Assembly (NCBI GenBank): GCA_002070565.1
Contig: MWDM01000001.1
Coordinates: 62,001-126,000 of the forward strand
Length of the DNA stretch: 64,000 nt
Direction: 5' to 3'
Source of the DNA: Bacteroidetes bacterium ADurb.Bin139
GTDB lineage: Bacteria > Bacteroidota > Bacteroidia > Bacteroidales > UBA932
In this document: one piece after another, positions 1 to 64,000 of the stretch
Position numbering within the stretch: the first letter of the stretch is position 1
Layout of the letters: each line of letters begins with the position of its first letter
The notes under the pieces: model-generated
The model's database searches: none
The model's input: the letters and a program-made list of their open reading frames with translations, nothing else
What the model was told of the DNA's origin: nothing
Translations under genes and position numbers: made by a program

Positions 1-39
1 AGGACCAAAAGTGTTATGATCAATCCCATATCTTTATTA

Positions 40-1977
40 TTAATTGGTTACTTGTTGAACAGTCACGGTGTCAAATCCTTTTTCACGAAGCACAGAAGCC
101 AGTTCTTCTGCCTGGGAAGCCGAAGCGAAAGGGCCGATGAAATAATCGGTTCCACTGCCGGTAATTACCCTGATTATATCCTTGTCCGAGAGTTCACCCA
201 CCAGGGAAATAAGGGCAGGGGGGATTTGATTGCTTCCCAGGTAAACATGGAAAGCCGCCACTCCTTCGGGTGCCGTCTTGTTTTGGGCTTCCCTGCGCCT
301 TCCCTCCAGGACAGGAATGGATTTTCCCTGAAAATAGGCCACTACAATGGCCCCAGTGATACCCCGTCTTTTAACAGAGGCCAAAGCACGCGCGGCATCG
401 GCATAATTGTAAAATTGTCCGGCATAGTATACATAATGGTTCCCGGCACGTACTTCAAATATGGGGCTAATCCCTTTTAGCTGACTTATAGTGGCTTTTC
501 GCGCTACCGTAAACAACTGTATGCGATAATACAGGCCCGGAGGCTCGTTTTCCCAGGGGACAATCACCGACTCCTGCTCTATGCGAAATTCCAAATTTAC
601 CGGTGGGACAACCGGAAGGGGAGCTTCGAACAAATGGCTGTCCAGGCTGATGAGTTGTTGCTTTACAGGAAATAAATCCATTTCCTGTAACCCGGAAGCA
701 CTTGAGGCAGGGCTTTTTGACGCAGGCGTCGTAACGGGAGGCAATACGCCATGAGATAGGAACAGATCCTCTATGGATTGTGCCGATTTTCGCGTATCAC
801 GAAGGGATTGTTGCAATTCCATAAGAACAAATTCTTCTTCCCTAATGGTATTGGCAATCGCCCTCCTGTCTTCTTCAGGTGTAAGTGAACTATAGTACTT
901 TCGCAAGCTATCCAGTTTTTTTTCATGGCCCGCTACCTGGACTTTTAGATTCCTGACGGCCGCCGTAAGTTGGGTGTAGTGGGCTGTGGCCTCCCGTGTT
1001 TTTTCCAGGATTGAGTCGGGCACTGCCATCCCGGCTTCTTTTGGGCCATACTCCCTGTCCCGGGTTTTGTTTCCCGATAAGGGCATCATGGCAATTTCCC
1101 GGAGTTCTTTTACCGAGGCTGGCCGTATTTTTACCGGAGCACTTTCATATTCCACCTTGTACAAGACCAGCGAATCTTTTGGGGCGGCACGGTCCGAGGT
1201 AAAATAAAAATAACGAGAATCATCCGAAAGCATGTAAAGCAGATCGTTATGGGTCGAGGAGAAGGGAATGCCCAGATTTTCCGCCAGGCCCCATTCCTGT
1301 GTCTTAGTGTCCCAACGGCTTACGTAAAGGTTCATCCCTCCCAGCCCGGGAAGTCCGTTTGAGCTGAAATACAGGGTTTTTCCATCGGAACTCAGGACAG
1401 GGTAGATCTCGTTGCCCGGAGTATTGATCCCCGGCCCCAGACGCACGGGCGGACCCCACAAAAAAGCTCCGTTCGCCAGGATGTCTTTCTTCTGTATCAT
1501 ATAAAGGTCCCAACCCGAGCCGGAAGCAGAGTCTTTTGCCGAAAAGACTATCCGGTCCTGGGTTGCCCTGTAAAAAAACGGAAGCCGGGTGTCGCCCTTA
1601 TCGTTTACATGACTGAGCAGCTCAAATGGGGGCAGGGCCCATGATCCGGAAGGGGAAAGATCGTAGAAGAGGAAAAACTCCCGGTAAGGAATCACAGTCC
1701 GGCCCAGCACATGGGGCCTGACCACATAATTACTCAGGATCAGACCGTTCTCACATAGCACCCGGCGTTGTTGGGCACGGGCTATAAAAGCAGAATCACC
1801 AGACAGGCTTATGGCTCTGGTATAGGCTTCTTTTGCTCTTTCGAATTCATAGGCCACACGAAGCTGTTCTCCTTCAAGGAATAAGGACGAAGCAGAGGCC
1901 TGTTGGGCATAGGTAAGGGTAGCGGGAAAAAACAGACCCGCGATCAAAGATATTTTTATGAGCAATTTAATAGCCAT
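40..1977 (-). CDS. Envelope protein with TPR-like, PD40 and SPOR regions
   Basis: 645 aa, starting at an ATG with a hydrophobic signal peptide (about residues 1-24). Residues 30-70 look like a TPR-type helical repeat (a segment on burden and order of an 'AYTRAISL' kind). Residues 110-280 hold PD40/TolB-like beta-propeller repeats, seen as 'LYFSSNGLPGLGGMNLYVS' and 'YFYFTSDRAAP'. A coiled-coil stretch follows at about 320-400. The last 170 residues carry two SPOR-like modules, the second ending in 'DYFIGPFASASQAEELA'. SPOR domains bind denuded glycan strands of peptidoglycan, so a periplasmic, wall-associated role is inferred. PD40 proteins of this kind are common in Bacteroidota, often beside OmpA domains, which are absent here. 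Transcribed away from secDF. No specific function recognised. Confidence 0.72.
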   Translation of the reverse strand: MAIKLLIKISLIAGLFFPATLTYAQQASASSLFLEGEQLRVAYEFERAKEAYTRAISLSGDSAFIARAQQRRVLCENGLILSNYVVRPHVLGRTVIPYREFFLFYDLSPSGSWALPPFELLSHVNDKGDTRLPFFYRATQDRIVFSAKDSASGSGWDLYMIQKKDILANGAFLWGPPVRLGPGINTPGNEIYPVLSSDGKTLYFSSNGLPGLGGMNLYVSRWDTKTQEWGLAENLGIPFSSTHNDLLYMLSDDSRYFYFTSDRAAPKDSLVLYKVEYESAPVKIRPASVKELREIAMMPLSGNKTRDREYGPKEAGMAVPDSILEKTREATAHYTQLTAAVRNLKVQVAGHEKKLDSLRKYYSSLTPEEDRRAIANTIREEEFVLMELQQSLRDTRKSAQSIEDLFLSHGVLPPVTTPASKSPASSASGLQEMDLFPVKQQLISLDSHLFEAPLPVVPPVNLEFRIEQESVIVPWENEPPGLYYRIQLFTVARKATISQLKGISPIFEVRAGNHYVYYAGQFYNYADAARALASVKRRGITGAIVVAYFQGKSIPVLEGRRREAQNKTAPEGVAAFHVYLGSNQIPPALISLVGELSDKDIIRVITGSGTDYFIGPFASASQAEELASVLREKGFDTVTVQQVTN

Positions 1978-1997
1978 AATGGGACTAATGCGAACTA

Positions 1998-2033
1998 CAA
2001 AGTTAATTATTTAGGGAAAAAATATTACATTTG
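1998..2033. promoter_or_regulatory. Back-to-back -7 boxes for the SPOR protein and secDF
   Basis: TAACTTTG on the minus strand (1998-2005) lies 20 nt before the ATG of the PD40/SPOR gene, and TACATTTG on the plus strand (2026-2033) lies 39 nt before secDF. Both match the Bacteroidota consensus TAnnTTTG. They are separated by 20 bp, so the -33 region of each falls on or beside the other's -7 box. Confidence 0.7.
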
Positions 2034-2072
2034 CACCCTATTTTACCTGACTTATAAATTAATAATAAAATT

Positions 2073-5000
2073 ATGCAAAGTAAAGGTGCCATCTGGCTGG
2101 TGGCGATACTCATTACAGTAGCCTGTTTGTTCCAGTTGTCTTTTACTGCCGTTACCAAGATACAGGAAAACAAAGCAACCGCGTATGCAGAAAAAGCCGT
2201 TATTGAAATTCAACAAAAACCCGAATATCAAAATATCAGCGAGCTTGACCAGGCTTTTTTCCTGGATTCGCTGCGAAACGCTAAAGAAAGCTATTACATT
2301 GATTCGATAACCCCCGAAAAAGTATATCTGTGGTATACCTACAAGGAAGTAAAGGACCGGGAGATCAGCCTGGGTCTTGACCTCAGGGGCGGGATGAACG
2401 TGATGATGGAAGTAAAGCTGGAAAGCCTGATAAGGGCACTGGCAGATTATAGCCAGGACCCCGTTTTCAACCAGGCTTTAGACCTGACCAACCAAAAGGT
2501 ACGGGAAGGGGCAAGGGGAAATTACGTAGAACTTTTTGCAGCCACATGGGATGAAATTGCTCCAGGGGAACGTCTCTCCAGGATCTTTGGTACTTATGAC
2601 ATGCGGGAGCGCATCAAACCCGAAACCTCCAATGAAGAGGTTCTCCGCATTATTCGCACAGAAGCTGAATCGGCCATGGCCAACTCGTTCAATGTCCTGC
2701 GTAACCGTATTGACCGTTTTGGCGTCAGCCAGCCCAATATTCAGCGCCTTGGAACAACCGGCCGCATCCTGGTGGAACTGCCCGGGATCAAGGAACCGGA
2801 ACGTGTGCGTAAGCTGCTGCAGGGAACTGCCTCCCTCGAGTTTTGGGAAACTTATGATAATTCCGAGGTGTATCCCGCCCTTGAAGAGGCAAACCGGGTC
2901 CTGAAGGATTACCTGGAAGATATGAAACCCTCTGCCCCGGAAGAAGATTCGGCAACAACTGTGGCCGGGGAAGAAAACGACCTGCTGGCACAATTGGCCA
3001 GGGAAGATTCCCTTTCCGAAGATATCACAGCCTGGGCACAGCAAAACCCGCTGTTTAATGTTCTTAGCCCCAGTATTTATGAAGGTCAGCTGGCCCCGGG
3101 CCCCTGTGTGGGTCGGGCGCATTACCGCGATACAGCCATGATCAATACCTGGCTGGAACTTCCCCAGATACAGGCCGTCCTGCCCGCAGATGTGCGTCTT
3201 CTGTGGTCTGTCAAACCCGATAAGGTTAACCAGGTTTATTACGAATTGGTTGCCATAAAGGCAAACACACGTGACGGCCGGGCGCCTCTGGACGGAGGTG
3301 TGGTAACCGATGCAAACAAACAATTTGATCAGACCGGCGGCGGATTCCCCTATGTAGACATGGGGATGAATGCAGAAGGTGCCCGTGTCTGGGCAAGAAT
3401 GACAGCCGACAATATTGGCAAAAGCATTGCCATCGTGCTGGATGACATGGTCTATTCCTATCCCAGGGTCAACAACGAGATTACCGGAGGCCGCTCCTCC
3501 ATTACCGGTGATTTTACTTCTGAAGAAGCGGACGACCTTGCCAACGTGTTGAAATCGGGTAAATTACCCGCTCCAACCAGTATAGTGCAGGAAAACATTG
3601 TGGGACCATCCCTGGGGACACGTTCCATCAATGCCGGTATGGGATCATTTCTAATTGCCTTTCTGCTGGTGCTTGCCTACATGATATTTTTCTACAACCG
3701 TGCCGGGGTATATGCGTCTGTGGCCTTGCTGACCAACCTGCTGTTCCTTTTCGGGGCACTTGTTTCCTTTGGTGCTGTTCTTACCCTGCCGGGGATTGCC
3801 GGTATTGTTCTGACTTTGGGTATGGCGGTGGATGCCAACGTGATCATTAACGAGCGCATAAAAGAAGAATTGCGGGGAGGAAAAGCCTTACGCCTTGCGA
3901 TTGCAGACGGTTACAAAAATGCCTACTCGGCCATTCTGGACGGGAACATCACCACCATGATCACCGGTATTATTCTGATTTTCTTCGGTTCCGGGCCTGT
4001 CAAGGGATTTGCCACAACACTGGTTATCGGACTTGTCACGTCCCTGTTTACGTCAATTTTCATTACAAGGCTGTTGATAGAAGGCCGCCTGTCAAAGAAC
4101 AAACCCATTTCGTTTGACAACAAAATTACCCGTAACTTCCTGCAAAACACCAGGATAAAATTCCTGGAATACCGCAAGTTTTATTATATAACAGCTGTGG
4201 CCATAGTTGTCATAGGACTTGGGTTCATGCTCACCAAGGGTTTTACTTACGGGGTGGATTTTACCGGAGGCAGAACGTATGTCATACGTTTTGACCAGGA
4301 AGTATCCTCAGAAGCAGTACGGGAAAAAGTTACGGAAGCTTTCCAGGGTGGGGTGGAAGTCAAGGAATTTGGCGGAAAAAGCCAGATGCGTGTTACCACA
4401 AAATATTTGATAGAAGATGAAAGCGTAGAGGCCGATGCCATGGTAGATGAAATACTTTACAATGCCGTCAAAGAGTTCTTTGTAACCCCTCTGACACTCG
4501 AAAATTTTCTTTCCACACTTGAAAATCCCAACGGGGTGATCAGTTCCGAGAAGGTAGGGCCTACCGTTGCCAGCGATATACAGCGTGATGCAGCCATTGC
4601 CATCCTGCTCTCCTGCGTGGCCATTTTCCTGTACATTGCCGCCCGTTTTAGAAATTGGACATGGGGCATGGGTGGCCTAATATCCCTGATTTTCAATGCG
4701 TTTTTTGTTATTTCTTTCTTCTCCATTTTTACCGGAGTATTGCCTTTCACGCTGGATATTGACCAACAATTCATAGCAGCCATCCTGACCATTATAGGAT
4801 ACTCCCTGAACGATACGGTGGTTATCTTTGACAGGATCAGGGAATACCGCGCCCTGTATCCCAAAAGGAATATCTGGGAGAACATTAACGAGGCATTGAA
4901 CTCTACCTTGTCCCGTACGGTCAATACATCGGCCACTACACTTGTGGTATTGCTGGCGATTGCCATCTTTGGCGGAGAGGTGATTCGCGGTTTTGCCGTA

Positions 5001-5132
5001 GCTTTGGCCATAGGGGTTGCCATCTGTCCGTTTACCTCGGTTCTACTCTCCACCCCCATTGTATATGACATGTGGAAAAGGAGCCACGACAAGGAAGAGA
5101 AAAAAATTACGAAGGGAAAGGCTGCCAGGTAA
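2073..5132 (+). CDS. secDF: Protein translocase subunit SecDF (fused)
   Basis: 1019 aa single-chain fusion of SecD and SecF, the usual form in Bacteroidota. It uses the proton motive force to pull proteins released from SecYEG into the periplasm. The SecD half starts with a transmembrane helix (residues 5-25) and has the hallmark 'LGLDLRGGMN' near residue 100, a long periplasmic domain (about 110-510), then membrane helices with 'GMAVDANVIINERIKEE'. The SecF half begins near residue 700, carries 'GVDFTGGRTY' near 727 and the conserved 'GYSLNDTVVIFDRIRE'. The C-terminus is short and basic. The ATG is preceded by an AT-rich leader of about 35 nt. An acidic, Ser/Thr-rich insertion sits at about 285-325 in the periplasmic domain. 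Confidence 0.97.
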   Translation: MQSKGAIWLVAILITVACLFQLSFTAVTKIQENKATAYAEKAVIEIQQKPEYQNISELDQAFFLDSLRNAKESYYIDSITPEKVYLWYTYKEVKDREISLGLDLRGGMNVMMEVKLESLIRALADYSQDPVFNQALDLTNQKVREGARGNYVELFAATWDEIAPGERLSRIFGTYDMRERIKPETSNEEVLRIIRTEAESAMANSFNVLRNRIDRFGVSQPNIQRLGTTGRILVELPGIKEPERVRKLLQGTASLEFWETYDNSEVYPALEEANRVLKDYLEDMKPSAPEEDSATTVAGEENDLLAQLAREDSLSEDITAWAQQNPLFNVLSPSIYEGQLAPGPCVGRAHYRDTAMINTWLELPQIQAVLPADVRLLWSVKPDKVNQVYYELVAIKANTRDGRAPLDGGVVTDANKQFDQTGGGFPYVDMGMNAEGARVWARMTADNIGKSIAIVLDDMVYSYPRVNNEITGGRSSITGDFTSEEADDLANVLKSGKLPAPTSIVQENIVGPSLGTRSINAGMGSFLIAFLLVLAYMIFFYNRAGVYASVALLTNLLFLFGALVSFGAVLTLPGIAGIVLTLGMAVDANVIINERIKEELRGGKALRLAIADGYKNAYSAILDGNITTMITGIILIFFGSGPVKGFATTLVIGLVTSLFTSIFITRLLIEGRLSKNKPISFDNKITRNFLQNTRIKFLEYRKFYYITAVAIVVIGLGFMLTKGFTYGVDFTGGRTYVIRFDQEVSSEAVREKVTEAFQGGVEVKEFGGKSQMRVTTKYLIEDESVEADAMVDEILYNAVKEFFVTPLTLENFLSTLENPNGVISSEKVGPTVASDIQRDAAIAILLSCVAIFLYIAARFRNWTWGMGGLISLIFNAFFVISFFSIFTGVLPFTLDIDQQFIAAILTIIGYSLNDTVVIFDRIREYRALYPKRNIWENINEALNSTLSRTVNTSATTLVVLLAIAIFGGEVIRGFAVALAIGVAICPFTSVLLSTPIVYDMWKRSHDKEEKKITKGKAAR

Positions 5133-5137
5133 AAGGA

Positions 5138-5375
5138 TCATTCCTGGATCACGTATTCCAGGATATGATCGTCCATGACATAACCTCCGCCAATTGTAAA
5201 TACATCCGATTCGACAATATTAAAGCCGAACCGGATGATTTCATGCATGGTTTGGTCAAAGAGGCCACTCCCGCGGCAACATGTCCCGGTAGGCTTCTTT
5301 CCAGATCAGAGAAGCCATCTGGCACAGTTGGGAGATCTGCTCTTTTGTTGTTATTGTGGGAAAATCAACCTTCAT
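5138..5375 (-). pseudogene. GNAT N-acetyltransferase remnant (internal deletion)
   Basis: The 298 bp between secDF and the serine hydrolase hold the two ends of a GNAT acetyltransferase with its middle missing. From an ATG at 5375 the minus strand reads 39 codons resembling the N-terminal helix of the family ('ISQLCQMASLIWKEAYRDML') and stops at 5256. In another frame, the stretch ending at the stop 5138-5140 reads a typical C-terminus: 'FGFNIVESDVFTIGGGYVMD' followed by DHILEYVIQE. Family members have 'GF..v......IG.GFVMDDY.ME' here. Intact members are about 160 aa; only about 75 remain and the acetyl-CoA binding core is gone, so the gene is dead. The assignment rests on motif recall, without a database search. 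Confidence 0.68.
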
Positions 5376-5401
5376 GGCAGGTAAAAATAAGGTTTTCTTT
5401 G

Positions 5402-5409
5402 TATTTTTG
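5402..5409 (+). promoter_or_regulatory. -7 box of the serine hydrolase/ispD operon
   Basis: TATTTTTG matches TAnnTTTG and ends 21 nt before the chosen ATG at 5431. The A-rich leader (eight A in a row broken by one T) is typical of Bacteroidota translation starts. Confidence 0.55.
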
Positions 5410-5430
5410 CCTGAATTCAAAAATAAAAAA

Positions 5431-6924
5431 ATGAAGCAGAAACGGATTTATGTCCTGATCCTTTTTATGATTCTGGGTAGTCTTTCCCTACAGGCGCAAA
5501 AGGCATCTTATATTAAAGACATTCAAAAAATTGCAACCCGTGTGCAGGAACTCTGGCAGGTTCCGGCCATGGCGGTAACAGTTGTCAAAGACGGGGAAAC
5601 CGTTTTTGCCCGTGGAATGGGAAGGCTCTCTACAGAAAAGAATGCCCCCGCAGCCAACGAATACACCTTGTTTGTTAATGCCTCGACAAGCAAAGCCTTT
5701 ACAGCCGCTTTGCTCGGGATTGTGATAGACCAGGGATATGTTAAGTGGACAGACCGGGTTATTGACCACCTTCCCGATTTTCAACTGTATGATCCGTGGG
5801 TTACAGATAATTTCCTGGTACGGGATATCATGACACATAAAACAGGTTTTCTGCCCCAGGCCCTGGACGTCATTCCTGCCCTGGGCTACGGCAGGGATGA
5901 CCTGTACAATATGTTCCGGCTGGTTAAGCCCGCCACCAGTTTCAGGACAACCTACGCTTATTGCAACGCAATGTACACTGTGGCAGCGCGAATTGTCGAA
6001 AAATATACCGGACTGACCTGGGAAGAAGCGCTGGAACAATACATTTTTAAACCCCTGGAAATGGATCACTCCACAACAGGTAAAGACCATTACTTCACTG
6101 CTGCCAATTTCGCGAGTGGGCACCGGCTGATTAAAACGGAAAAAGGATTGAAAGTCACCCCGCGCCAGGACAGGGAAGACTCTTATTCGTGGCTTCAGGC
6201 AGTATCTCCGGCGGCTTTTGTGATGTCCAATGCACACGACATGGGCCAGTGGATGAAAATGTGGCTGGGAAAAGGGTCTTATCAGGGAAGGCAGATACTT
6301 ACGGAAGAAACGGTTGAAAATCTTACTGCCCCGCAGACGATTTGCTCCTGGGACAACGAACGGGTTGTTCTGTATGCCCAGGGCTGGCGCATAGAACAGG
6401 GTGTTCAGGGCAAGCTCATAAACCATACGGGGCTGGCCGGGGGATATACCGCATGGGTGGTACTGGTTCCGGAATTGAACCTGGGAGTTAGCGTGATCAT
6501 GAACCAGGGGTCCACTACTTCACCCCAGACAGCCATCATACGGCAGGTCATAGACCTGTTCAGGGAGGTTGAATCTGATTGGATATCAAAAATATATGAT
6601 GAGTATATGCGCCCATCGCCTCAGCGAGAACCAAAAGTAGAGGAAGAGTATGTTCAACCACTTGAAAATAAAGTTTATACAGGCACTTATTTTAAGGAAA
6701 TATTTGGAGAGTCCCGGGTATACGAAAAGAACGACACATTATATTTGAAAATCAACGATATAGACACGCCGTTAAGGCATAGGACAGGCAATATATACCG
6801 CTTTGATGCCAGGGACGAAAGTTTTGATATCACTTTTAATGTTAATGACAAAACGGGCTGGGCAGTAAGCTTTACCATTGATTTTGGAGACGACCTGGGT
6901 TCGTTCGTCCGGGTGATAAAATGA
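5431..6924 (+). CDS. Secreted serine hydrolase, beta-lactamase class C fold
   Basis: 497 aa. The ATG at 5431 begins a clear signal peptide ending near 'LSLQAQ', so it is preferred over in-frame codons upstream, which lie before the promoter box. The catalytic triad of the class C beta-lactamase/penicillin-binding family is present: SxxK as 'STSK' near residue 84, YxN as 'YCN' near 177, and 'HTG' near 331. A C-terminal DUF3471-like beta domain follows from about 395. Such proteins are D-aminopeptidases, esterases or peptidoglycan-type peptidases; true beta-lactamase action is unlikely for this subgroup. The substrate is not readable from sequence. Its stop overlaps the ispD start by 4 nt (ATGA), indicating cotranscription. 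Confidence 0.85.
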   Translation: MKQKRIYVLILFMILGSLSLQAQKASYIKDIQKIATRVQELWQVPAMAVTVVKDGETVFARGMGRLSTEKNAPAANEYTLFVNASTSKAFTAALLGIVIDQGYVKWTDRVIDHLPDFQLYDPWVTDNFLVRDIMTHKTGFLPQALDVIPALGYGRDDLYNMFRLVKPATSFRTTYAYCNAMYTVAARIVEKYTGLTWEEALEQYIFKPLEMDHSTTGKDHYFTAANFASGHRLIKTEKGLKVTPRQDREDSYSWLQAVSPAAFVMSNAHDMGQWMKMWLGKGSYQGRQILTEETVENLTAPQTICSWDNERVVLYAQGWRIEQGVQGKLINHTGLAGGYTAWVVLVPELNLGVSVIMNQGSTTSPQTAIIRQVIDLFREVESDWISKIYDEYMRPSPQREPKVEEEYVQPLENKVYTGTYFKEIFGESRVYEKNDTLYLKINDIDTPLRHRTGNIYRFDARDESFDITFNVNDKTGWAVSFTIDFGDDLGSFVRVIK

Positions 6925-7622
6925 GAAAACGCAAGAACATAGCCGCAATCATGGCGGCCGGGAAAGGGACCAGGGCAGGGACCTCCCTACCCAAGCAATA
7001 TGAAGAGCTGGGGGGAAGACTTGTCCTGGAAAGAGCCGTAGACGCCTTTGAACAGCATCCCGGCATAGACCAGGTTGTTATTGTTGTAGACCCGGATGAA
7101 ATGGAAAGGGTACAAAACATCATTCAAAAAAACGCATGGAAAAAGATTACCGGAATTGTAAAAGGAGGGAAAGTGCGTTACCAGTCTTCCTGGTCCGCTA
7201 TAAACACATTTTCTGACCGGCCACAAGACAACCTGATTTTTCACGATGCTGCCAGACCGCTTGTGAGTGCAAGAATTATTTCAGAAGTTGTAGAAAAACT
7301 GGAACATTGCAGGGTAGTTGGGGTGTCTGTTCCCGTATCCGATACCCTGTTCTTTACCGGACCCGGTAAGAACCACATTGTCAGCGTACCGGACAGGAAT
7401 ATTTTTCAAAGGGCACAGACACCCCAGGGCTTCCGGATTTCAGTGTTGAGCAAAGCCTATGAGTACGCTTTGAAGGATCTTGCTTTTAAGGCTACAGACG
7501 ATTGCGGGGTGGTCAAAAAGTATTTGCCCGGGGAGAAGATTCTATTGGTTACGGGAGATGAGAAAAATATGAAAATAACGTATCCCGGAGATCTGGAGAT
7601 TCTGCGTGCCTGGATCGGGTGA
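6921..7622 (+). CDS. ispD: 2-C-methyl-D-erythritol 4-phosphate cytidylyltransferase
   Basis: 233 aa. IspD joins CTP to methylerythritol phosphate, the third step of the MEP isoprenoid pathway in the cytoplasm. The N-terminal nucleotide-binding signature reads 'MAAGKGTRAGTSLPKQYEEL' (residues 11-30); 'HDAARPLV' near 108 and 'QTPQGF' near 167 are also family signatures. Translation is coupled to the upstream serine hydrolase by an ATGA overlap, although the two have no evident functional link. The stop lies 1 bp from the stop of the converging dnaE gene. A second MEP gene, ispE, is at 23085. Confidence 0.95.
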   Translation: MRKRKNIAAIMAAGKGTRAGTSLPKQYEELGGRLVLERAVDAFEQHPGIDQVVIVVDPDEMERVQNIIQKNAWKKITGIVKGGKVRYQSSWSAINTFSDRPQDNLIFHDAARPLVSARIISEVVEKLEHCRVVGVSVPVSDTLFFTGPGKNHIVSVPDRNIFQRAQTPQGFRISVLSKAYEYALKDLAFKATDDCGVVKKYLPGEKILLVTGDEKNMKITYPGDLEILRAWIG

Positions 7623-7623
7623 T

Positions 7624-10600
7624 TTATTCCACAGAAAAAGCTATGCCCTTTTTTTGAATCCAGTTCAGAAAATCAGGCGTCAGATCAATTCGGTGAGAAC
7701 GGGAGAATACTTTTACCGCCATTTTATTGGCCTTGTCTTTGAGCACAAAATGAACGGTTATTTTCCCGGGATTTTCCGATAAAACCCTTACCAGTTCGGT
7801 ACGGAACGTTCCTGAAATCTGTTCCACACCCAGGTCCATGGTTATGGACTGGAGTGATTCCCTCGCATTTGAGAGCAGGGATATTTCCTGGATACGGAGT
7901 TCTTTTTCCTTTGGAGAGGTTGTTGTTTCTTCCTGCCCTTTTCTTTTATACTGAACCCTTTCCTGGTGCAGACATTTGACCAGCAGGGCTTCTCCCTCAC
8001 GCATGTATGGCAGGAATTTTTCGTATTCTTTTCCGAAAAGGGTGAATTTCCAGCTAGCCGTATAATCTTCCAGGGTAAAAGTCCCCCAGGGCCTGCCCGA
8101 ATTCCTGGCCAGGGCTGACGTCACGTTGGTGACAAGGCCCCCCAGGCGTACTTCCCTGGGAACGAACGGTTCTTCATCCCGGTTATTGTCCAGGAGTTCC
8201 TGGACTTGCTGCAGGTTGTGGCTGGTAAAGTGTTTTATTTCAAAGTTGAATTTGTCCAGCGGATGGGAAGACAGGTAGATCCCTACCATTTCTTTTTCTT
8301 TTTTCAGAAAGTCTTCCGTGGTTTCAGGTGCCATGTGCGGAGGTACCGGCCTTTCGGGCGGGGCCAGGGAATCGGGTCCTGATCCGAACAGGCTGGAAAT
8401 GTCTTTGTTTTTTTCTTCCTGAACCCTGGACCCGTAACGCATGATGCTGTCCAGAAAAACGCCGTCCTTGTTGCAGGGAAGGAAGTATTGGTGTCTTTTG
8501 ATATCGGTGAAAGAATCAAAAGCACCCGCATATACAAGGCTTTCAAGTACTTTCCTGTTGCAGGTGTTCAGATTGACCCTTTCTGCAAAGTTATAAATAT
8601 CCCTGAACGGCCCCCCCTGCTCCCTGGCCAGGATAATGCTTTCCACGGCACCGTATCCCACGCCTTTGATGCCACCCATCCCAAAGCGGATATCACCCTT
8701 CCGGTTTACGGTAAAATCATGTGCCGATTCGTTGATATCGGGGCCAAGAACACTGATTTCCATTCGTTTGCACTCGTCCATATACTTGGACACTTCCTCA
8801 ATATTATTCCGGTTCCCCGACAACACGGCTGCCATGAATTCTGAGGGATATTTTGTTTTCAGATAACCTGTCTGGTAGCTGAGTATGGAATAGCTGGCCG
8901 CGTGTGACTTGTTGAACGCATATTGCGCAAAAGCTGTCCAGTCCACCCAGATCTTCTTGAGAACCGTTTCGTCAAAACCGTTGTTTTTCCCCCGGGTCAG
9001 AAAATCCTGCTTCATCTTTTCCATTTCCTCGGGTTTCTTCTTTCCCATAGCCCTTCTGAGCGAGTCGGCCTCTAATCCTGAAAAGCCGGCAATTTCGCGG
9101 GACAGCAACATGACCTGTTCCTGGTATACCGTTACACCATAAGTTTCTTTGAGGACTTTTTCCATTTGGGGGAGGTCGTATACAATGGTTTTGCGACCAT
9201 GTTTACGGTCTATGAAATCGGGGATGTAATCCATCGGACCGGGCCTGTACAGGGCGGTCATGGCTATCAGGTCTTCAATGCAGGAAGGCTTCAGCTCCCG
9301 GAGCCATTTGCGCATGCCATCGCTTTCAAACTGGAACACACCCACCGTATCCCCGCGGCTGAATAATTCATAGGTGGCCGGGTCTGTAAGGGGAAGGTTG
9401 TTGATATCAAGGGTTGTGTTATGGTTAGCTTTGATGGTTTCCACCGCATTTTTTAGGATGCTGAGGGTTTTAAGCCCCAGAAAATCCATTTTCAGCATGC
9501 CCACCTGTTCAATGAGTGATCCTTCAAACTGGGAGACCAGAATATCTTTCCCGGTTTCTTTATCTTTTGTGGTAGAAAGAGGGATAAAATTGGTCAGGGT
9601 ATCGGGTCCGATAATAATCGCACTTGCATGAACCCCTGTGTTTCGTATGGAACCTTCCAGCCGCAGGGCATATTCTACTGTGGAACTTACCAGGGGGTCT
9701 TCCGACTTGAGCGCCGCCAGGAGTTCGGGCACGTATTTTAAGGCGTTTTCAATGGTGATATGCTGGGGCTTTCCATCTTTGTCGGGCAGGCGGTCGGGGA
9801 TGAGTTTAGCCAGCCGCTCTGCTTCCTGCAGGGGAAGTCGCTGCACCCGGGCAACGTCTTTAATGGCACTGCGGGCGGCCATGGTCCCGAATGTGACCAC
9901 ATGGGAAACGTGGTCTTTCCCATATTTGTTTTCTACATATTGCAACACTTTGCCCCGGCCGTCATCGGCAAAATCAATATCTATGTCGGGAAACGAAATT
10001 CTTTCTTTATTCAGGAAACGTTCAAAAAGTAAACCATAGCGGATAGGATCCACCAGAGTGATCCCCATGCAATAGGCAACGACCGATCCCGCAGCAGAAC
10101 CCCTGCCCGGACCCACCCAAACGTCCATTTCCCGCGCAGCACGGATGAAATCCGCTACGATGAGAAAATAATCGGGAAATTTCATACCCGATATTGTTCC
10201 CAGTTCCATATCAATGCGTTCTGCCAATTCAGGGGTGATTCTCCCATAAAGGCGTTCGGCTCCCTTGTAGGTAAGATGCCGCAGGTAAGCGTCGGCGTCC
10301 GGGAATTCAGCGGGAATGGGGAAGTGAGGAAGAATTGGGTCTCTGTCAAGGGAAAAACGCTCCACCTTACCGGCAATCTCCAGGGTGGTGGCGAGAGCTT
10401 CGGGAATGTCGGCGAAAAGTTCAGTCATTTCCTGGCACGATTTCAGGTACTCTTCCTCGGTATAGCGTATTTTTCTGTTTTCGTTGGTCACATCGTCGTT
10501 TGTGGCCACGCAAATAAGGCGGTCGTGTGCCGGGGCATCTTCATAATTGACAAAATGCACATCGTTGGTAGCCACCAGCTTCACCTGGTGCTTTTGTGCA

Positions 10601-11211
10601 AGGTCAATAAGATGGGGCTCTATTTGTTTCTGCAAGGCGAAACACTCCATGGCATTTTGGGTGGTCAACCTTGTTTTATGACGCTGGAGCTCAATATAAT
10701 AGTCTTCCCCGAACAGGTCCTTATACCAGGCCACAAGGTGGGAAGCCTCCTCCATTTTGCCCGCCAGTACAAGGCGGGGCAATTCTCCGGCCAGACAGGC
10801 GCTCATGGCGATCAGCCCATGGTGATACTGTTGCAGGAGCTCATGATCAATGCGCGGCTTGTAATATACACCGTCTATCCATGCCTGTGAAACAAGCTTG
10901 ATCAGATTCAGATATCCGTCATGGTTTTTTGCCAGCAACACCAGGTGGCAGGTGGTGGCTTCTTCTTTGTTTTTTTTTAAGAGCCGGCCCTCCGGAGCCA
11001 GATAGACCTCACAACCAATAATAGGCTTAACCGAAGGATATTGTTGTGCTGTATTGAGAAATTCCTTTACGCCAAACATATTGCCATGGTCGGTTATGGC
11101 CATGGCCGGCTGGTTGTCGGCTTCTGCCTTGTCAAAAAGTTTTGGGATGAAAGCAGCTCCGTCAAGAATGGAATATTGAGTATGAACGTGCAAGTGAACA
11201 AAGGAGGGCAT
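7624..11211 (-). CDS. dnaE: DNA polymerase III alpha subunit
   Basis: 1195 aa replicative polymerase of the DnaE type. The N-terminal PHP domain begins with 'HVHTQYSILDGA'. The palm carries the catalytic 'PDIDIDFADDGRG' near residues 406-418, preceded by 'VGPGRGSAAGS'. Fingers, a helix-hairpin-helix region ('GIKGVGYGAVESI') and an OB-fold domain from about 1000 follow in the standard order. Length agrees with other Bacteroidota DnaE proteins. The gene starts 9 nt after gpmI stops and has no promoter box of its own, so the two form an operon driven from 12767. Its 3' end abuts ispD on the other strand with no room for a terminator. Confidence 0.97.
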   Translation of the reverse strand: MPSFVHLHVHTQYSILDGAAFIPKLFDKAEADNQPAMAITDHGNMFGVKEFLNTAQQYPSVKPIIGCEVYLAPEGRLLKKNKEEATTCHLVLLAKNHDGYLNLIKLVSQAWIDGVYYKPRIDHELLQQYHHGLIAMSACLAGELPRLVLAGKMEEASHLVAWYKDLFGEDYYIELQRHKTRLTTQNAMECFALQKQIEPHLIDLAQKHQVKLVATNDVHFVNYEDAPAHDRLICVATNDDVTNENRKIRYTEEEYLKSCQEMTELFADIPEALATTLEIAGKVERFSLDRDPILPHFPIPAEFPDADAYLRHLTYKGAERLYGRITPELAERIDMELGTISGMKFPDYFLIVADFIRAAREMDVWVGPGRGSAAGSVVAYCMGITLVDPIRYGLLFERFLNKERISFPDIDIDFADDGRGKVLQYVENKYGKDHVSHVVTFGTMAARSAIKDVARVQRLPLQEAERLAKLIPDRLPDKDGKPQHITIENALKYVPELLAALKSEDPLVSSTVEYALRLEGSIRNTGVHASAIIIGPDTLTNFIPLSTTKDKETGKDILVSQFEGSLIEQVGMLKMDFLGLKTLSILKNAVETIKANHNTTLDINNLPLTDPATYELFSRGDTVGVFQFESDGMRKWLRELKPSCIEDLIAMTALYRPGPMDYIPDFIDRKHGRKTIVYDLPQMEKVLKETYGVTVYQEQVMLLSREIAGFSGLEADSLRRAMGKKKPEEMEKMKQDFLTRGKNNGFDETVLKKIWVDWTAFAQYAFNKSHAASYSILSYQTGYLKTKYPSEFMAAVLSGNRNNIEEVSKYMDECKRMEISVLGPDINESAHDFTVNRKGDIRFGMGGIKGVGYGAVESIILAREQGGPFRDIYNFAERVNLNTCNRKVLESLVYAGAFDSFTDIKRHQYFLPCNKDGVFLDSIMRYGSRVQEEKNKDISSLFGSGPDSLAPPERPVPPHMAPETTEDFLKKEKEMVGIYLSSHPLDKFNFEIKHFTSHNLQQVQELLDNNRDEEPFVPREVRLGGLVTNVTSALARNSGRPWGTFTLEDYTASWKFTLFGKEYEKFLPYMREGEALLVKCLHQERVQYKRKGQEETTTSPKEKELRIQEISLLSNARESLQSITMDLGVEQISGTFRTELVRVLSENPGKITVHFVLKDKANKMAVKVFSRSHRIDLTPDFLNWIQKKGIAFSVE

Positions 11212-11220
11212 GGCGGGTTG

Positions 11221-12741
11221 TTATTTATGGATCAGGGATTTGCCTGTCATTTCTACGGGAGCCGGGATTCCCATCAGATCGAGTATGGTGGGTGCAATGT
11301 CGGCCAGAATCCCGTTTTCCACCGCTTTAACCTGGTCGTCAACAACAATGAACGGGACCGGGTTCATGGAATGGGCTGTATTGGGAGATCCGTCGGGATT
11401 CAGGGCATTGTCTGCATTCCCGTGATCGGCTGTGATAATCACTGAATAACCGTTTTGTATAGCTGTTTGCGTCACCTGGTAAGCCAGGGAGTCAATGGTT
11501 TTGACGGCCTGGCAGATGGCCTGGTAAACCCCGGTATGTCCCACCATATCACCGTTGGCAAAATTGAGCACAATAAAACTGTATGCTTTTGTGTTTAAGG
11601 CCTGCGTGATCTTTTCAGCCACCTGGGGTGCGCTCATTTCAGGTTGCAGATCGTAGGTGGCCACTTTGGGAGACGGGACCAAAATCCTGTCTTCCAGGGG
11701 AAAAACTTCTTCCCGGCCGCCTGAAAAGAAAAAGGTTACATGGGCATATTTTTCGGTTTCTGCAATCCGTAACTGCCTCAAGCCGTTACGGCTCACGATT
11801 TCGCCTATGGTATCCCTCACGTTGTTTTTATCAAACAGGATATGCAGCCCTTTAAAGGCGTCGTCATAAGGTGTAAGGCAGCAATAATACAAGGGTATGG
11901 TATACATTTCATACTCAGGCATATTTTCCTGGGTCAGCACGCGGGTAATCTGGCGGGCCCGGTCATTCCTGAAATTAAATAATATCATGGCATCATCTTT
12001 TGCTAAGGTTCCTATGGGTATGCCCGACTCATCCACACAGACAATGGGTTTGATGAACTCATCGGTAACACCTGCGTCATAACTTGCAGCGATCCCGTCT
12101 ACAGCTTTCCTGAAGGGGCTGCCAATCCCGTGAACCGCCAGGTCATATCCAATTTTTATCCGGTCCCATCGCTTGTCCCGATCCATGGTATAATAACGCC
12201 CTATCACACTGGCAATTTTACCCGTTCTGGCGGCCAGGTGCTCTTCCAGGTTCTGAACGTACCCTTTGCCGCTCATGGGATCTGTATCACGCCCATCCAT
12301 AAGGCAGTGGACATAAACCTTTGACAATCCGTATTGATGGGCAATATCAATAAAGGTAAAAAGATGCTCCATGGAAGAGTGCACCCCTCCTTCGGAAACA
12401 AGGCCCATCAGGTGCAGGGCTTTGCCCGAGTGCTTTACATACTGGTAAACAGCCTTTACCTCTTTATTGTCCTGTATGGATCCGTCCCGGCAGGCACGGT
12501 TGATTTTGACCAGGTCCTGGTATACGATACGTCCCGCGCCTATGTTCAGGTGTCCGACCTCGGAATTTCCCATTTGTCCCCCGGGCAGGCCCACGTCTTC
12601 GCCCGATGTGCTGAGCGTACTGTGTACATACGCGTTGCGGATTTTTTCAATAAGTGGCTGACCGGCTGTATATATGGCATTGGTCCGATCCTTTTTTCCT
12701 TCTCCCCAGCCATCCAGGATCATTAAAAGTACTTTTTTCAT
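11221..12741 (-). CDS. gpmI: 2,3-bisphosphoglycerate-independent phosphoglycerate mutase
   Basis: 506 aa cytoplasmic glycolytic enzyme interconverting 3- and 2-phosphoglycerate, Mn-dependent, alkaline phosphatase superfamily. 'LMILDGWGEGK' gives the first metal site, the phosphorylated serine is in 'QMGNSEVGH' near residue 60, and 'ITADHGNADN' near the C-terminus supplies further metal ligands. The ATG at 12741 is preferred over a TTG at 12762 because that TTG lies inside the promoter's -7 box (12760-12767). First gene of a gpmI-dnaE operon. Confidence 0.95.
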   Translation of the reverse strand: MKKVLLMILDGWGEGKKDRTNAIYTAGQPLIEKIRNAYVHSTLSTSGEDVGLPGGQMGNSEVGHLNIGAGRIVYQDLVKINRACRDGSIQDNKEVKAVYQYVKHSGKALHLMGLVSEGGVHSSMEHLFTFIDIAHQYGLSKVYVHCLMDGRDTDPMSGKGYVQNLEEHLAARTGKIASVIGRYYTMDRDKRWDRIKIGYDLAVHGIGSPFRKAVDGIAASYDAGVTDEFIKPIVCVDESGIPIGTLAKDDAMILFNFRNDRARQITRVLTQENMPEYEMYTIPLYYCCLTPYDDAFKGLHILFDKNNVRDTIGEIVSRNGLRQLRIAETEKYAHVTFFFSGGREEVFPLEDRILVPSPKVATYDLQPEMSAPQVAEKITQALNTKAYSFIVLNFANGDMVGHTGVYQAICQAVKTIDSLAYQVTQTAIQNGYSVIITADHGNADNALNPDGSPNTAHSMNPVPFIVVDDQVKAVENGILADIAPTILDLMGIPAPVEMTGKSLIHK

Positions 12742-12759
12742 AGATACAAAATTATCACG

Positions 12760-12790
12760 CAAAGGTACGAAAAGATTTTATGTACCTTTG
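12760..12790. promoter_or_regulatory. Back-to-back -7 boxes for gpmI and rnr
   Basis: The same octamer, TACCTTTG, occurs on both strands: 12760-12767 on the minus strand, 18 nt before the gpmI ATG, and 12783-12790 on the plus strand, only 9 nt before the rnr ATG. The boxes are 15 bp apart. Confidence 0.72.
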
Positions 12791-12799
12791 CAGGATATT

Positions 12800-14842
12800 A
12801 TGAGTAAGAAAAACAACAGAAAAGACAGGTCTGCCAACAACCACAAGGGAAGACAGAATCGCAAACCTACCAGGGCGGTAGAATACCGGGGAAAATTGAG
12901 CATGACAAGGGAGGGTTATGCCTTCCTGCTGGTCTCTACAGTCGAAGGAGAGGCTCCGGTAGATGATATTTTTATCCCGGCAAGAAAATTAGGAGGTGCT
13001 TTGCACGGTGACCAGGTAAAGGTGGCCAGGGTTCCGGGTAAATCCAGGAACGGTCGTAAAGTAGAAGGAGAAGTCACAGAAGTGCTTGAGCGTTCATCAA
13101 AACCTTATGTGGGTATTTTACAAATACATGATAAACAGGCCTTTGTTATTACAGACTCCAGAAATATGCCCTTTGACATTCAGTTGGTCAAAGATGGTTT
13201 GAGCGGGGCTAAAAACGGACAGAAGGTAGCGGTGCTGGTAACCGGATGGGATAGGAAAAACCAGTTGCCTGTAGGAAAAATTGTAGATGTGCTGGGCATT
13301 CCCGGAGAGAATACAACAGAAATGCACGCCATACTGGCCGAATTCGGACTTCCCTACAGGTTTGATAGGCAAGTGGAAGAAGAAGCCCAGGCGCTGCAAG
13401 AGGAAATCCTTGCTGATGAAATCAGGGAAAGGAAGGATTTCAGGGAAGTTCCTACCTTTACCATAGACCCTTCCGATGCCAAGGATTATGACGATGCCCT
13501 GTCTTTCAGAAGGACAGGTCCCGGGAATGCCCATATGGAAGTAGGCATTCATATTGCCGATGTGAGTTACTATGTGGATCCGGGATCCCTCCTGGACCAG
13601 GCAGCCTACGAACGGGGTAATTCTGTCTACCTGGTTGACAGAACCATACCCATGCTTCCTGAAAAATTATCCAACAGGCTTTGCTCGCTCCGTCCGCACG
13701 AAGACAAACTTTGCTTTTCGGCCGTATTCTGCTTTGATCAGGAATTCAAGGTGGTTTCCCGCTGGTTCGGACGCACCGTGATCCGTTCTTCCTGCCGCAT
13801 GTCCTATGAAGAGGCGCAGGCTGTACTGGATAAGGTGCCGGGGGTGATGACAAGCTCCGGACCGGTTCCGGATTCCATCAGGGACGGACTGTTTTTTATT
13901 CATGCCCTGGCACACAAACTCAGAAAGGAGCGTTTCGGCAGGGGAGCGGTTGCTTTTGAAAGGCCCGAAGTGAAGGTGCAGGTAGATGATAGGGGAGTTC
14001 CCCTGAGCATACACGTTAAGGAACAACTGGATTCTCATTGGCTCATAGAGGAATTCATGCTGCTGGCAAACCGGGAGGTGGCCGAATTCATTCAGAAAAA
14101 GAAAGACAAGGGATCCGGAAAAGTACCGGCATTCGTTTACCGGGTGCACGAATCACCGGCAGAAGATAAAATGACGGCCTTCCGGAATTTTGTGCATCAC
14201 TTCGGGTATGAGATGAAGCAGACCAGAACCGTGCGCGAATACGCCAGGGAACTGAACAGGCTTTTGGAAAAAACCAAAGAAAAACCAGAATCATCGGGGA
14301 TCGTGATCATGGCACTGCGTTCCATGGCACGCGCCCACTATACAACAAGCAACGTGGGCCATTACGGTCTGGCATTTGATCATTACACCCACTTTACATC
14401 TCCTATCCGCCGGTATTCAGACCTGATGGTGCACAGGCTCCTGCTACACTATATGAACGGGGGCAAAAGCGAATCCCAGGCCGACCTGGAGACGCGCTGC
14501 ACCCATATTTCGCAACGCGAGCAATTGGCAACCGAAGCAGAACGGGCCAGCATCAAATACAAAATGGTTGAATATATGCAGGATAAAGTGGGGCAGGAAT
14601 TTGAAGGTGCAATTACCGGACTGACCGAGTGGGGTATGTATGTGGAACTTGCACAGACACAGATAGAGGGGATGGTCGCCCTGCGTGATATTCAGGACGA
14701 TTATTATGTTTTTGACAAAGATTCCATGAGCATTACCGGAACACACAACGGTACCCGGTATGTTTTGGGACAGAAGGTACGCATCCGTGTTTCCAGGGCC
14801 AACCTGGAACAAAAGCAATTGGATTTTATTTTAATACAGTAA
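12800..14842 (+). CDS. rnr: Ribonuclease R
   Basis: 680 aa processive 3'-5' exoribonuclease of the RNB family that degrades structured RNA. A lysine/arginine/asparagine-rich start (residues 1-30) is followed by cold-shock-type OB domains, the RNB catalytic core with 'IDPSDAKDYDDAL' near residues 222-234, the downstream 'YTHFTSPIRRYSDLMVHRLL', and a C-terminal S1 domain ('GAITGLTEWGMYVEL'). The ATG at 12800 was chosen because the open frame further upstream runs through the promoter box at 12783-12790. The predicted 5' leader is therefore only a few nucleotides. lemA follows after 3 nt. Confidence 0.94.
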   Translation: MSKKNNRKDRSANNHKGRQNRKPTRAVEYRGKLSMTREGYAFLLVSTVEGEAPVDDIFIPARKLGGALHGDQVKVARVPGKSRNGRKVEGEVTEVLERSSKPYVGILQIHDKQAFVITDSRNMPFDIQLVKDGLSGAKNGQKVAVLVTGWDRKNQLPVGKIVDVLGIPGENTTEMHAILAEFGLPYRFDRQVEEEAQALQEEILADEIRERKDFREVPTFTIDPSDAKDYDDALSFRRTGPGNAHMEVGIHIADVSYYVDPGSLLDQAAYERGNSVYLVDRTIPMLPEKLSNRLCSLRPHEDKLCFSAVFCFDQEFKVVSRWFGRTVIRSSCRMSYEEAQAVLDKVPGVMTSSGPVPDSIRDGLFFIHALAHKLRKERFGRGAVAFERPEVKVQVDDRGVPLSIHVKEQLDSHWLIEEFMLLANREVAEFIQKKKDKGSGKVPAFVYRVHESPAEDKMTAFRNFVHHFGYEMKQTRTVREYARELNRLLEKTKEKPESSGIVIMALRSMARAHYTTSNVGHYGLAFDHYTHFTSPIRRYSDLMVHRLLLHYMNGGKSESQADLETRCTHISQREQLATEAERASIKYKMVEYMQDKVGQEFEGAITGLTEWGMYVELAQTQIEGMVALRDIQDDYYVFDKDSMSITGTHNGTRYVLGQKVRIRVSRANLEQKQLDFILIQ

Positions 14843-14845
14843 ACA

Positions 14846-15433
14846 ATGAAAAAAAGTACAATCTGGATTATTATCATTGCCATCATAGCCTTGCTGGTTA
14901 TGTGGTTTGTCAGGATCAACAACAGGATGGTAGAAGCCCAGGAACAAGCAGTTCAGGCATGGGCCCAGGTAGAAAATGTCTATCAGCGCCGGGCCGACCT
15001 GATCCCCAACCTGGTAAACACGGTCAAGGGGGCTGCCGATTTTGAAAAGGGAACTTTGGAAGCCGTTATTGAAGCCCGTTCCCGGGCCACATCCATAACG
15101 GTTGACCCCGCTAACCTGACAGAAGAAAGCATGGCAGCCTTTCAAAGCGCACAGGACGACCTGGGTAAATCACTGGGGCGCCTGATGGCGGTTGTGGAAA
15201 GTTATCCTGAACTGAAAGCAAATCAGAACTTCCTGGAATTGCAGGCACAGCTGGAAGGCACTGAAAACAGGATAGCCGTGGAAAGGCGTACTTTCAACCA
15301 GGTGGTCCAGGCTTACAACGTGCTGATCCGCAAATTCCCCAATTCCATTGTTGCAGGAATGAGGAATTTTGAAAGCAAAGCCTATTTTGAGGCAACCGAA
15401 GGGGCCGAAACGCCTCCTGTCGTGGAGTTCTAA
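14846..15433 (+). CDS. lemA: LemA family membrane protein
   Basis: 195 aa. One N-terminal transmembrane helix (about residues 5-22) is followed by the alpha-helical LemA domain; the signature 'YQRRADLIPNLVNTVKG' is intact, as is 'NQVVQAYNVLIRKFPNSI'. The exact biochemical role of LemA proteins is unknown; they are often linked to TPM-domain or M48 peptidase genes, none of which is next to it here. It begins 3 nt after rnr, so it is probably cotranscribed with it. Its end lies 8 bp from the converging thiL. Confidence 0.9.
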   Translation: MKKSTIWIIIIAIIALLVMWFVRINNRMVEAQEQAVQAWAQVENVYQRRADLIPNLVNTVKGAADFEKGTLEAVIEARSRATSITVDPANLTEESMAAFQSAQDDLGKSLGRLMAVVESYPELKANQNFLELQAQLEGTENRIAVERRTFNQVVQAYNVLIRKFPNSIVAGMRNFESKAYFEATEGAETPPVVEF

Positions 15434-15441
15434 GAGGGCTT

Positions 15442-16485
15442 TTACATACCCGGACTTTCCAGCGGAATAGATTTTCCGCCCGGTGTAATTAAGGTACATC
15501 CGGCGGAAACGTCACAGATATGTCCTATGATATCCAGGCTGTATTCTTTGCTTAGGGTTTCATAGCTTGCAAGCGGCAGGGTAAAGAGCATTTGAAAATC
15601 ATCTCCGCCGTTGAGAGCGGCCACAAGCGGAGAAGGTTCATTGTTATTTGACTCGGCATATTCAAAACATTCCCGGGCTATGGGGATCTTCTGGACGTAT
15701 ACTTTTGCACCGGTTCCCGACGCTTTTGCAATACTTAAGATGCCATGTGACAAGCCGTTGGAAAGCAAACACATAGAGGTTGGTACGATGTCGTCTTTTC
15801 TCAGGTTTTCCAATAATGCCCGGGGCAACCCAGGCTTCAGGTATTGTTCCAGGATGTATTCATATCCCTTCAAATCAGGAAGTTGGTCTTTCCCTGCTTC
15901 TCCGTTAAACACCTTTTTCTCGCGCTGCAGCAGGTGCAGCCCCATATAAGCAGCACCAATACTGCCACTCAGGCAAAGTAGATCGTGCTCACGGGCTCCG
16001 CTGCGGCGTGTCATAAGGCCGGCGTTGCCTTCACCCACTGCCGTAACCGCCAGGCTCAATCCCGTATAGGAAGACTGGATGTCAACCGCTGTGACATCGG
16101 CCCCGTAGAGGCGTGCTGCAGCTTCTATACCTACAAAGAGTTCGTCCAGATCCTCAACAAAAAAGCGCTGGGATACACCCACGCAAACCAGCAATTGAAG
16201 CGGGACCGCATTCATGGCCATAACTTGTCCCATGGCGTGAATAGATGTTTTGTATCCGATAAATTTAAGGGGAAAATAGCTCAGATCGAAGTCCACTCCC
16301 TCGAGCGACATTTTTTGTGCCGAAACGGTTAGTGCTTCACCAAAACAGGCGACCGACGCATCGTCCCCGATACCCTGAAGTGTTGCTTCATTACTTGAAG
16401 TAAAGCGGGTTGAAATTCTGTCAGTCAATACATATTTACCCAGGTCGCGTATAGGTGTTCTGGAGGGTTCTTTTTTATCGCTCAT
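15442..16485 (-). CDS. thiL: Thiamine-monophosphate kinase
   Basis: 347 aa, AIR synthase-like ATP-dependent kinase converting thiamine phosphate to thiamine diphosphate, the active cofactor. 'GIGDDASV' near residue 40 is the N-terminal nucleotide/metal motif, 'DVTAVDIQ' near 130 and '[14 protein letters not shown]' near 293 are further family signatures. The ATG lies only 4 nt after a TATTTTTG -7 box, which predicts a leaderless transcript. No other ATG occurs for about 70 codons. It is transcribed alone, divergent from sufB. Confidence 0.92.
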
Positions 16486-16489
16486 ACCG

Positions 16490-16517
16490 CAAAAATACGG
16501 AAAAGATGGTATATTTG
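16490..16517. promoter_or_regulatory. Ultra-compact divergent promoter of thiL and sufB
   Basis: TATTTTTG on the minus strand (16490-16497) is 4 nt from the thiL ATG, and TATATTTG on the plus strand (16510-16517) is 6 nt from the sufB ATG. Only 12 bp separate the boxes, and the whole intergenic space is 38 bp. The -33 region of each promoter must lie within or beside the other gene's start. Confidence 0.7.
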
Positions 16518-16523
16518 CGGGCT

Positions 16524-17972
16524 ATGAAAGAAAATCAGAACGACATACTGAAAAAAATTGCAGAAAGTGAGTATGCGCAAGGTTTTGTGACGGATCTGGA
16601 GCAGGATGTTTTTCCAAAAGGATTGGATGAAACCACCATAAGTAAGTTGTCTGAAAGAAAAGAAGAGCCTGGGTGGCTGCTTGAATTCCGGCTCAATGCG
16701 TATCGAAAGTGGCAGACTATGAAAATGCCGGAATGGGCTCATCTGACAATCCCACCCATTGATTACCAGGATATTATTTATTATGCAGCGCCCAAAAAGC
16801 CTGCCTCGGGAACAGAAGCGGGGATGATAGATCCCGTTCTGGCCGACACCTTTGACAAACTGGGCATCCCCCTGCACGAAAGGAATGTGCTGGCCGGAAT
16901 GGCCGTTGATGCCATATTTGATTCTGTTTCGGTAAAAACCACCTTTAAGGAAACCCTAGCCGAGAAAGGGATCATCTTCTGTTCTTTTTCCGAGGCAGTC
17001 AGGGATTATCCTTCCCTGGTCAGAAAATACCTGGCCAGCGTGGTGCCCGTGGGAGACAATTTCTTTGCAGCCCTCAATTCCGCTGTGTTTTCCGACGGAT
17101 CTTTCTGCTATATTCCAAAAGGCGTGCGCTGTCCCATGGAACTGTCCAGTTATTTCAGGATCAACGCCCGCGGTACCGGACAGTTTGAAAGAACGCTTAT
17201 TGTAGCCGAGGAAGGCTCTTACCTGAGTTACCTGGAAGGATGTACAGCACCTCAGCGGGACGAAAACCAACTGCACGCAGCCGTGGTTGAAATTGTAGTC
17301 ATGCAGGATGCCGAGGTGAAATACTCAACGGTTCAGAACTGGTACCCGGGCGATTCAGCGGGAAAAGGCGGCATTTACAATTTTGTAACCAAGCGCGGAA
17401 TCTGCAAGGGAGCCAATGCCCGGCTCTACTGGACACAGGTAGAGACCGGATCGGCCATTACCTGGAAATACCCTTCGACCATTTTGCAGGGGGACAATTC
17501 GGTCAGTGAATTTTATTCGGTGGCCGTTACAAAGAATTACCAGCAGGCCGATACCGGGACAAAAATGATCCATATCGGGAAAAACACCCGCAGCCGTATT
17601 GTGAGCAAAGGCATATCGGCCGGGCACAGCCAGAATTCTTACCGGGGACTGGTCAGGATACTGCCGGGAGCCGAAAATGCCAGGAACCATTCACAATGTG
17701 ATTCTTTGCTGCTGGGAGACAAATGCGGCGCCCACACCTTCCCGGTTATTGAAAACAGCAACGATAGTTCTGTTGTGGAACACGAAGCCACCACTTCAAA
17801 AATTGGTGAAGACCAGCTTTTTTACTGCCGTCAGCGGGGTATAGGACCGGAAGACGCAGTAGGGCTGATAGTAAACGGCTATGCGCGTGAAGTGCTGAAT
17901 AAGCTGCCTATGGAGTTTGCCGTCGAGGCGCAGAAATTATTAAACCTCTCGCTGGAGGGAACGGTTGGCTGA
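16524..17972 (+). CDS. sufB: Fe-S cluster assembly scaffold SufB
   Basis: 482 aa beta-helical scaffold subunit of the SufBCD complex, which builds Fe-S clusters in the cytoplasm. '[20 protein letters not shown]', '[14 protein letters not shown]' and '[20 protein letters not shown]' are conserved SufB segments, the last holding the cysteine used for cluster assembly. The ATG at 16524 is chosen because the longer open frame runs back through the promoter and into thiL. The stop overlaps the pnuC start by one base (TGATG). No sufS or sufE is seen nearby; the cysteine desulfurase must be elsewhere. Confidence 0.96.
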
Positions 17973-18631
17973 TGAAAGAGTTTTTTAACCTGCACAACAT
18001 ATTTTTTGTCATAGGGGGACAAGGCATCTCCTACCTTGAATTTTTTGCTGTTCTCTTTGGGCTGACTTCGGTTCTGCTGGCCAGCCTGGCACGTGCCATA
18101 AATTATTGGATCGGCTTCATATACACCGCCCTGCTGTTTATGATGTTTCTTCAGAAAAACTTGTATACCAACATGTTGTTGCAGCCTGTTTCTTTGGGGA
18201 TCAACATCTACGGATTGTACCGCTGGACCAGGCCGGGCCAGGGTGAAAAGAACAGTAACAACCAGCTCAGGATAACTTTTCTCAACAACCGGCAACGGGT
18301 GATGTACGTCATCCTGTTAGCCTGTTTTGTGCTGGTCTGGGGATTTATCCTGACAAAACTTCATATCATTTCACAAGCGTTTCCGCCTGCCAGTACACCC
18401 TACCTGGATTCGCTGGTGGCCGGCCTGATGCTCGCAGCACAGATCCTGGCGGCACAGAAAAAATGGGAGTGCTGGATATTCTGGGTAGCCCTCAACATTG
18501 GGAATGTGATTTTGTATGTCTCTAACGGTCTGGTGTTTATGCCAATTGTTGCCATGTGCTTCCTGGTTTTAAATATTATTGGGGTGTTTCACTGGAAGAA
18601 GGAGTGGAAAAAACAAAAAATGTTATGTTAA
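17972..18631 (+). CDS. pnuC: PnuC-family vitamin transporter, inside the suf operon
   Basis: 219 aa inner-membrane protein with about seven hydrophobic helices. The PnuC family imports nicotinamide riboside, and relatives (PnuT, PnuX) import thiamine or riboflavin. The family's substrate-site W-x-x-W is seen as 'WECW' followed by 'IFWVALNIGN', and the helix ends 'YGLYRW' and 'GVFHWKKEWKK' are typical. The start overlaps sufB by one base and the end overlaps sufC by 7 nt, so it is a fixed operon member. Substrate cannot be assigned; thiL is the next gene upstream on the other strand, which keeps thiamine possible. A second paralogue lies at 36583. Confidence 0.86.
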   Translation: MKEFFNLHNIFFVIGGQGISYLEFFAVLFGLTSVLLASLARAINYWIGFIYTALLFMMFLQKNLYTNMLLQPVSLGINIYGLYRWTRPGQGEKNSNNQLRITFLNNRQRVMYVILLACFVLVWGFILTKLHIISQAFPPASTPYLDSLVAGLMLAAQILAAQKKWECWIFWVALNIGNVILYVSNGLVFMPIVAMCFLVLNIIGVFHWKKEWKKQKMLC

Positions 18632-19365
18632 GCATTAAAGATTTACATGTAAATATTGGGGATAAGGAAATCCTCAGGGGAATAAATCTGGAAATAAAGC
18701 AGGGAGAGATTCACGCCATCATGGGCCCTAACGGATCCGGGAAATCAACCCTTGCGGCTGTGCTGGCAGGAAGGGAAATGTTTACCGTTACCGGAGGATC
18801 TGCCCATTTTATGGGGCAGGATCTGTTTGCAATGACTCCGGAGGAAAGGGCACGCATGGGATTATTCCTTGGATTCCAGTATCCGGTCGAAATACCGGGT
18901 CTGACCAACGTGAATTTCATGAAAGCGGCCGTTAACGAGCAAAGAAAACACAAAAACCTGCCTCCGTTGTCATCGGCAGAATTTCTCAAAATCATGCGTG
19001 AAAAAATGGCCATTGTGCAGATGGATCCCTCTTTTGTGGGGAGGGGCGTGAATGTGGGCTTTTCGGGTGGGGAAAAGAAAAGGAACGAGATTTTCCAGAT
19101 GGCCATGCTTGAGCCCAGGCTTGCGTTTCTTGACGAAACAGACAGCGGGCTGGATGTGGATGCACTGCGTGTTGTGGCACAGGGTGTCAATAAATTGAAA
19201 ACGGTGGAAAATGCATTTGTGGTGATTACACACTATCAGCGCCTGCTCGATTATATTGTGCCGGATATAGTACACGTAATATATAAGGGACAGATTATCC
19301 GTACAGCCGGGAAAGAACTGGCGGCCGAGGTGGAAAACAGAGGATACGATCATATTATTAATTAG
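18625..19365 (+). CDS. sufC: Fe-S cluster assembly ATPase SufC
   Basis: 246 aa ABC-type ATPase that drives conformational change in SufBCD. Walker A is 'GPNGSGKST' (about residues 34-42), the ABC signature is 'FSGGEKKRNEI', and Walker B is 'LAFLDETDSGLD'. The ATG at 18625 gives the conserved SufC N-terminus 'MLSIKDLHVNIGDKEIL' and lies inside the last codons of pnuC. sufD follows after 2 nt. Confidence 0.96.
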   Translation: MLSIKDLHVNIGDKEILRGINLEIKQGEIHAIMGPNGSGKSTLAAVLAGREMFTVTGGSAHFMGQDLFAMTPEERARMGLFLGFQYPVEIPGLTNVNFMKAAVNEQRKHKNLPPLSSAEFLKIMREKMAIVQMDPSFVGRGVNVGFSGGEKKRNEIFQMAMLEPRLAFLDETDSGLDVDALRVVAQGVNKLKTVENAFVVITHYQRLLDYIVPDIVHVIYKGQIIRTAGKELAAEVENRGYDHIIN

Positions 19366-19367
19366 CC

Positions 19368-20405
19368 ATGACTGAATATACCTATATGCCGGAAGTACGG
19401 CGTGTTTTCAGCTGTACCGTTCCTAATGCCAATATCAGGCAGGTATTCCTGATGGACGGCATCTTGCAGGACCCCGTGTCCGATGCCGGCGGGATCGTGT
19501 TGCAAAAGGGACCGGACCAGATGGGCCTGCGGTTGCATATTACCGGGGATCATTCAGACGAGCCCATCCAGATTATCAGTGTGCGTAGTGAAGACCTGCC
19601 GCAACCCCTGGAATTTTCCACCTCCTGGGAGCTGGCTGCAGGAGCTTCTGCACAGGTGATTGTCTGTGATCATACCCTGAATGAATACTTGTACAGGACC
19701 TTCCGTTTTTCACAAATAAAACTTGGGCAGGGAGCCAGGCTGGATATTCTTTTCATGCAGAACGAGCACGAACTTTCCAGGTACTGTCTTGACATAAAGG
19801 CCGGACTTGACAGGGATTCGCAACTGGATTGCCACATCCTGAGTCTTTATGGAGGGACCATACAAAACAAGTTACAGGTGAGTATGCCACAGCCGGGAGC
19901 CACGTGCAACCTGGATGGACTGTACCTGGCAGACAGAGAACAGGCAGTTCATTATGATATTGCTGTACGTCACCTAAGCGAAGGCTGCCATTCACAACAG
20001 CTGTTCAAGGGAATTCTGGACAACAAGGCCAGAGCTTCTTTCAACGGAGCTATATATGTCGCTCCCGGGGCGCAGAAGACACAAGCCTACCAGGCCAACC
20101 ACAACCTGCTTCTGACCCGTGAAGCTAAGATTACCACCAAACCACAGCTTGAAATCTATGCAGACGATGTAAAATGTTCGCACGGGGCGACCATTGGACG
20201 CCTTGATGAACTGGGCCTTTTTTATCTGCGTTCCAGGGGAATTTCCCTGGCCGAAGCGCAAATGCTCCAGCAGATGGCTTTTGTCCAGGATGTGCTGGAC
20301 CGGGTGCACACCCGGTCTATCCGTTCAAGGTTGGAAAAAATGGTGGAAAGCCGGTTGCGTGGCGAATTCACAAGATGTTCACATTGCACCATGCATTGTT
20401 GTTAA
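19368..20405 (+). CDS. sufD: Fe-S cluster assembly protein SufD
   Basis: 345 aa, shorter than SufD of Enterobacteria but in the range of Bacteroidota. It pairs with SufB to form the beta-helix scaffold. 'GAIYVAPGAQKTQAYQANHN' and 'DDVKCSHGATIGRLDELGLF' are the conserved SufD segments, the second with the histidine thought to work with SufB. The C-terminus ends 'CSHCTMHCC', a cysteine- and histidine-rich tail that is unusual and could bind metal (inference). Last gene of sufB-pnuC-sufC-sufD. The 119 bp that follow hold no gene. Confidence 0.93.
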   Translation: MTEYTYMPEVRRVFSCTVPNANIRQVFLMDGILQDPVSDAGGIVLQKGPDQMGLRLHITGDHSDEPIQIISVRSEDLPQPLEFSTSWELAAGASAQVIVCDHTLNEYLYRTFRFSQIKLGQGARLDILFMQNEHELSRYCLDIKAGLDRDSQLDCHILSLYGGTIQNKLQVSMPQPGATCNLDGLYLADREQAVHYDIAVRHLSEGCHSQQLFKGILDNKARASFNGAIYVAPGAQKTQAYQANHNLLLTREAKITTKPQLEIYADDVKCSHGATIGRLDELGLFYLRSRGISLAEAQMLQQMAFVQDVLDRVHTRSIRSRLEKMVESRLRGEFTRCSHCTMHCC

Positions 20406-20511
20406 AAATTTTGTGCATATCTTTTCACCTATTCTCTGTCAATCAAGAAACGTTTGAGCTAACTTGCAATTCCCTTTTCCACTGAGGAAAAAACATAATT
20501 AGTAACCTTCT

Positions 20512-20519
20512 TATTTTTA
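20512..20519 (+). promoter_or_regulatory. Possible -7 box of nrdJ
   Basis: TATTTTTA differs from TAnnTTTG only in the last base and ends 5 nt before the nrdJ ATG. The 119-bp gap between sufD and nrdJ shows no better match and is too short for a cobalamin riboswitch. Confidence 0.35.
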
Positions 20520-20524
20520 GCGTG

Positions 20525-23074
20525 ATGGATTCTGAAACAAAGAATGCAAAGGTAATTTTTCCCTACGAGGAAGCCTTGGCAAAAACCATGAAGTATTTCA
20601 ACGGAGACGAGTTGGCCGCATCTGTCTGGATCAACAAATATGCTATGAAAGACTCTTTTGGGAACCTGTACGAATGCACACCCAAAGACATGCACCAGAG
20701 GTTGGCCCGTGAGTTTGCCAGGATAGAAAACAAGTATCCGAAACCCATGAGCGAAAAGGAAATTTTTTATTTGCTGGACCATTTCAAATACGTCATTCCT
20801 CAGGGAGGCCCCATGTCGGGCATAGGGAACGATCACCAGATAGCTTCCCTGTCCAATTGTTTTGTAATTGGCCACGAGAAACCCGCCGACTCTTACGGGG
20901 GAATCCTCAAGATAGACGAAGAACAGGTCCAGCTGATGAAACGCCGCGGGGGCGTTGGTCACGATCTGTCCCACATCCGCCCCGGAGGATCTCCGGTGCT
21001 CAACTCGGCCCTTACCTCGACAGGGGTGGTCCCGTTTATGGAAAGGTATTCCAATTCCACAAGGGAGGTTGCCCAGGACGGACGGCGCGGAGCGTTGATG
21101 CTCTCCATCTCTGTGAAGCACCCCGATGCGGAACAATTCATAGATGCCAAGCTAGAACAGAACAAAGTGACCGGAGCCAATGTATCGGTAAAAATTGATG
21201 ACGAATTCATGCAGGCGGCCTTGTCGGGCAAACCGTATATCCAGCAGTACCCTGTAGATTCTGCAAATCCAAAGTATAAAAAAGAAATTGATGCGGCAGC
21301 CCTGTGGAAAAAGATTATCCACAATGCCTGGAAATCGGCAGAGCCCGGTGTGTTGTTCTGGGATACGATCATTCGAGAATCGGTGGCCGACTGCTATGCA
21401 GACCTGGGTTACCGTACAGTAAGCACCAATCCCTGCGGGGAAATTCCGCTATGTCCCTATGACTCATGCCGCCTGATTGCCATCAATCTCTATTCCTATG
21501 TGGAAAAACCCTTTACCCCCGAGGCAAGGTTTAATGTGACGCTTTTCAAGGAACACGTGATCAAAGCCATGCGACTGAATGACGACCTGGTGGACCTGGA
21601 GATGGAAAAGATAGACCGGATCATTGAAAAACTGGACAGGGACCCTGAAGACGAGGTGATCAAAAGGACAGAACGCGAATTATGGCTCAAAATCAAAGAA
21701 AAAACACTCGGTGGAAGGCGTACCGGGCTGGGTATCACAGCAGAAGGGGATATGCTGGCCGCACTGGGTCTGCGCTACGGATCGGAAGAAGCCATACAGA
21801 CGGGGGTACAGGTACAGAAAACACTGGCGCTGGCAGCGTATCGCTCTTCGGTTATCATGGCTCAGGAACGGGGACCGTTTCCCCTGTACGATGCCAACAG
21901 GGAGTTGCGCAACCCGATGATTGAGCGTATTCGCCAGGAAGATGAGGAGTTGTATCGGCAGATGATCAAAACCGGAAGACGAAATATTTCCATGTTAACC
22001 ATAGCCCCTACCGGGACCACCAGCCTGATGACACAAACAACAAGTGGAATTGAACAGGTATTTATGCCTGTTTATCAGCGCCGTAAAAAGGTTAATCCAA
22101 ACGATAAGAACGTGAATATTTCTTTTACCGATAAAATGGGTGACTCCTTTGAGGAATATAACGTATTTCACCACAAATTCCTTGATTGGGCACAGATCAA
22201 CGGTTATGACCGGAACAATGTGCTACAGATGGATAAAGATGCCTTGCAGGAACTGGTACAGAAGTCCCCCTATTATAAAGCAACATCGAGCGATGTGGAC
22301 TGGGTCGCCAAGGTTAAGATGCAGGGCCAGTTGCAGAAATGGGTGGATCATTCCATAAGTGTTACCGTGAACCTGCCTGCAGACATATCGGAAGAAATGG
22401 TGGCCAAAGTATACAAAACCGCCTGGGAATGGGGCTGCAAAGGCATAACAGTATACCGTGAAGGGAGCCGTTCCGGAGTCCTGGTTGCTGCAGATTCTAC
22501 GGAGAAAGGCGGGAAAGTCATGAAGTCCATGCCCAAGGAACGGCCTGTGGAACTGGAGGCAGAAGTCATACGGTTCAAAAACGCCAATGAACAGTGGATT
22601 GCATTTGTAGGACTGTATGAAGGACGCCCATACGAAATCTTTACCGGGAAACTGGACGAGGACACCCGGGTCATTCCCAAATCAATTACCATGGGAAAGG
22701 TTATCAAGGTGGTGGAACCCAAAGGTTCCCGCTATGACTTCAGCTTTGTCGACAAATATGGTTATCCCAATACGGTGGGAGGCATTTCCCATATGTTCAA
22801 CCAGGCATATTGGAATTATGCCAAATTGATATCAGGTGTTTTGCGCAACGGTCTTCCGGTAGAAGAGGTGGTACACCTGGTTTCTTCACTGGAACTGGAC
22901 AGCCAGACCATCAACAACTGGCGGACAGGCGTAGAAAGAGCCCTCAAGAGATACATCCCCAACGGGACAAAGGACTCTTCGGGGACAGAGTGTGAAAAAT
23001 GCGGGGCCCGTAACCTGATATACCAGGAGGGGTGCCTTTTATGCATGAGTTGCGGTTATTCAAAATGCAGTTAA
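20525..23074 (+). CDS. nrdJ: Adenosylcobalamin-dependent ribonucleotide reductase (class II)
   Basis: 849 aa. Class II enzymes reduce ribonucleotides to deoxyribonucleotides with adenosylcobalamin as radical source and work with or without oxygen. 'NCFVIG' near residue 115, 'RRGGVGHDLSHIRP', the active-site 'NPCGEIPLCPYDSC' near 301 and 'TIAPTGTTS' near 493 are conserved. The C-terminal 30 residues form a zinc-ribbon-like Cys4 unit (CEKC, CLLC, CGYSKC), probably part of the thiol relay tail. The start is the ATG at 20525; a GTG directly before it is less likely. ispE follows after 10 nt. No class I or III reductase is seen in the window. Confidence 0.93.
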   Translation: MDSETKNAKVIFPYEEALAKTMKYFNGDELAASVWINKYAMKDSFGNLYECTPKDMHQRLAREFARIENKYPKPMSEKEIFYLLDHFKYVIPQGGPMSGIGNDHQIASLSNCFVIGHEKPADSYGGILKIDEEQVQLMKRRGGVGHDLSHIRPGGSPVLNSALTSTGVVPFMERYSNSTREVAQDGRRGALMLSISVKHPDAEQFIDAKLEQNKVTGANVSVKIDDEFMQAALSGKPYIQQYPVDSANPKYKKEIDAAALWKKIIHNAWKSAEPGVLFWDTIIRESVADCYADLGYRTVSTNPCGEIPLCPYDSCRLIAINLYSYVEKPFTPEARFNVTLFKEHVIKAMRLNDDLVDLEMEKIDRIIEKLDRDPEDEVIKRTERELWLKIKEKTLGGRRTGLGITAEGDMLAALGLRYGSEEAIQTGVQVQKTLALAAYRSSVIMAQERGPFPLYDANRELRNPMIERIRQEDEELYRQMIKTGRRNISMLTIAPTGTTSLMTQTTSGIEQVFMPVYQRRKKVNPNDKNVNISFTDKMGDSFEEYNVFHHKFLDWAQINGYDRNNVLQMDKDALQELVQKSPYYKATSSDVDWVAKVKMQGQLQKWVDHSISVTVNLPADISEEMVAKVYKTAWEWGCKGITVYREGSRSGVLVAADSTEKGGKVMKSMPKERPVELEAEVIRFKNANEQWIAFVGLYEGRPYEIFTGKLDEDTRVIPKSITMGKVIKVVEPKGSRYDFSFVDKYGYPNTVGGISHMFNQAYWNYAKLISGVLRNGLPVEEVVHLVSSLELDSQTINNWRTGVERALKRYIPNGTKDSSGTECEKCGARNLIYQEGCLLCMSCGYSKCS

Positions 23075-23084
23075 AAGCTTTTTT

Positions 23085-23867
23085 ATGGCCACTACCGTAG
23101 TATATCCTTTTTCCAAGATAAACCTGGGTTTGCATGTGCTTGAAAAAAGAGCAGACGGTTACCACAATATTGAAACACTTTTTGTTCCGCATCACCTGTG
23201 TGATATACTTGAAATAACCGATGCCCCCGGCGCACAGCAGGATGTGCGGTTGTTTCTTTATGGACTTCCTGTTGCAGGACACCATACATCAAACCTCTGC
23301 GTCAGGGCTTACCACCTGCTTGCAGAGCATTACAAGCTCTCTCCTGTAGAGATGCACCTTTACAAGCAGATTCCCCCGGGTTCGGGACTGGGCGGGGGTT
23401 CCTCCGACGGAGCTGTATGCCTTCAGGTCCTGAACAAGCATTTTGAATTGGGACTGGACCGGGAGAAATTGCTGTCTTATGCCCTGCAAATGGGCAGTGA
23501 TGTTCCTTTCTTTATGCAGTCGCTACCCGCCCGGCCGTACTTCGCTACCGGTAAGGGGGATGTGCTGGAGCCTTTTACCATTGATCTGAGTCCTTACCGT
23601 ATTGAATTGCGCTTTCCTCCCTTTTTTATTTCAACCGCCGAGGCCTATGCGGCCGTCAAACCCCAGAACAACAGGATTTCTTTACGCGACCTTCTGCGCC
23701 AACCGGTAGAATCCTGGAAACACACAGTAGTTAATGATTTTGAAGAAGTTGTCTTTCAGAAGCACCCTCAGGCAAGACAATTTAAAGAAGCCCTTTATGA
23801 AGAAGGAGCCGTGTATGCCTCTATGACAGGAAGCGGTTCTGCTTTTTTTGGTCTTTTCAGGATTTAG
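23085..23867 (+). CDS. ispE: 4-diphosphocytidyl-2-C-methyl-D-erythritol kinase
   Basis: 260 aa GHMP-family kinase that phosphorylates the product of IspD in the MEP pathway. 'FSKINLGLHVLEKRADGYH' is the N-terminal signature, the ATP loop is 'PPGSGLGGGSSDG' near residues 96-108, and 'MTGSGSAFFGLF' closes the C-terminal substrate site. Probably cotranscribed with nrdJ, 10 nt upstream. Confidence 0.95.
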   Translation: MATTVVYPFSKINLGLHVLEKRADGYHNIETLFVPHHLCDILEITDAPGAQQDVRLFLYGLPVAGHHTSNLCVRAYHLLAEHYKLSPVEMHLYKQIPPGSGLGGGSSDGAVCLQVLNKHFELGLDREKLLSYALQMGSDVPFFMQSLPARPYFATGKGDVLEPFTIDLSPYRIELRFPPFFISTAEAYAAVKPQNNRISLRDLLRQPVESWKHTVVNDFEEVVFQKHPQARQFKEALYEEGAVYASMTGSGSAFFGLFRI

Positions 23868-23877
23868 GATTTGTTCT

Positions 23878-23885
23878 TATATTTG
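23878..23885 (+). promoter_or_regulatory. -7 box close to the phosphopantetheinyl transferase start
   Basis: TATATTTG matches TAnnTTTG and ends 8 nt before the ATG at 23894, giving a leader of at most a few bases. Confidence 0.5.
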
Positions 23886-23893
23886 CCGCAAAT

Positions 23894-24535
23894 ATGGGAT
23901 TGTATTATCAAGAGCAATTTAAGAACGGGGCTCAAATTGTTGTCTGGGAGATAACCGAAACCGAGGAACAATTAAAAGAAATATGCACGCTTCCCAATGA
24001 AGAAGAGGAAGAACTCTCGTATATCACAAATCCCCAGCGCCGGCTTGAGCGTCTTGCCGTAAGGGCCATTCTCCAACACATATTTCAGGAAAAGGTATAC
24101 CTGGGTTATCATGAAAATGGAAGGCCGTTTCTACAAAATTCCATCATAGAGCTGAGCATAGCACATACACGCCGTTTTGCCTGTGTGCTGACACACCCGG
24201 AAAACAACGTGGGAGTTGACATAGAATCGCTTGGGCGCAATTTTTCGGCGGTTGAAAAAAAGGCCGTCAGGGAATCAGAAATGGATTTCCTTTCGGAAAA
24301 GCCCGAAGTCCGCCGACTTCAGCTGGCCCTGATATGGTGTGTCAAGGAAGCCTTGTTCAAATACATGTCCCAGCCCGATGTAGATTACGTTGAGCAAATA
24401 GAAGTTGAAAGGTTCACCCCCAGAGAATCGGGCGAAATAGATGCCTGTTTTTATCAAAGGGATGGCCTTGAAGAGTCTTTTACCCTGGAATACAAAACAT
24501 TGGATGACCACGTCATAGTGTGGCTGGTTGGTTAA
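23894..24535 (+). CDS. 4'-phosphopantetheinyl transferase superfamily protein
   Basis: 213 aa. Enzymes of this type move phosphopantetheine from CoA to a serine on acyl or peptidyl carrier proteins. The two-part signature is present: 'VGVDIESLGR' near residue 105 and 'WCVKEALFKYM' near 148-158. Length and layout fit the Sfp/AcpT-like class, not AcpS. The start 'MGLYYQEQF' matches the usual N-terminus in Bacteroidota homologues. Its last 23 nt overlap the 3' end of the converging DUF2156 gene. Confidence 0.88.
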   Translation: MGLYYQEQFKNGAQIVVWEITETEEQLKEICTLPNEEEEELSYITNPQRRLERLAVRAILQHIFQEKVYLGYHENGRPFLQNSIIELSIAHTRRFACVLTHPENNVGVDIESLGRNFSAVEKKAVRESEMDFLSEKPEVRRLQLALIWCVKEALFKYMSQPDVDYVEQIEVERFTPRESGEIDACFYQRDGLEESFTLEYKTLDDHVIVWLVG

Positions 24536-25448
24536 CCTGTACCATGTACTTTTCTGCAAAAAAAGCCGGGCGGTAACTTAACTTGGCTTTGCGTAGCCCC
24601 ATATCGCCGGAATCATCTTCCCGGTTGATATATTCCACCTGAGGATATTTCTCCATGGCATAATGGACAAAGAGCATGTTTATTGCCTGGTAGGCGCCTC
24701 TGAATTGGGGGAATGACTTTTCCACATGTACCAGCCAGGTGTTATTGGTTAACAATTCCCCCAGGGTATAAGCAATGATTTTTCCTTCTATAAGGAGCAT
24801 TAAACCCTCCAGCCCCAATTCCTCAAAACCTTTGAAAGCCCTTTTTACAGCACAGGACTCCTGCTCCAGGCCAATATCCTGGCTGCAGCCCATGAGCTGG
24901 CACCAGGCTTGATTCATCTCAAGACAGGCAGGGATGTGTTCCCGCGTGATATGAAGCACCTGATAGTCCGGATATGCATTGAAAAATGCATTCAAATGAT
25001 TCCTTTTAGACTGGTACTTCTTTCCCTGCAAATTGGCCAGGTCCGATGCCTTATACACGTAGTCATAGGAATCACGCAGGGATTGCATCTTAACGGGTAC
25101 AGACGATGCAGCCGTAAGTTGCCCCGCTTCTTCTGCAGAAAGCGCACCAACACTAAAAGGGACATCACCGGAAACCTCGGACAGCGCTTTCAGGGCAGTC
25201 TTGGCAGGGACTAAACCGTTCAGACTCATTGGATATAAAAAATGAAAAGGGTCCTCCTTTTTCCTGCGGCTTCTGATTAGCAGCAGCTGGTCCTGACAGC
25301 AGGAAATGATGCGGTAATCGGTGTGGTATATACCGGACCACATATACAAGGTGGCAAAGCTGTATTCAGTTGCGGCCTTGCCGGCTTTAAGAAGGTACGG
25401 CTTAATAATTCCCTGATCGTTAAGGGTTAAAGGTGTGAAATTGTCCAT
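24513..25448 (-). CDS. DUF2156 (phosphatidylglycerol lysyltransferase C-like) protein
   Basis: 311 aa without membrane helices. The layout is that of two GNAT folds in tandem, as in the catalytic domain of MprF and in DUF2156 proteins, which use aminoacyl-tRNA as donor. 'SKRNHLNAFF' (about residues 150-160) and 'FRGAYQAINMLFVHYAME' (about 250) are characteristic. Soluble members lacking the flippase domain are frequent in Bacteroidota and their acceptor is unknown. Third gene of the S41-S37-DUF2156 operon, 7 nt after the S37 gene. Confidence 0.78.
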   Translation of the reverse strand: MDNFTPLTLNDQGIIKPYLLKAGKAATEYSFATLYMWSGIYHTDYRIISCCQDQLLLIRSRRKKEDPFHFLYPMSLNGLVPAKTALKALSEVSGDVPFSVGALSAEEAGQLTAASSVPVKMQSLRDSYDYVYKASDLANLQGKKYQSKRNHLNAFFNAYPDYQVLHITREHIPACLEMNQAWCQLMGCSQDIGLEQESCAVKRAFKGFEELGLEGLMLLIEGKIIAYTLGELLTNNTWLVHVEKSFPQFRGAYQAINMLFVHYAMEKYPQVEYINREDDSGDMGLRKAKLSYRPAFFAEKYMVQVNQPATL

Positions 25449-25455
25449 AAAAAAG

Positions 25456-26910
25456 TTATTCGTTCAGCCAGGATTCCAATTGGTTGAGCAATGCATCCTT
25501 CATAGATTCGGGCAGGGTGGCTATACGGGCACGATGGCTCCCGCCGGGCTGCACATAATACAAAACATTGGGTTTGCCCGGGTCGGGAACGGCAGCAGCC
25601 GTCCACGGATCCCATTCCCCGTATATGAATACCAGGCGGGCATCGGTTTTTTTAACAAAATCACGCTGCAGCCGGTACATGGATTTATGAAAAAGCGGTT
25701 TGTAAAAATCGGGTAAGAAAAGGTCTTTCAGGTACCGTTTTGCAGATTTAAGTTCCATAGCGGGAACTTTCTTTGTTACCCATTTTCCGGCAGGAGCTTT
25801 CCGGACTGAATCCTTTGCCTGAGGTGACTCCTGGCCAGATTCCTTTTTTTTGCCTAACAGGCTTTTCTTTTCTTTTTCAGGAACAAACCGGGTTCGGGAT
25901 ACTTTGAACCGGAATGGCGTTGTGTCATAACCATAATAGCCCAGTTCGCGTGCCGCCTGTATGAAAAAAGGCATGATGGGAGAATCCCTGACAAAATAAT
26001 CCGGAGAAGCGATTTTTAACAGGTGGGCAAGAAGTACCTCATCCGGAGCCTGCTGGCCGGGGATGGTCTGGGGATCTGTTCCCCATTGCCAGAAGGCAAA
26101 GGAATACTCCAGAACGCAGTAGTCGAATATTTCGTTTACAGGCCGGGTAAAATGAAGTCCTGTTGTGTCGCAGAATTTTTCAAAGTGCGGCATAAGGCTA
26201 TCCTTGCGGATCAAAATTTCTTTCTGAAAATCAAGCACTTTTTGGCGTGCTTCAGGCGTACCTGCCTTCCTGGCAATGAACGGCTCGTGCCTGCCGTCCT
26301 CTACACCCTGACAAAGTGGGGCTACGTAGCAAACGGTGATATCCACATCGTCCGGATATAGTGTCCGGTACATCAGGGCGGTCTGTCCGCCTTTGCTGAT
26401 CCCGGTGGCAATCCATTTGTTGGTATAAATGGCTCCCAGCTTTTCCCGGATTTTGTGCAAGTCTGTCATGGCTGACTGTACATCAAGGAACTCCCATCGG
26501 CGAGGCGAGGGGACTGATTCACCAAAATAACGGTGTTCCACTACAATCAGATTGGCATTCAGAAGGCGGGACAATTCTTCCCGGTATCCCGGCCTGGCGG
26601 CATATCCGGCCCCATACCCCTCTGTTACCAATACGGTGGGACGATCGTATCCGGCGTGCATGACAAAAATCTGTTGTTCAAAAAAACCGTAGATGATGTC
26701 ATCATGGTTGACCATCTGGCGTAAGCGAAGACGGAATTTTTCCCCGAATTCTGTGCTTTCCAGTCTGAAAACCTCGGTTACCCCTTCAATGGCTGAAAGT
26801 TGCATTTCAAGGTTGGAGCGCGGTGTGAGCAAGGTCTGGGAAATAGCAGGAGGGAGGTTGATAAAGAAGGCCAGCAGGGCCAGAATGATAATGGATTTTA
26901 CAGGTTTCAT
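25456..26910 (-). CDS. Secreted tripeptidyl aminopeptidase-like protease (S37/PS-10)
   Basis: 484 aa with an N-terminal signal peptide (cleavage near 'AISQ', residue 25). It has an alpha/beta-hydrolase fold: the nucleophile is in 'ATGISKGGQTALM' near residue 171, the acid is probably in 'YGEWDPWTA' near 447 and the histidine in 'GGSHRARI' near 470. This G-x-S-K-G-G pattern marks family S37 (PS-10), a relative of S28. A lysine-rich, low-complexity insertion at about 350-385 (including 'LLGKKKESGQESPQ') looks disordered and is not typical. Middle gene of the operon, 11 nt after the S41 gene; likely periplasmic peptide breakdown. Confidence 0.83.
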   Translation of the reverse strand: MKPVKSIIILALLAFFINLPPAISQTLLTPRSNLEMQLSAIEGVTEVFRLESTEFGEKFRLRLRQMVNHDDIIYGFFEQQIFVMHAGYDRPTVLVTEGYGAGYAARPGYREELSRLLNANLIVVEHRYFGESVPSPRRWEFLDVQSAMTDLHKIREKLGAIYTNKWIATGISKGGQTALMYRTLYPDDVDITVCYVAPLCQGVEDGRHEPFIARKAGTPEARQKVLDFQKEILIRKDSLMPHFEKFCDTTGLHFTRPVNEIFDYCVLEYSFAFWQWGTDPQTIPGQQAPDEVLLAHLLKIASPDYFVRDSPIMPFFIQAARELGYYGYDTTPFRFKVSRTRFVPEKEKKSLLGKKKESGQESPQAKDSVRKAPAGKWVTKKVPAMELKSAKRYLKDLFLPDFYKPLFHKSMYRLQRDFVKKTDARLVFIYGEWDPWTAAAVPDPGKPNVLYYVQPGGSHRARIATLPESMKDALLNQLESWLNE

Positions 26911-26921
26911 GAAGGATATGG

Positions 26922-28301
26922 TTATTTGTCAATCAAATGGTGGGACAACCCGGTGCGCCTGGAGAGGAAAGAAGGTTCGTATATAACCTCGGGGAGTTGC
27001 ATTCCGGTATGGACTTCAGGGGTGGCTGCCGGGCTCATTCCGGCCAGAGACAGGGCGCGGGCCAGCAGGGCTTCACGCGGGTCTCCCAGGGGATAGACAT
27101 TCCCCAGCAGCACGTCTTCTACCCGGTAATCGGGGGTGAATCCGTCCTTGAAATCGGTAATACCAAGCGAATTGGCATATTTATAGACGATAGGTTGTGC
27201 TCCCCAGTTCTTTATCTGTGTATCTTCCTCGGGATGGAATACCATGGCCGCAGTGTATTTCCCTCTTGTAACGTCTCCCACCATGATCACATCCATATAA
27301 GGGTCCAGTCCGCATATGGTCAGTTCAGATGCACTGGCCGTATTGTGTCCTGTCAGTATAAACAGACGCGAGAGGTTCAGGTTGAGCGGGGTATCTGAAA
27401 GCCTGGGGAAATATTCATAAAGCATGTCATTGCGTTTATTGTCTTTCCAGTACTTCTGGTATAGATTGTTCCAGGATTTGGTTATGAGTATGGTATTGCC
27501 GTCCAGGCACCGGGCAGGACATAGCACACCGGCCAGCGCGCGTGCCACGCTCAGGTATCCTCCCAGATTGTACCTCAGGTCCAGAACTATATCTGTAACA
27601 CCCTGATTTTTGAAATCCTGGAAAACAGGGAAAAACAAATCCTGTGAGTTCCCAAAGAAATCGGTATAGCAGATATAGCCTACTTTTCTGACCTGATCGG
27701 ACAGTACGGTATGGGCAATCACCGGATTCAGGTTCTGCTTGCGTGCCGTTAAGGAAAGGGTTCCGCTCTTGTATATGGTCCCGTCTCTGAGTTCGCCCAG
27801 GGTAAGCTCCAGTGAGGGAGCATAGAACAGGGTGGTGTAATTGTCCTTTGTTATGGGTTTCCCCCCGGCTTCTGTAAAAATGGTGCCGCGTTTCACCCCG
27901 GCTTCAGACGCGGGGGTCTGGGGATAAACATACTGGACAATGGCAAAATAATTACCGGTATTGGAGAACGTCCCAAAGGCCAGGGAATACCCAAAGGTGG
28001 TTTCCACGCCTTCGCCCCCTTCGAGCAGGGTCTGTACATCATCTGTAATGAAAGACCAGCGGTCCTGGGTACGGTAACACAACTTTTCAAAAAACTCAAA
28101 TTCATCGAACTCGTAACGCACGTCCAGTGTGTCGGGGATATGTTCTTCCCAGAGATATACTTCTTCCATCAATTCCAGCATATACTTGTTTACCTGCTGC
28201 GTTATCGCAGGGGCTTCCTCCCGCTTTTCTTCCTGACACTTGTCGCAGGAAGAGAAGAGCACCAGAAGCAGTGTTGTGAGTAAAAGCAGTCTGCTGATCA
28301 T
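26922..28301 (-). CDS. S41 family peptidase lipoprotein
   Basis: 459 aa. The ATG at 28301 starts a lipoprotein signal peptide with lipobox 'LFSSC' (Cys about residue 20), so it is preferred over an earlier in-frame start. A PDZ-like region (residues 100-190, 'YPQTPASEAGVKRGTIF') precedes the tail-specific protease core: nucleophile in 'TASASELTICG' near 322 and general base lysine in 'DVTRGKYTAAM' near 347. It is a short periplasmic or surface S41 member, distinct from the CtpA-like protein at 53875. First gene of a three-gene operon. Confidence 0.86.
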   Translation of the reverse strand: MISRLLLLTTLLLVLFSSCDKCQEEKREEAPAITQQVNKYMLELMEEVYLWEEHIPDTLDVRYEFDEFEFFEKLCYRTQDRWSFITDDVQTLLEGGEGVETTFGYSLAFGTFSNTGNYFAIVQYVYPQTPASEAGVKRGTIFTEAGGKPITKDNYTTLFYAPSLELTLGELRDGTIYKSGTLSLTARKQNLNPVIAHTVLSDQVRKVGYICYTDFFGNSQDLFFPVFQDFKNQGVTDIVLDLRYNLGGYLSVARALAGVLCPARCLDGNTILITKSWNNLYQKYWKDNKRNDMLYEYFPRLSDTPLNLNLSRLFILTGHNTASASELTICGLDPYMDVIMVGDVTRGKYTAAMVFHPEEDTQIKNWGAQPIVYKYANSLGITDFKDGFTPDYRVEDVLLGNVYPLGDPREALLARALSLAGMSPAATPEVHTGMQLPEVIYEPSFLSRRTGLSHHLIDK

Positions 28302-28318
28302 AAAAGTAAAATAACCCA

Positions 28319-28349
28319 CTAAAGTACAAATTTTTATTCTTTACCTTTG
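28319..28349. promoter_or_regulatory. Divergent promoter of the S41 operon and tyrS
   Basis: TACCTTTG on the plus strand (28342-28349) lies 22 nt before tyrS. On the minus strand TACTTTAG (28319-28326), one mismatch from TAnnTTTG, lies 17 nt before the S41 ATG. The boxes are 15 bp apart. The tyrS box is firm, the other tentative. Confidence 0.55.
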
Positions 28350-28371
28350 CAAAAACATACCAAGACAGCGG

Positions 28372-29667
28372 ATGAAGAAGAATAATTTTATTGAAGAGCT
28401 TACCTGGAGGGGTATGATCCACGACATAATGCCGGGTACCGAAGATTTACTGAACAAAGAAATGACCACAGCTTACGTGGGAATTGACCCGACAGCAGAC
28501 TCGTTGCACATTGGACACCTTGTCAGTGTGATGATGCTCAAGCATTTCCAGGTTGCCGGACACAGACCCATTGCCCTGATAGGAGGAGCAACCGGGATGA
28601 TAGGGGATCCGTCCATGAAATCATCTGAAAGAAACCTTCTTGATGAAAACACATTGCATCATAACCAGGAATGCATCAGAAAACAATTGGTACGCTTTCT
28701 GGAATTTGACCAGACAAAGGCAAACGGAGCCCTTTTGCTCAACAACTATGACTGGACAAAAGATTATACGTTCCTGAATTTCATACGGGACATAGGAAAG
28801 CATATAACCGTCAATTACATGATGAGCAAGGATTCTGTACGCAAAAGGATTTACGGAGATGACGCGGAAGGGATGTCCTTCACCGAATTCAGCTACCAGC
28901 TTTTGCAGGGTTACGATTACCTGCATTTGTACAGGCATTACGGATGCAAATTACAGATGGGCGGATCGGACCAGTGGGGCAATATCACCACAGGCGCTGA
29001 ACTGATCCGGAGAAAGGAAGGAGGAGAATGCTTTGCCCTGACATGTCCCCTGATCACCAAAGCAGACGGAGGAAAATTTGGAAAGACCGAATCCGGGAAC
29101 GTGTGGCTTGATGCGGAAAAGACCAGTCCCTATGCGTTTTACCAGTTCTGGATGAATGTGGGCGATGAGGATGCAGAAAAATATATTAAAATATTCACCC
29201 TGCTCCCCAGAGAAACCATAGAAAAGCTTAGGGACGCCCATTGGGCAGAACCTCATAAAAGATTGTTGCAAAGTGTTTTGGCGGAATATGTAACAAAGAT
29301 GGTACATGGTGAAGAAGAATACAACAAATCTGTTACAGCTTCCAGGATATTATTTGGAGGCGGCACAAAGGAACAACTTATGGTCATGGACGAGGGAACT
29401 TTTCTGTCTGTATTTGAGGGAGTACCCAGATTTGAACTGTCTGAAAGTGAGCTTCCGTTGGCTGTAACCGATTTACTGGCAGTCAGGACGTCTGTTCTGC
29501 CCTCGAAAGGCGAATGCAGGAAACTGATCCAGGGTGGCGGGCTGAGCCTGAACAAGGAAAAGGTTGATTCTGTTGACATGGTTATCAGCCGGGATATGTT
29601 AATCCAGGGAAAATACCTGCTGGTACAGAAAGGGAAGAAGAATTATTTTATCATAAAAGTCTATTGA
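28372..29667 (+). CDS. tyrS: Tyrosyl-tRNA synthetase
   Basis: 431 aa class I aminoacyl-tRNA synthetase. '[16 protein letters not shown]' carries the HIGH motif near residue 46; the second ATP motif is '[11 protein letters not shown]' near 234, the usual KFGKS variant of bacterial TyrRS. The C-terminus holds an S4 RNA-binding domain ('[20 protein letters not shown]', about 380-400). rbfA follows after 2 nt. Confidence 0.97.
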
Positions 29668-29669
29668 TT

Positions 29670-30026
29670 ATGAAAGCACCGGCAACAGAACAGAACACCA
29701 GGCAATTAAAAGTGTCCCGGCAGATACAGAAGGATCTTTCGGAAATCTTCCGGGCCAAAGGTCCCGGCGAATACAACGGGACCATGATATCTGTAGTATA
29801 CGTGCGGATAAGCCCAGACCTGTCGGTAGCACATGTCTGGATCAGTGTTTTTCCTTCTGAAAAGTCTAAAGATGTTTTAAAACAGATACAGGAGCAGAAC
29901 CGCACCATCCGGGGAGAACTGGGACGACTTGTTGCAAAGCAACTGCGTATTGTTCCGGAACTGGTATTTTTTCTGGACGATTCCCTGGATTACGCCCATC
30001 ACATAGATGAATTACTGAAGAAATAA
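29670..30026 (+). CDS. rbfA: Ribosome-binding factor A
   Basis: 118 aa KH-fold factor needed for maturation of the 5' end of 16S rRNA and the 30S subunit. 'RQLKVSRQIQKDLSEIF' is the conserved N-terminal helix and 'LVFFLDDSLDYAHHIDELL' the C-terminal signature. The ATG at 29670 was chosen; a TTG overlapping the tyrS stop is possible. Between tyrS and a LolE-like permease, with 13 nt to the next start. Confidence 0.93.
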   Translation: MKAPATEQNTRQLKVSRQIQKDLSEIFRAKGPGEYNGTMISVVYVRISPDLSVAHVWISVFPSEKSKDVLKQIQEQNRTIRGELGRLVAKQLRIVPELVFFLDDSLDYAHHIDELLKK

Positions 30027-30039
30027 TACAGCAGCCATT

Positions 30040-31284
30040 TTGAAACTTGCCTTTTTCATTGCATGGAGGTATTTGCTGGCTAAGAAATCCAGACAGATCA
30101 TCAATGTGATATCGGCCATCAGTGCCACAGGGATCACCCTGGGCACCATGGCGCTGGTTGTGGTCATGTCTGTGTACAACGGTTTTGACAATCTGGTCAA
30201 GGGCATGTACAATACCTTTGATCCTGATCTGGTGATAAAAAACACAGAAGGGAAAACCTTACCCGGAATACAGGAATTTTCACAGTTCAAGACAGACGCG
30301 CGGGTTACCGCCTTTTGCCCTGTTATTGAGGAAACGGTGTTTTTACAATACAGGAACCAACAGGCCGTGGCCACCATGAAAGGGGTGGACAGTACTTTTA
30401 TGGCCAGTTCTCCTTTGCAGAAACACGTTATAAGCGGCACATTCGATGTCTATTTTGGTGAGGTAGAAGAAGCCGTCGTGGGAAGGACCCTGGCAAACAA
30501 CCTGGGTATGAACGTTGCCTTTGTCGATCCCTTATGGATTTACTATCCAAAAAAAGATGCCGTTTTTTCCCCGCTCAATCCCATGGCCTCCCTGACACGG
30601 GAAAAACTCTTTCCGGCAGGCATTTTTTCCGTGGAACAGCGTTACGATGCCGACCATATTCTGGTCCCGTTGGAAACGGCCAGAAGGCTTTTAAACTATG
30701 AGCAAAGGGTTTCCCATATAGAGATCAGAACGCAGGGGAAAAAGGACGCCAGATCGCTTAAAAAGGACATTGAAACAAGCCTGGGAGCGTCCTATAAGGT
30801 GCTCACCCGTTACCAACTGAACGAAACCCTGTACAGGATGATGACCACAGAGAAAGTGATCATATTTTTCCTGCTGGGTTTTATCGTGGTGATCATTTCC
30901 AGCAATGTGCTCAGTTCCCTGAGCATGCTCATCCTGGAAAAAAAGGAAGATATCGCCGTGCTAGCCAGCATGGGTGCCCGGCCCGGACTCATCAGCCGGA
31001 TTTTCATCATGGAAGGATGGCTCATTTCTGTTATTGGATGGGCGTCTGGAATGATAGCAGGCCTGTTTCTCTGCTTTATACAGGCCCGGTTTGGTTTGAT
31101 CTCGCTTCCCGGAAGTTTTGTGGTGACAGATTACCCGGTTGACGTTCAATGGATTGACATGCTTCTGGTTTCATTAACCGTGCTGGGAATCGGGTTCCTT
31201 GCAGCCTATGCCCCTGTTCGCTCTGTTTTTAATAAGGCGATCTCACTGGCATACCCCGGAAGCTCATTGGGTGTTTCCAGGTAA
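30040..31284 (+). CDS. LolC/LolE-like ABC transporter permease (TTG start)
   Basis: 414 aa with four membrane helices: one near residues 20-45 and three after 265, separated by a large periplasmic domain (MacB/LolE type). '[21 protein letters not shown]' and the FtsX-like core fit lipoprotein-release permeases. The start has to be TTG at 30040: it gives the family N-terminus '[16 protein letters not shown]', and no ATG is near. The last 79 nt lie antisense to the 3' end of nfo, giving about 20 extra residues after '[10 protein letters not shown]', where relatives normally end. No LolD-type ATPase is nearby. Confidence 0.88.
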
Positions 31285-32066
31285 AAGGGCAGGTTCCTCA
31301 AGGCCGGATGGTTGATCACCTTGCGGAATGTTTCAATACCCAGGTACCCGTTGCCAATGGTTTCGTGCCGGTCCTTATGGCTTTGAAAAGGATTTTTTGT
31401 GTCGTTGATATGGATTGCCTTCAACCGGTCCAGGCCAATCACTTTATCAAATGTTTCCAGCACCCGGTCTGTATCGTTTTTTATGTCATAGCCGGCATCA
31501 AAGACATGGCACGTGTCCATGCATACGCCCAGCCGGTCGCGAAAATTGACACGGTCAATAATTGCCCTGATTTCCTCAAAAGTTCTGCCGATCTCACTGC
31601 CTTTACCGGCCATGGTTTCGAGCAGGACTAAGGTGGTTTGTTCTTTGGTTATGGCTTCATTCAGGGCTTCTGCAATCAGCGCTATGCCTTTTTCAACCCC
31701 TTGTTGCACATGGTTTCCCGGGTGCAGGTTATACAGATTGCCGGGGGTGAATTCCATCCTGAACAGGTCATCGACCAGGGTGTTGCGTGCAAAATCCCGG
31801 ATACGTTCTTCGGCGGCGCACAGGTTCATGGTATAGGAGGCGTGAGCAAGGATGGGACCTATATCGTTTTGCTTTGAATAATCCAGGAAGGCAGCTATAT
31901 CTTCCGGATCTATGGGTTTTGCAGCCCCGCCACGTGGATTACGTGTGAAGAACTGAAAGGTGTTGGCGCCTATCTGTACGGCTGTTTTGGCCATGGACAG
32001 GTAGCCTTCCGATGCGGAAAGATGGCATCCGATGCGGAAATCACTGGTCTTACTCTTTGTGGTCAT
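31206..32066 (-). CDS. nfo: Endonuclease IV (AP endonuclease)
   Basis: 286 aa TIM-barrel DNA-repair enzyme that cuts at abasic sites, using three zinc ions. Conserved metal-binding segments are 'GCHLSASEG', 'YNLHPGNH', 'LLETMAGKG', '[13 protein letters not shown]', 'IHINDTK' and '[12 protein letters not shown]'. It starts 9 nt after the GH95 gene ends and shares its transcription unit. Its 3' end overlaps the converging permease by 79 nt; the overlapping part codes the last 26 residues and is not truncated relative to the family. Confidence 0.96.
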
Positions 32067-32075
32067 GGGATTGAT

Positions 32076-34487
32076 TTACATTTTACTCCTGGTGTGCAAA
32101 GTTATTTGTTCTCCCTTATTGAGAGAAATCGAGACGTATTTATTTTTCATGCGGTGGAAATTTTCCGGAACTTTAAGCAGAAAGGTGTTACCGGCCGTAG
32201 CGCAGATTACGATCTTTCGCACCTGCCCGTCTTTCCAGACGCATGATACGGTGGCACCCCCCCTGGCACAGAGGCCTGAAAAAGAACCACCTGTTTCCCA
32301 TTCAGGAGGTATGGCCGGCAACACCTCTATGAATCCCTGGTGGCTTTGAAGCAGCATTTCTGCAATACCCGCACAGGCCCCCAGGTTGCCGTCAATCCGG
32401 AATGGAGGATTGGATGAAAAGCCGTTGGGATATATTCCCGGGCCCAGAAGGGTAACCGTTTTCAGGCCACGGTTAAGGTATGGGGAAGGGCTTTCTTTCA
32501 GGGCGGGAGACATCATTTCCTTTAGGATTGCGGCGGCCCCGGAACCATCTCCAAGCCTGGCCAGCAGGTTTACATTCCAGGCCATTTGCCATCCCGATCC
32601 ACCGTTGCCCATACTTTCAAGTGTGATGCGGCAGGCCTGGAGCAGGTGCGTATCTTTTACGGCCATTTCATTCCCGGGATACAAGGCATAAAGCTGCGAA
32701 ACATTGCGTGAGCGCCTATCTTCTTCGGGATGATCGTACAACCACCTTAGCAGGATCCCGTTGGTCCCGATCTTACCCGGAGGAAGCCGGTCAAGGGATT
32801 CTTCCAGCTTGTATATCAATGGAAAATCGTCTGTGTTCAACAGGATTTTATGGGCAGAGATGACGTTGGAAAACAATTCGCGCACCGTTTGAACATCTGC
32901 AGAAGAGCCCATAGACAGGAAAAGCGGTACGGTCAATTTGTTGGGGGAGCTTTCGTCCACCTGATAGTACATATTGCCGTAAGACATGGACGGGGCGGGA
33001 ACCAACCATCCCTGGAGGGGTTCTTCCATCAGGTTGGAAAGATAGAAAAGGGCCGCCTCCTTCATGATAGGATACTGTTTACGCAACTGGTCCTGATCCA
33101 TGGTAAAGCGATAATGCTCCCACAAATGCGAACATAACCAGGCTCCCCCTGCATTATAGGCTTCCCAGGCGGTAACATGTCCCGGGGCAGTGAAACCCCA
33201 GATGTTGGTTTTGGCATGCACTACCCACCCCGGAGCGTTGTAGTATTCACGGGCTGTTGCCTTGCCCTTTTCCGACAACCGGGCAGTAAAGTCGAGCAGT
33301 GGAAGATGCAACTCGGCAAGGTTGGTTTTCAGAGCCGGCCATAAATTCATCTGCAGGTGCATGTTCATGTCGTAGGCGCCATTACGGGGGGTTTGCACAT
33401 AAGGGGTCCACAGACCCTGCAGGTTGGGAGGAAGCAATCCCTCACGGGTAGAAGAAATGAGCAGGTAACGCCCATAATGGAACAAGAAAGCCGAGGAATC
33501 GGGAAGTTGTAAATCTACCCGGTGAAAAAGAGACTGGTACCTGTCTACATGGTTCTTCTTCAAGTCGGGGTAGGATTGACTGCGGGCAAAGAAAGACAGT
33601 GAATCGGCCTGTTTCATGAAAGAGGAGTCACGACCCAGGCTCATGGTCTTTACCTGGTAATTTGTTGCCGCAGATATGATCACAGTGGCCTCTGTGGCGC
33701 CGGTCAGGATGAGCGAATCCTGAACACAAGATAACCTGCCGCCACCAGAAGGTATGATATCCAGGCGTGTGTAAAAACGCATCCCCTGAACATCTGCCAC
33801 TCCTGAACTCAGGGTGCCTTCCATAATCAGGGCGTTATCACTAGCATAAACACGGGCCTGTTCCGGACGTGTGAAAGTAGAGCGGAAAGTCAGTGCATGT
33901 GGCATAGATGCGGAAAGGTGCATGACCAGAACATCGTTCTCAAGCGAGGTAAAGCATTCCCTTGTATAAGTTATCCCTTCAATTTCAAAGGAAGTGAATG
34001 CCGTAGCCGTGGAAATATCCAGCATCCTGTTATAGCCGGTAGCTCCTGACCATGCAGAGTCATAAGAAAAATCGAATACTGCCGAGCCGAGGACCTGGTA
34101 ACTTCCAAAGGTGTTTTGGGCCCCTTCGCTTCCGTCCGACCCTGCTGTCCTGGCTTTGAAAAAACGGAACATTAACTCTTGTGCCTGTGCCGTGTGACCT
34201 TTATAAAGCAGTTCCCGGACCAAAGGGAGGACCCGGTGTGTTCCTGACCGCAGGTCCTCTGCAGGAGATCCCGACCAGAGTGATATTTCGTTCAGGATGA
34301 TGTTTTCCGAGGCAACGCCTCCGTCAGGCATGGCACCCAGCCTGCCGTTGCCCAACGGGAACCTTTGCTCCCAGGCATCTGCACTCTGGTCAGAAGCCAG
34401 GAGCAATCCCCGGATACCGGCAGGATGGTCTGCACGGCATCCTGTCAGCAAAAGAACGAGCCAGGGCAGCAGGCACAGTGTCTTCAT
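32076..34487 (-). CDS. GH95-like glycoside hydrolase lipoprotein with altered active site
   Basis: 803 aa lipoprotein (lipobox 'LLTGC', Cys 17). The full GH95 layout is present: N-terminal beta-sandwich starting 'WEQRFPLGNGRLGAM', an (alpha/alpha)6 barrel and a C-terminal beta domain. GH95 members release alpha-L-fucose or alpha-L-galactose by inversion. The base-supporting segment reads 'NMHLQMNLWPA' near 372, where most members have N-x-N; the second Asn is His. The general-acid segment reads 'PSMSYGNMYY' near 498, whereas most members have 'PS.SPEN', so the catalytic Glu is missing. 'RIDGNLGACAGIAEML' near 696 with its Asp is intact. Substrate or activity is thus uncertain. Promoter candidate TATCTTCG (one mismatch) ends 5 nt before the ATG. 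Confidence 0.84.
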   Translation of the reverse strand: MKTLCLLPWLVLLLTGCRADHPAGIRGLLLASDQSADAWEQRFPLGNGRLGAMPDGGVASENIILNEISLWSGSPAEDLRSGTHRVLPLVRELLYKGHTAQAQELMFRFFKARTAGSDGSEGAQNTFGSYQVLGSAVFDFSYDSAWSGATGYNRMLDISTATAFTSFEIEGITYTRECFTSLENDVLVMHLSASMPHALTFRSTFTRPEQARVYASDNALIMEGTLSSGVADVQGMRFYTRLDIIPSGGGRLSCVQDSLILTGATEATVIISAATNYQVKTMSLGRDSSFMKQADSLSFFARSQSYPDLKKNHVDRYQSLFHRVDLQLPDSSAFLFHYGRYLLISSTREGLLPPNLQGLWTPYVQTPRNGAYDMNMHLQMNLWPALKTNLAELHLPLLDFTARLSEKGKATAREYYNAPGWVVHAKTNIWGFTAPGHVTAWEAYNAGGAWLCSHLWEHYRFTMDQDQLRKQYPIMKEAALFYLSNLMEEPLQGWLVPAPSMSYGNMYYQVDESSPNKLTVPLFLSMGSSADVQTVRELFSNVISAHKILLNTDDFPLIYKLEESLDRLPPGKIGTNGILLRWLYDHPEEDRRSRNVSQLYALYPGNEMAVKDTHLLQACRITLESMGNGGSGWQMAWNVNLLARLGDGSGAAAILKEMMSPALKESPSPYLNRGLKTVTLLGPGIYPNGFSSNPPFRIDGNLGACAGIAEMLLQSHQGFIEVLPAIPPEWETGGSFSGLCARGGATVSCVWKDGQVRKIVICATAGNTFLLKVPENFHRMKNKYVSISLNKGEQITLHTRSKM

Positions 34488-34502
34488 AAAAACGAAGATA
34501 CA

Positions 34503-34541
34503 TAAAAAAAGAACACGACAGACAAAGGCCCGCCGTGTTCT
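34503..34541 (-). terminator. Rho-independent terminator of groES-groEL
   Basis: Read on the minus strand, AGAACACG (34541-34534) pairs with CGTGTTCT (34517-34510), with further weaker and G-U pairs inside and a small loop, followed by seven T (34509-34503). It lies 24 nt after the groEL stop. Confidence 0.78.
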
Positions 34542-34564
34542 CTGGCACTATAAAATACTGACTA

Positions 34565-36214
<1,650 letters not shown>

Positions 36215-36219
36215 TTAAT

Positions 36220-36489
36220 TTAAATAATGGCTAATACATCTGATTGACGCATAATAAGATATTCTTCTCCGTCAATATTGATTTCTGTTCCGGCATATTT
36301 GCCGTAAAGCACCATGTCACCTTCTTTCAATTCCATAGGCTCATCTTTTTTTCCGCTTCCCACTGCTACGATTTTTCCACGCTGGGGTTTTTCTTTTGCT
36401 GTGTCGGGAATATACAATCCCGAGGCTGTCTTGGTCTCAGCTTCCTGCGGCTGAACGACTACGCGATCTGCTAAAGGTTTGATTTTCAT
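36220..36489 (-). CDS. groES: Co-chaperonin GroES
   Basis: 89 aa lid of the GroEL chamber. The start '[20 protein letters not shown]' and end '[15 protein letters not shown]' are typical; the mobile loop is '[16 protein letters not shown]'. First gene of groES-groEL. The 93 bp between its start and the end of the second pnuC is AT-rich; a TTTG lies about 60 bp upstream of the ATG, but I see no clean TAnnTTTG box. Confidence 0.98.
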
Positions 36490-36582
36490 CTTAGATAAAA
36501 TTTTTAATGTTAATTATTGAATGTTATATTTTCAGTCAACAAAGCTTCATAAGGCAAAATCAATGCCATGACCCGATATCTG

Positions 36583-37275
36583 TCAATTTGTCAGCGAGGC
36601 AGATTTGGCAGCCTTTTTCCACACTACCAGGCCGTGAATGGAGTTAAGCAGGTATACACACCACATAGAGGCAATAATCAGATGGCTGGCCTGGCGCTCG
36701 TTGAAATAGGCCATACTCCACATGGTGATGGTTGCCAGGTTGACAATGATCCATAGATACCACTGTTCCGAATACGTTTTTACCATAAGAAACATGGCCA
36801 CAATGGACAGGAATGTTGTGGCCGAATCAAGAAAAGGGGCCGGGTCTTCAAAATAATCCAGGATCAGGCCTCCTCCAACAATCAGCACAAGGCAGACCAC
36901 TGCCAGAACCAGGCGCTGTTTTTTGGTCAGGTTTTTTGCTTTGACACGGGTACGGCTGCCTTCCCGGGTGCGTCTTCTCCACATGAAAAATCCGATAAAC
37001 TGCATGGGAACATAATACAATCCGTTCAGGGCCACCTCGCCCCAGTAGCCCACGCCCCAGGAAAGGTATGTATACAGGCTTACCTGTATCAGTCCAAAGA
37101 GGTAATTGGAAATATGACCCTTGGCAACCAGCACCACACACAGAACACCAGAAACGGTGGCAATTGCAGAAAGGGCATCCCATTCCCCCGTTATGAAAAA
37201 AACGGCAAAGTTGAGCGCTATGATTGTCGTCAGAAGAAACCACTCGTAAGGAGAGAAAAAACGCAGGAATTTCAT
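36583..37275 (-). CDS. pnuC: Second PnuC-family vitamin transporter
   Basis: 230 aa inner-membrane protein with about seven helices. The W-x-x-W of the family is 'WYLW' followed by 'IIVNLATITMW', and 'YYVPMQFIGFFMWRRRTREG' is the characteristic helix end. Clearly a paralogue of, not a copy of, the protein at 17972: sequence is only weakly alike. It starts 6 nt after the large gluzincin gene stops, so both belong to one transcript. Nicotinamide riboside is the commonest substrate; thiamine is an alternative. Confidence 0.86.
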   Translation of the reverse strand: MKFLRFFSPYEWFLLTTIIALNFAVFFITGEWDALSAIATVSGVLCVVLVAKGHISNYLFGLIQVSLYTYLSWGVGYWGEVALNGLYYVPMQFIGFFMWRRRTREGSRTRVKAKNLTKKQRLVLAVVCLVLIVGGGLILDYFEDPAPFLDSATTFLSIVAMFLMVKTYSEQWYLWIIVNLATITMWSMAYFNERQASHLIIASMWCVYLLNSIHGLVVWKKAAKSASLTN

Positions 37276-37281
37276 AAAGAA

Positions 37282-40185
37282 TCAGTAAAAAGCAGGTATT
37301 GAAAACAAGAATTCAACGTGGTGTTTATCCTCACATGTATAGGCATAGCGTATGCCGGCAATGAGGGCCGTTCCTATGCGGAAGAGGTGGAAATCCATCA
37401 GCAGATCGGTTCCCACAGACCAGTAGTGTTTTTTGGTCTGGTCTTGCTGCCGTGTATGCATGTAATCGGCAAACGGGATAACCTGGAAGCGTTTGATGTA
37501 AATAATATCGGGAATGGAAGGATCTCCTGCCCAGATGGGAATGGCATAATCGGCCGAGGCTTTGAAACCCGTGGGAGACAGGATCCGGTCTTTCATGCCC
37601 CGGGGCGGGGAGAGGAACGTTGCCAGGTAGAAATAGCGGTCTTTGATTTGTTGCTGCTGCCAGGCCACACTCCATTTAAGTGCCTGGTTGCGCATTATCC
37701 CCGGAAGGTATCCGTAAGCCTGAAGGTACAGGATGTTGGTAAACAGATTTCCGGTACCCGGAGAAAGAGCTGTCTGCAGGTTGACACCGAATCCCAGCCT
37801 GGGAAAAATATCCCGGGGGGCAAGGTTGACCATTTGGTAATATTGCAGACCGGCCTGTAAGAGATGGTTCAGCAGATCAGTGGCGGGTCCGGGGATTTGG
37901 TAACTGTCGTTGGAAAAAGTGTATTTCAGAGAGGGAACCAGTCCGCGTTGCCATCCGTGACGGTGGAAGGTGAAGGGAATATAGGCCTGCAGGGAGGCTT
38001 CCACCGAGGGTGTTCCCAGGGTATCCGATACCCAGCGCCGGTGCTGTAACTCTTCCACAGAAAAAGTATGAATACGGGGACGGTTGTTAATATCAAGCTT
38101 GAGGGAAAAAACAGGGAGCAGGCCCGAATAATCCAACCTCAGGTGACCGGTATGAAAACCCTTGTGATAGGAGTATCCCAGCACAGAAGTAAGCGTGCCG
38201 AGGGTATTCTGTGACATGATGGTGGCACCGGCAGCCACCGTGTTGTAATAGGTCTGGAAAGTGAATTGCTCTATTTCGTTGTAGTTGAAATAAAAAGGCA
38301 TCCAGGAATGGAACCTGAAGGCGTTCAGAATTTTGGTGTATTTTTTGACAGGGTAGGAAAGATTTTCCGGTACACGCAGGTTGTCTATGTTGAAATCCGG
38401 AGACGGGGCCAGGATAAAAGGATCTGACGGCTGCTCCTTCCAGTCTGCAGGTTTAAGAATCAGGCTGTCTGTATGCAGCCTGGTAAGCTGATACCCGCAG
38501 ACCGAATAATTTGAATAATACAGATACTTCTCCTTCTCAGTGCCGGGTGGCAGGGGATCAAAGGCCCCGAACCTGGCGTTGGTATATTTCAGGATACTTC
38601 CGTTTTCAGGGTCAAGGCAGAAAATATTATCTGTGTTGTCCACACGGTCACTTGTGAAATACAAAAGTCCGTATGCCTCTTGAAGCCCTGCAAGGGAATG
38701 GAACCCAGGTTTCAAGACAGTTTTCCAGCTTTTTTTCTCCCTATCCAGCTTGTAAATCCCGGAACCTTCTTCCCCGGTCATCAGGACAAAAAGCGTATTA
38801 TTATCCAGCCAGGCTGTTTCTGTGAGCTGTTCCCCACGGGGAGCCGGATGCCTTTCCAGGAGTTCTCCCGTCCAGGTGTTCAACAGGTGTAATTCCGAGC
38901 CGCCCTGCGCGGGGTAATGGACCACAGCCAGAACACTTCCGTCGTCGCTGGTAACCGGATTGAAATAACGGGTCCGGGGCAGGAGGGTTTTTTTTTCACC
39001 TGTCAGGGTGTTATAAGAAATAATAAGCGAAAAGTTCTCATGGGCCCAGCGGTGTCCGCTCACCGTCTCACTCCAGAATATATACGGGCCCCAGGCAGAC
39101 AGGGATGAATTGATGTTGCCAAGCAGGCAGACTGCTTCTTCCCGGTCATTTTCCGGAAAAGGGAAACGCACCAGGCGTGCAGTCTGGGCAAGGGAAGTTT
39201 TAATGGCATAGATAAGATGGGTTCCATCGGGATTTTTAGCCATGACGGCTGACCTGTAACTCACATAATCCCTAGAGGGACGATTGATTTGTTGGCCGCT
39301 ATATAATGGGGTTTTCCGCTTGTCCTGGTCCTTCCAGATATTCTTATAGTACTCAACGGCGGGTTCCCATAATTTGACCGCAGGATACCCGTAATTCCTG
39401 CGAAACGTCTTCCCTTGAATAAAGGGCCAGTAGGGGTATTTTGTAATATCCGAATATATGCGGGCCAGAGCATCTTCCCCTGAAAACAGGCGGGCAACCG
39501 ACAGTTTCATATACCCCAGCGCATAATGGTCAGGTATCGCATGACGGTAGGAGCCATACCGCCATTTATCATAGGGGAATTGTTTCCCCTCAAGAAAAAA
39601 GGCTTTGTACGGCATCAGGAACGAGGCTTGCCTGCCCCGCCCGGCACCGGAAAAGAACGTTTCGGTGATGACAGCATCTCCTTCCAGCATCCATTTTGGG
39701 AAATAAAGGCCCACAGAAATACCTTCCGATTGTTGCCCGAAGAACCAGCTGAATACACGGAAAAAATGATCTCCCGCCTGGTGCATTTGTGACACATGCC
39801 TTGTTTCGTGCAGGATCAGCTGTTTTTCCCAGTTATTGGTGCTTCCGGATGAAGGAGGTGTGGTTATGAGTTCCATTCTTTTGGGAGCCCAGACCACCAT
39901 GCCATTGCTGTTCAGATTATAGGGATGGATTACTATGGGAATTGCCGGAGTCGCAGATCCCGGCAAGAGCTGGACATAGGGTGAGGTCTGCTCCAGCAGC
40001 CAGGCATAGCGGAAAGCCAGTGAATCAATGCCATCAGGGTATATGAGGCGGAAAGAGCCGATCCGGATCTGATTCCATTGCAGGCGGGCCGGATCTTCTC
40101 CTGTACTGTAATATTGACCGTGCGCGTTAAGGGAGGGTCCTGTAAGGAACCAGAGCAGGAAAAAAAATGCAATCAGTCTGTTCAT
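37282..40185 (-). CDS. Secreted gluzincin/beta-propeller/outer-membrane barrel protein
   Basis: 967 aa from the ATG at 40185 with a signal peptide ending 'LNAHGQ' (about residue 24). A zinc-metallopeptidase motif 'LILHETRHVSQ' (HExxH at about 126-130) is followed by 'PKWMLEGDAVITET' near 164-177, the downstream glutamate of gluzincins. Residues 280-600 have TolB/PD40-like repeats ('RYFNPVTSDDGSVLAVVHYP', 'GIYKLDREKKSW'). The last 330 residues look like an outer-membrane beta-barrel of alternating aromatic strands ending in '...SIPAFY', with a terminal aromatic residue as barrel assembly needs. It is probably a surface-anchored or periplasm-facing peptidase. No named family recognised. Its -7 box ends 4 nt before the ATG. 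Confidence 0.75.
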   Translation of the reverse strand: MNRLIAFFFLLWFLTGPSLNAHGQYYSTGEDPARLQWNQIRIGSFRLIYPDGIDSLAFRYAWLLEQTSPYVQLLPGSATPAIPIVIHPYNLNSNGMVVWAPKRMELITTPPSSGSTNNWEKQLILHETRHVSQMHQAGDHFFRVFSWFFGQQSEGISVGLYFPKWMLEGDAVITETFFSGAGRGRQASFLMPYKAFFLEGKQFPYDKWRYGSYRHAIPDHYALGYMKLSVARLFSGEDALARIYSDITKYPYWPFIQGKTFRRNYGYPAVKLWEPAVEYYKNIWKDQDKRKTPLYSGQQINRPSRDYVSYRSAVMAKNPDGTHLIYAIKTSLAQTARLVRFPFPENDREEAVCLLGNINSSLSAWGPYIFWSETVSGHRWAHENFSLIISYNTLTGEKKTLLPRTRYFNPVTSDDGSVLAVVHYPAQGGSELHLLNTWTGELLERHPAPRGEQLTETAWLDNNTLFVLMTGEEGSGIYKLDREKKSWKTVLKPGFHSLAGLQEAYGLLYFTSDRVDNTDNIFCLDPENGSILKYTNARFGAFDPLPPGTEKEKYLYYSNYSVCGYQLTRLHTDSLILKPADWKEQPSDPFILAPSPDFNIDNLRVPENLSYPVKKYTKILNAFRFHSWMPFYFNYNEIEQFTFQTYYNTVAAGATIMSQNTLGTLTSVLGYSYHKGFHTGHLRLDYSGLLPVFSLKLDINNRPRIHTFSVEELQHRRWVSDTLGTPSVEASLQAYIPFTFHRHGWQRGLVPSLKYTFSNDSYQIPGPATDLLNHLLQAGLQYYQMVNLAPRDIFPRLGFGVNLQTALSPGTGNLFTNILYLQAYGYLPGIMRNQALKWSVAWQQQQIKDRYFYLATFLSPPRGMKDRILSPTGFKASADYAIPIWAGDPSIPDIIYIKRFQVIPFADYMHTRQQDQTKKHYWSVGTDLLMDFHLFRIGTALIAGIRYAYTCEDKHHVEFLFSIPAFY

Positions 40186-40189
40186 CACA

Positions 40190-40197
40190 CAAAGGTA
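40190..40197 (-). promoter_or_regulatory. -7 box 4 nt before the gluzincin start
   Basis: TACCTTTG on the minus strand is followed by TGTG and then the ATG at 40185, predicting a leaderless mRNA. It sits in the 28 bp between the tRNA-Gln(CUG) 3' end and the gene. Confidence 0.62.
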
Positions 40198-40213
40198 ACT
40201 GATTGTTTTAAAG

Positions 40214-40284
40214 TTGAGCTACCAGGACTCGAACCCGGACCGACAGAGCCAGAATCTGTAGTGCTACCATTACACCATAGCTCA
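40214..40284 (-). tRNA. tRNA-Gln (anticodon CUG)
   Basis: 71 nt cloverleaf: acceptor TGAGCTA/TAGCTCA, anticodon stem ACAGA/TCTGT around loop TTCTGGC (anticodon CTG), T loop TTCGAGT. The discriminator base is A. The 3' CCA is not encoded. It follows tRNA-Gln(UUG) after 7 nt and is probably cut from the same transcript. Confidence 0.95.
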
Positions 40285-40291
40285 TTGTTTG

Positions 40292-40362
40292 TTGAGCTAC
40301 CAGGATTCGAACCTAGACAGACAGAACCAAAATCTGTAGTGCTACCATTACACCATAGCTCA
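40292..40362 (-). tRNA. tRNA-Gln (anticodon UUG)
   Basis: 71 nt cloverleaf, with the same acceptor, D and anticodon stems as its neighbour; loop TTTTGGT gives anticodon TTG. It differs from the CUG gene at about six positions. Transcribed from the box at 40374-40381. CCA is not encoded. Confidence 0.96.
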
Positions 40363-40373
40363 ATCGGAGCGTG

Positions 40374-40381
40374 CAAAGATA
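40374..40381 (-). promoter_or_regulatory. -7 box of the tRNA-Gln pair
   Basis: TATCTTTG on the minus strand ends 11 nt before the 5' end of tRNA-Gln(UUG). It lies just after the stop of tadA. Confidence 0.6.
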
Positions 40382-40386
40382 TAACA

Positions 40387-40842
40387 TTAGCGTTTTCCGG
40401 CAAAAAAATCTTTTAATAATTTTCCGGCCTCTGTGGCCAGTATGCCGGCCGACACTTCTGTTTTTGGATGGAGTATCCTGTCTTTGAAAAGGGAGTACCC
40501 CCTTTTGGGATCGGAAGCTGCATATACCAGGCGGCCCAATTGAGCCCAGGAAAGGGCGCAGGCACACATGGCACAGGGTTCCAGGGTCACATAAAGGGTA
40601 CACTGGTCCAGGTATTTTCCGCCCAGGGTATTGCAGGCAGAGGTGATGGCCTGCATTTCTGCATGCGCTGTAGGATCGTTAAGGGTTTCTGTCAGGTTGT
40701 GAGCCCGGGCAATGACCTTTCCGCGGCAAACGACAACAGCTCCTACCGGAATCTCGTCCTTTCCGCGTGCGGCTTGCGCCTCTTCAAGCGCTTTCCGCAT
40801 ATACAGCCTATCTTGTGAGGGGCTTTCCAAAACGCTTTTCAA
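40387..40842 (-). CDS. tadA: tRNA-specific adenosine deaminase
   Basis: 151 aa zinc-dependent deaminase that turns A34 of tRNA-Arg(ACG) into inosine. 'PTAHAEMQAI' supplies the zinc histidine and catalytic glutamate, and 'TLEPCAMCACAL' the two cysteines. The start is uncertain: homologues have about eight residues before 'YMRKALEEA', so translation likely starts at a TTG (40842 or 40830); the ATG at 40800 would remove the conserved lead-in. The N-terminus overlaps the end of the acyltransferase gene by 23-35 nt. Confidence 0.92.
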   Translation of the reverse strand: MKSVLESPSQDRLYMRKALEEAQAARGKDEIPVGAVVVCRGKVIARAHNLTETLNDPTAHAEMQAITSACNTLGGKYLDQCTLYVTLEPCAMCACALSWAQLGRLVYAASDPKRGYSLFKDRILHPKTEVSAGILATEAGKLLKDFFAGKR

Positions 40843-42592
40843 TTATTGAAAAATCAGAGATGTCTTTTGTAACCATCATCAGTTCTTCTTTAGGAATTTC
40901 AAGGACATCGCAAACAATGAAACCGTCCAGTGAATCGTTGAATTCCTTATCTATGTTGAACAATACAATTTTGGAGTTCAGTTTCAGGTATCTTTTCACA
41001 AGTGAAGGGAGCCGGTACTGCCGGTTGCTCATGCGCATCAGCAGGCGGTCCAGTTGCTCCGGTGTCTGGATATCACGCAAAAGGACATCGGGATCGACAA
41101 GTCCGAAATCCGGGGTAAAGGGGTTCCTGGCTCCGATACAACCCTGGTAGTCCATAGTGCTGTGGTGTTCCATGATGTACTTGTAGATGAGCGATTGATA
41201 CAACTTTGGATACCAGGAAGATATACTCACAGGGCCAATGAAATAACGGTATTCTTCGTTGCGGAGCATGATGTGGAACAGGCCCTTGAAAAGCAGCAAC
41301 ATGGGGATTGTTTCATAACGGTATTCCTGGCTTATGAAAGCCCTTCCAAGCTCCATGCTCTGCCACAGTATGGGTTCAAGACCCGGGCCAAATTTAAAGA
41401 GGGTGTTGTTGTAAAAACCCATGACACCAAAACGTTTCATCAACTCGGCTCCCATCCCTATCCGGTAAGCTCCCACGATTGCTTTTTTCTCAGAATCCCA
41501 GAGGACCAGGTGGTAGTAATTCCTGTCGAAGGTATCAAGGTCCAGGGGCTGGTATGTCCCTTCCCCGACGGTCCGGAATGCTTCCTCCCTTTTGCGGCCA
41601 ATTTCGTACATAAGATTAGGAATAAGGGAATAGGGGGCAAAATAGGCTGCAAAGTTATTGATATCGAACAGGCAATTGCGGGAAGGCAGCTGCTCAACTT
41701 CTCTGACGGCCAGTTCATGCTTTTTTGGGGGGGCAATGGGGGCGGCGTGTTCCGGTTCCTTAAATTTGTCTTTATTTTCTATATTGGCAGCCAGAGCATA
41801 CGTGCGGGCACGCAGATAGTCTCCCAGCTCTTTATAATCTGTATATCGCTGTTGTTCTGCCACGCTTATGGGGGACCCCACACGCACAGAAAGACGGCGC
41901 CCCTTTTTATTGAGCACTTCCGCCGGCAGGCTGGCTGTCTGCAGCATGGGGTGTATCTTTGCCCTGCGCAGGAAACGTACCGAATTATGTCCTTCAAAAT
42001 AAATTGGGACCACGGGAACGCCGGCATTCATGATGAATTTGACAATAGCGGTGTGCCATGGAATATCTTCTACCAGTCCGGAAGGACCTATGTGAGAAAC
42101 CTCTCCGGCGGGGAACAGACCCAGGGGATTGCCTTTTTGAAGACATTCCTTAGCCAGGCGGATTCCCGCTATGCTGGAACGCGAAGACACGTTTTTATCA
42201 AAAGCATTGACAGGTAAAAAAAAATTCTGCAAAGGCCTGATGCGCGACAGTAAGTAATTCACGATCACTTTCAAATCGGGTCTTTCCTCCGACACAAGAT
42301 GCATCAGGATGATTCCGTCCAGAGCGCCATAGGCATGGTTGGATACGGTTATAAAAGAACCTTCTTTGGGAAGATTGGCCAGGTCCAAGGAAGGGGTGTC
42401 ATAGGTAATGCGCATCTCGGCAAGAAAAGCCTCGAGACATTCACGACCCTCAAAGTCTGCCACCTTGTCATATAGTTTATTGATCTTATCGAGCTTCATC
42501 AGCTTCATCAGAGCCGGTGCAAGGAAAAAACCCACTATCGATTTTTCTCCAAAGACCTTTCGCAGATCTTTTGTTTCTATCAGTTTTTTCAT
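40808..42592 (-). CDS. Bifunctional aminolipid acyltransferase (OlsF/GlsB-GlsA fusion)
   Basis: 594 aa fusion of two acyltransferases. Residues 20-270 form a PlsC/OlsA-like O-acyltransferase with 'NHAYGALD' (HX4D, near 84) and 'GLFPAGEVSH' near 157. Residues 300-590 resemble OlsB/GlsB, the N-acyltransferase of ornithine or glycine lipid synthesis ('YYHLVLWDSEKKAIVGAYRI', 'GPVSISSWYPKLYQSL'). Together they could carry out both acylations of an amino acid, as known for OlsF. In Bacteroides glycine lipids are made by separate GlsB and GlsA. The ATG at 42592 was chosen since upstream sequence contains the promoter. Amino acid used: unknown. The enzyme is likely at the inner membrane. Confidence 0.85.
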   Translation of the reverse strand: MKKLIETKDLRKVFGEKSIVGFFLAPALMKLMKLDKINKLYDKVADFEGRECLEAFLAEMRITYDTPSLDLANLPKEGSFITVSNHAYGALDGIILMHLVSEERPDLKVIVNYLLSRIRPLQNFFLPVNAFDKNVSSRSSIAGIRLAKECLQKGNPLGLFPAGEVSHIGPSGLVEDIPWHTAIVKFIMNAGVPVVPIYFEGHNSVRFLRRAKIHPMLQTASLPAEVLNKKGRRLSVRVGSPISVAEQQRYTDYKELGDYLRARTYALAANIENKDKFKEPEHAAPIAPPKKHELAVREVEQLPSRNCLFDINNFAAYFAPYSLIPNLMYEIGRKREEAFRTVGEGTYQPLDLDTFDRNYYHLVLWDSEKKAIVGAYRIGMGAELMKRFGVMGFYNNTLFKFGPGLEPILWQSMELGRAFISQEYRYETIPMLLLFKGLFHIMLRNEEYRYFIGPVSISSWYPKLYQSLIYKYIMEHHSTMDYQGCIGARNPFTPDFGLVDPDVLLRDIQTPEQLDRLLMRMSNRQYRLPSLVKRYLKLNSKIVLFNIDKEFNDSLDGFIVCDVLEIPKEELMMVTKDISDFSIIEKRFGKPLTR

Positions 42593-42603
42593 AAATGGAT
42601 TAA

Positions 42604-42611
42604 CAAATATA
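42604..42611 (-). promoter_or_regulatory. -7 box of the aminolipid acyltransferase gene
   Basis: TATATTTG on the minus strand ends 11 nt before the ATG at 42592. On the plus strand TATTTTTA (42614-42621), one mismatch, ends 7 nt before uvrC. Both starts share 36 bp of intergenic sequence. Confidence 0.5.
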
Positions 42612-42628
42612 TGTATTTTTACAATGAA

Positions 42629-44467
42629 ATGATTCAGGTGTCGGACCAATTGGCTCTTTTGCCCCGCCAGTGCGGCGTGTATAGATTCCTTAACAACGAA
42701 GGAAAGGTGATCTATGTGGGAAAGGCAAAAGATCTGAAAAAACGCGTTTCCCAGTATTTTACCCGGGGGAAAAACCTTTCTGCCAAAACAAAACGCATGG
42801 TTAGCCAGGTACAGGCATTGGAATATACCGTGGTAGAAACCGAAAGCGATGCCCTGCTGCTGGAAAACAACCTGATCAAGACGCTACAACCCCGTTATAA
42901 CATACTTCTCAAGGACGACAAGACCTTTCCATGGATATGTGTAAAAAACGAACCATTTCCGCGTGTGTTTCAGACAAGGAAGATTGTAAAGGACGGTTCG
43001 CAATATTTTGGTCCCTACACCAGCGGCTATTATTGCAGGCAAATGTTGCAACTTCTGCACAACCTGTACCCGCTGCGCACCTGTTCCCTGGTGCTCACAC
43101 CTCGGGCAGTGGCAGCCGGTCGTTACCGCAAGTGCCTCCAGGCGCATATAGGCCGTTGCATGGCTCCCTGTACCGGAGAAGAGACCATGGAACAATACCA
43201 GGGGTACATTAGCGCAGTGACCAGCATTTTAAAAGGAGACGTGACATCTGTGAGAAAATTGCTGGAAAATCAAATGAAGAAGTTTGCAAATGCGCTCGAT
43301 TTCGAGCAAGCGCAGAAATTGAAGGAACAATGGGAAATACTTACCCGTTACCAGTCAAAATCGGTCATTGTTAATCCGCGCATATCCAACCTGGATGTGT
43401 TCAGCATTACGGTAGATGATAAATCGTCCATGGCTTTCGGCAATTTCCTGCGGGTTGCAGACGGAGCCGTTGTACAGTCGCTGAATGTGAAATATAAATT
43501 GCACATAGAAGAAGAACCGTCTGCGGTTTTGAGTTTGTTTATGGCAGAAATGAAAGATAAACTGGAAAAATTGTCCCCCGAGGTGGTGGTGCCGTTTCTG
43601 CCCGAAGCGGTTCCGGGCGACAGCCGTGTCCATGTTCCGGTCAGGGGAGATAAGCAGACGCTGGTCGCCCTGAGCATGCGTAATGCAGCCAACTACCGGA
43701 ACGAGCAGGTGCGTATGATGGAAATGCGTGACAGGGGAAACCGCCAGGAACAAAAAAACCGGAAAATCCTGACCGCCTTACGAGACGATCTCGGCATGAA
43801 GGAATCCCCTGTACATATAGAGTGTTTTGACAATTCAAACCTGCAGGGAAGCCATCCGGTAGCCGCCTGTGTGGTATTCCGGGACGGTGTCCCGAGTAAA
43901 AAAAATTACCGTCACTATACAATAAAAAGCGTGGAAGGGCCTGACGATTTCGCCTCAATGAAAGAAGTGGTGACGCGTCGCTACAGCCGTATTCTGGCAG
44001 AGAGCAGCCCCCTGCCGCAACTCATTGTAATAGACGGGGGTAAGGGACAGCTTTCTGCAGCTTATTCTGCTCTGCAAAGCCTGGGGCTGGAGCATAGCAT
44101 AACGGCGGTCGGACTGGCTAAACGGATGGAAGAGATTTACCTGGCCACCGATAAGACCCCACTGTTCCTGGATAAGAATTCTTCTTCCCTGCGGTTGCTC
44201 ATGCAGCTGCGCAACGAAGCACACCGTTTTGGAATCACCTTTCACAGGAAACAAAGAAGTGCCGGTTTTACACGGTCTGCCCTGCTGGAGATACCGGGAA
44301 TAGGACCCCGCACCCTGGAAAAACTCCTGCGTCACTTTGGAAGTCTCAGGCAGATTTCCCTGGCATCCAGGGAAGAACTGACAAAGGTTGTTTCCAATGC
44401 CCTGGCACTCAAAATAACAGAGTGGATCGGAACAAGTGGAACCTCAGCGCACCAAAATTCAACGTAG
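42629..44467 (+). CDS. uvrC: Excinuclease ABC subunit C
   Basis: 612 aa DNA repair nuclease that makes the dual incision with UvrB. N-terminal GIY-YIG domain ('GVYRFLNNEGKVIYVGKAKD'), a UVR motif near residue 205-240, an RNase H-like C-terminal nuclease domain ('HIECFDNSNLQGSHPVAACV', 'VIDGGKGQLSAA') and helix-hairpin-helix ('LEIPGIGPRTLEKLLRHFGS'). The ATG at 42629 gives the usual N-terminus. The last nine codons lie within an inverted repeat that runs past the stop (see 44436). Confidence 0.96.
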   Translation: MIQVSDQLALLPRQCGVYRFLNNEGKVIYVGKAKDLKKRVSQYFTRGKNLSAKTKRMVSQVQALEYTVVETESDALLLENNLIKTLQPRYNILLKDDKTFPWICVKNEPFPRVFQTRKIVKDGSQYFGPYTSGYYCRQMLQLLHNLYPLRTCSLVLTPRAVAAGRYRKCLQAHIGRCMAPCTGEETMEQYQGYISAVTSILKGDVTSVRKLLENQMKKFANALDFEQAQKLKEQWEILTRYQSKSVIVNPRISNLDVFSITVDDKSSMAFGNFLRVADGAVVQSLNVKYKLHIEEEPSAVLSLFMAEMKDKLEKLSPEVVVPFLPEAVPGDSRVHVPVRGDKQTLVALSMRNAANYRNEQVRMMEMRDRGNRQEQKNRKILTALRDDLGMKESPVHIECFDNSNLQGSHPVAACVVFRDGVPSKKNYRHYTIKSVEGPDDFASMKEVVTRRYSRILAESSPLPQLIVIDGGKGQLSAAYSALQSLGLEHSITAVGLAKRMEEIYLATDKTPLFLDKNSSSLRLLMQLRNEAHRFGITFHRKQRSAGFTRSALLEIPGIGPRTLEKLLRHFGSLRQISLASREELTKVVSNALALKITEWIGTSGTSAHQNST

Positions 44468-44534
44468 ACTTATAAAGCACCGTAAAAGAGTTTGTTAAAA
44501 TTTTAATGCACATTTTGGCGCGCTGAGGTTCCAC
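44436..44534. repeat. 23-bp inverted repeat across the uvrC stop codon
   Basis: The arm 44436-44458 and the arm 44512-44534 are reverse complements at 22 of 23 positions, with a 53-bp AT-rich spacer. The left arm codes the last residues of UvrC. Stem length is far beyond a normal terminator and neither arm is followed by a T run. The 99-bp unit looks like a small MITE-type element or an extended mRNA 3' hairpin; no target-site duplication is clear. Confidence 0.72.
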
Positions 44535-44580
44535 CTCGGACTGTTGCGGGAAGCCGTGACCGGGAGTTAGGCGCAGGGAT

Positions 44581-44790
44581 TCAGGGAACAGGATCGTAGC
44601 CGCTGCCGCCCCATGGATTGCAGCGGAGAAATCGCCGGACCGCCAGATATAAACCTTTAAAAGGACCATGCCTGCGCAGGGCGTCCAGGGCATATTGGGA
44701 ACAGGTGGGGGTAAACCGGCAGGAGGGGGACGTGAAGGGAGATATGCATAACTGGTAACATTTAACCAGCAGGATCAGGGGAAAGGTCAA
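44581..44790 (-). CDS. yidD: Membrane protein insertion efficiency factor YidD
   Basis: About 69 aa from a TTG at 44790; a CTG at 44802 would give the classic 'KKVL' start and an ATG at 44910 would add 36-40 residues lying inside rnpA. The core '[18 protein letters not shown]', '[17 protein letters not shown]' and the end '[11 protein letters not shown]' are diagnostic. YidD helps YidC-mediated insertion of inner-membrane proteins. It overlaps rnpA, the standard neighbour. Confidence 0.88.
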
Positions 44791-45193
44791 AACCTTCTTC
44801 AGATAGCCGGGCAAAGCGCCCGAGCAAAGCCTGCATTTTTGTTTCCAGCCAGGAGAATGGTTTGACTTCACGGGGTAAATATAGACATAAAAAAATAAGC
44901 CTTGTACCATTTGCTTCGAGGGCCGGTTTGAGTATCCGGGGATAGTTCAACCGGAAAGACTCCCTGAGGCGCCTTTTTACTATATTTCTTTTTACGGCCG
45001 ATTTCAGGTGCTTCTTGGGTACGGCAAATGCAATGCTGCACCCGGCCCGGGTTTCCCCTTCCTCAGAGGCTCTGAAGAATACGCGAAAAGGCCCTGTTGT
45101 GAATGAGCGGGCATCCGTGAAAAGAGATTCGATCTCTTTCCGGGAGGATAGTCGCATGTGTTTGGGAAAAGCGTATGAAAATTCCGGTTTCAT
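44762..45193 (-). CDS. rnpA: Ribonuclease P protein component
   Basis: 143 aa basic protein that binds RNase P RNA and helps tRNA 5' maturation. The RNR signature '[18 protein letters not shown]' and '[10 protein letters not shown]' are present. The ATG at 45193 overlaps the upstream lipoprotein stop (ATGA). No rpmH is next to it, unlike in many other bacteria but as is common in Bacteroidota. It overlaps yidD by 29 nt. Confidence 0.94.
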
Positions 45194-45588
45194 AACGGAA
45201 TTTTTCTGTATTCCAGGACACTTCCGGTATCCAGGGTATCGCTGTTCATTTCCTGGAATTCCACCATAGCACGCATCAGGGAATCTTTCATGACCTGGAT
45301 GCGCCATTCCTGGTAAAGGCTTTGGTATTTTTCGAAATAAGTGGTTAGCACGTTGCAATAAAACTGGTATTGCCCTTGATAGGCAACGCCTTGGCGGGTA
45401 AGGGTAACAGAGGTGCTGTTTGTGAAATATAGTTGTTCAGCTACGGCGGGCGCTTCCCCGTCAACAGAAACAAGTTCCCATTTGCCGTAGGCCAGTTCCC
45501 TGTAATGGTTGAAATTTTTCTGGCAGGATGTGGTTATCAGAGCCAGAAAAAACCCTATGCACAGACAGGTCGTGCGTTTCATAATCAT
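45190..45588 (-). CDS. Small lipoprotein of unknown function
   Basis: 132 aa. Signal peptide with lipobox 'LITTSC' (Cys about residue 22), then a region 'YGKWELVSVDGEAPAVAEQL' that recalls lipocalin-like domains of Bacteroidota lipoproteins (tentative). Both ends overlap neighbours by 4 nt (ATGA with hemD upstream and rnpA downstream), so translation is coupled along the operon. No function recognised. Confidence 0.78.
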   Translation of the reverse strand: MIMKRTTCLCIGFFLALITTSCQKNFNHYRELAYGKWELVSVDGEAPAVAEQLYFTNSTSVTLTRQGVAYQGQYQFYCNVLTTYFEKYQSLYQEWRIQVMKDSLMRAMVEFQEMNSDTLDTGSVLEYRKIPL

Positions 45589-46325
45589 TTGTTCTTTTCC
45601 AGGTAGAGCATCAGGGCCTGGGCAACAGAGGGTGTTTCCGGTGTCGGGGCTTCAAAACATGACTGCAGGTTGGCTTCCTTGAGGGCAGAAGCAGTAGCAG
45701 CCCCAAAGGTGCCGAATAAAATGCCATTTTGTCTGAATTCCGGAAAGTTCTCCAGCAGGGATCGTACATCGGCAGGAGAATAAAAAATCAGCATCTGGTA
45801 TTTCTTCAGTTCCAGAAAAGACAGATCTTCCAGCAGGGTATGGGTAAGAATGGCTTTGGTGTATTTGAGCCCAGCCTTTTCAAACGCCAGGGGGAATTCG
45901 GGATTATAACAATCTGCCAGGGTCAGGAGAAAAGTTTCATTTTTATGTTTTGGAACAATGGCATTGATCAGGGACTGGATGTTCCCTTTCCCGAAAAACA
46001 CCTTCCTTTTTCTGAAAACTATATATTTCTGAAGGTAGAAAGCCACGGATTCCGTCATACAGAAATACTTCATGGTTTCAGGAATGGTGACACGCATTTC
46101 TTCACAAAGGTGGAAAAAGGAATCTATTGCAGAACGGGAAGTGAAGACAATGGCGGTATGGTCCGGTAAATTGATGCGCTGTAACCTGAAATCTTTCGCA
46201 GAAAGTCCTTCAACACGGATAAAAGGGACGAAATCAATATTCAAATTGAATTTTTCTTTGATTTCTACATAGGGGGAGCCTCCGTTTGGTGTTGGTTGTG
46301 AAATTAGTATATTTCTGATTTTCAT
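45585..46325 (-). CDS. hemD: Uroporphyrinogen-III synthase
   Basis: 246 aa, two-lobed HemD fold that closes the linear tetrapyrrole in haem and cobamide synthesis. Sequence is weakly conserved in this family, but 'HTAIVFTSRSAIDSFF' near residue 58, 'MLIFYSPADVRSLLENF' near 178 and 'GTFGAATASALKEANL' near 207 match its usual segments. It sits directly after DUF4271 with an ATGA overlap, an arrangement common in Bacteroidota. Other haem genes are not in the window, so some doubt remains whether it makes haem. Confidence 0.87.
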   Translation of the reverse strand: MKIRNILISQPTPNGGSPYVEIKEKFNLNIDFVPFIRVEGLSAKDFRLQRINLPDHTAIVFTSRSAIDSFFHLCEEMRVTIPETMKYFCMTESVAFYLQKYIVFRKRKVFFGKGNIQSLINAIVPKHKNETFLLTLADCYNPEFPLAFEKAGLKYTKAILTHTLLEDLSFLELKKYQMLIFYSPADVRSLLENFPEFRQNGILFGTFGAATASALKEANLQSCFEAPTPETPSVAQALMLYLEKNK

Positions 46326-46957
46326 ATTTTTATCGCAGCAACAAACTGAATTATTACCCCAAAGGGTACCAGTTCAAAGGTGCAAAGATACAAAATCCAG
46401 AAAAAAAGAGAAAACCCTGCAGAAAGAAAAATCCTTGCACACCGGTAAGCATAGATGATATAACCGGCTGTTGCCGCGACGCCTGCTGCAATAATCACAC
46501 CATTACCGGAAGGGTTTCCCAGGATTGAAATAAAAAGCAGAACAGGAATAAAAACAAAGCCCGTCAGGATGCAGAAGTCCTGGGCAGTGCGGTTCAGAAA
46601 GTTTGTGAATGCGGGGGAATCAATAGTCCAGCCAATAATTTTAAGAAGAATTGTCCTGGAAAGGAACAGGGCAACCAAAAAAGCCAGTACGCAGAGGAAG
46701 ACCAGGGTTTTTGACATCCCCTTCAGAAAAAAGGGGAGGGGGGAAAGCAGTTTATCGTGAAAGGCTATAAAAAAAGAGGTAAGAGCAAGGATAAAGAAAA
46801 AAAGAAAAAACCTTGAAAAACGGAGATTGTCCTGTTCTTCATTGTCCCGGGAAATATTATAGCGCAAACAACCCGTTAACAACAAGGCCAGAGGAGCCCT
46901 GATATAAAACAGGATCAGGCAGAAACTAACTATTAATCCAAGGATGATAAAATCCAT
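46322..46957 (-). CDS. DUF4271 membrane protein
   Basis: 211 aa with six or so predicted membrane helices (starting 'FIILGLIVSFCLILFYI'). DUF4271 proteins are restricted to Bacteroidota and nearly always precede hemD; their role is unknown. First gene of the operon DUF4271-hemD-lipoprotein-rnpA-yidD. The -7 box is 16 nt upstream. Confidence 0.82.
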   Translation of the reverse strand: MDFIILGLIVSFCLILFYIRAPLALLLTGCLRYNISRDNEEQDNLRFSRFFLFFFILALTSFFIAFHDKLLSPLPFFLKGMSKTLVFLCVLAFLVALFLSRTILLKIIGWTIDSPAFTNFLNRTAQDFCILTGFVFIPVLLFISILGNPSGNGVIIAAGVAATAGYIIYAYRCARIFLSAGFSLFFWILYLCTFELVPFGVIIQFVAAIKI

Positions 46958-46973
46958 TACTTTGAAGCAAATA

Positions 46974-47005
46974 CAAAGGTAAAGGTAAAAAAAAACCTAC
47001 ATTTG
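46974..47005. promoter_or_regulatory. Back-to-back -7 boxes for DUF4271 operon and DUF2723 gene
   Basis: TACCTTTG on the minus strand (46974-46981) is 16 nt before the DUF4271 ATG. TACATTTG on the plus strand (46998-47005) is 4 nt before the DUF2723 ATG. The boxes are 16 bp apart. Confidence 0.7.
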
Positions 47006-47009
47006 CGGA

Positions 47010-50000
47010 ATGGAAACACAAACATTCAAAAAGACAGACCTTCTGATTGGCTGGGTTGTCTTTGCCATTTCCGCCGCAGTATACCTGGCTACCATAGAAC
47101 CTACTGCCAGTTTTTGGGATTGCGGCGAATTCATAGCATCGTCCTATAAACTGGAAGTAGGGCACCCTCCGGGAAACCCTACGTACCAGCTGGCCGGCAG
47201 GTTTTTTTCCCTGTTCGGAGACAACACCAGGGCGGCCATGCTTATCAACGCCATGAGCGCGCTGGCCTCGGCCTTTTGTGTTCTCTTCCTGTTCTGGACC
47301 ATATCTCACCTGGGGAGGCGTCTGGTGGAAGCACAGAACATTTCCCTGAACCTGGGTAATTCCATAGCCATATGGGGAGCTGCGGCAGCCGGATCGCTGG
47401 TTTATTCTTTTTCTGATACCGCTTGGTTTTCTGCTGTTGAAGCCGAGGTTTATGGCATGTCTTCGCTTTTTACGGCGGCAGTTTTCTGGGCCATGCTAAA
47501 ATGGGAGGAAAATGCAGACCAGCCGCACGCCAACCGGTGGATCGTTCTGATAGCCTATCTGATGGGTCTTTCAATAGGGGTGCACCTGCTGAACCTGCTG
47601 ACCATTCCCGCCCTTGTCTTTATTTATTTTTATAAAAAATATCCGTTTTCCTGGAAAGGGGCCTTAGTTACCCTGTTGCTCTCTGTAGTGATTATTGTCT
47701 TTGTTCTTTATGGAATCATACCCTGGGTGCCCAAAATATCGGGATGGTTTGATTTGTTGTTCGTCAATGTCTTTGGTCTGCCTTACAACACCGGGATGCT
47801 GTTTTTTGTGGTTGCCCTTACCGCTGCTCTTTTCTGGGGAGTGAGGGCAAACCGCCGTAAGGGGAAAGTGCTGTGGCATACGATTTTCCTCTGTCTGGCT
47901 GTTATTATTATAGGGTACTCTTCCTTTGCCATGGTAGTGATACGTTCCAGTGCCAATACACCCACCAACGAAAACCAACCCGACAATCCTTTCTCACTGG
48001 GAAGATACCTTGCCCGGGAACAGTACGGGTCTGCCCCGCTGCTGTATGACGGAATTTACAATTCGGCCTACGATACCTGGAAAGACACACGTCAGTATGT
48101 AAAAAAGGACGGGCGCTATGCACGGGTCAAGGGGCCGGAAATGCCCCTGTATAAGGACTCCGACAAGATGTTCTTTCCCCGTATGTGGAGCAAGCGGGAA
48201 AGTCATGCGTCCTTCTATGATTCCTATAATTCGGGTAAAGGGGCCATGAATTCTGACGGCAAACGCATGCCCACCTTCGGGGACAACCTGCGTTTCTTCT
48301 TTGATTACCAGGTCAATTATATGTACTGGCGCTATTTCATGTGGAATTTTGCAGGCCGTCAGAACGACATCCAGGGGACCATTCCGGGTGATCCCGTCCG
48401 CGGCAACTGGGAAAGCGGGATAGGATTCCTGGATAAGGCCCGTCTGGGAGACCAATCGGTTGCCCCTGACATGCTCAGCAACAACAAGGGCAAGAACCAC
48501 TATTACCTGTTGCCCCTTTTGCTGGGTATTGCGGGCCTAATATACCAATGGTCAAAAGACCGCCGCAATGCCTGGATCACCTTCCTGCTGTTCTTCATGA
48601 CAGGGTTGGCCATTCTGGTTTACCTGAACCAGCCTCCATACCAGCCCAGGGAAAGGGACTATGCTTACGCAGGCTCTTTTTATGCCTTCTCCATATGGGT
48701 GGGCCTGGGTGTTATGGCCATTTTCAGCCTACTACAAAAGAAACTTCCCCAAGCCCTGGCAGGTTCTATTGCCGCCGCAATCTGCCTGTTTGTCCCGTTC
48801 CAGATGCTGACGCAAAACTGGGATGACCACGACAGGAGCGGACGGTATACGGCATCTGCATTTGCCTATAATTTTCTGAATACCTGCGAGAAGGATTGTA
48901 ATGCCATCATTATCACTCACGGGGATAACGACACCTTCCCCCTGTGGTATGTACAGGAGGTGGAAGGCATAAGGACCGATGTGCGTGTTATGAACACTTC
49001 GCTACTGGGCACAGACTGGTATATTGACCAGATGCAGTGGAGGACCTATGAATCGGCCCCGGTGAAATTCTCCATTCCCCGCGAATCCTACCTGTACGGG
49101 ACCAATGAAATCATCCCCGTGTATGAAAGGGTAAAAGACCGGGTTCCTGCCATACAGGCGGTAGGGGTCATGGGGAATCCCCGCGCCAAGGTGCAGCTCA
49201 TGGATGGGACCATGCTCAATTACCTGCCTGCACGTAAGCTGCGGATCCCAGTAAATAAAGAAAACGCCCTGGCCTGTGGGATTGTACCGGCAAAAGATGC
49301 CCACCTGATCCCGGAGTATATGGACCTGGACATCCCGGAAAATAAAAACACCCTGTTGAAAGTGGAAATGATGTTCCTGGATCTTTTGGCCAATTATCAA
49401 TGGGACAGGCCAATATACATTGTTTCTAAAGGAGGCGACCTAAACATAGGGATACAGGATTATCTGCGATACGACGGTATGGCTTATAAACTCATGCCGT
49501 ACAAGGTAGACACCTTCTCTTCCCAGGTGCCGTACATGGATACAGACAAATTATACCCCTTGCTCATGGATGTGTACCAATGGGGAAGGATGGATGAACC
49601 TGATGTTTTGCTGGATTACCATGTCACTTATCTGTACCTGGTTCAACAGGCCGTAAGGCAGATGTATTCCCAGGTTGCCAGGGCCATGATTCTGGAAGGC
49701 AAGGAAGACAAGGCAGAAGCCTTGCTTGACAAGGGCATAGAAATCATGAAGCAGTATCCGTTGAATTGGGTAGTGCAACCCTCTATGAACGAGGTGGGCG
49801 TGATGGAAGCCATAGAACTTTATTTCTTCCTGGGCAGGCCCGAAAAAGCCAGAGCCCTGGCCATCCCCTTCCTGGATGAAAACTTTAAAGCCATAGAATA
49901 TTTCATGGGTACCTTCAAGGGAAGCCTGCTGTCACCCACAGATGCCGAATCGGCTATCAGCACGTATGTTCATGTGAAAGATATACTGGATGTGAACCAG

Positions 50001-50063
50001 GAAAAAGAACTTGCCGCAACATATACCCAACAGCTGGAAGATTTGTTCAAGAAATATCAATAA
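47010..50063 (+). CDS. DUF2723 multipass membrane protein (GT-C-like)
   Basis: 1017 aa. About twelve membrane helices in residues 10-320 and 490-610 surround the hallmark 'FWDCGEFIASSYKLEVGHPP' near residue 33-52, which has the acidic residues expected in the first loop of a GT-C glycosyltransferase. A large soluble C-terminal part (620-1017) contains 'THGDNDTFPLWYVQEVEGIR' and ends in TPR-like helices. DUF2723 proteins are spread across Bacteroidota and are suspected of lipid-linked sugar transfer to proteins or glycans; this is not settled. Its last 17 nt overlap the converging LuxE-like gene. Confidence 0.88.
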   Translation: METQTFKKTDLLIGWVVFAISAAVYLATIEPTASFWDCGEFIASSYKLEVGHPPGNPTYQLAGRFFSLFGDNTRAAMLINAMSALASAFCVLFLFWTISHLGRRLVEAQNISLNLGNSIAIWGAAAAGSLVYSFSDTAWFSAVEAEVYGMSSLFTAAVFWAMLKWEENADQPHANRWIVLIAYLMGLSIGVHLLNLLTIPALVFIYFYKKYPFSWKGALVTLLLSVVIIVFVLYGIIPWVPKISGWFDLLFVNVFGLPYNTGMLFFVVALTAALFWGVRANRRKGKVLWHTIFLCLAVIIIGYSSFAMVVIRSSANTPTNENQPDNPFSLGRYLAREQYGSAPLLYDGIYNSAYDTWKDTRQYVKKDGRYARVKGPEMPLYKDSDKMFFPRMWSKRESHASFYDSYNSGKGAMNSDGKRMPTFGDNLRFFFDYQVNYMYWRYFMWNFAGRQNDIQGTIPGDPVRGNWESGIGFLDKARLGDQSVAPDMLSNNKGKNHYYLLPLLLGIAGLIYQWSKDRRNAWITFLLFFMTGLAILVYLNQPPYQPRERDYAYAGSFYAFSIWVGLGVMAIFSLLQKKLPQALAGSIAAAICLFVPFQMLTQNWDDHDRSGRYTASAFAYNFLNTCEKDCNAIIITHGDNDTFPLWYVQEVEGIRTDVRVMNTSLLGTDWYIDQMQWRTYESAPVKFSIPRESYLYGTNEIIPVYERVKDRVPAIQAVGVMGNPRAKVQLMDGTMLNYLPARKLRIPVNKENALACGIVPAKDAHLIPEYMDLDIPENKNTLLKVEMMFLDLLANYQWDRPIYIVSKGGDLNIGIQDYLRYDGMAYKLMPYKVDTFSSQVPYMDTDKLYPLLMDVYQWGRMDEPDVLLDYHVTYLYLVQQAVRQMYSQVARAMILEGKEDKAEALLDKGIEIMKQYPLNWVVQPSMNEVGVMEAIELYFFLGRPEKARALAIPFLDENFKAIEYFMGTFKGSLLSPTDAESAISTYVHVKDILDVNQEKELAATYTQQLEDLFKKYQ

Positions 50064-50994
50064 GCATATTGCATCCCCGGCGTTCTGCGTCGGGGATCCT
50101 TCCCAGAACCTGGAATTGCCCGCCGCGAATCCGGAATCCCAGGTCTTCTGTTTCAATAAAAGAGCAGGAATGCGTATTGGCCAGATCAATGATGTTGATA
50201 CCGCCTGCAGAACCGTCGGGCTCCGGTGAAAACGGATCCTGCAGGTTCCGTATCATGACCTGCATGACAGGAGGACAGCTGAAAAAAAGATCATCACTAC
50301 AGGCATATGCCTGGGAAAACAACTCGGCCATGCCGTATTCGCTGTGGATGGGACTGGCGGGGAAGCCTGCTTGTAAACGCTCATGCAGCTCTTCACGGCT
50401 CAGGTCTGTTCCCCTGCCTTTCATGCCGCCTGTTTCCACCACAATGAGTCCCGGGTGACTGAGGGTGAATTTCTTAACAAAATCAAGCAGGGCAAAAGCT
50501 ACGCCTATAAGCCAGACAGGCTTTTCCCGCCAAGCAAGATCCAGCAGCCTGTGGTACAATGCTTCCTGGTTGGACAAATAAAACCCATCTGCTCCCGTTC
50601 CGCTTTTTTCCATGAGTACCTGCATCATATAAACCAGCGACGATCCCGGTCTTTCCAGGTAAGAAGGCAACAGGGCAAGGATTGTGTAACGGGAGGGATC
50701 TCCGTAAAAAAAGCGGAAAATATCCAGGACGTTCTTTCCGTAACGCCCCAGGCTGTCTACGTAATGCAGCGATGGGACCATCCCGGTTGTGGCAGAGCTG
50801 GTAAAAATATGCGTATGCGGACCGGGCGCGTTGTAAACCTTGTGCGTTTTAAAAAACCGGATTGGCAGAAAAGGTATTTCATCAGGGAAATTAACCTTCA
50901 AAGGATCCACACCCAGCAATTCCAGGTACCTGGCATAGACAGCAATGTGTCTTGCCTGGGAGCGGAACAGTTCCAGTAAATCATAATTTTTCAT
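50047..50994 (-). CDS. LuxE-like acyl-protein synthetase family protein
   Basis: 315 aa from the ATG at 50994, inside the end of the GH3 gene. 'FTSSATTGMVPSLHYVDSL' near residue 87 is the nucleotide-binding loop of LuxE-type adenylating enzymes and 'VETGGMKGRGTDLSREELH' near 204-223 a further family signature. LuxE activates fatty acids for luciferase, but no luxABCD is present, so another acid is activated, perhaps for an aldehyde or carrier. Translationally coupled to the GH3 gene (overlap 14 nt). Last gene of rdgB-recO-GH3-LuxE. Confidence 0.84.
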   Translation of the reverse strand: MKNYDLLELFRSQARHIAVYARYLELLGVDPLKVNFPDEIPFLPIRFFKTHKVYNAPGPHTHIFTSSATTGMVPSLHYVDSLGRYGKNVLDIFRFFYGDPSRYTILALLPSYLERPGSSLVYMMQVLMEKSGTGADGFYLSNQEALYHRLLDLAWREKPVWLIGVAFALLDFVKKFTLSHPGLIVVETGGMKGRGTDLSREELHERLQAGFPASPIHSEYGMAELFSQAYACSDDLFFSCPPVMQVMIRNLQDPFSPEPDGSAGGINIIDLANTHSCSFIETEDLGFRIRGGQFQVLGRIPDAERRGCNMLIDIS

Positions 50995-52513
50995 TGATTT
51001 CAAGCAGGGCTTCAACGTATTCACGATTACTCCACAGACGGGGAACTTTGCTTTGACCTCCCAGTTTATCATTCATGGCCAGCCAGCGGTAAAAGCTGCC
51101 TTTTTTCATATTCGTTATATGGGGAGGGTCCATAGTACCGGTGTCCAGCCTTTTGGCATGGTAATCTGAATTCACATTCATCAGGGACTGGTCCAGGATC
51201 CCTTTGAAAGCTTCAGGGTCTGCGGGCGGGTTTTCAAATTCTATAAGCCACTGATGGGCTCCCTTTTTTTGCCCATCCATGAAGACAGGGGCGACGGTAT
51301 ATTCATGAACGCTTGCCCCGGTAAGGCTGCAGGCCCGGGACAGGGCCCTTTCTGCATTTTCTATCATCAGTTCTTCGCCAAAAGTGTTGATGAACAGTTT
51401 TGTACGGCCGGTAATCAGGATCTTGTGCGGGTTGCGATGCGTAAAACGAATGGTGTCGCCTATCAGGTATCGCCACAATCCCGAGCTGGTAGATATGACC
51501 ATGGCATAGGGTTGGCCGGTTTGCACTTCCGATAAGGTCAGGAATTTTGTATAGGAGCCGTTTTGAGCGGCTTCCAGCTTGTCCAGGGGAATGAATTCAT
51601 AGAAAACGTCCACATTAGGCAGCAGTTGCAGGCCGGGATCGTTCAGGTCTGTCTGAAAAGCAAAAAATCCTTCCGATGCATTGTAGGTCTCCATATAATG
51701 CATATTCTCAGAAGGGAAGAGTTCTTTGTAATGAACCCTGTACGGTTCAAAACATACGCCTCCGTGCATGAAAAGTTCCATGTTGGGCCATAACTCATGA
51801 AGGTTGTTTTTGCCAGTTTGCTGCAGCACTTTGCGCATAAGGATCAGGTTCCAGGAAGGTACCCCCGAAAAACTGACCAGGTTTTGACCGGCTATCAGGC
51901 GGCTTACTTTTTCAATTTTATATTCAAAGTTGGGAATAAGCCCCATCTTCTTGCCCGGTGTGGTAAAGAACCTGGCAATAAGGGGTGTATTGATGATCAG
52001 GAAAGCAGACAGGTCCCCGTAGCAACAATTGGAGTCCACGCTTTTGTCTATGTGGCGGTTTCCCCCCAGGGTCAGTGATTTTCCCCTGAAAAGACGGGAT
52101 TTTGGGAAAGTCCTCACATAATTGGAAAGCATTGTAAGCATTCCCTTATAGTGGCATGCATTCAGGTTTTCCCTGTTTATTGGGATGAACTTGGACCGTG
52201 CAGAGGACGTGCCGCTTGACAGGGCGAACCAGAAGACCGGCATGTCCCAGAGGACATTTTCAACCCCTTTGAGGCTTTGCTTAATGTAAGGTTCCAGCCT
52301 GTCGTAGTCATGCAGGGGAATTCGGTCCTGGAATACCCTGATATCTTTTATTTCTGACATCTTATAGGTTTCCCCGAACAGGGTATTTGCCCCATGGCTT
52401 AGCAGATAGCTGAAGGTTGCCTCCTGAAAGGGGGCAGGATCCTGCGATGAAAGGTCCAGCTCTTTGAGCAATTTCCTGTTGTAAAGCCTGTAAACAGAAT
52501 TAAGTAAAGACAT
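50981..52513 (-). CDS. GH3-family acyl-amino acid synthetase-like protein
   Basis: 510 aa. Proteins of the GH3 family (named from plant auxin response) adenylate a small carboxylic acid and join it to an amino acid. The ATP motif is 'ALSSGTSSARSKFIPINREN' near residue 108-128; 'VFYEFIPLDKLEA', 'LWRYLIGDTIRFTHRNP' and 'TKLFINTFGEELMIENAERA' are conserved GH3 segments. Many Bacteroidota carry a GH3 gene but the substrate is unknown. ATG at 52513 preferred; a TTG is 9 nt upstream. In an operon with recO. Confidence 0.88.
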   Translation of the reverse strand: MSLLNSVYRLYNRKLLKELDLSSQDPAPFQEATFSYLLSHGANTLFGETYKMSEIKDIRVFQDRIPLHDYDRLEPYIKQSLKGVENVLWDMPVFWFALSSGTSSARSKFIPINRENLNACHYKGMLTMLSNYVRTFPKSRLFRGKSLTLGGNRHIDKSVDSNCCYGDLSAFLIINTPLIARFFTTPGKKMGLIPNFEYKIEKVSRLIAGQNLVSFSGVPSWNLILMRKVLQQTGKNNLHELWPNMELFMHGGVCFEPYRVHYKELFPSENMHYMETYNASEGFFAFQTDLNDPGLQLLPNVDVFYEFIPLDKLEAAQNGSYTKFLTLSEVQTGQPYAMVISTSSGLWRYLIGDTIRFTHRNPHKILITGRTKLFINTFGEELMIENAERALSRACSLTGASVHEYTVAPVFMDGQKKGAHQWLIEFENPPADPEAFKGILDQSLMNVNSDYHAKRLDTGTMDPPHITNMKKGSFYRWLAMNDKLGGQSKVPRLWSNREYVEALLEINEKL

Positions 52514-52527
52514 AGATAACAAAGTTA

Positions 52528-53256
52528 CTAAAGAAAAACCTGATGCAGCACTTCCAGCGAGCGGATCTGAGGTGTTTTACCCAAATGGTAGCCGTAATAG
52601 GACATCAGGCTATTCAGGAAATGATGCCGTCTTGATCCCGAACAGGATAAGGGCCTAATCTCTCCCGCAGGGCAGGAGAGGATCTGCTGCAGCAATAGGG
52701 AGTCTTCTTTGTCAAAAGCGCCGGGCGACAGATCGGGAGTATCGCAGAAACAGGCTTTTGCAATGTAAAAAAATATTCTTTCCGTAGAAAAACTTTCCGT
52801 ACCGGGTGCGTATCCCAGGTAACGACACAGACGAACGGCAAAATACAGGTGCAGGTCGGGCAGTTCTTTTCCTGCCCGGTCCAGTTCCTGTATGGTATTG
52901 GTAACAAAGCGGAACAATTCGCGGTTTTCCTCAGATTCCCTTATCGTTTTATATAACAGCTCGCTTATGAACAGGGATATGCTGCTTTTACGCACATCAG
53001 AGCATAGGTTTTCCAGCAGGTAAATCTTCTGGTATTCTTTCAACTGGTTCAGGTCCCGTTTGGCATGAAAATACGTTCGCGCATCGAGTATGCTCAGCGG
53101 ATGGAACAGGGAAGCCAGGGCCCGGTTGCGTACCGTCCGTATACCCCTGACCAGAAAATCGGCCCGCCCCCAGGTGTCTGTATAGGCATTGACAAGCAGG
53201 CTGGTTTCCCGATATGGCCTGGTGTTCAGCACAATGAGTGTGAGTGGGGTGATCAT
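52528..53256 (-). CDS. recO: DNA repair protein RecO
   Basis: 242 aa OB-fold protein that loads RecA on gapped DNA with RecR. 'TLIVLNTRPYRETSLLVNAY' at the N-terminus and 'NRALASLFHPLSILDARTYF' near 45-60 fit the family. Its ATG overlaps the rdgB stop by 4 nt (ATGA). The C-terminal helical part is more variable. Confidence 0.9.
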   Translation of the reverse strand: MITPLTLIVLNTRPYRETSLLVNAYTDTWGRADFLVRGIRTVRNRALASLFHPLSILDARTYFHAKRDLNQLKEYQKIYLLENLCSDVRKSSISLFISELLYKTIRESEENRELFRFVTNTIQELDRAGKELPDLHLYFAVRLCRYLGYAPGTESFSTERIFFYIAKACFCDTPDLSPGAFDKEDSLLLQQILSCPAGEIRPLSCSGSRRHHFLNSLMSYYGYHLGKTPQIRSLEVLHQVFL

Positions 53257-53822
53257 GGGAGTGAGGGTGCCATTTTTTCCAGCGCTCTTTTTCTGTGGGA
53301 TATGGCGTTTTTATCTGTTTCTGTCATTTGGGCAAATGACTGATTAAAGCCTAAAGGAACAAACACGGGGTCATAGCCGAATCCGCCCTTCCCCCTGGGT
53401 GCCGTGAGAATGGACCCCTGGACTATTCCCTCAAACAGGGTAGGATGCCCGTCCCGGATCAGGGCAATAACACAGCGGAAACGCGCATTTCTGCAAGCAA
53501 AACCTTCCATTTCCCTCAATAATTTTTTTACATTCTCCCGGTGAGAACACGCCGGACCGGCATAACGGGCAGAAAATACACCGGGGGCCCCTTTGAGCGC
53601 ATCGACTTCCAATCCCGTATCGTCGGCAAAGCAGGGAATATGGTAAATATCCCATATATAACGGGCTTTTTGCAATGCGTTTTCTTCAAGGGTAAGGCCT
53701 GTTTCCGGGATTTCACCTGAAAAACCCAGTAATGACGGCATAGTTATTGAAACAGAGGGACCCAGTATGGTGGCGGCCTCGTGACATTTGTGAACATTGG
53801 CCGTGGCAAACAGTAATTCCAT
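53253..53822 (-). CDS. rdgB: XTP/dITP diphosphatase (RdgB/HAM1)
   Basis: 189 aa enzyme that removes inosine and xanthosine triphosphates from the nucleotide pool. 'MELLFATANVHKCHEAATIL' is the fixed family N-terminus and sets the start at 53822; 'FADDTGLEVDALKGAPG', 'SARYAG' and 'KGGFGYDPVF' complete the active site. The -7 box ends only 3 nt before this ATG. First gene of a four-gene operon. Confidence 0.95.
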   Translation of the reverse strand: MELLFATANVHKCHEAATILGPSVSITMPSLLGFSGEIPETGLTLEENALQKARYIWDIYHIPCFADDTGLEVDALKGAPGVFSARYAGPACSHRENVKKLLREMEGFACRNARFRCVIALIRDGHPTLFEGIVQGSILTAPRGKGGFGYDPVFVPLGFNQSFAQMTETDKNAISHRKRALEKMAPSLP

Positions 53823-53825
53823 ACT

Positions 53826-53854
53826 CAAAGATAAAAAGAATTGGTGTAAATTTG
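53826..53854. promoter_or_regulatory. Back-to-back -7 boxes for rdgB and ctp
   Basis: TATCTTTG on the minus strand (53826-53833) is 3 nt before the rdgB ATG. TAAATTTG on the plus strand (53847-53854) is 20 nt before ctp. The boxes are 13 bp apart. Confidence 0.7.
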
Positions 53855-53874
53855 TCTTGTAAATATTTAATAAA

Positions 53875-55455
53875 ATGAGAATCAAAGCAATACTTGTATC
53901 CCTGTTCCTGCCCTTATTGCTCCATGCCCAGGGAGCCGAATTCAATACATCCAGGAGTCTGGATATCTTTCATTCTCTGCTGCGGGAGATTTCACTCTAT
54001 TATGTTGATTCGGTGGCTCTTGACCAGCTGGTGTATACCGGTATCGAAGCCATGCTCTCCACAATGGATCCCTATACCGAATTCATTCCCGAAGAAGAGA
54101 ACGAGTCTATAGAAATGATGACTACAGGAAGCTACGGAGGTGTGGGCGCTTTGATCAAGAAACGTCCGGGCGAAGGGGTGCTTGTATCGGAACCCTATGC
54201 CGGTTCTCCGGCCGCAAAGGCCGGGCTGATCGCAGGAGACGTGATACTGGCAATAAACGGGGAATATGTATTGGACCTGACGGCCGATGAGTGCAGCACC
54301 CGGATGAAGGGAGCCCCCGGAACAGAGGTGAATTTTTTAGTTAACAGGCTCATGACAGGTGACACCATATCCCTAACCGTGGTCAGGGAAAAAGTACACA
54401 TATCGGATGTTGGTCTGGCCTGCATGCTGGCAGACAGCGTTGCGTATATCAGGATGACCGGCTTTACCCAGGGAGGGGCTGCCGATGTACGGAAAGCCCT
54501 GAAGGAAATGAAAAAGAATAACCCGGTCAGGGGCATCATCCTGGATTTGCGCGGGAACGGAGGGGGATTGATGGACGAGGCAGTAAAAGTCCTGTCCATT
54601 TTCCTGCCAAAGAATACCATGGTGGTTTCTGCCAGGGGGCGTGTTCAGCGCTTTGATGTAGAGTATTATACAAAAGAAGAGCCACTGGATACGGAAACTC
54701 CTTTGGTGATATTGGTTAACAACGGTTCTGCTTCTTCTTCCGAGATTGTTGCAGGCGCCATCCAGGACTTAAAAAGAGGAATCATAGTGGGTGAGAAGAC
54801 TTTTGGCAAAGGACTGGTACAGACAATACGACCACTGAGTTACAATACGAACCTTAAAATCACCACTGCCAAGTATTACATTCCCAGCGGAAGATGCGTA
54901 CAGTCACTGGATTACGGAAAAAGAAACGGGGACGGAACTCCCGGGCGAAACGAGAACGGGGGCATTGTGCCCGACTCTCTGGTTCCCCTGCCCATGTACA
55001 GCCGGATTGCCATGGAGCTTGTAGCCAGGGATTACCTGCACGACTATTCCATTCTTTATTTTACCCGGAACAAATCAATACCACCGGCAGAAACTTTCTA
55101 CCTGAGCGACGAGGAATACCTTGATTTTGTAAAGGAGACAGCCGCAAAGGAGTTTGACGACCGCAGCGCCACAGAGATTCTGCTGGAAACATTTTCCAGG
55201 ACATCAAAAGCAGAGGGATACGATACTTTACTTGAAAAGGAGATTGCTGTATTACAGGAGCGCCTGCTCACAGACAAAACCCAGGACCTGGTCCATTACC
55301 GCAAGGAACTCCAGCCGCTGCTTGAAGAAGAGATAAGCTGCCGCTATTACCTGCAGGAAGGACGTCTGAGAAGCATGATACGTGATGACCTTCAATTGGA
55401 AAAAGCTTTAAGTGTATTTAACATACAATCAGGAAAATTTCCTATTTTTGATTGA
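53875..55455 (+). CDS. ctp: C-terminal processing protease (CtpA-like, S41)
   Basis: 526 aa with a signal peptide ending near 'LLHAQG' (about residue 22). PDZ domain at about 85-160 ('GSYGGVGALIKKRPGEGVLV'), then the S41 core with nucleophile in 'NNGSASSSEIVAGA' near 285 and lysine base in 'EKTFGKGLVQT' near 312. It trims periplasmic or envelope proteins from the C-terminus. The C-terminal 150 residues are helical. bactofilin follows after 14 nt. Confidence 0.94.
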   Translation: MRIKAILVSLFLPLLLHAQGAEFNTSRSLDIFHSLLREISLYYVDSVALDQLVYTGIEAMLSTMDPYTEFIPEEENESIEMMTTGSYGGVGALIKKRPGEGVLVSEPYAGSPAAKAGLIAGDVILAINGEYVLDLTADECSTRMKGAPGTEVNFLVNRLMTGDTISLTVVREKVHISDVGLACMLADSVAYIRMTGFTQGGAADVRKALKEMKKNNPVRGIILDLRGNGGGLMDEAVKVLSIFLPKNTMVVSARGRVQRFDVEYYTKEEPLDTETPLVILVNNGSASSSEIVAGAIQDLKRGIIVGEKTFGKGLVQTIRPLSYNTNLKITTAKYYIPSGRCVQSLDYGKRNGDGTPGRNENGGIVPDSLVPLPMYSRIAMELVARDYLHDYSILYFTRNKSIPPAETFYLSDEEYLDFVKETAAKEFDDRSATEILLETFSRTSKAEGYDTLLEKEIAVLQERLLTDKTQDLVHYRKELQPLLEEEISCRYYLQEGRLRSMIRDDLQLEKALSVFNIQSGKFPIFD

Positions 55456-55469
55456 TAAAAAAAGCAATC

Positions 55470-55901
55470 ATGTCAATAGAAAAGAAAATTGAATTGTCGC
55501 CCACAAACAATGTCACGCGTGTATGCAGTAATACTAAAATTGTAGGCAATATTACCACACAGCACGATATCCGCATAGACGGTTACCTGGAGGGTAAAGT
55601 AATAACAGAAGGGAAACTGGTTATAGGTGAAACCGGAAAGTGTGTTGGAGAAGCTGAATGTCAGAGTGTTGACATTAGCGGAAGCTTTGACGGCATATTA
55701 AAGGTCACAGAACTTGCTTCTCTGCGCGATAAATGCATTTTCAAAGGAGAAATTCATTCAGACCAGCTTTCCATTGAACCCTCGGTGCGTATAAGCGGTC
55801 AGTTGATTTCTCCTGAATTGTCCGACAGCAAAGCAAAAAAACCGATACCTGCCCCTGTGATCAATGAATCCCCGGAAGCTGCTCTGCCTGAAAGAAAATA
55901 A
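55470..55901 (+). CDS. Bactofilin
   Basis: 143 aa polymer-forming cytoskeletal protein with a right-handed beta-helix: six-residue repeats are seen around 'GNITTQHDIRIDGYLEGKV' and 'SVDISGSFDGILKV'. Bactofilins direct cell-shape and wall proteins; the adjacent S41 protease fits. Flanking N- and C-terminal tails are proline- and lysine-rich. The ATG at 55470 is chosen over a TTG that overlaps ctp. It ends 5 bp before the converging MATE gene. Confidence 0.9.
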   Translation: MSIEKKIELSPTNNVTRVCSNTKIVGNITTQHDIRIDGYLEGKVITEGKLVIGETGKCVGEAECQSVDISGSFDGILKVTELASLRDKCIFKGEIHSDQLSIEPSVRISGQLISPELSDSKAKKPIPAPVINESPEAALPERK

Positions 55902-55906
55902 CAAGG

Positions 55907-57217
55907 TCAGATGGCGTTGAATACGTATTTTCGCGCCATCCACGTCTGGGCCGCCGATCTGGTCACAAGGTGTGCGGCATACCCTATCCACAGGGACTGT
56001 ATACCCAGTGACCCTTCCAATGCCAGGTAGCAGGCATAAAAAGCAAACACAGATAAAATCATGATATTGCGCAACGGTTTTCCGGCCGTAGCGCCTATAT
56101 ATATCCCATCCCACATGAATGTAAGGCAGGATATAAGCGGCATGCTGTACAACCAGGGGAGGAAAGGCTGCGCAGCCCGGATGACATCAGGGGCCGAGGT
56201 CATCATACGCAAAAGCCATTGGTCTCCCACAATGTAGAAAAATGTTGAGACAATCCCCACTACAGTACTCCAGGCAAACAGCAACTTTATGGTGCGCATG
56301 AGGGCCGGCTTGTCCCCGGCTCCTATGAATTTTCCCGTAAGCGCCTCTCCTGCATAAGCGAATCCGTCAACAAAATAGGAGAACAAAAGCAGTAATTTCA
56401 TCATAATAGTGGCAACAGCCAGCAAGGTGTCTCCATATTTTGCTGCCAAAAAAGTAAATCCGGTATAAATCAAGAGCATGCATATTGATCTTATAAACAG
56501 GTTGCCGCTCAGGCTGAAATACCGCTTCCACCCGCCCTTCTCTATCACACGGGCCAGGGAAACATGCCGGAACATCTTTCTGTAAAAGGCAAGCAGCAGA
56601 ACGATACCGGTAATAATTCCGATATACTGTGCTGCTACAGTTCCCAGCGCTATTCCCCGGATCCCCATGTCCATTTTCAGGGCAAACAGCAGGCTCAGGG
56701 CAATATTGGTAATATTGATCACCACATCCATGATCATGGATGCCAGGGTATTCTGCACCCCGATGAACCAGCCTCTGAAAACAAACAGTGCCAGCACCGC
56801 AGGAGCCGCCCAGATACGGGTGAAGAAATACTCCAGGGCCAGGTTTTCCACTTCTGCCGAAGAAGGAGAAAGCCACATCACCAGACGGGCGAAAGGCCAC
56901 TGGACCAGAAGCAGCAGGAGTGAAAATCCCAGTGCCAGCAAAAGGCCCTGCATTCCCGTTCTTACCATTTCCAGCCGGTCTGCTTTGCCGTATGCCTGTG
57001 CCGTGATTCCGGCTGTTCCTATGCGCAGGAATCCAAAATTCCAGTAAAGCAGGTCAAAAAGAGTGGATCCGATAGCTACGCCTCCAATGGCGGTGGCAGA
57101 TCCAAGACGCCCGGCAATGGCCGTATCGGCCATACCCACAAGGGGTATGGTAATCCCGGCAAGCATGCTGGGAATTGCCAGGTTGAGGATTTGTCTGTTC
57201 AGGTGGGCGGTTTTCAT
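55907..57217 (-). CDS. MATE-family efflux protein (DinF-like)
   Basis: 436 aa with about twelve membrane helices. The first 'NLAIPSMLAGITIPLVGMAD' and 'LWIGYAAHLVTRSAAQTWMA' at the end are MATE features; the sequence is of the DinF subgroup, drug/Na+ or H+ antiport. No linked regulator. It starts 7 nt after rsgA ends and shares its transcript. Confidence 0.88.
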   Translation of the reverse strand: MKTAHLNRQILNLAIPSMLAGITIPLVGMADTAIAGRLGSATAIGGVAIGSTLFDLLYWNFGFLRIGTAGITAQAYGKADRLEMVRTGMQGLLLALGFSLLLLLVQWPFARLVMWLSPSSAEVENLALEYFFTRIWAAPAVLALFVFRGWFIGVQNTLASMIMDVVINITNIALSLLFALKMDMGIRGIALGTVAAQYIGIITGIVLLLAFYRKMFRHVSLARVIEKGGWKRYFSLSGNLFIRSICMLLIYTGFTFLAAKYGDTLLAVATIMMKLLLLFSYFVDGFAYAGEALTGKFIGAGDKPALMRTIKLLFAWSTVVGIVSTFFYIVGDQWLLRMMTSAPDVIRAAQPFLPWLYSMPLISCLTFMWDGIYIGATAGKPLRNIMILSVFAFYACYLALEGSLGIQSLWIGYAAHLVTRSAAQTWMARKYVFNAI

Positions 57218-57224
57218 GCAGGTT

Positions 57225-58193
57225 TCAGGTACGGTATTTTCCTCCTTCCGGATCTTCCAGCATCTTCAGGTAACTATCATAACGTTCTGCCGGGATCAGT
57301 CCTTCTTCCACAGCATCCCTGACTGCACAATCGGGCTCTCCTGCATGAAGACAACTGTTGAAACGGCACGATGCCGATGCGGCAAAGATTTCCGGAAAGT
57401 AATGGGATAATTCTTCCTTTGTCATTTCCAGCAGCCCGAAACCTTTTATTCCCGGACTGTCAATGATGTACCCTCCGGTACCCAGCGGATGCATTTCGTA
57501 ATATGTGGTGGTGTGTTTTCCGGTCATGTGCGCCAGTGAAATAGGGGCTGTTTTGAGTTTCAGCTTCGGATCCAGCCTGTTGGCCAGAGCAGATTTACCC
57601 ACCCCGGAAATACCCGATAAAAGCGATATTTTTCCTTTCAGAAGTTCTGACAGCGGCTCAATTCCCGCTCCGGTCCTGGCCGAGACCTCCATTACGGTGT
57701 ATCCCGCCCTTTGATAGACATCCCTGTATTGTCCGGCCTGGCTGCGGTATTGCGGCGCCCATTCCAGCTGGTCTGTCTTGTTCAGGATGATGGTTGCAGG
57801 AACACTGTAGGCCTGGCAAGTTACCAGGAAACGGTCTATGAAGGGAAAAGGGGTCTTTGGCTCGGTGGCACTCAAAATAACACAGGCCCTGTCTATATTG
57901 GCGGCAATGATATGTGCCTGACGCGAAAGATTGACCGATTTCCGGATCAGGTAATTCACCCTGGGGTTGATTTGAGTTATCACGGCCTTTTCTTTCCTGT
58001 GGTTACCCCCCGGTTGCCAGAATCCGTTCACCCGGTCTCCCACGGCAACAGGATTTGTCAGTTTTCCCTTCTCCAGACGAAGCCTTCCGCTGAGAATGGC
58101 TGTGAAAGGTTCCCACCGGGGCAGGAAAGTAAGCCGGTATAGTGAACCAGTCTGTTTGATCACGGTTGCATTCTGAAAATGCTGCTGTTCCAT
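57225..58193 (-). CDS. rsgA: Ribosome small-subunit GTPase RsgA
   Basis: 322 aa circularly permuted GTPase acting late in 30S assembly. N-terminal OB domain, G4 'ILNKTDQLEW' near residue 136, P-loop 'LSGISGVGKSALANRL' near 192, G3 'DSPGIKGFGL', and a zinc knuckle 'CRFNSCLHAGEPDCAV' near 283-298. Divergent from ispB with boxes 20 bp apart; MATE gene follows. Confidence 0.95.
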   Translation of the reverse strand: MEQQHFQNATVIKQTGSLYRLTFLPRWEPFTAILSGRLRLEKGKLTNPVAVGDRVNGFWQPGGNHRKEKAVITQINPRVNYLIRKSVNLSRQAHIIAANIDRACVILSATEPKTPFPFIDRFLVTCQAYSVPATIILNKTDQLEWAPQYRSQAGQYRDVYQRAGYTVMEVSARTGAGIEPLSELLKGKISLLSGISGVGKSALANRLDPKLKLKTAPISLAHMTGKHTTTYYEMHPLGTGGYIIDSPGIKGFGLLEMTKEELSHYFPEIFAASASCRFNSCLHAGEPDCAVRDAVEEGLIPAERYDSYLKMLEDPEGGKYRT

Positions 58194-58212
58194 ATTGATT
58201 GCTCCGGGCCGT

Positions 58213-58248
58213 CAAAGGTACAAAAATGTTCAAAAAAGACTACCTTTG
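58213..58248. promoter_or_regulatory. Back-to-back -7 boxes for rsgA and the polyprenyl synthase
   Basis: TACCTTTG on the minus strand (58213-58220) lies 19 nt before rsgA and TACCTTTG on the plus strand (58241-58248) lies 4 nt before the ispB ATG. The boxes are 20 bp apart. Confidence 0.7.
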
Positions 58249-58252
58249 TATT

Positions 58253-59224
58253 ATGTTTACAACAAGTGAAATACAAGGCTTTGTGAGCCAGGGCATTCAA
58301 AATATCATGAAATCCTATGACCACAGCCGCCTGCACGGGCCGGTAGAATATGCGTTGTCAGCAGGAGGTAAAAGGTTACGTCCGCTGCTGTGCCTTCTTT
58401 CGTATAATATCTTTTCCGATAAGCTTCCTCCCACTGTTTTATATCCTGCCCTGGGAATAGAGATCTATCATAACTTCACCTTGTTGCATGACGATGTCAT
58501 GGACTGCTCCCATACCAGAAGAAGCCGGCCTACAGTCCATATGAAATGGAATGTCAATACGGCCATCCTGGCCGGAGATGCCATGTGCATGCTGGCATAC
58601 AAGTATATAAGTAAGTGTGATCCCCGTGTCCTGCCCCTGGTTATGGAGTCTTTTCACAGGGCTGCAGAACAGGTCTGCGAGGGACAACAGCTGGATATGG
58701 ATTATGAGAAAAAACCGTTCATTACAGAAGACGATTACATTGATATGATATCGCTCAAAACCGGTGCCCTGATAGCCTGTTCCATGGAAATTGGGGGTTT
58801 GTGCGCAGAAGCCTCTCCCCGTTCGGTAAGCAACCTGTTTGACGCAGGAATGGCACTGGGCAGGGCCTTTCAGATCCAGGACGATTATCTGGATGTTTAC
58901 GGAGACCCCAAAGTGTTTGGAAAATCCACCGGGACCGATATTGAAAACAACAAGAAAACCTGGTTGCTTACCTATGCCCTGCACAAGGCGACAGGAGAGA
59001 ACCTGTCAGAGCTGAACCGTCTCCTCTCTCAGAAAGAAATCCCGGATCGCGTAGGACAGATAGTTATGCTATACAACAAGCTCGGGGCAGGAGAAGCTGC
59101 CGGTGATAAAATCGCCTTTTACCTGCAAAGCGCACAGGACGCCCTGGAAAACCTGGAGGTACGCGGGGAAAAGAGTATGGTATTGCAGGAATTTCTTAAA
59201 AGTCTTATTAACAGGAGCAGGTAA
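58253..59224 (+). CDS. Polyprenyl diphosphate synthase
   Basis: 323 aa trans-prenyltransferase using isopentenyl diphosphate from the MEP route. The first Asp-rich motif is '[20 protein letters not shown]' near residue 78-97 and the second '[17 protein letters not shown]' near 206-222. Chain length is not readable reliably. An ATG at 58253 was chosen; the promoter box ends 4 nt before it. The stop overlaps the next start by one base (TAATG), beginning the operon with DUF4254, GT9 and U32 genes. Confidence 0.92.
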
Positions 59225-59844
59225 TGGATATCTCGTCTTTTAGCCATCATTGCAACGTTCTGTTTGACAAGGCCATTGAAGATTATCACAAAATGGAACC
59301 GGCAGACGCTGCATACACTTCATACACTAACCCGTATCCTGACCACTCGCTTGACAATGTGCTGTTCAAAAAAAGCCGGATAGATACACTGCAGTGGCAT
59401 CTGGAAGATAAGATCCGTGATCCGGAAATTGAACCGGCAGAAGCCCTGCGTATCAAGCGCAGGATAGACGCCCTGAACCAGGAGCGCACCAATGTGGTGG
59501 AACAGCTGGACCTCATGTTTTATCGTAAATTTTCAGGGGCACCCCGTTTGCCGGACGCTTCAATAAACACCGAAACTCCGGCCTGGGCTATGGATCGCTT
59601 GTCCATCCTGGCACTGAAAATCTACCATATGCAGATAGAAGCCCACAGGGAAAACTCACCCCTGGCCCCGGTCTGCAAAAATAAACTGGAGATACTAACA
59701 GAGCAGCGCAAAGACCTCTCCAGAGCCATTGACCAGCTGCTTGCCGATCTGAAAACCGGAAAGAAAACCATGAAATTGTACAAACAGATGAAAATGTACA
59801 ACGATCCGCTTCTCAACCCCGTCCTGTATGAAAAGGGAAATTAG
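59224..59844 (+). CDS. DUF4254 protein
   Basis: 206 aa, mostly helical, no signal or membrane segment. DUF4254 genes are usual neighbours of the GT9 glycosyltransferase in Bacteroidota; function unknown, perhaps in lipopolysaccharide synthesis (inference from neighbour). Overlaps ispB by 1 nt and GT9 by 17 nt. Confidence 0.82.
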   Translation: MDISSFSHHCNVLFDKAIEDYHKMEPADAAYTSYTNPYPDHSLDNVLFKKSRIDTLQWHLEDKIRDPEIEPAEALRIKRRIDALNQERTNVVEQLDLMFYRKFSGAPRLPDASINTETPAWAMDRLSILALKIYHMQIEAHRENSPLAPVCKNKLEILTEQRKDLSRAIDQLLADLKTGKKTMKLYKQMKMYNDPLLNPVLYEKGN

Positions 59845-60817
59845 AAGACCGCACGTGCTCTGTCTGCGTTTTTCTTCATTGGGTGATGTGGCCATCGCCT
59901 CTGTTGTGCTTAAAGCGTGCGCCAGGGACAATCCCGGGGTGCTTTTCACCCTGGCCGGTCCCGGTATGCTGGCCCCTTTGTTTGCAGGGGTCCCCAATTT
60001 GTCTTTGTTCCCTGTAGATAAGAAACAGCCTCTAAGGATCATTTTTAGAAGCCTCTGGAAAATCCATCCCACCCATGTTGCCGACCTGCACAGTGTGATC
60101 CGGTCTTATTTCCTACGTGCTGCCTTCTTTTTACACGGCAAACCTGTTGCCTTCCTGCATAAGGAACGGGGCTCAAGACGAAGGTTGCTGAAAGCTCCCG
60201 CAACCAGCCCTGCCCTGGTTCCGGTTTACCAGCTTTATGCAAAAACATTGCAGAAGCTGGGATTCCAGTCGCCTTCTCTTGCCGGGAACAACATTATTTC
60301 CCTGGAACGCGGACCCTGGAAAGCGGTAGGGATCGCACCCTTTGCCCTCCATAACGGAAAACAGTGGCCGCCAGAGAGGATGCGCCGGATTGCAGTTTTC
60401 CTGGCACAGGAAGGAGCCCGGGTTTTTCTGTTTGGCGGGGGACGTGAAGAGAAAGTTCAAATGGAAGCCTGGGTTTCGGATCACAGCAATATTTGCCTGG
60501 CGGCGGGCACCGGGAGCGGTTTTGAGGCTGAACTGGCGATCATCAAGACCCTGGATGTGATGATCAGCATGGACTCGGCCAATATGCATTTTGCCTCGGC
60601 CATGGGCATTCCGGTCATATCCATCTGGGGAGCCACCCATCCCAAAGCGGGATTTTACGGGTGGAGGCAGGATCCGCAAAGGGCAGTACAACTGCCCATG
60701 GATTGCCGCCCCTGTTCCATATTTGGAGCCAAAAAGTGCTGGAAGGGGACGTATGCGTGCCTGGAAGATCTTACCACAGAACAAGTCTTATCCTATGTCA
60801 GAACAGCTATGGAATAA
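59828..60817 (+). CDS. Glycosyltransferase family 9 (heptosyltransferase-like)
   Basis: 329 aa GT-B enzyme resembling WaaC/WaaF-type heptosyltransferases of lipopolysaccharide core. 'RFSSLGDVAIASVVLKA' is the N-terminal signature and 'ISMDSANMHFASAMGIPVIS' near 244-264 the nucleotide-sugar site. Sugar is unknown. The ATG lies within the end of DUF4254 and the end overlaps the U32 gene by 23 nt. Confidence 0.9.
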   Translation: MKREIRRPHVLCLRFSSLGDVAIASVVLKACARDNPGVLFTLAGPGMLAPLFAGVPNLSLFPVDKKQPLRIIFRSLWKIHPTHVADLHSVIRSYFLRAAFFLHGKPVAFLHKERGSRRRLLKAPATSPALVPVYQLYAKTLQKLGFQSPSLAGNNIISLERGPWKAVGIAPFALHNGKQWPPERMRRIAVFLAQEGARVFLFGGGREEKVQMEAWVSDHSNICLAAGTGSGFEAELAIIKTLDVMISMDSANMHFASAMGIPVISIWGATHPKAGFYGWRQDPQRAVQLPMDCRPCSIFGAKKCWKGTYACLEDLTTEQVLSYVRTAME

Positions 60818-62048
60818 ACCCGAAATCATGGCCCCGGCAGGCAATTGGACAAGCCTGAAGGCTGCTGCACAGGGGGGTGCCGGGTCGGTCTATTTTGGGG
60901 TGGGAGAACTGAATATGCGCGCTCATGCCGCCCACAATTTCCAGAAGGAAGACCTGCCCGGGATCACGGCATTCTGCCAAAACAACGGAATGCGTTCCTA
61001 TCTGACGGTCAACACCATTTTTTACGACCAGGACCTGGAAGAACTGAAGTCGCTGTTACAGGCCGCAGCCCGGGCCGGTATCTCTGCTGTAATTGCATCC
61101 GATATGGCCGCCATTGAAGAAGCCCGCTCCCTGGGGCTGGAAGTGCATATTTCCACGCAGCTCAATGTGTCCAATATCCGCGCCCTGGCTTTTTACGCCC
61201 GTTTTGCCGATGTGGTGGTACTGGCCAGGGAGCTGACCCTGGAACAAATAGGGGCCATAGCCCGGGAAGTCAGAGCACGCAACATTACAGGACCCTCCGG
61301 AAATCGGGTCAAACTGGAGCTTTTCTGCCACGGGGCCCTGTGCATGGCTATATCGGGCAAATGCTACATGAGCCTTCACCATTACAACAAATCGGCCAAC
61401 CGGGGTGCATGCTACCAGATCTGCCGCCGTTCCTATACGGTCACAGACAACGAAACCGGTGAACAAATGGAGGTGGACAACAAATACATCATGTCTCCCA
61501 AAGACCTGTGCACGGTCCGTTTCCTGGACAAGATACTTGCCAGCGGCATTGAGATCCTTAAGATCGAAGGCCGGGCCCGGTCTCCGGAATATGTCAAAAC
61601 CACAGCACAGGTCTACAACCAGGCGGCCCGGGCAGTGTTCAACGGGACGTTTACACCCGGGCTGGCGGCCAACCTGGAAGAGAGGTTGAAAATGGTTTTC
61701 AACCGTGGATTCTGGGGTGGGTATTATTTGGGACAACCCCTGGGACAATGGAGCGAGGCTTATGGGAACCAGGCAACGCAAAAGAAGACGTATGTGGCCC
61801 GGGTGACCAATTATTATACCGGTCAGGGAGTGGCCCGGTTAAAAATTGAAGCGGTTCCGCTTCATACCGGGGACCAAATCCTGATTATTGGACCCACTAC
61901 CGGTGTGGTGGAGGATAAGGTACGTGAGATCCGCCTGGAAGGCGGCACACCTGTTACAACTGCCCCGCAGGGTTCTGTCTGTTCCATTCCCGTTGCAACC
62001 AGGTTACGGCGGTCGGACAAAGTGTACCGCCTGGAAAACATTGTCTAG
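60795..62048 (+). CDS. U32-family protein (TrhP-like tRNA hydroxylation)
   Basis: 417 aa from the ATG at 60795. 'IMAPAGNWTSLKAAAQGGAG' begins the TIM-like barrel; 'ELFCHGALCMAISGKCYMS' near 172 and 'NRGACYQICRRSYT' hold the cysteines that could bind an Fe-S cluster. U32 proteins include TrhP for 5-hydroxyuridine in tRNA, and UbiU/UbiV; the label 'peptidase' is historic. Length fits TrhP-like members. 4-nt overlap with converging ctlX. Confidence 0.88.
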   Translation: MSEQLWNKPEIMAPAGNWTSLKAAAQGGAGSVYFGVGELNMRAHAAHNFQKEDLPGITAFCQNNGMRSYLTVNTIFYDQDLEELKSLLQAAARAGISAVIASDMAAIEEARSLGLEVHISTQLNVSNIRALAFYARFADVVVLARELTLEQIGAIAREVRARNITGPSGNRVKLELFCHGALCMAISGKCYMSLHHYNKSANRGACYQICRRSYTVTDNETGEQMEVDNKYIMSPKDLCTVRFLDKILASGIEILKIEGRARSPEYVKTTAQVYNQAARAVFNGTFTPGLAANLEERLKMVFNRGFWGGYYLGQPLGQWSEAYGNQATQKKTYVARVTNYYTGQGVARLKIEAVPLHTGDQILIIGPTTGVVEDKVREIRLEGGTPVTTAPQGSVCSIPVATRLRRSDKVYRLENIV

Positions 62049-62941
62049 ACAACCTCTGCCAGCATGCAGCGGGCAGAACCGCCGCCGTGTGTTTCTATGG
62101 CATTGAGCTCCGGAGTGATAAGCCTGTTAAAAGACCTGAGAACTTTGCGTTGCGACGGGGTGAGTGCTGTGTATGCGCGTTTTGACATGACCAGAAACGG
62201 CTCGTTTTTACGGGAAAATACCTGGAACATGTTGCCGGCAAAGTCGTTCATTTGCCGGGCCGTGATTTCTACCACCGTTTTGTTATCCTGTTTAAAAATG
62301 TCCAGCAGCAACTGCCGGTCAGACTCAGAAGGGATGGATTCCAGGCAGATGACCACATATGCCTGAGCCATGCACATCATCACGTTGGTATGGTAAATGG
62401 CCGATCCTTTGTCCAGAGCATCAAAACAGATGGCATGGTAATTAAGCGTATCACAGATATCCCGGAACAGGCCCTCATCGGTTCTTGGAGAACGGCAGGC
62501 ATAGGCCCTGTTGTTTTCCCGGTCAAAGATCATGCTCCCGGTGCCTTCAAGGAAACGGTTTTCGCGTTCCCGCTGGCTTATGTCTATCCACCGGATGCGC
62601 GGGGCGTGTTCCTGAATGGCCTGAAAGACAGATTTTTTTCGTTCCAGCCGTCTGTTTGGGGCGTACATGGGGTATAAGACGGCCAGTTGCCCCGGGTGAA
62701 AAGAAATCCAATTGTTTGGGAAAATGGAATCGGGTGTGTGCGGTTCGGGAGTGTCCTGAACCACCATTACATCTATATCGTGTTTCCGGAGCAGGGCCAC
62801 ATAGCGATCGAACTCTGCCAGTGCCTTTTCCTGCACCAGGGCCGCATCTTCTCCCGTAGCAACCTGGAAGGCGTTGTTTACTGCTGTCTGCGGATTAAAA
62901 CCGAAACAGCAGGGACGTATCATTAGCAGTTTGCTAGTCAA
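62045..62941 (-). CDS. ctlX: Citrulline utilisation hydrolase CtlX-type
   Basis: 298 aa of the amidinotransferase/arginine deiminase superfamily. '[19 protein letters not shown]' at the start, '[20 protein letters not shown]' near 72 and '[11 protein letters not shown]' (here [14 protein letters not shown]) with the catalytic Cys near the end are conserved in CtlX, which turns citrulline into ornithine, ammonia and CO2. The start must be TTG at 62941 for the family N-terminus; ATG at 62923 would lose six residues. Overlaps rocD by 8 nt. Confidence 0.86.
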
Positions 62942-64000
62942 AGCTCAGAATTGTTTTACTGATAATCTCCAGGGCCTGCATCAGCTGGGATTCCCTGATC
63001 ACCAGAGGCGGAGCCAGGCGGATGATGTGCCTGTGCGTAGGCTTTGCAAGCACACCGTTTTTTGCCATGGCCATACAGATATCCCAGGCTTCCACCCCGT
63101 TTTTAGGGGTGATGACTATGGCGTTCAGCATTCCTTTGCCACGAACCAGCTCTATACGGTCCGAAGGTATGGATTTCAGATAATTGCGGACGATTTTCCC
63201 CATGTAAGCTGCTTTCTCGGCCAGTTTTTCGTCTTCCACCACTTTCAAGGCCGCTTGTGCCACCCTGCAGGCAAGAGGAAATCCGCCAAACGTGGAGCCG
63301 TGTTCGCCGGGTTTTATAGTCAGCATAATCTCGTTGTTTGAAAGAACGGCAGACACAGGGAGAACCCCTCCCGAAATAGCCTTGCCAAGGATCAGGATAT
63401 CGGGGTGAACCCCTTCGTGGTCACAGCATATGCGTTTGCCCGTGCGTGCGATACCGGTCTGGACCTCATCTGCCACAAACAGCACATTGTGCTCTTTGCA
63501 CAGGTTATAGCACTTTTTGATATACCCCTCATCGGGGACCATTACCCCGGCCTCTCCCTGTATGGGCTCAACCAGAAAAGCGGCAATGCGCGGGCCCTGT
63601 TCCCTAAGGACTTTTTCCAGGGCATGAACGTTATTATAGGGGATCTTGATGAAACCCGGGGTATACGGACCAAAGCCCTCATAGGAGCTTGGATCTGTTG
63701 ACAGGGAGATCACTGTTATGGTGCGGCCGTGAAAATTGCCATCACAGCATATGATCATCGCCTCGTTTACCGGGATATTCTTTTTTTCATACCCCCAGCG
63801 GCGGGCCAGCTTTAGGGCTGTCTCGACGGCTTCTGCCCCGGTATTCATGGCCAAAACCTTGTCGTATCCAAAAAAACGGGTGACATACTCTTCGTAAGGT
63901 CCCAGGCAGTCGTTGTAAAAAGCGCGGGATGTCAGGCACAGTTGTTTGGCCTGATCTGTAAGGGCTTTTACAATTTTAGGATGACAATGTCCCTGGTTTA
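62934..64000 (-). CDS. rocD: Ornithine aminotransferase (5' end cut by window)
   Basis: 355 residues visible; the reading frame runs off at 64000, so about the first 50 residues are missing. Class III PLP aminotransferase: '[20 protein letters not shown]', '[20 protein letters not shown]' (PLP phosphate), '[14 protein letters not shown]' and '[16 protein letters not shown]' with the PLP lysine. It makes glutamate semialdehyde from ornithine. Next to ctlX, forming a citrulline to glutamate route. Confidence 0.93.

Follow-up and report, generated by a model that had tools for sequence, protein, structure and literature searches.

Gene organization of the locus

The minus strand of the window (the whole stretch of 64,000 nucleotides analysed here) carries at 37282-40188 a long gene encoding a peptidase, a propeller and a barrel in one chain, as defined by its open frame and its homologues. 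The position given in an earlier note, 37282-40185, is correct and corresponds to initiation at an ATG at 40185 (967 aa); a GTG at 40188 (968 aa) is the other option for the start codon, and the stop codon lies at 37284-37282. A genome search found a single copy in the organism's own genome. Residues 1-23 (40117-40185, minus strand) form a putative signal peptide. The residue that follows, Q24, is kept in all 61 homologues that extend to that position and, according to the Bacteroidetes Q-rule for signal peptidase I sites (PMC5837995), cleavage by signal peptidase I before Q24 is likely.

We note that the sequence TACCTTTG (40190-40197, minus strand) matches the Bacteroidetes −7 box TAnnTTTG and begins 12 nt 5′ of the ATG, a spacing that is retained in several close relatives; a −7 box is found within 70 nt upstream in 38 of 78 loci, against a background of 3%. 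With the box so placed, transcription would start nearly at the ATG, possibly giving a leaderless mRNA. Immediately upstream is a tandem pair of similar tRNA-Gln genes with anticodons CTG and TTG (40213-40362, minus strand). The gene order in this genus is tadA, two tRNA-Gln genes, the peptidase-propeller-barrel gene, pnuC, groES and groEL, while in other lineages there are either uvrC and an acyltransferase gene nearby or no shared neighbours. No conserved operon partner was found across the loci, and the gene context thus does not name a substrate. The window also encodes, at 40808-42649 on the minus strand, a 613-aa protein consisting of an Acyltransf_2 half and an Acetyltransf_5 (GNAT) half, a layout that presumably resembles that of bifunctional ornithine- or glycine-lipid synthases.

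The adjacent transporter gene, pnuC (36583-37275, minus strand; PF04973, E 6e-47), lies downstream, with 6 nt between the stop codon of the peptidase-propeller-barrel gene and its own start codon, so the two are likely to share one mRNA, as the earlier note supposed, although the link is lineage-limited: a survey of 75 testable Bacteroidales loci found pnuC adjacent in 30 and absent from this position in 45, the latter including loci of Bacteroides and Parabacteroides. The adjacency and the short gap would suit an arrangement in which PnuC imports a vitamin precursor that the enzyme frees and the barrel admits, but pnuC was found at none of 29 wider-phylum loci searched with 1.5 kb flanks and the genome has three PnuC-family genes, and we regard this arrangement as extremely improbable. 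A functional link to PnuC as a trait of the family was rejected, the adjacency being confined to part of the Bacteroidales loci. The second PnuC-family gene (17972-18631) is within a SUF iron-sulphur operon (16455-20405, plus strand), where a SufB-type gene flanks it on one side and a presumed sufC, encoding an ABC-transporter ATPase, on the other, with a second SufBD-core gene after the latter; the third is on another contig.

Homologues and distribution

A homologue, mostly full length and with 24-81% identity, is present in 50 of 61 genomes of the same order. Scanning of species genomes brought up 484 related stretches, and 79 loci were kept from these; their titles name bacteria of the Bacteroidales or Bacteroidetes, Bacteroides salyersiae and Parabacteroides among them, and residue conservation was counted in an alignment of 64 homologues. 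When this 64-sequence profile was searched at the level of the phylum, 210 of 296 genomes matched with an E-value no higher than 1e-5, though in many of the weaker cases only the propeller was matched. The distant relatives fetched from this search encode HExxH followed by EGxA in 11/11 loci, within long open frames of roughly 950-1350 residues; all nine of those scanned against Pfam pass the cut-off for PD40 and two of the nine pass that for Peptidase_MA_2. The order of peptidase, propeller and barrel recurs in these relatives across Bacteroidota, and no homologues were found in viral contigs.

The window protein has no family match in Pfam or NCBIfam, and a search of the PDB with its single sequence gave no match of meaningful E-value; a literature search for the peptidase-propeller-barrel architecture found no paper. 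The three-part family is real, conserved and phylum-wide, and apparently undescribed as such in the literature. The earlier statement that no named family has this order holds in that no curated model matches the protein, although the combination of a propeller with an Omp85 barrel has been described (PMC4104836, in its account of such proteins). The terminal aromatic residue to which the same note drew attention is not conserved: among 79 homologues, 27 end in F or Y and 28 in L.

The zinc peptidase domain

Residues 37-291 (39313-40077, minus strand) form a predicted gluzincin-type peptidase domain, as indicated by its motif, its conservation, the structural model and a profile-profile link to distant relatives. 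The zinc motif recognized in the earlier note, HETRH with W-M-L-E-G-D-A downstream, corresponds to residues 126-130 and 165-171, with the third ligand, E168, within EGDA. None of the 64 aligned homologues differs at H126, E127, H130 or E168, and the motif is therefore not there by chance; loss of a zinc-site residue had been named as evidence against it, and none is missing. Also invariant in all 64 are E175, T176, the GRGR sequence at G182-R185 and Y221. In the AlphaFold2 model the HExxH motif lies on a helix spanning residues 119-137 and E168 on a second helix, 164-177. The peptidase domain is the best conserved third of the protein: 41 of its 255 positions are at least 95% conserved, compared with 7/264 in the propeller and 27/350 in the barrel. 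From these features the domain would be expected to bind zinc and to act as a peptidase.

Residues R129 and D170 covary, HExRH being always paired with EGDA and HExxH without that arginine always with EGxA. In one lineage (loci L091 and L093) the motifs are HESAH and EGGA, both the arginine and the aspartate having been lost while all zinc ligands are kept, and both residues are likewise missing from 11/11 distant relatives. Three seeming exceptions in the phylum set are due to a false motif upstream, and the motif list accounts for the few seen among the 79 loci. The joint change fits packing of the two zinc-site helices against each other and suggests that a salt bridge links them.

The nearest named family is Peptidase_MA_2 (Pfam PF13485), a gluzincin family that has the HExxH motif and the downstream glutamate within EGxA. 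Two of the distant relatives lie above its Pfam cut-off, whereas the window family falls under detection and differs from the distant relatives in having the coupled Arg/Asp pair (HExRH, EGDA). The window protein gave no match of its own to peptidase family profiles, nor did a peptidase-only profile find a match in a sequence search of the PDB; it is by profile-profile comparison that the domain is linked to the distant relatives (97.5%, E 6e-12), among them the two that pass Peptidase_MA_2.

The propeller and the C-terminal barrel

The central domain, residues 308-571 (38473-39264, minus strand), is a TolB-like β-propeller, in agreement with the PD40/TolB-like repeats noted earlier; it matches TolB both by profile (E 3.7e-7) and by structure (Z about 22), and a propeller is present in the model. 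A search of each domain by profile had been suggested, and it is the propeller that responds to it, the peptidase and barrel of the window protein matching no Pfam peptidase or Omp85 model. With TolB as the closest propeller, the protein might be a peptidoglycan-linked hydrolase whose propeller binds close to Pal or the cell wall, leaving the gluzincin to cleave wall peptides or lipoproteins linked to the wall. No TolB_N was found in this genome, which would accord with that idea, although its absence rests on one profile and a genome that is 96% complete; moreover, the propeller type behind the TolB match is a common one and the protein is without a wall-binding domain, and a role of this kind seems very improbable.

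When modelled with AlphaFold2 from 64 sequences, the 967 residues gave one confident three-part model (pLDDT 88.4, pTM 0.86). Structure prediction had been chosen beforehand as the check on which the proposed barrel-like end might fail, and the model has a barrel there, of 16 strands and of the Omp85 type, at residues 613-962 with its first strand near 625 (37300-38349, minus strand). Propellers took up the matches listed in a structure search with the full-length model, and the barrel was therefore modelled separately (pLDDT 88, 16 strands). All 50 of the PDB matches listed by Foldseek for this barrel, and all 50 of those listed by VIA-align 2 (Z 15.0-17.4), belong to the Omp85 superfamily, the best among the VIA-align 2 matches listed having Z 17.4 and an rmsd of 4.4 over 290 aligned residues; the proteins among the matches listed include BamA, TamA, FhaC, CdiB, Sam50 and Toc75. 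The loop that joins strands 11 and 12 (residues 847-871) contains the sequence P861-R862-G863, of which G863 is conserved in 64/64 homologues and R862 in 60/64, at a position that we take to be the site of the RG motif of BamA.

The sequence of the barrel does not echo this structural likeness. Pfam Omp85 models match none of the 64 barrels, and among six distant barrels tested one reached 21.4 bits against Omp85_2, for which the cut-off is 23.1. Profile-profile comparison of the barrel with those of the distant relatives was not significant, leaving a sequence link between the barrels unproved; the same method found nothing against the organism's own BamA-like barrel, and a barrel-only profile had no match in a sequence search of the PDB. 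The assignment to Omp85 thus rests on fold. Since the superfamily is defined by fold, a Pfam match is no strict criterion for membership, and the C-terminal barrel, as modelled, has the Omp85 superfamily fold. Only the peptidase and the propeller precede it, and no POTRA domain is seen in the model. POTRA domains are usual in the superfamily, yet are missing from several named subfamilies including WD40-Omp85.

Relationship to known Omp85 proteins

WD40-Omp85 is the nearest described kind. As defined by Heinz and Lithgow (2014; PMC4104836), in the text given to this group, a propeller resembling TolB is joined to an Omp85 barrel with no POTRA domain, and the propeller of the window protein directly precedes an Omp85-fold barrel, as that definition asks. 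The text on the group names only a propeller ahead of the barrel, whereas the window protein, compared here by description, adds a zinc peptidase; the 'Metallo' group of the same account bears a different domain, PF00149. The likeness that its authors drew between WD40-Omp85 and a BamA-BamB fusion suggests that the window protein, with propeller and Omp85 barrel in a single chain, could be an assembly factor whose peptidase fold binds clients without cutting them. Such a binding-only role would not require conservation of the active site, and the presence of the zinc ligands and catalytic glutamate in every one of the 64 homologues and 11 distant relatives counts against it; we consider it quite improbable.

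The nearest working analogue is PlpD, a patatin-like Omp85 protein with an N-terminal enzyme and a C-terminal Omp85 barrel, in which the enzyme is held at the outer membrane; it differs in having a patatin-like lipase in place of the zinc peptidase and POTRA in place of the propeller, and it is dimeric (PMC11116518). We place the window protein with the Omp85 proteins that bear an enzyme or a propeller and do not treat it as a separate kind. The M48 peptidase BepA of Escherichia coli has neither barrel nor propeller and belongs to a different peptidase family. Its resemblance, in what is said of it in PMC8423444, lies in being a periplasmic zinc peptidase near outer-membrane protein assembly.

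Topology and possible function

A barrel with an even number of strands has both its ends on one side of the membrane, the C-terminal end being periplasmic. With the 16 strands of the model, the N-terminal domains would therefore also be periplasmic if they are not secreted through the barrel. The earlier note had suggested a peptidase tethered to the cell surface with its own barrel for transport or anchoring, and the barrel can indeed serve as an anchor, but the surface side is less likely than the periplasmic one. For the peptidase and propeller to act outside the cell they would have to cross through or beside the barrel; residues 24-600 do sit ahead of it in the manner of a passenger, and many Bacteroidota envelope machines point outward, as does the BAM dome with its surface propeller (PMC12578637). 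Secretion of the enzyme was also once proposed for PlpD, although on re-testing the enzyme domain was found to stay periplasmic (PMC11116518), and the Omp85 proteins that have been studied have periplasmic N-terminal domains. Q24, moreover, suggests signal peptidase I and hence no lipoprotein anchor to the surface. Placement of the peptidase on the surface is thus probably wrong, and we hold a surface peptidase to be unlikely.

The even number of strands, together with the precedent of PlpD, leads us to favour a peptidase that is attached to the outer membrane on its periplasmic side. The protein would be exported by Sec and cut before Q24, after which the C-terminal barrel would insert into the outer membrane while the propeller and zinc peptidase remain in the periplasm, held at the inner face of that membrane. 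Zinc would be bound by H126, H130 and E168, with E127 as the general base, and proteins or peptides would be cut there; the propeller may stand in for the POTRA domains, most probably to recruit substrates or to gate their access. Processing or clearance of envelope proteins would be the likeliest role, BepA-like in kind with a PlpD-like, membrane-held layout. We consider this proposal as a whole, an outer-membrane-anchored periplasmic zinc peptidase that handles envelope proteins, to be reasonably probable. More tentatively, and with less conviction than doubt, we suggest that this is a Bacteroidota-wide protease family with a TolB-like propeller in the place of POTRA and an Omp85 barrel as anchor, forming a single-chain station for quality control or processing of envelope proteins.

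The propeller-carrying members of the Omp85 superfamily are named as uncharacterised in the literature, and the family described here adds to them an apparently intact zinc peptidase. It is common in Bacteroidales, including loci of Bacteroides and Parabacteroides, while bearing no name in Pfam or NCBIfam. If its members are indeed periplasmic proteases fixed to the outer membrane, they would give this major phylum of the gut a new route for turning over envelope proteins.
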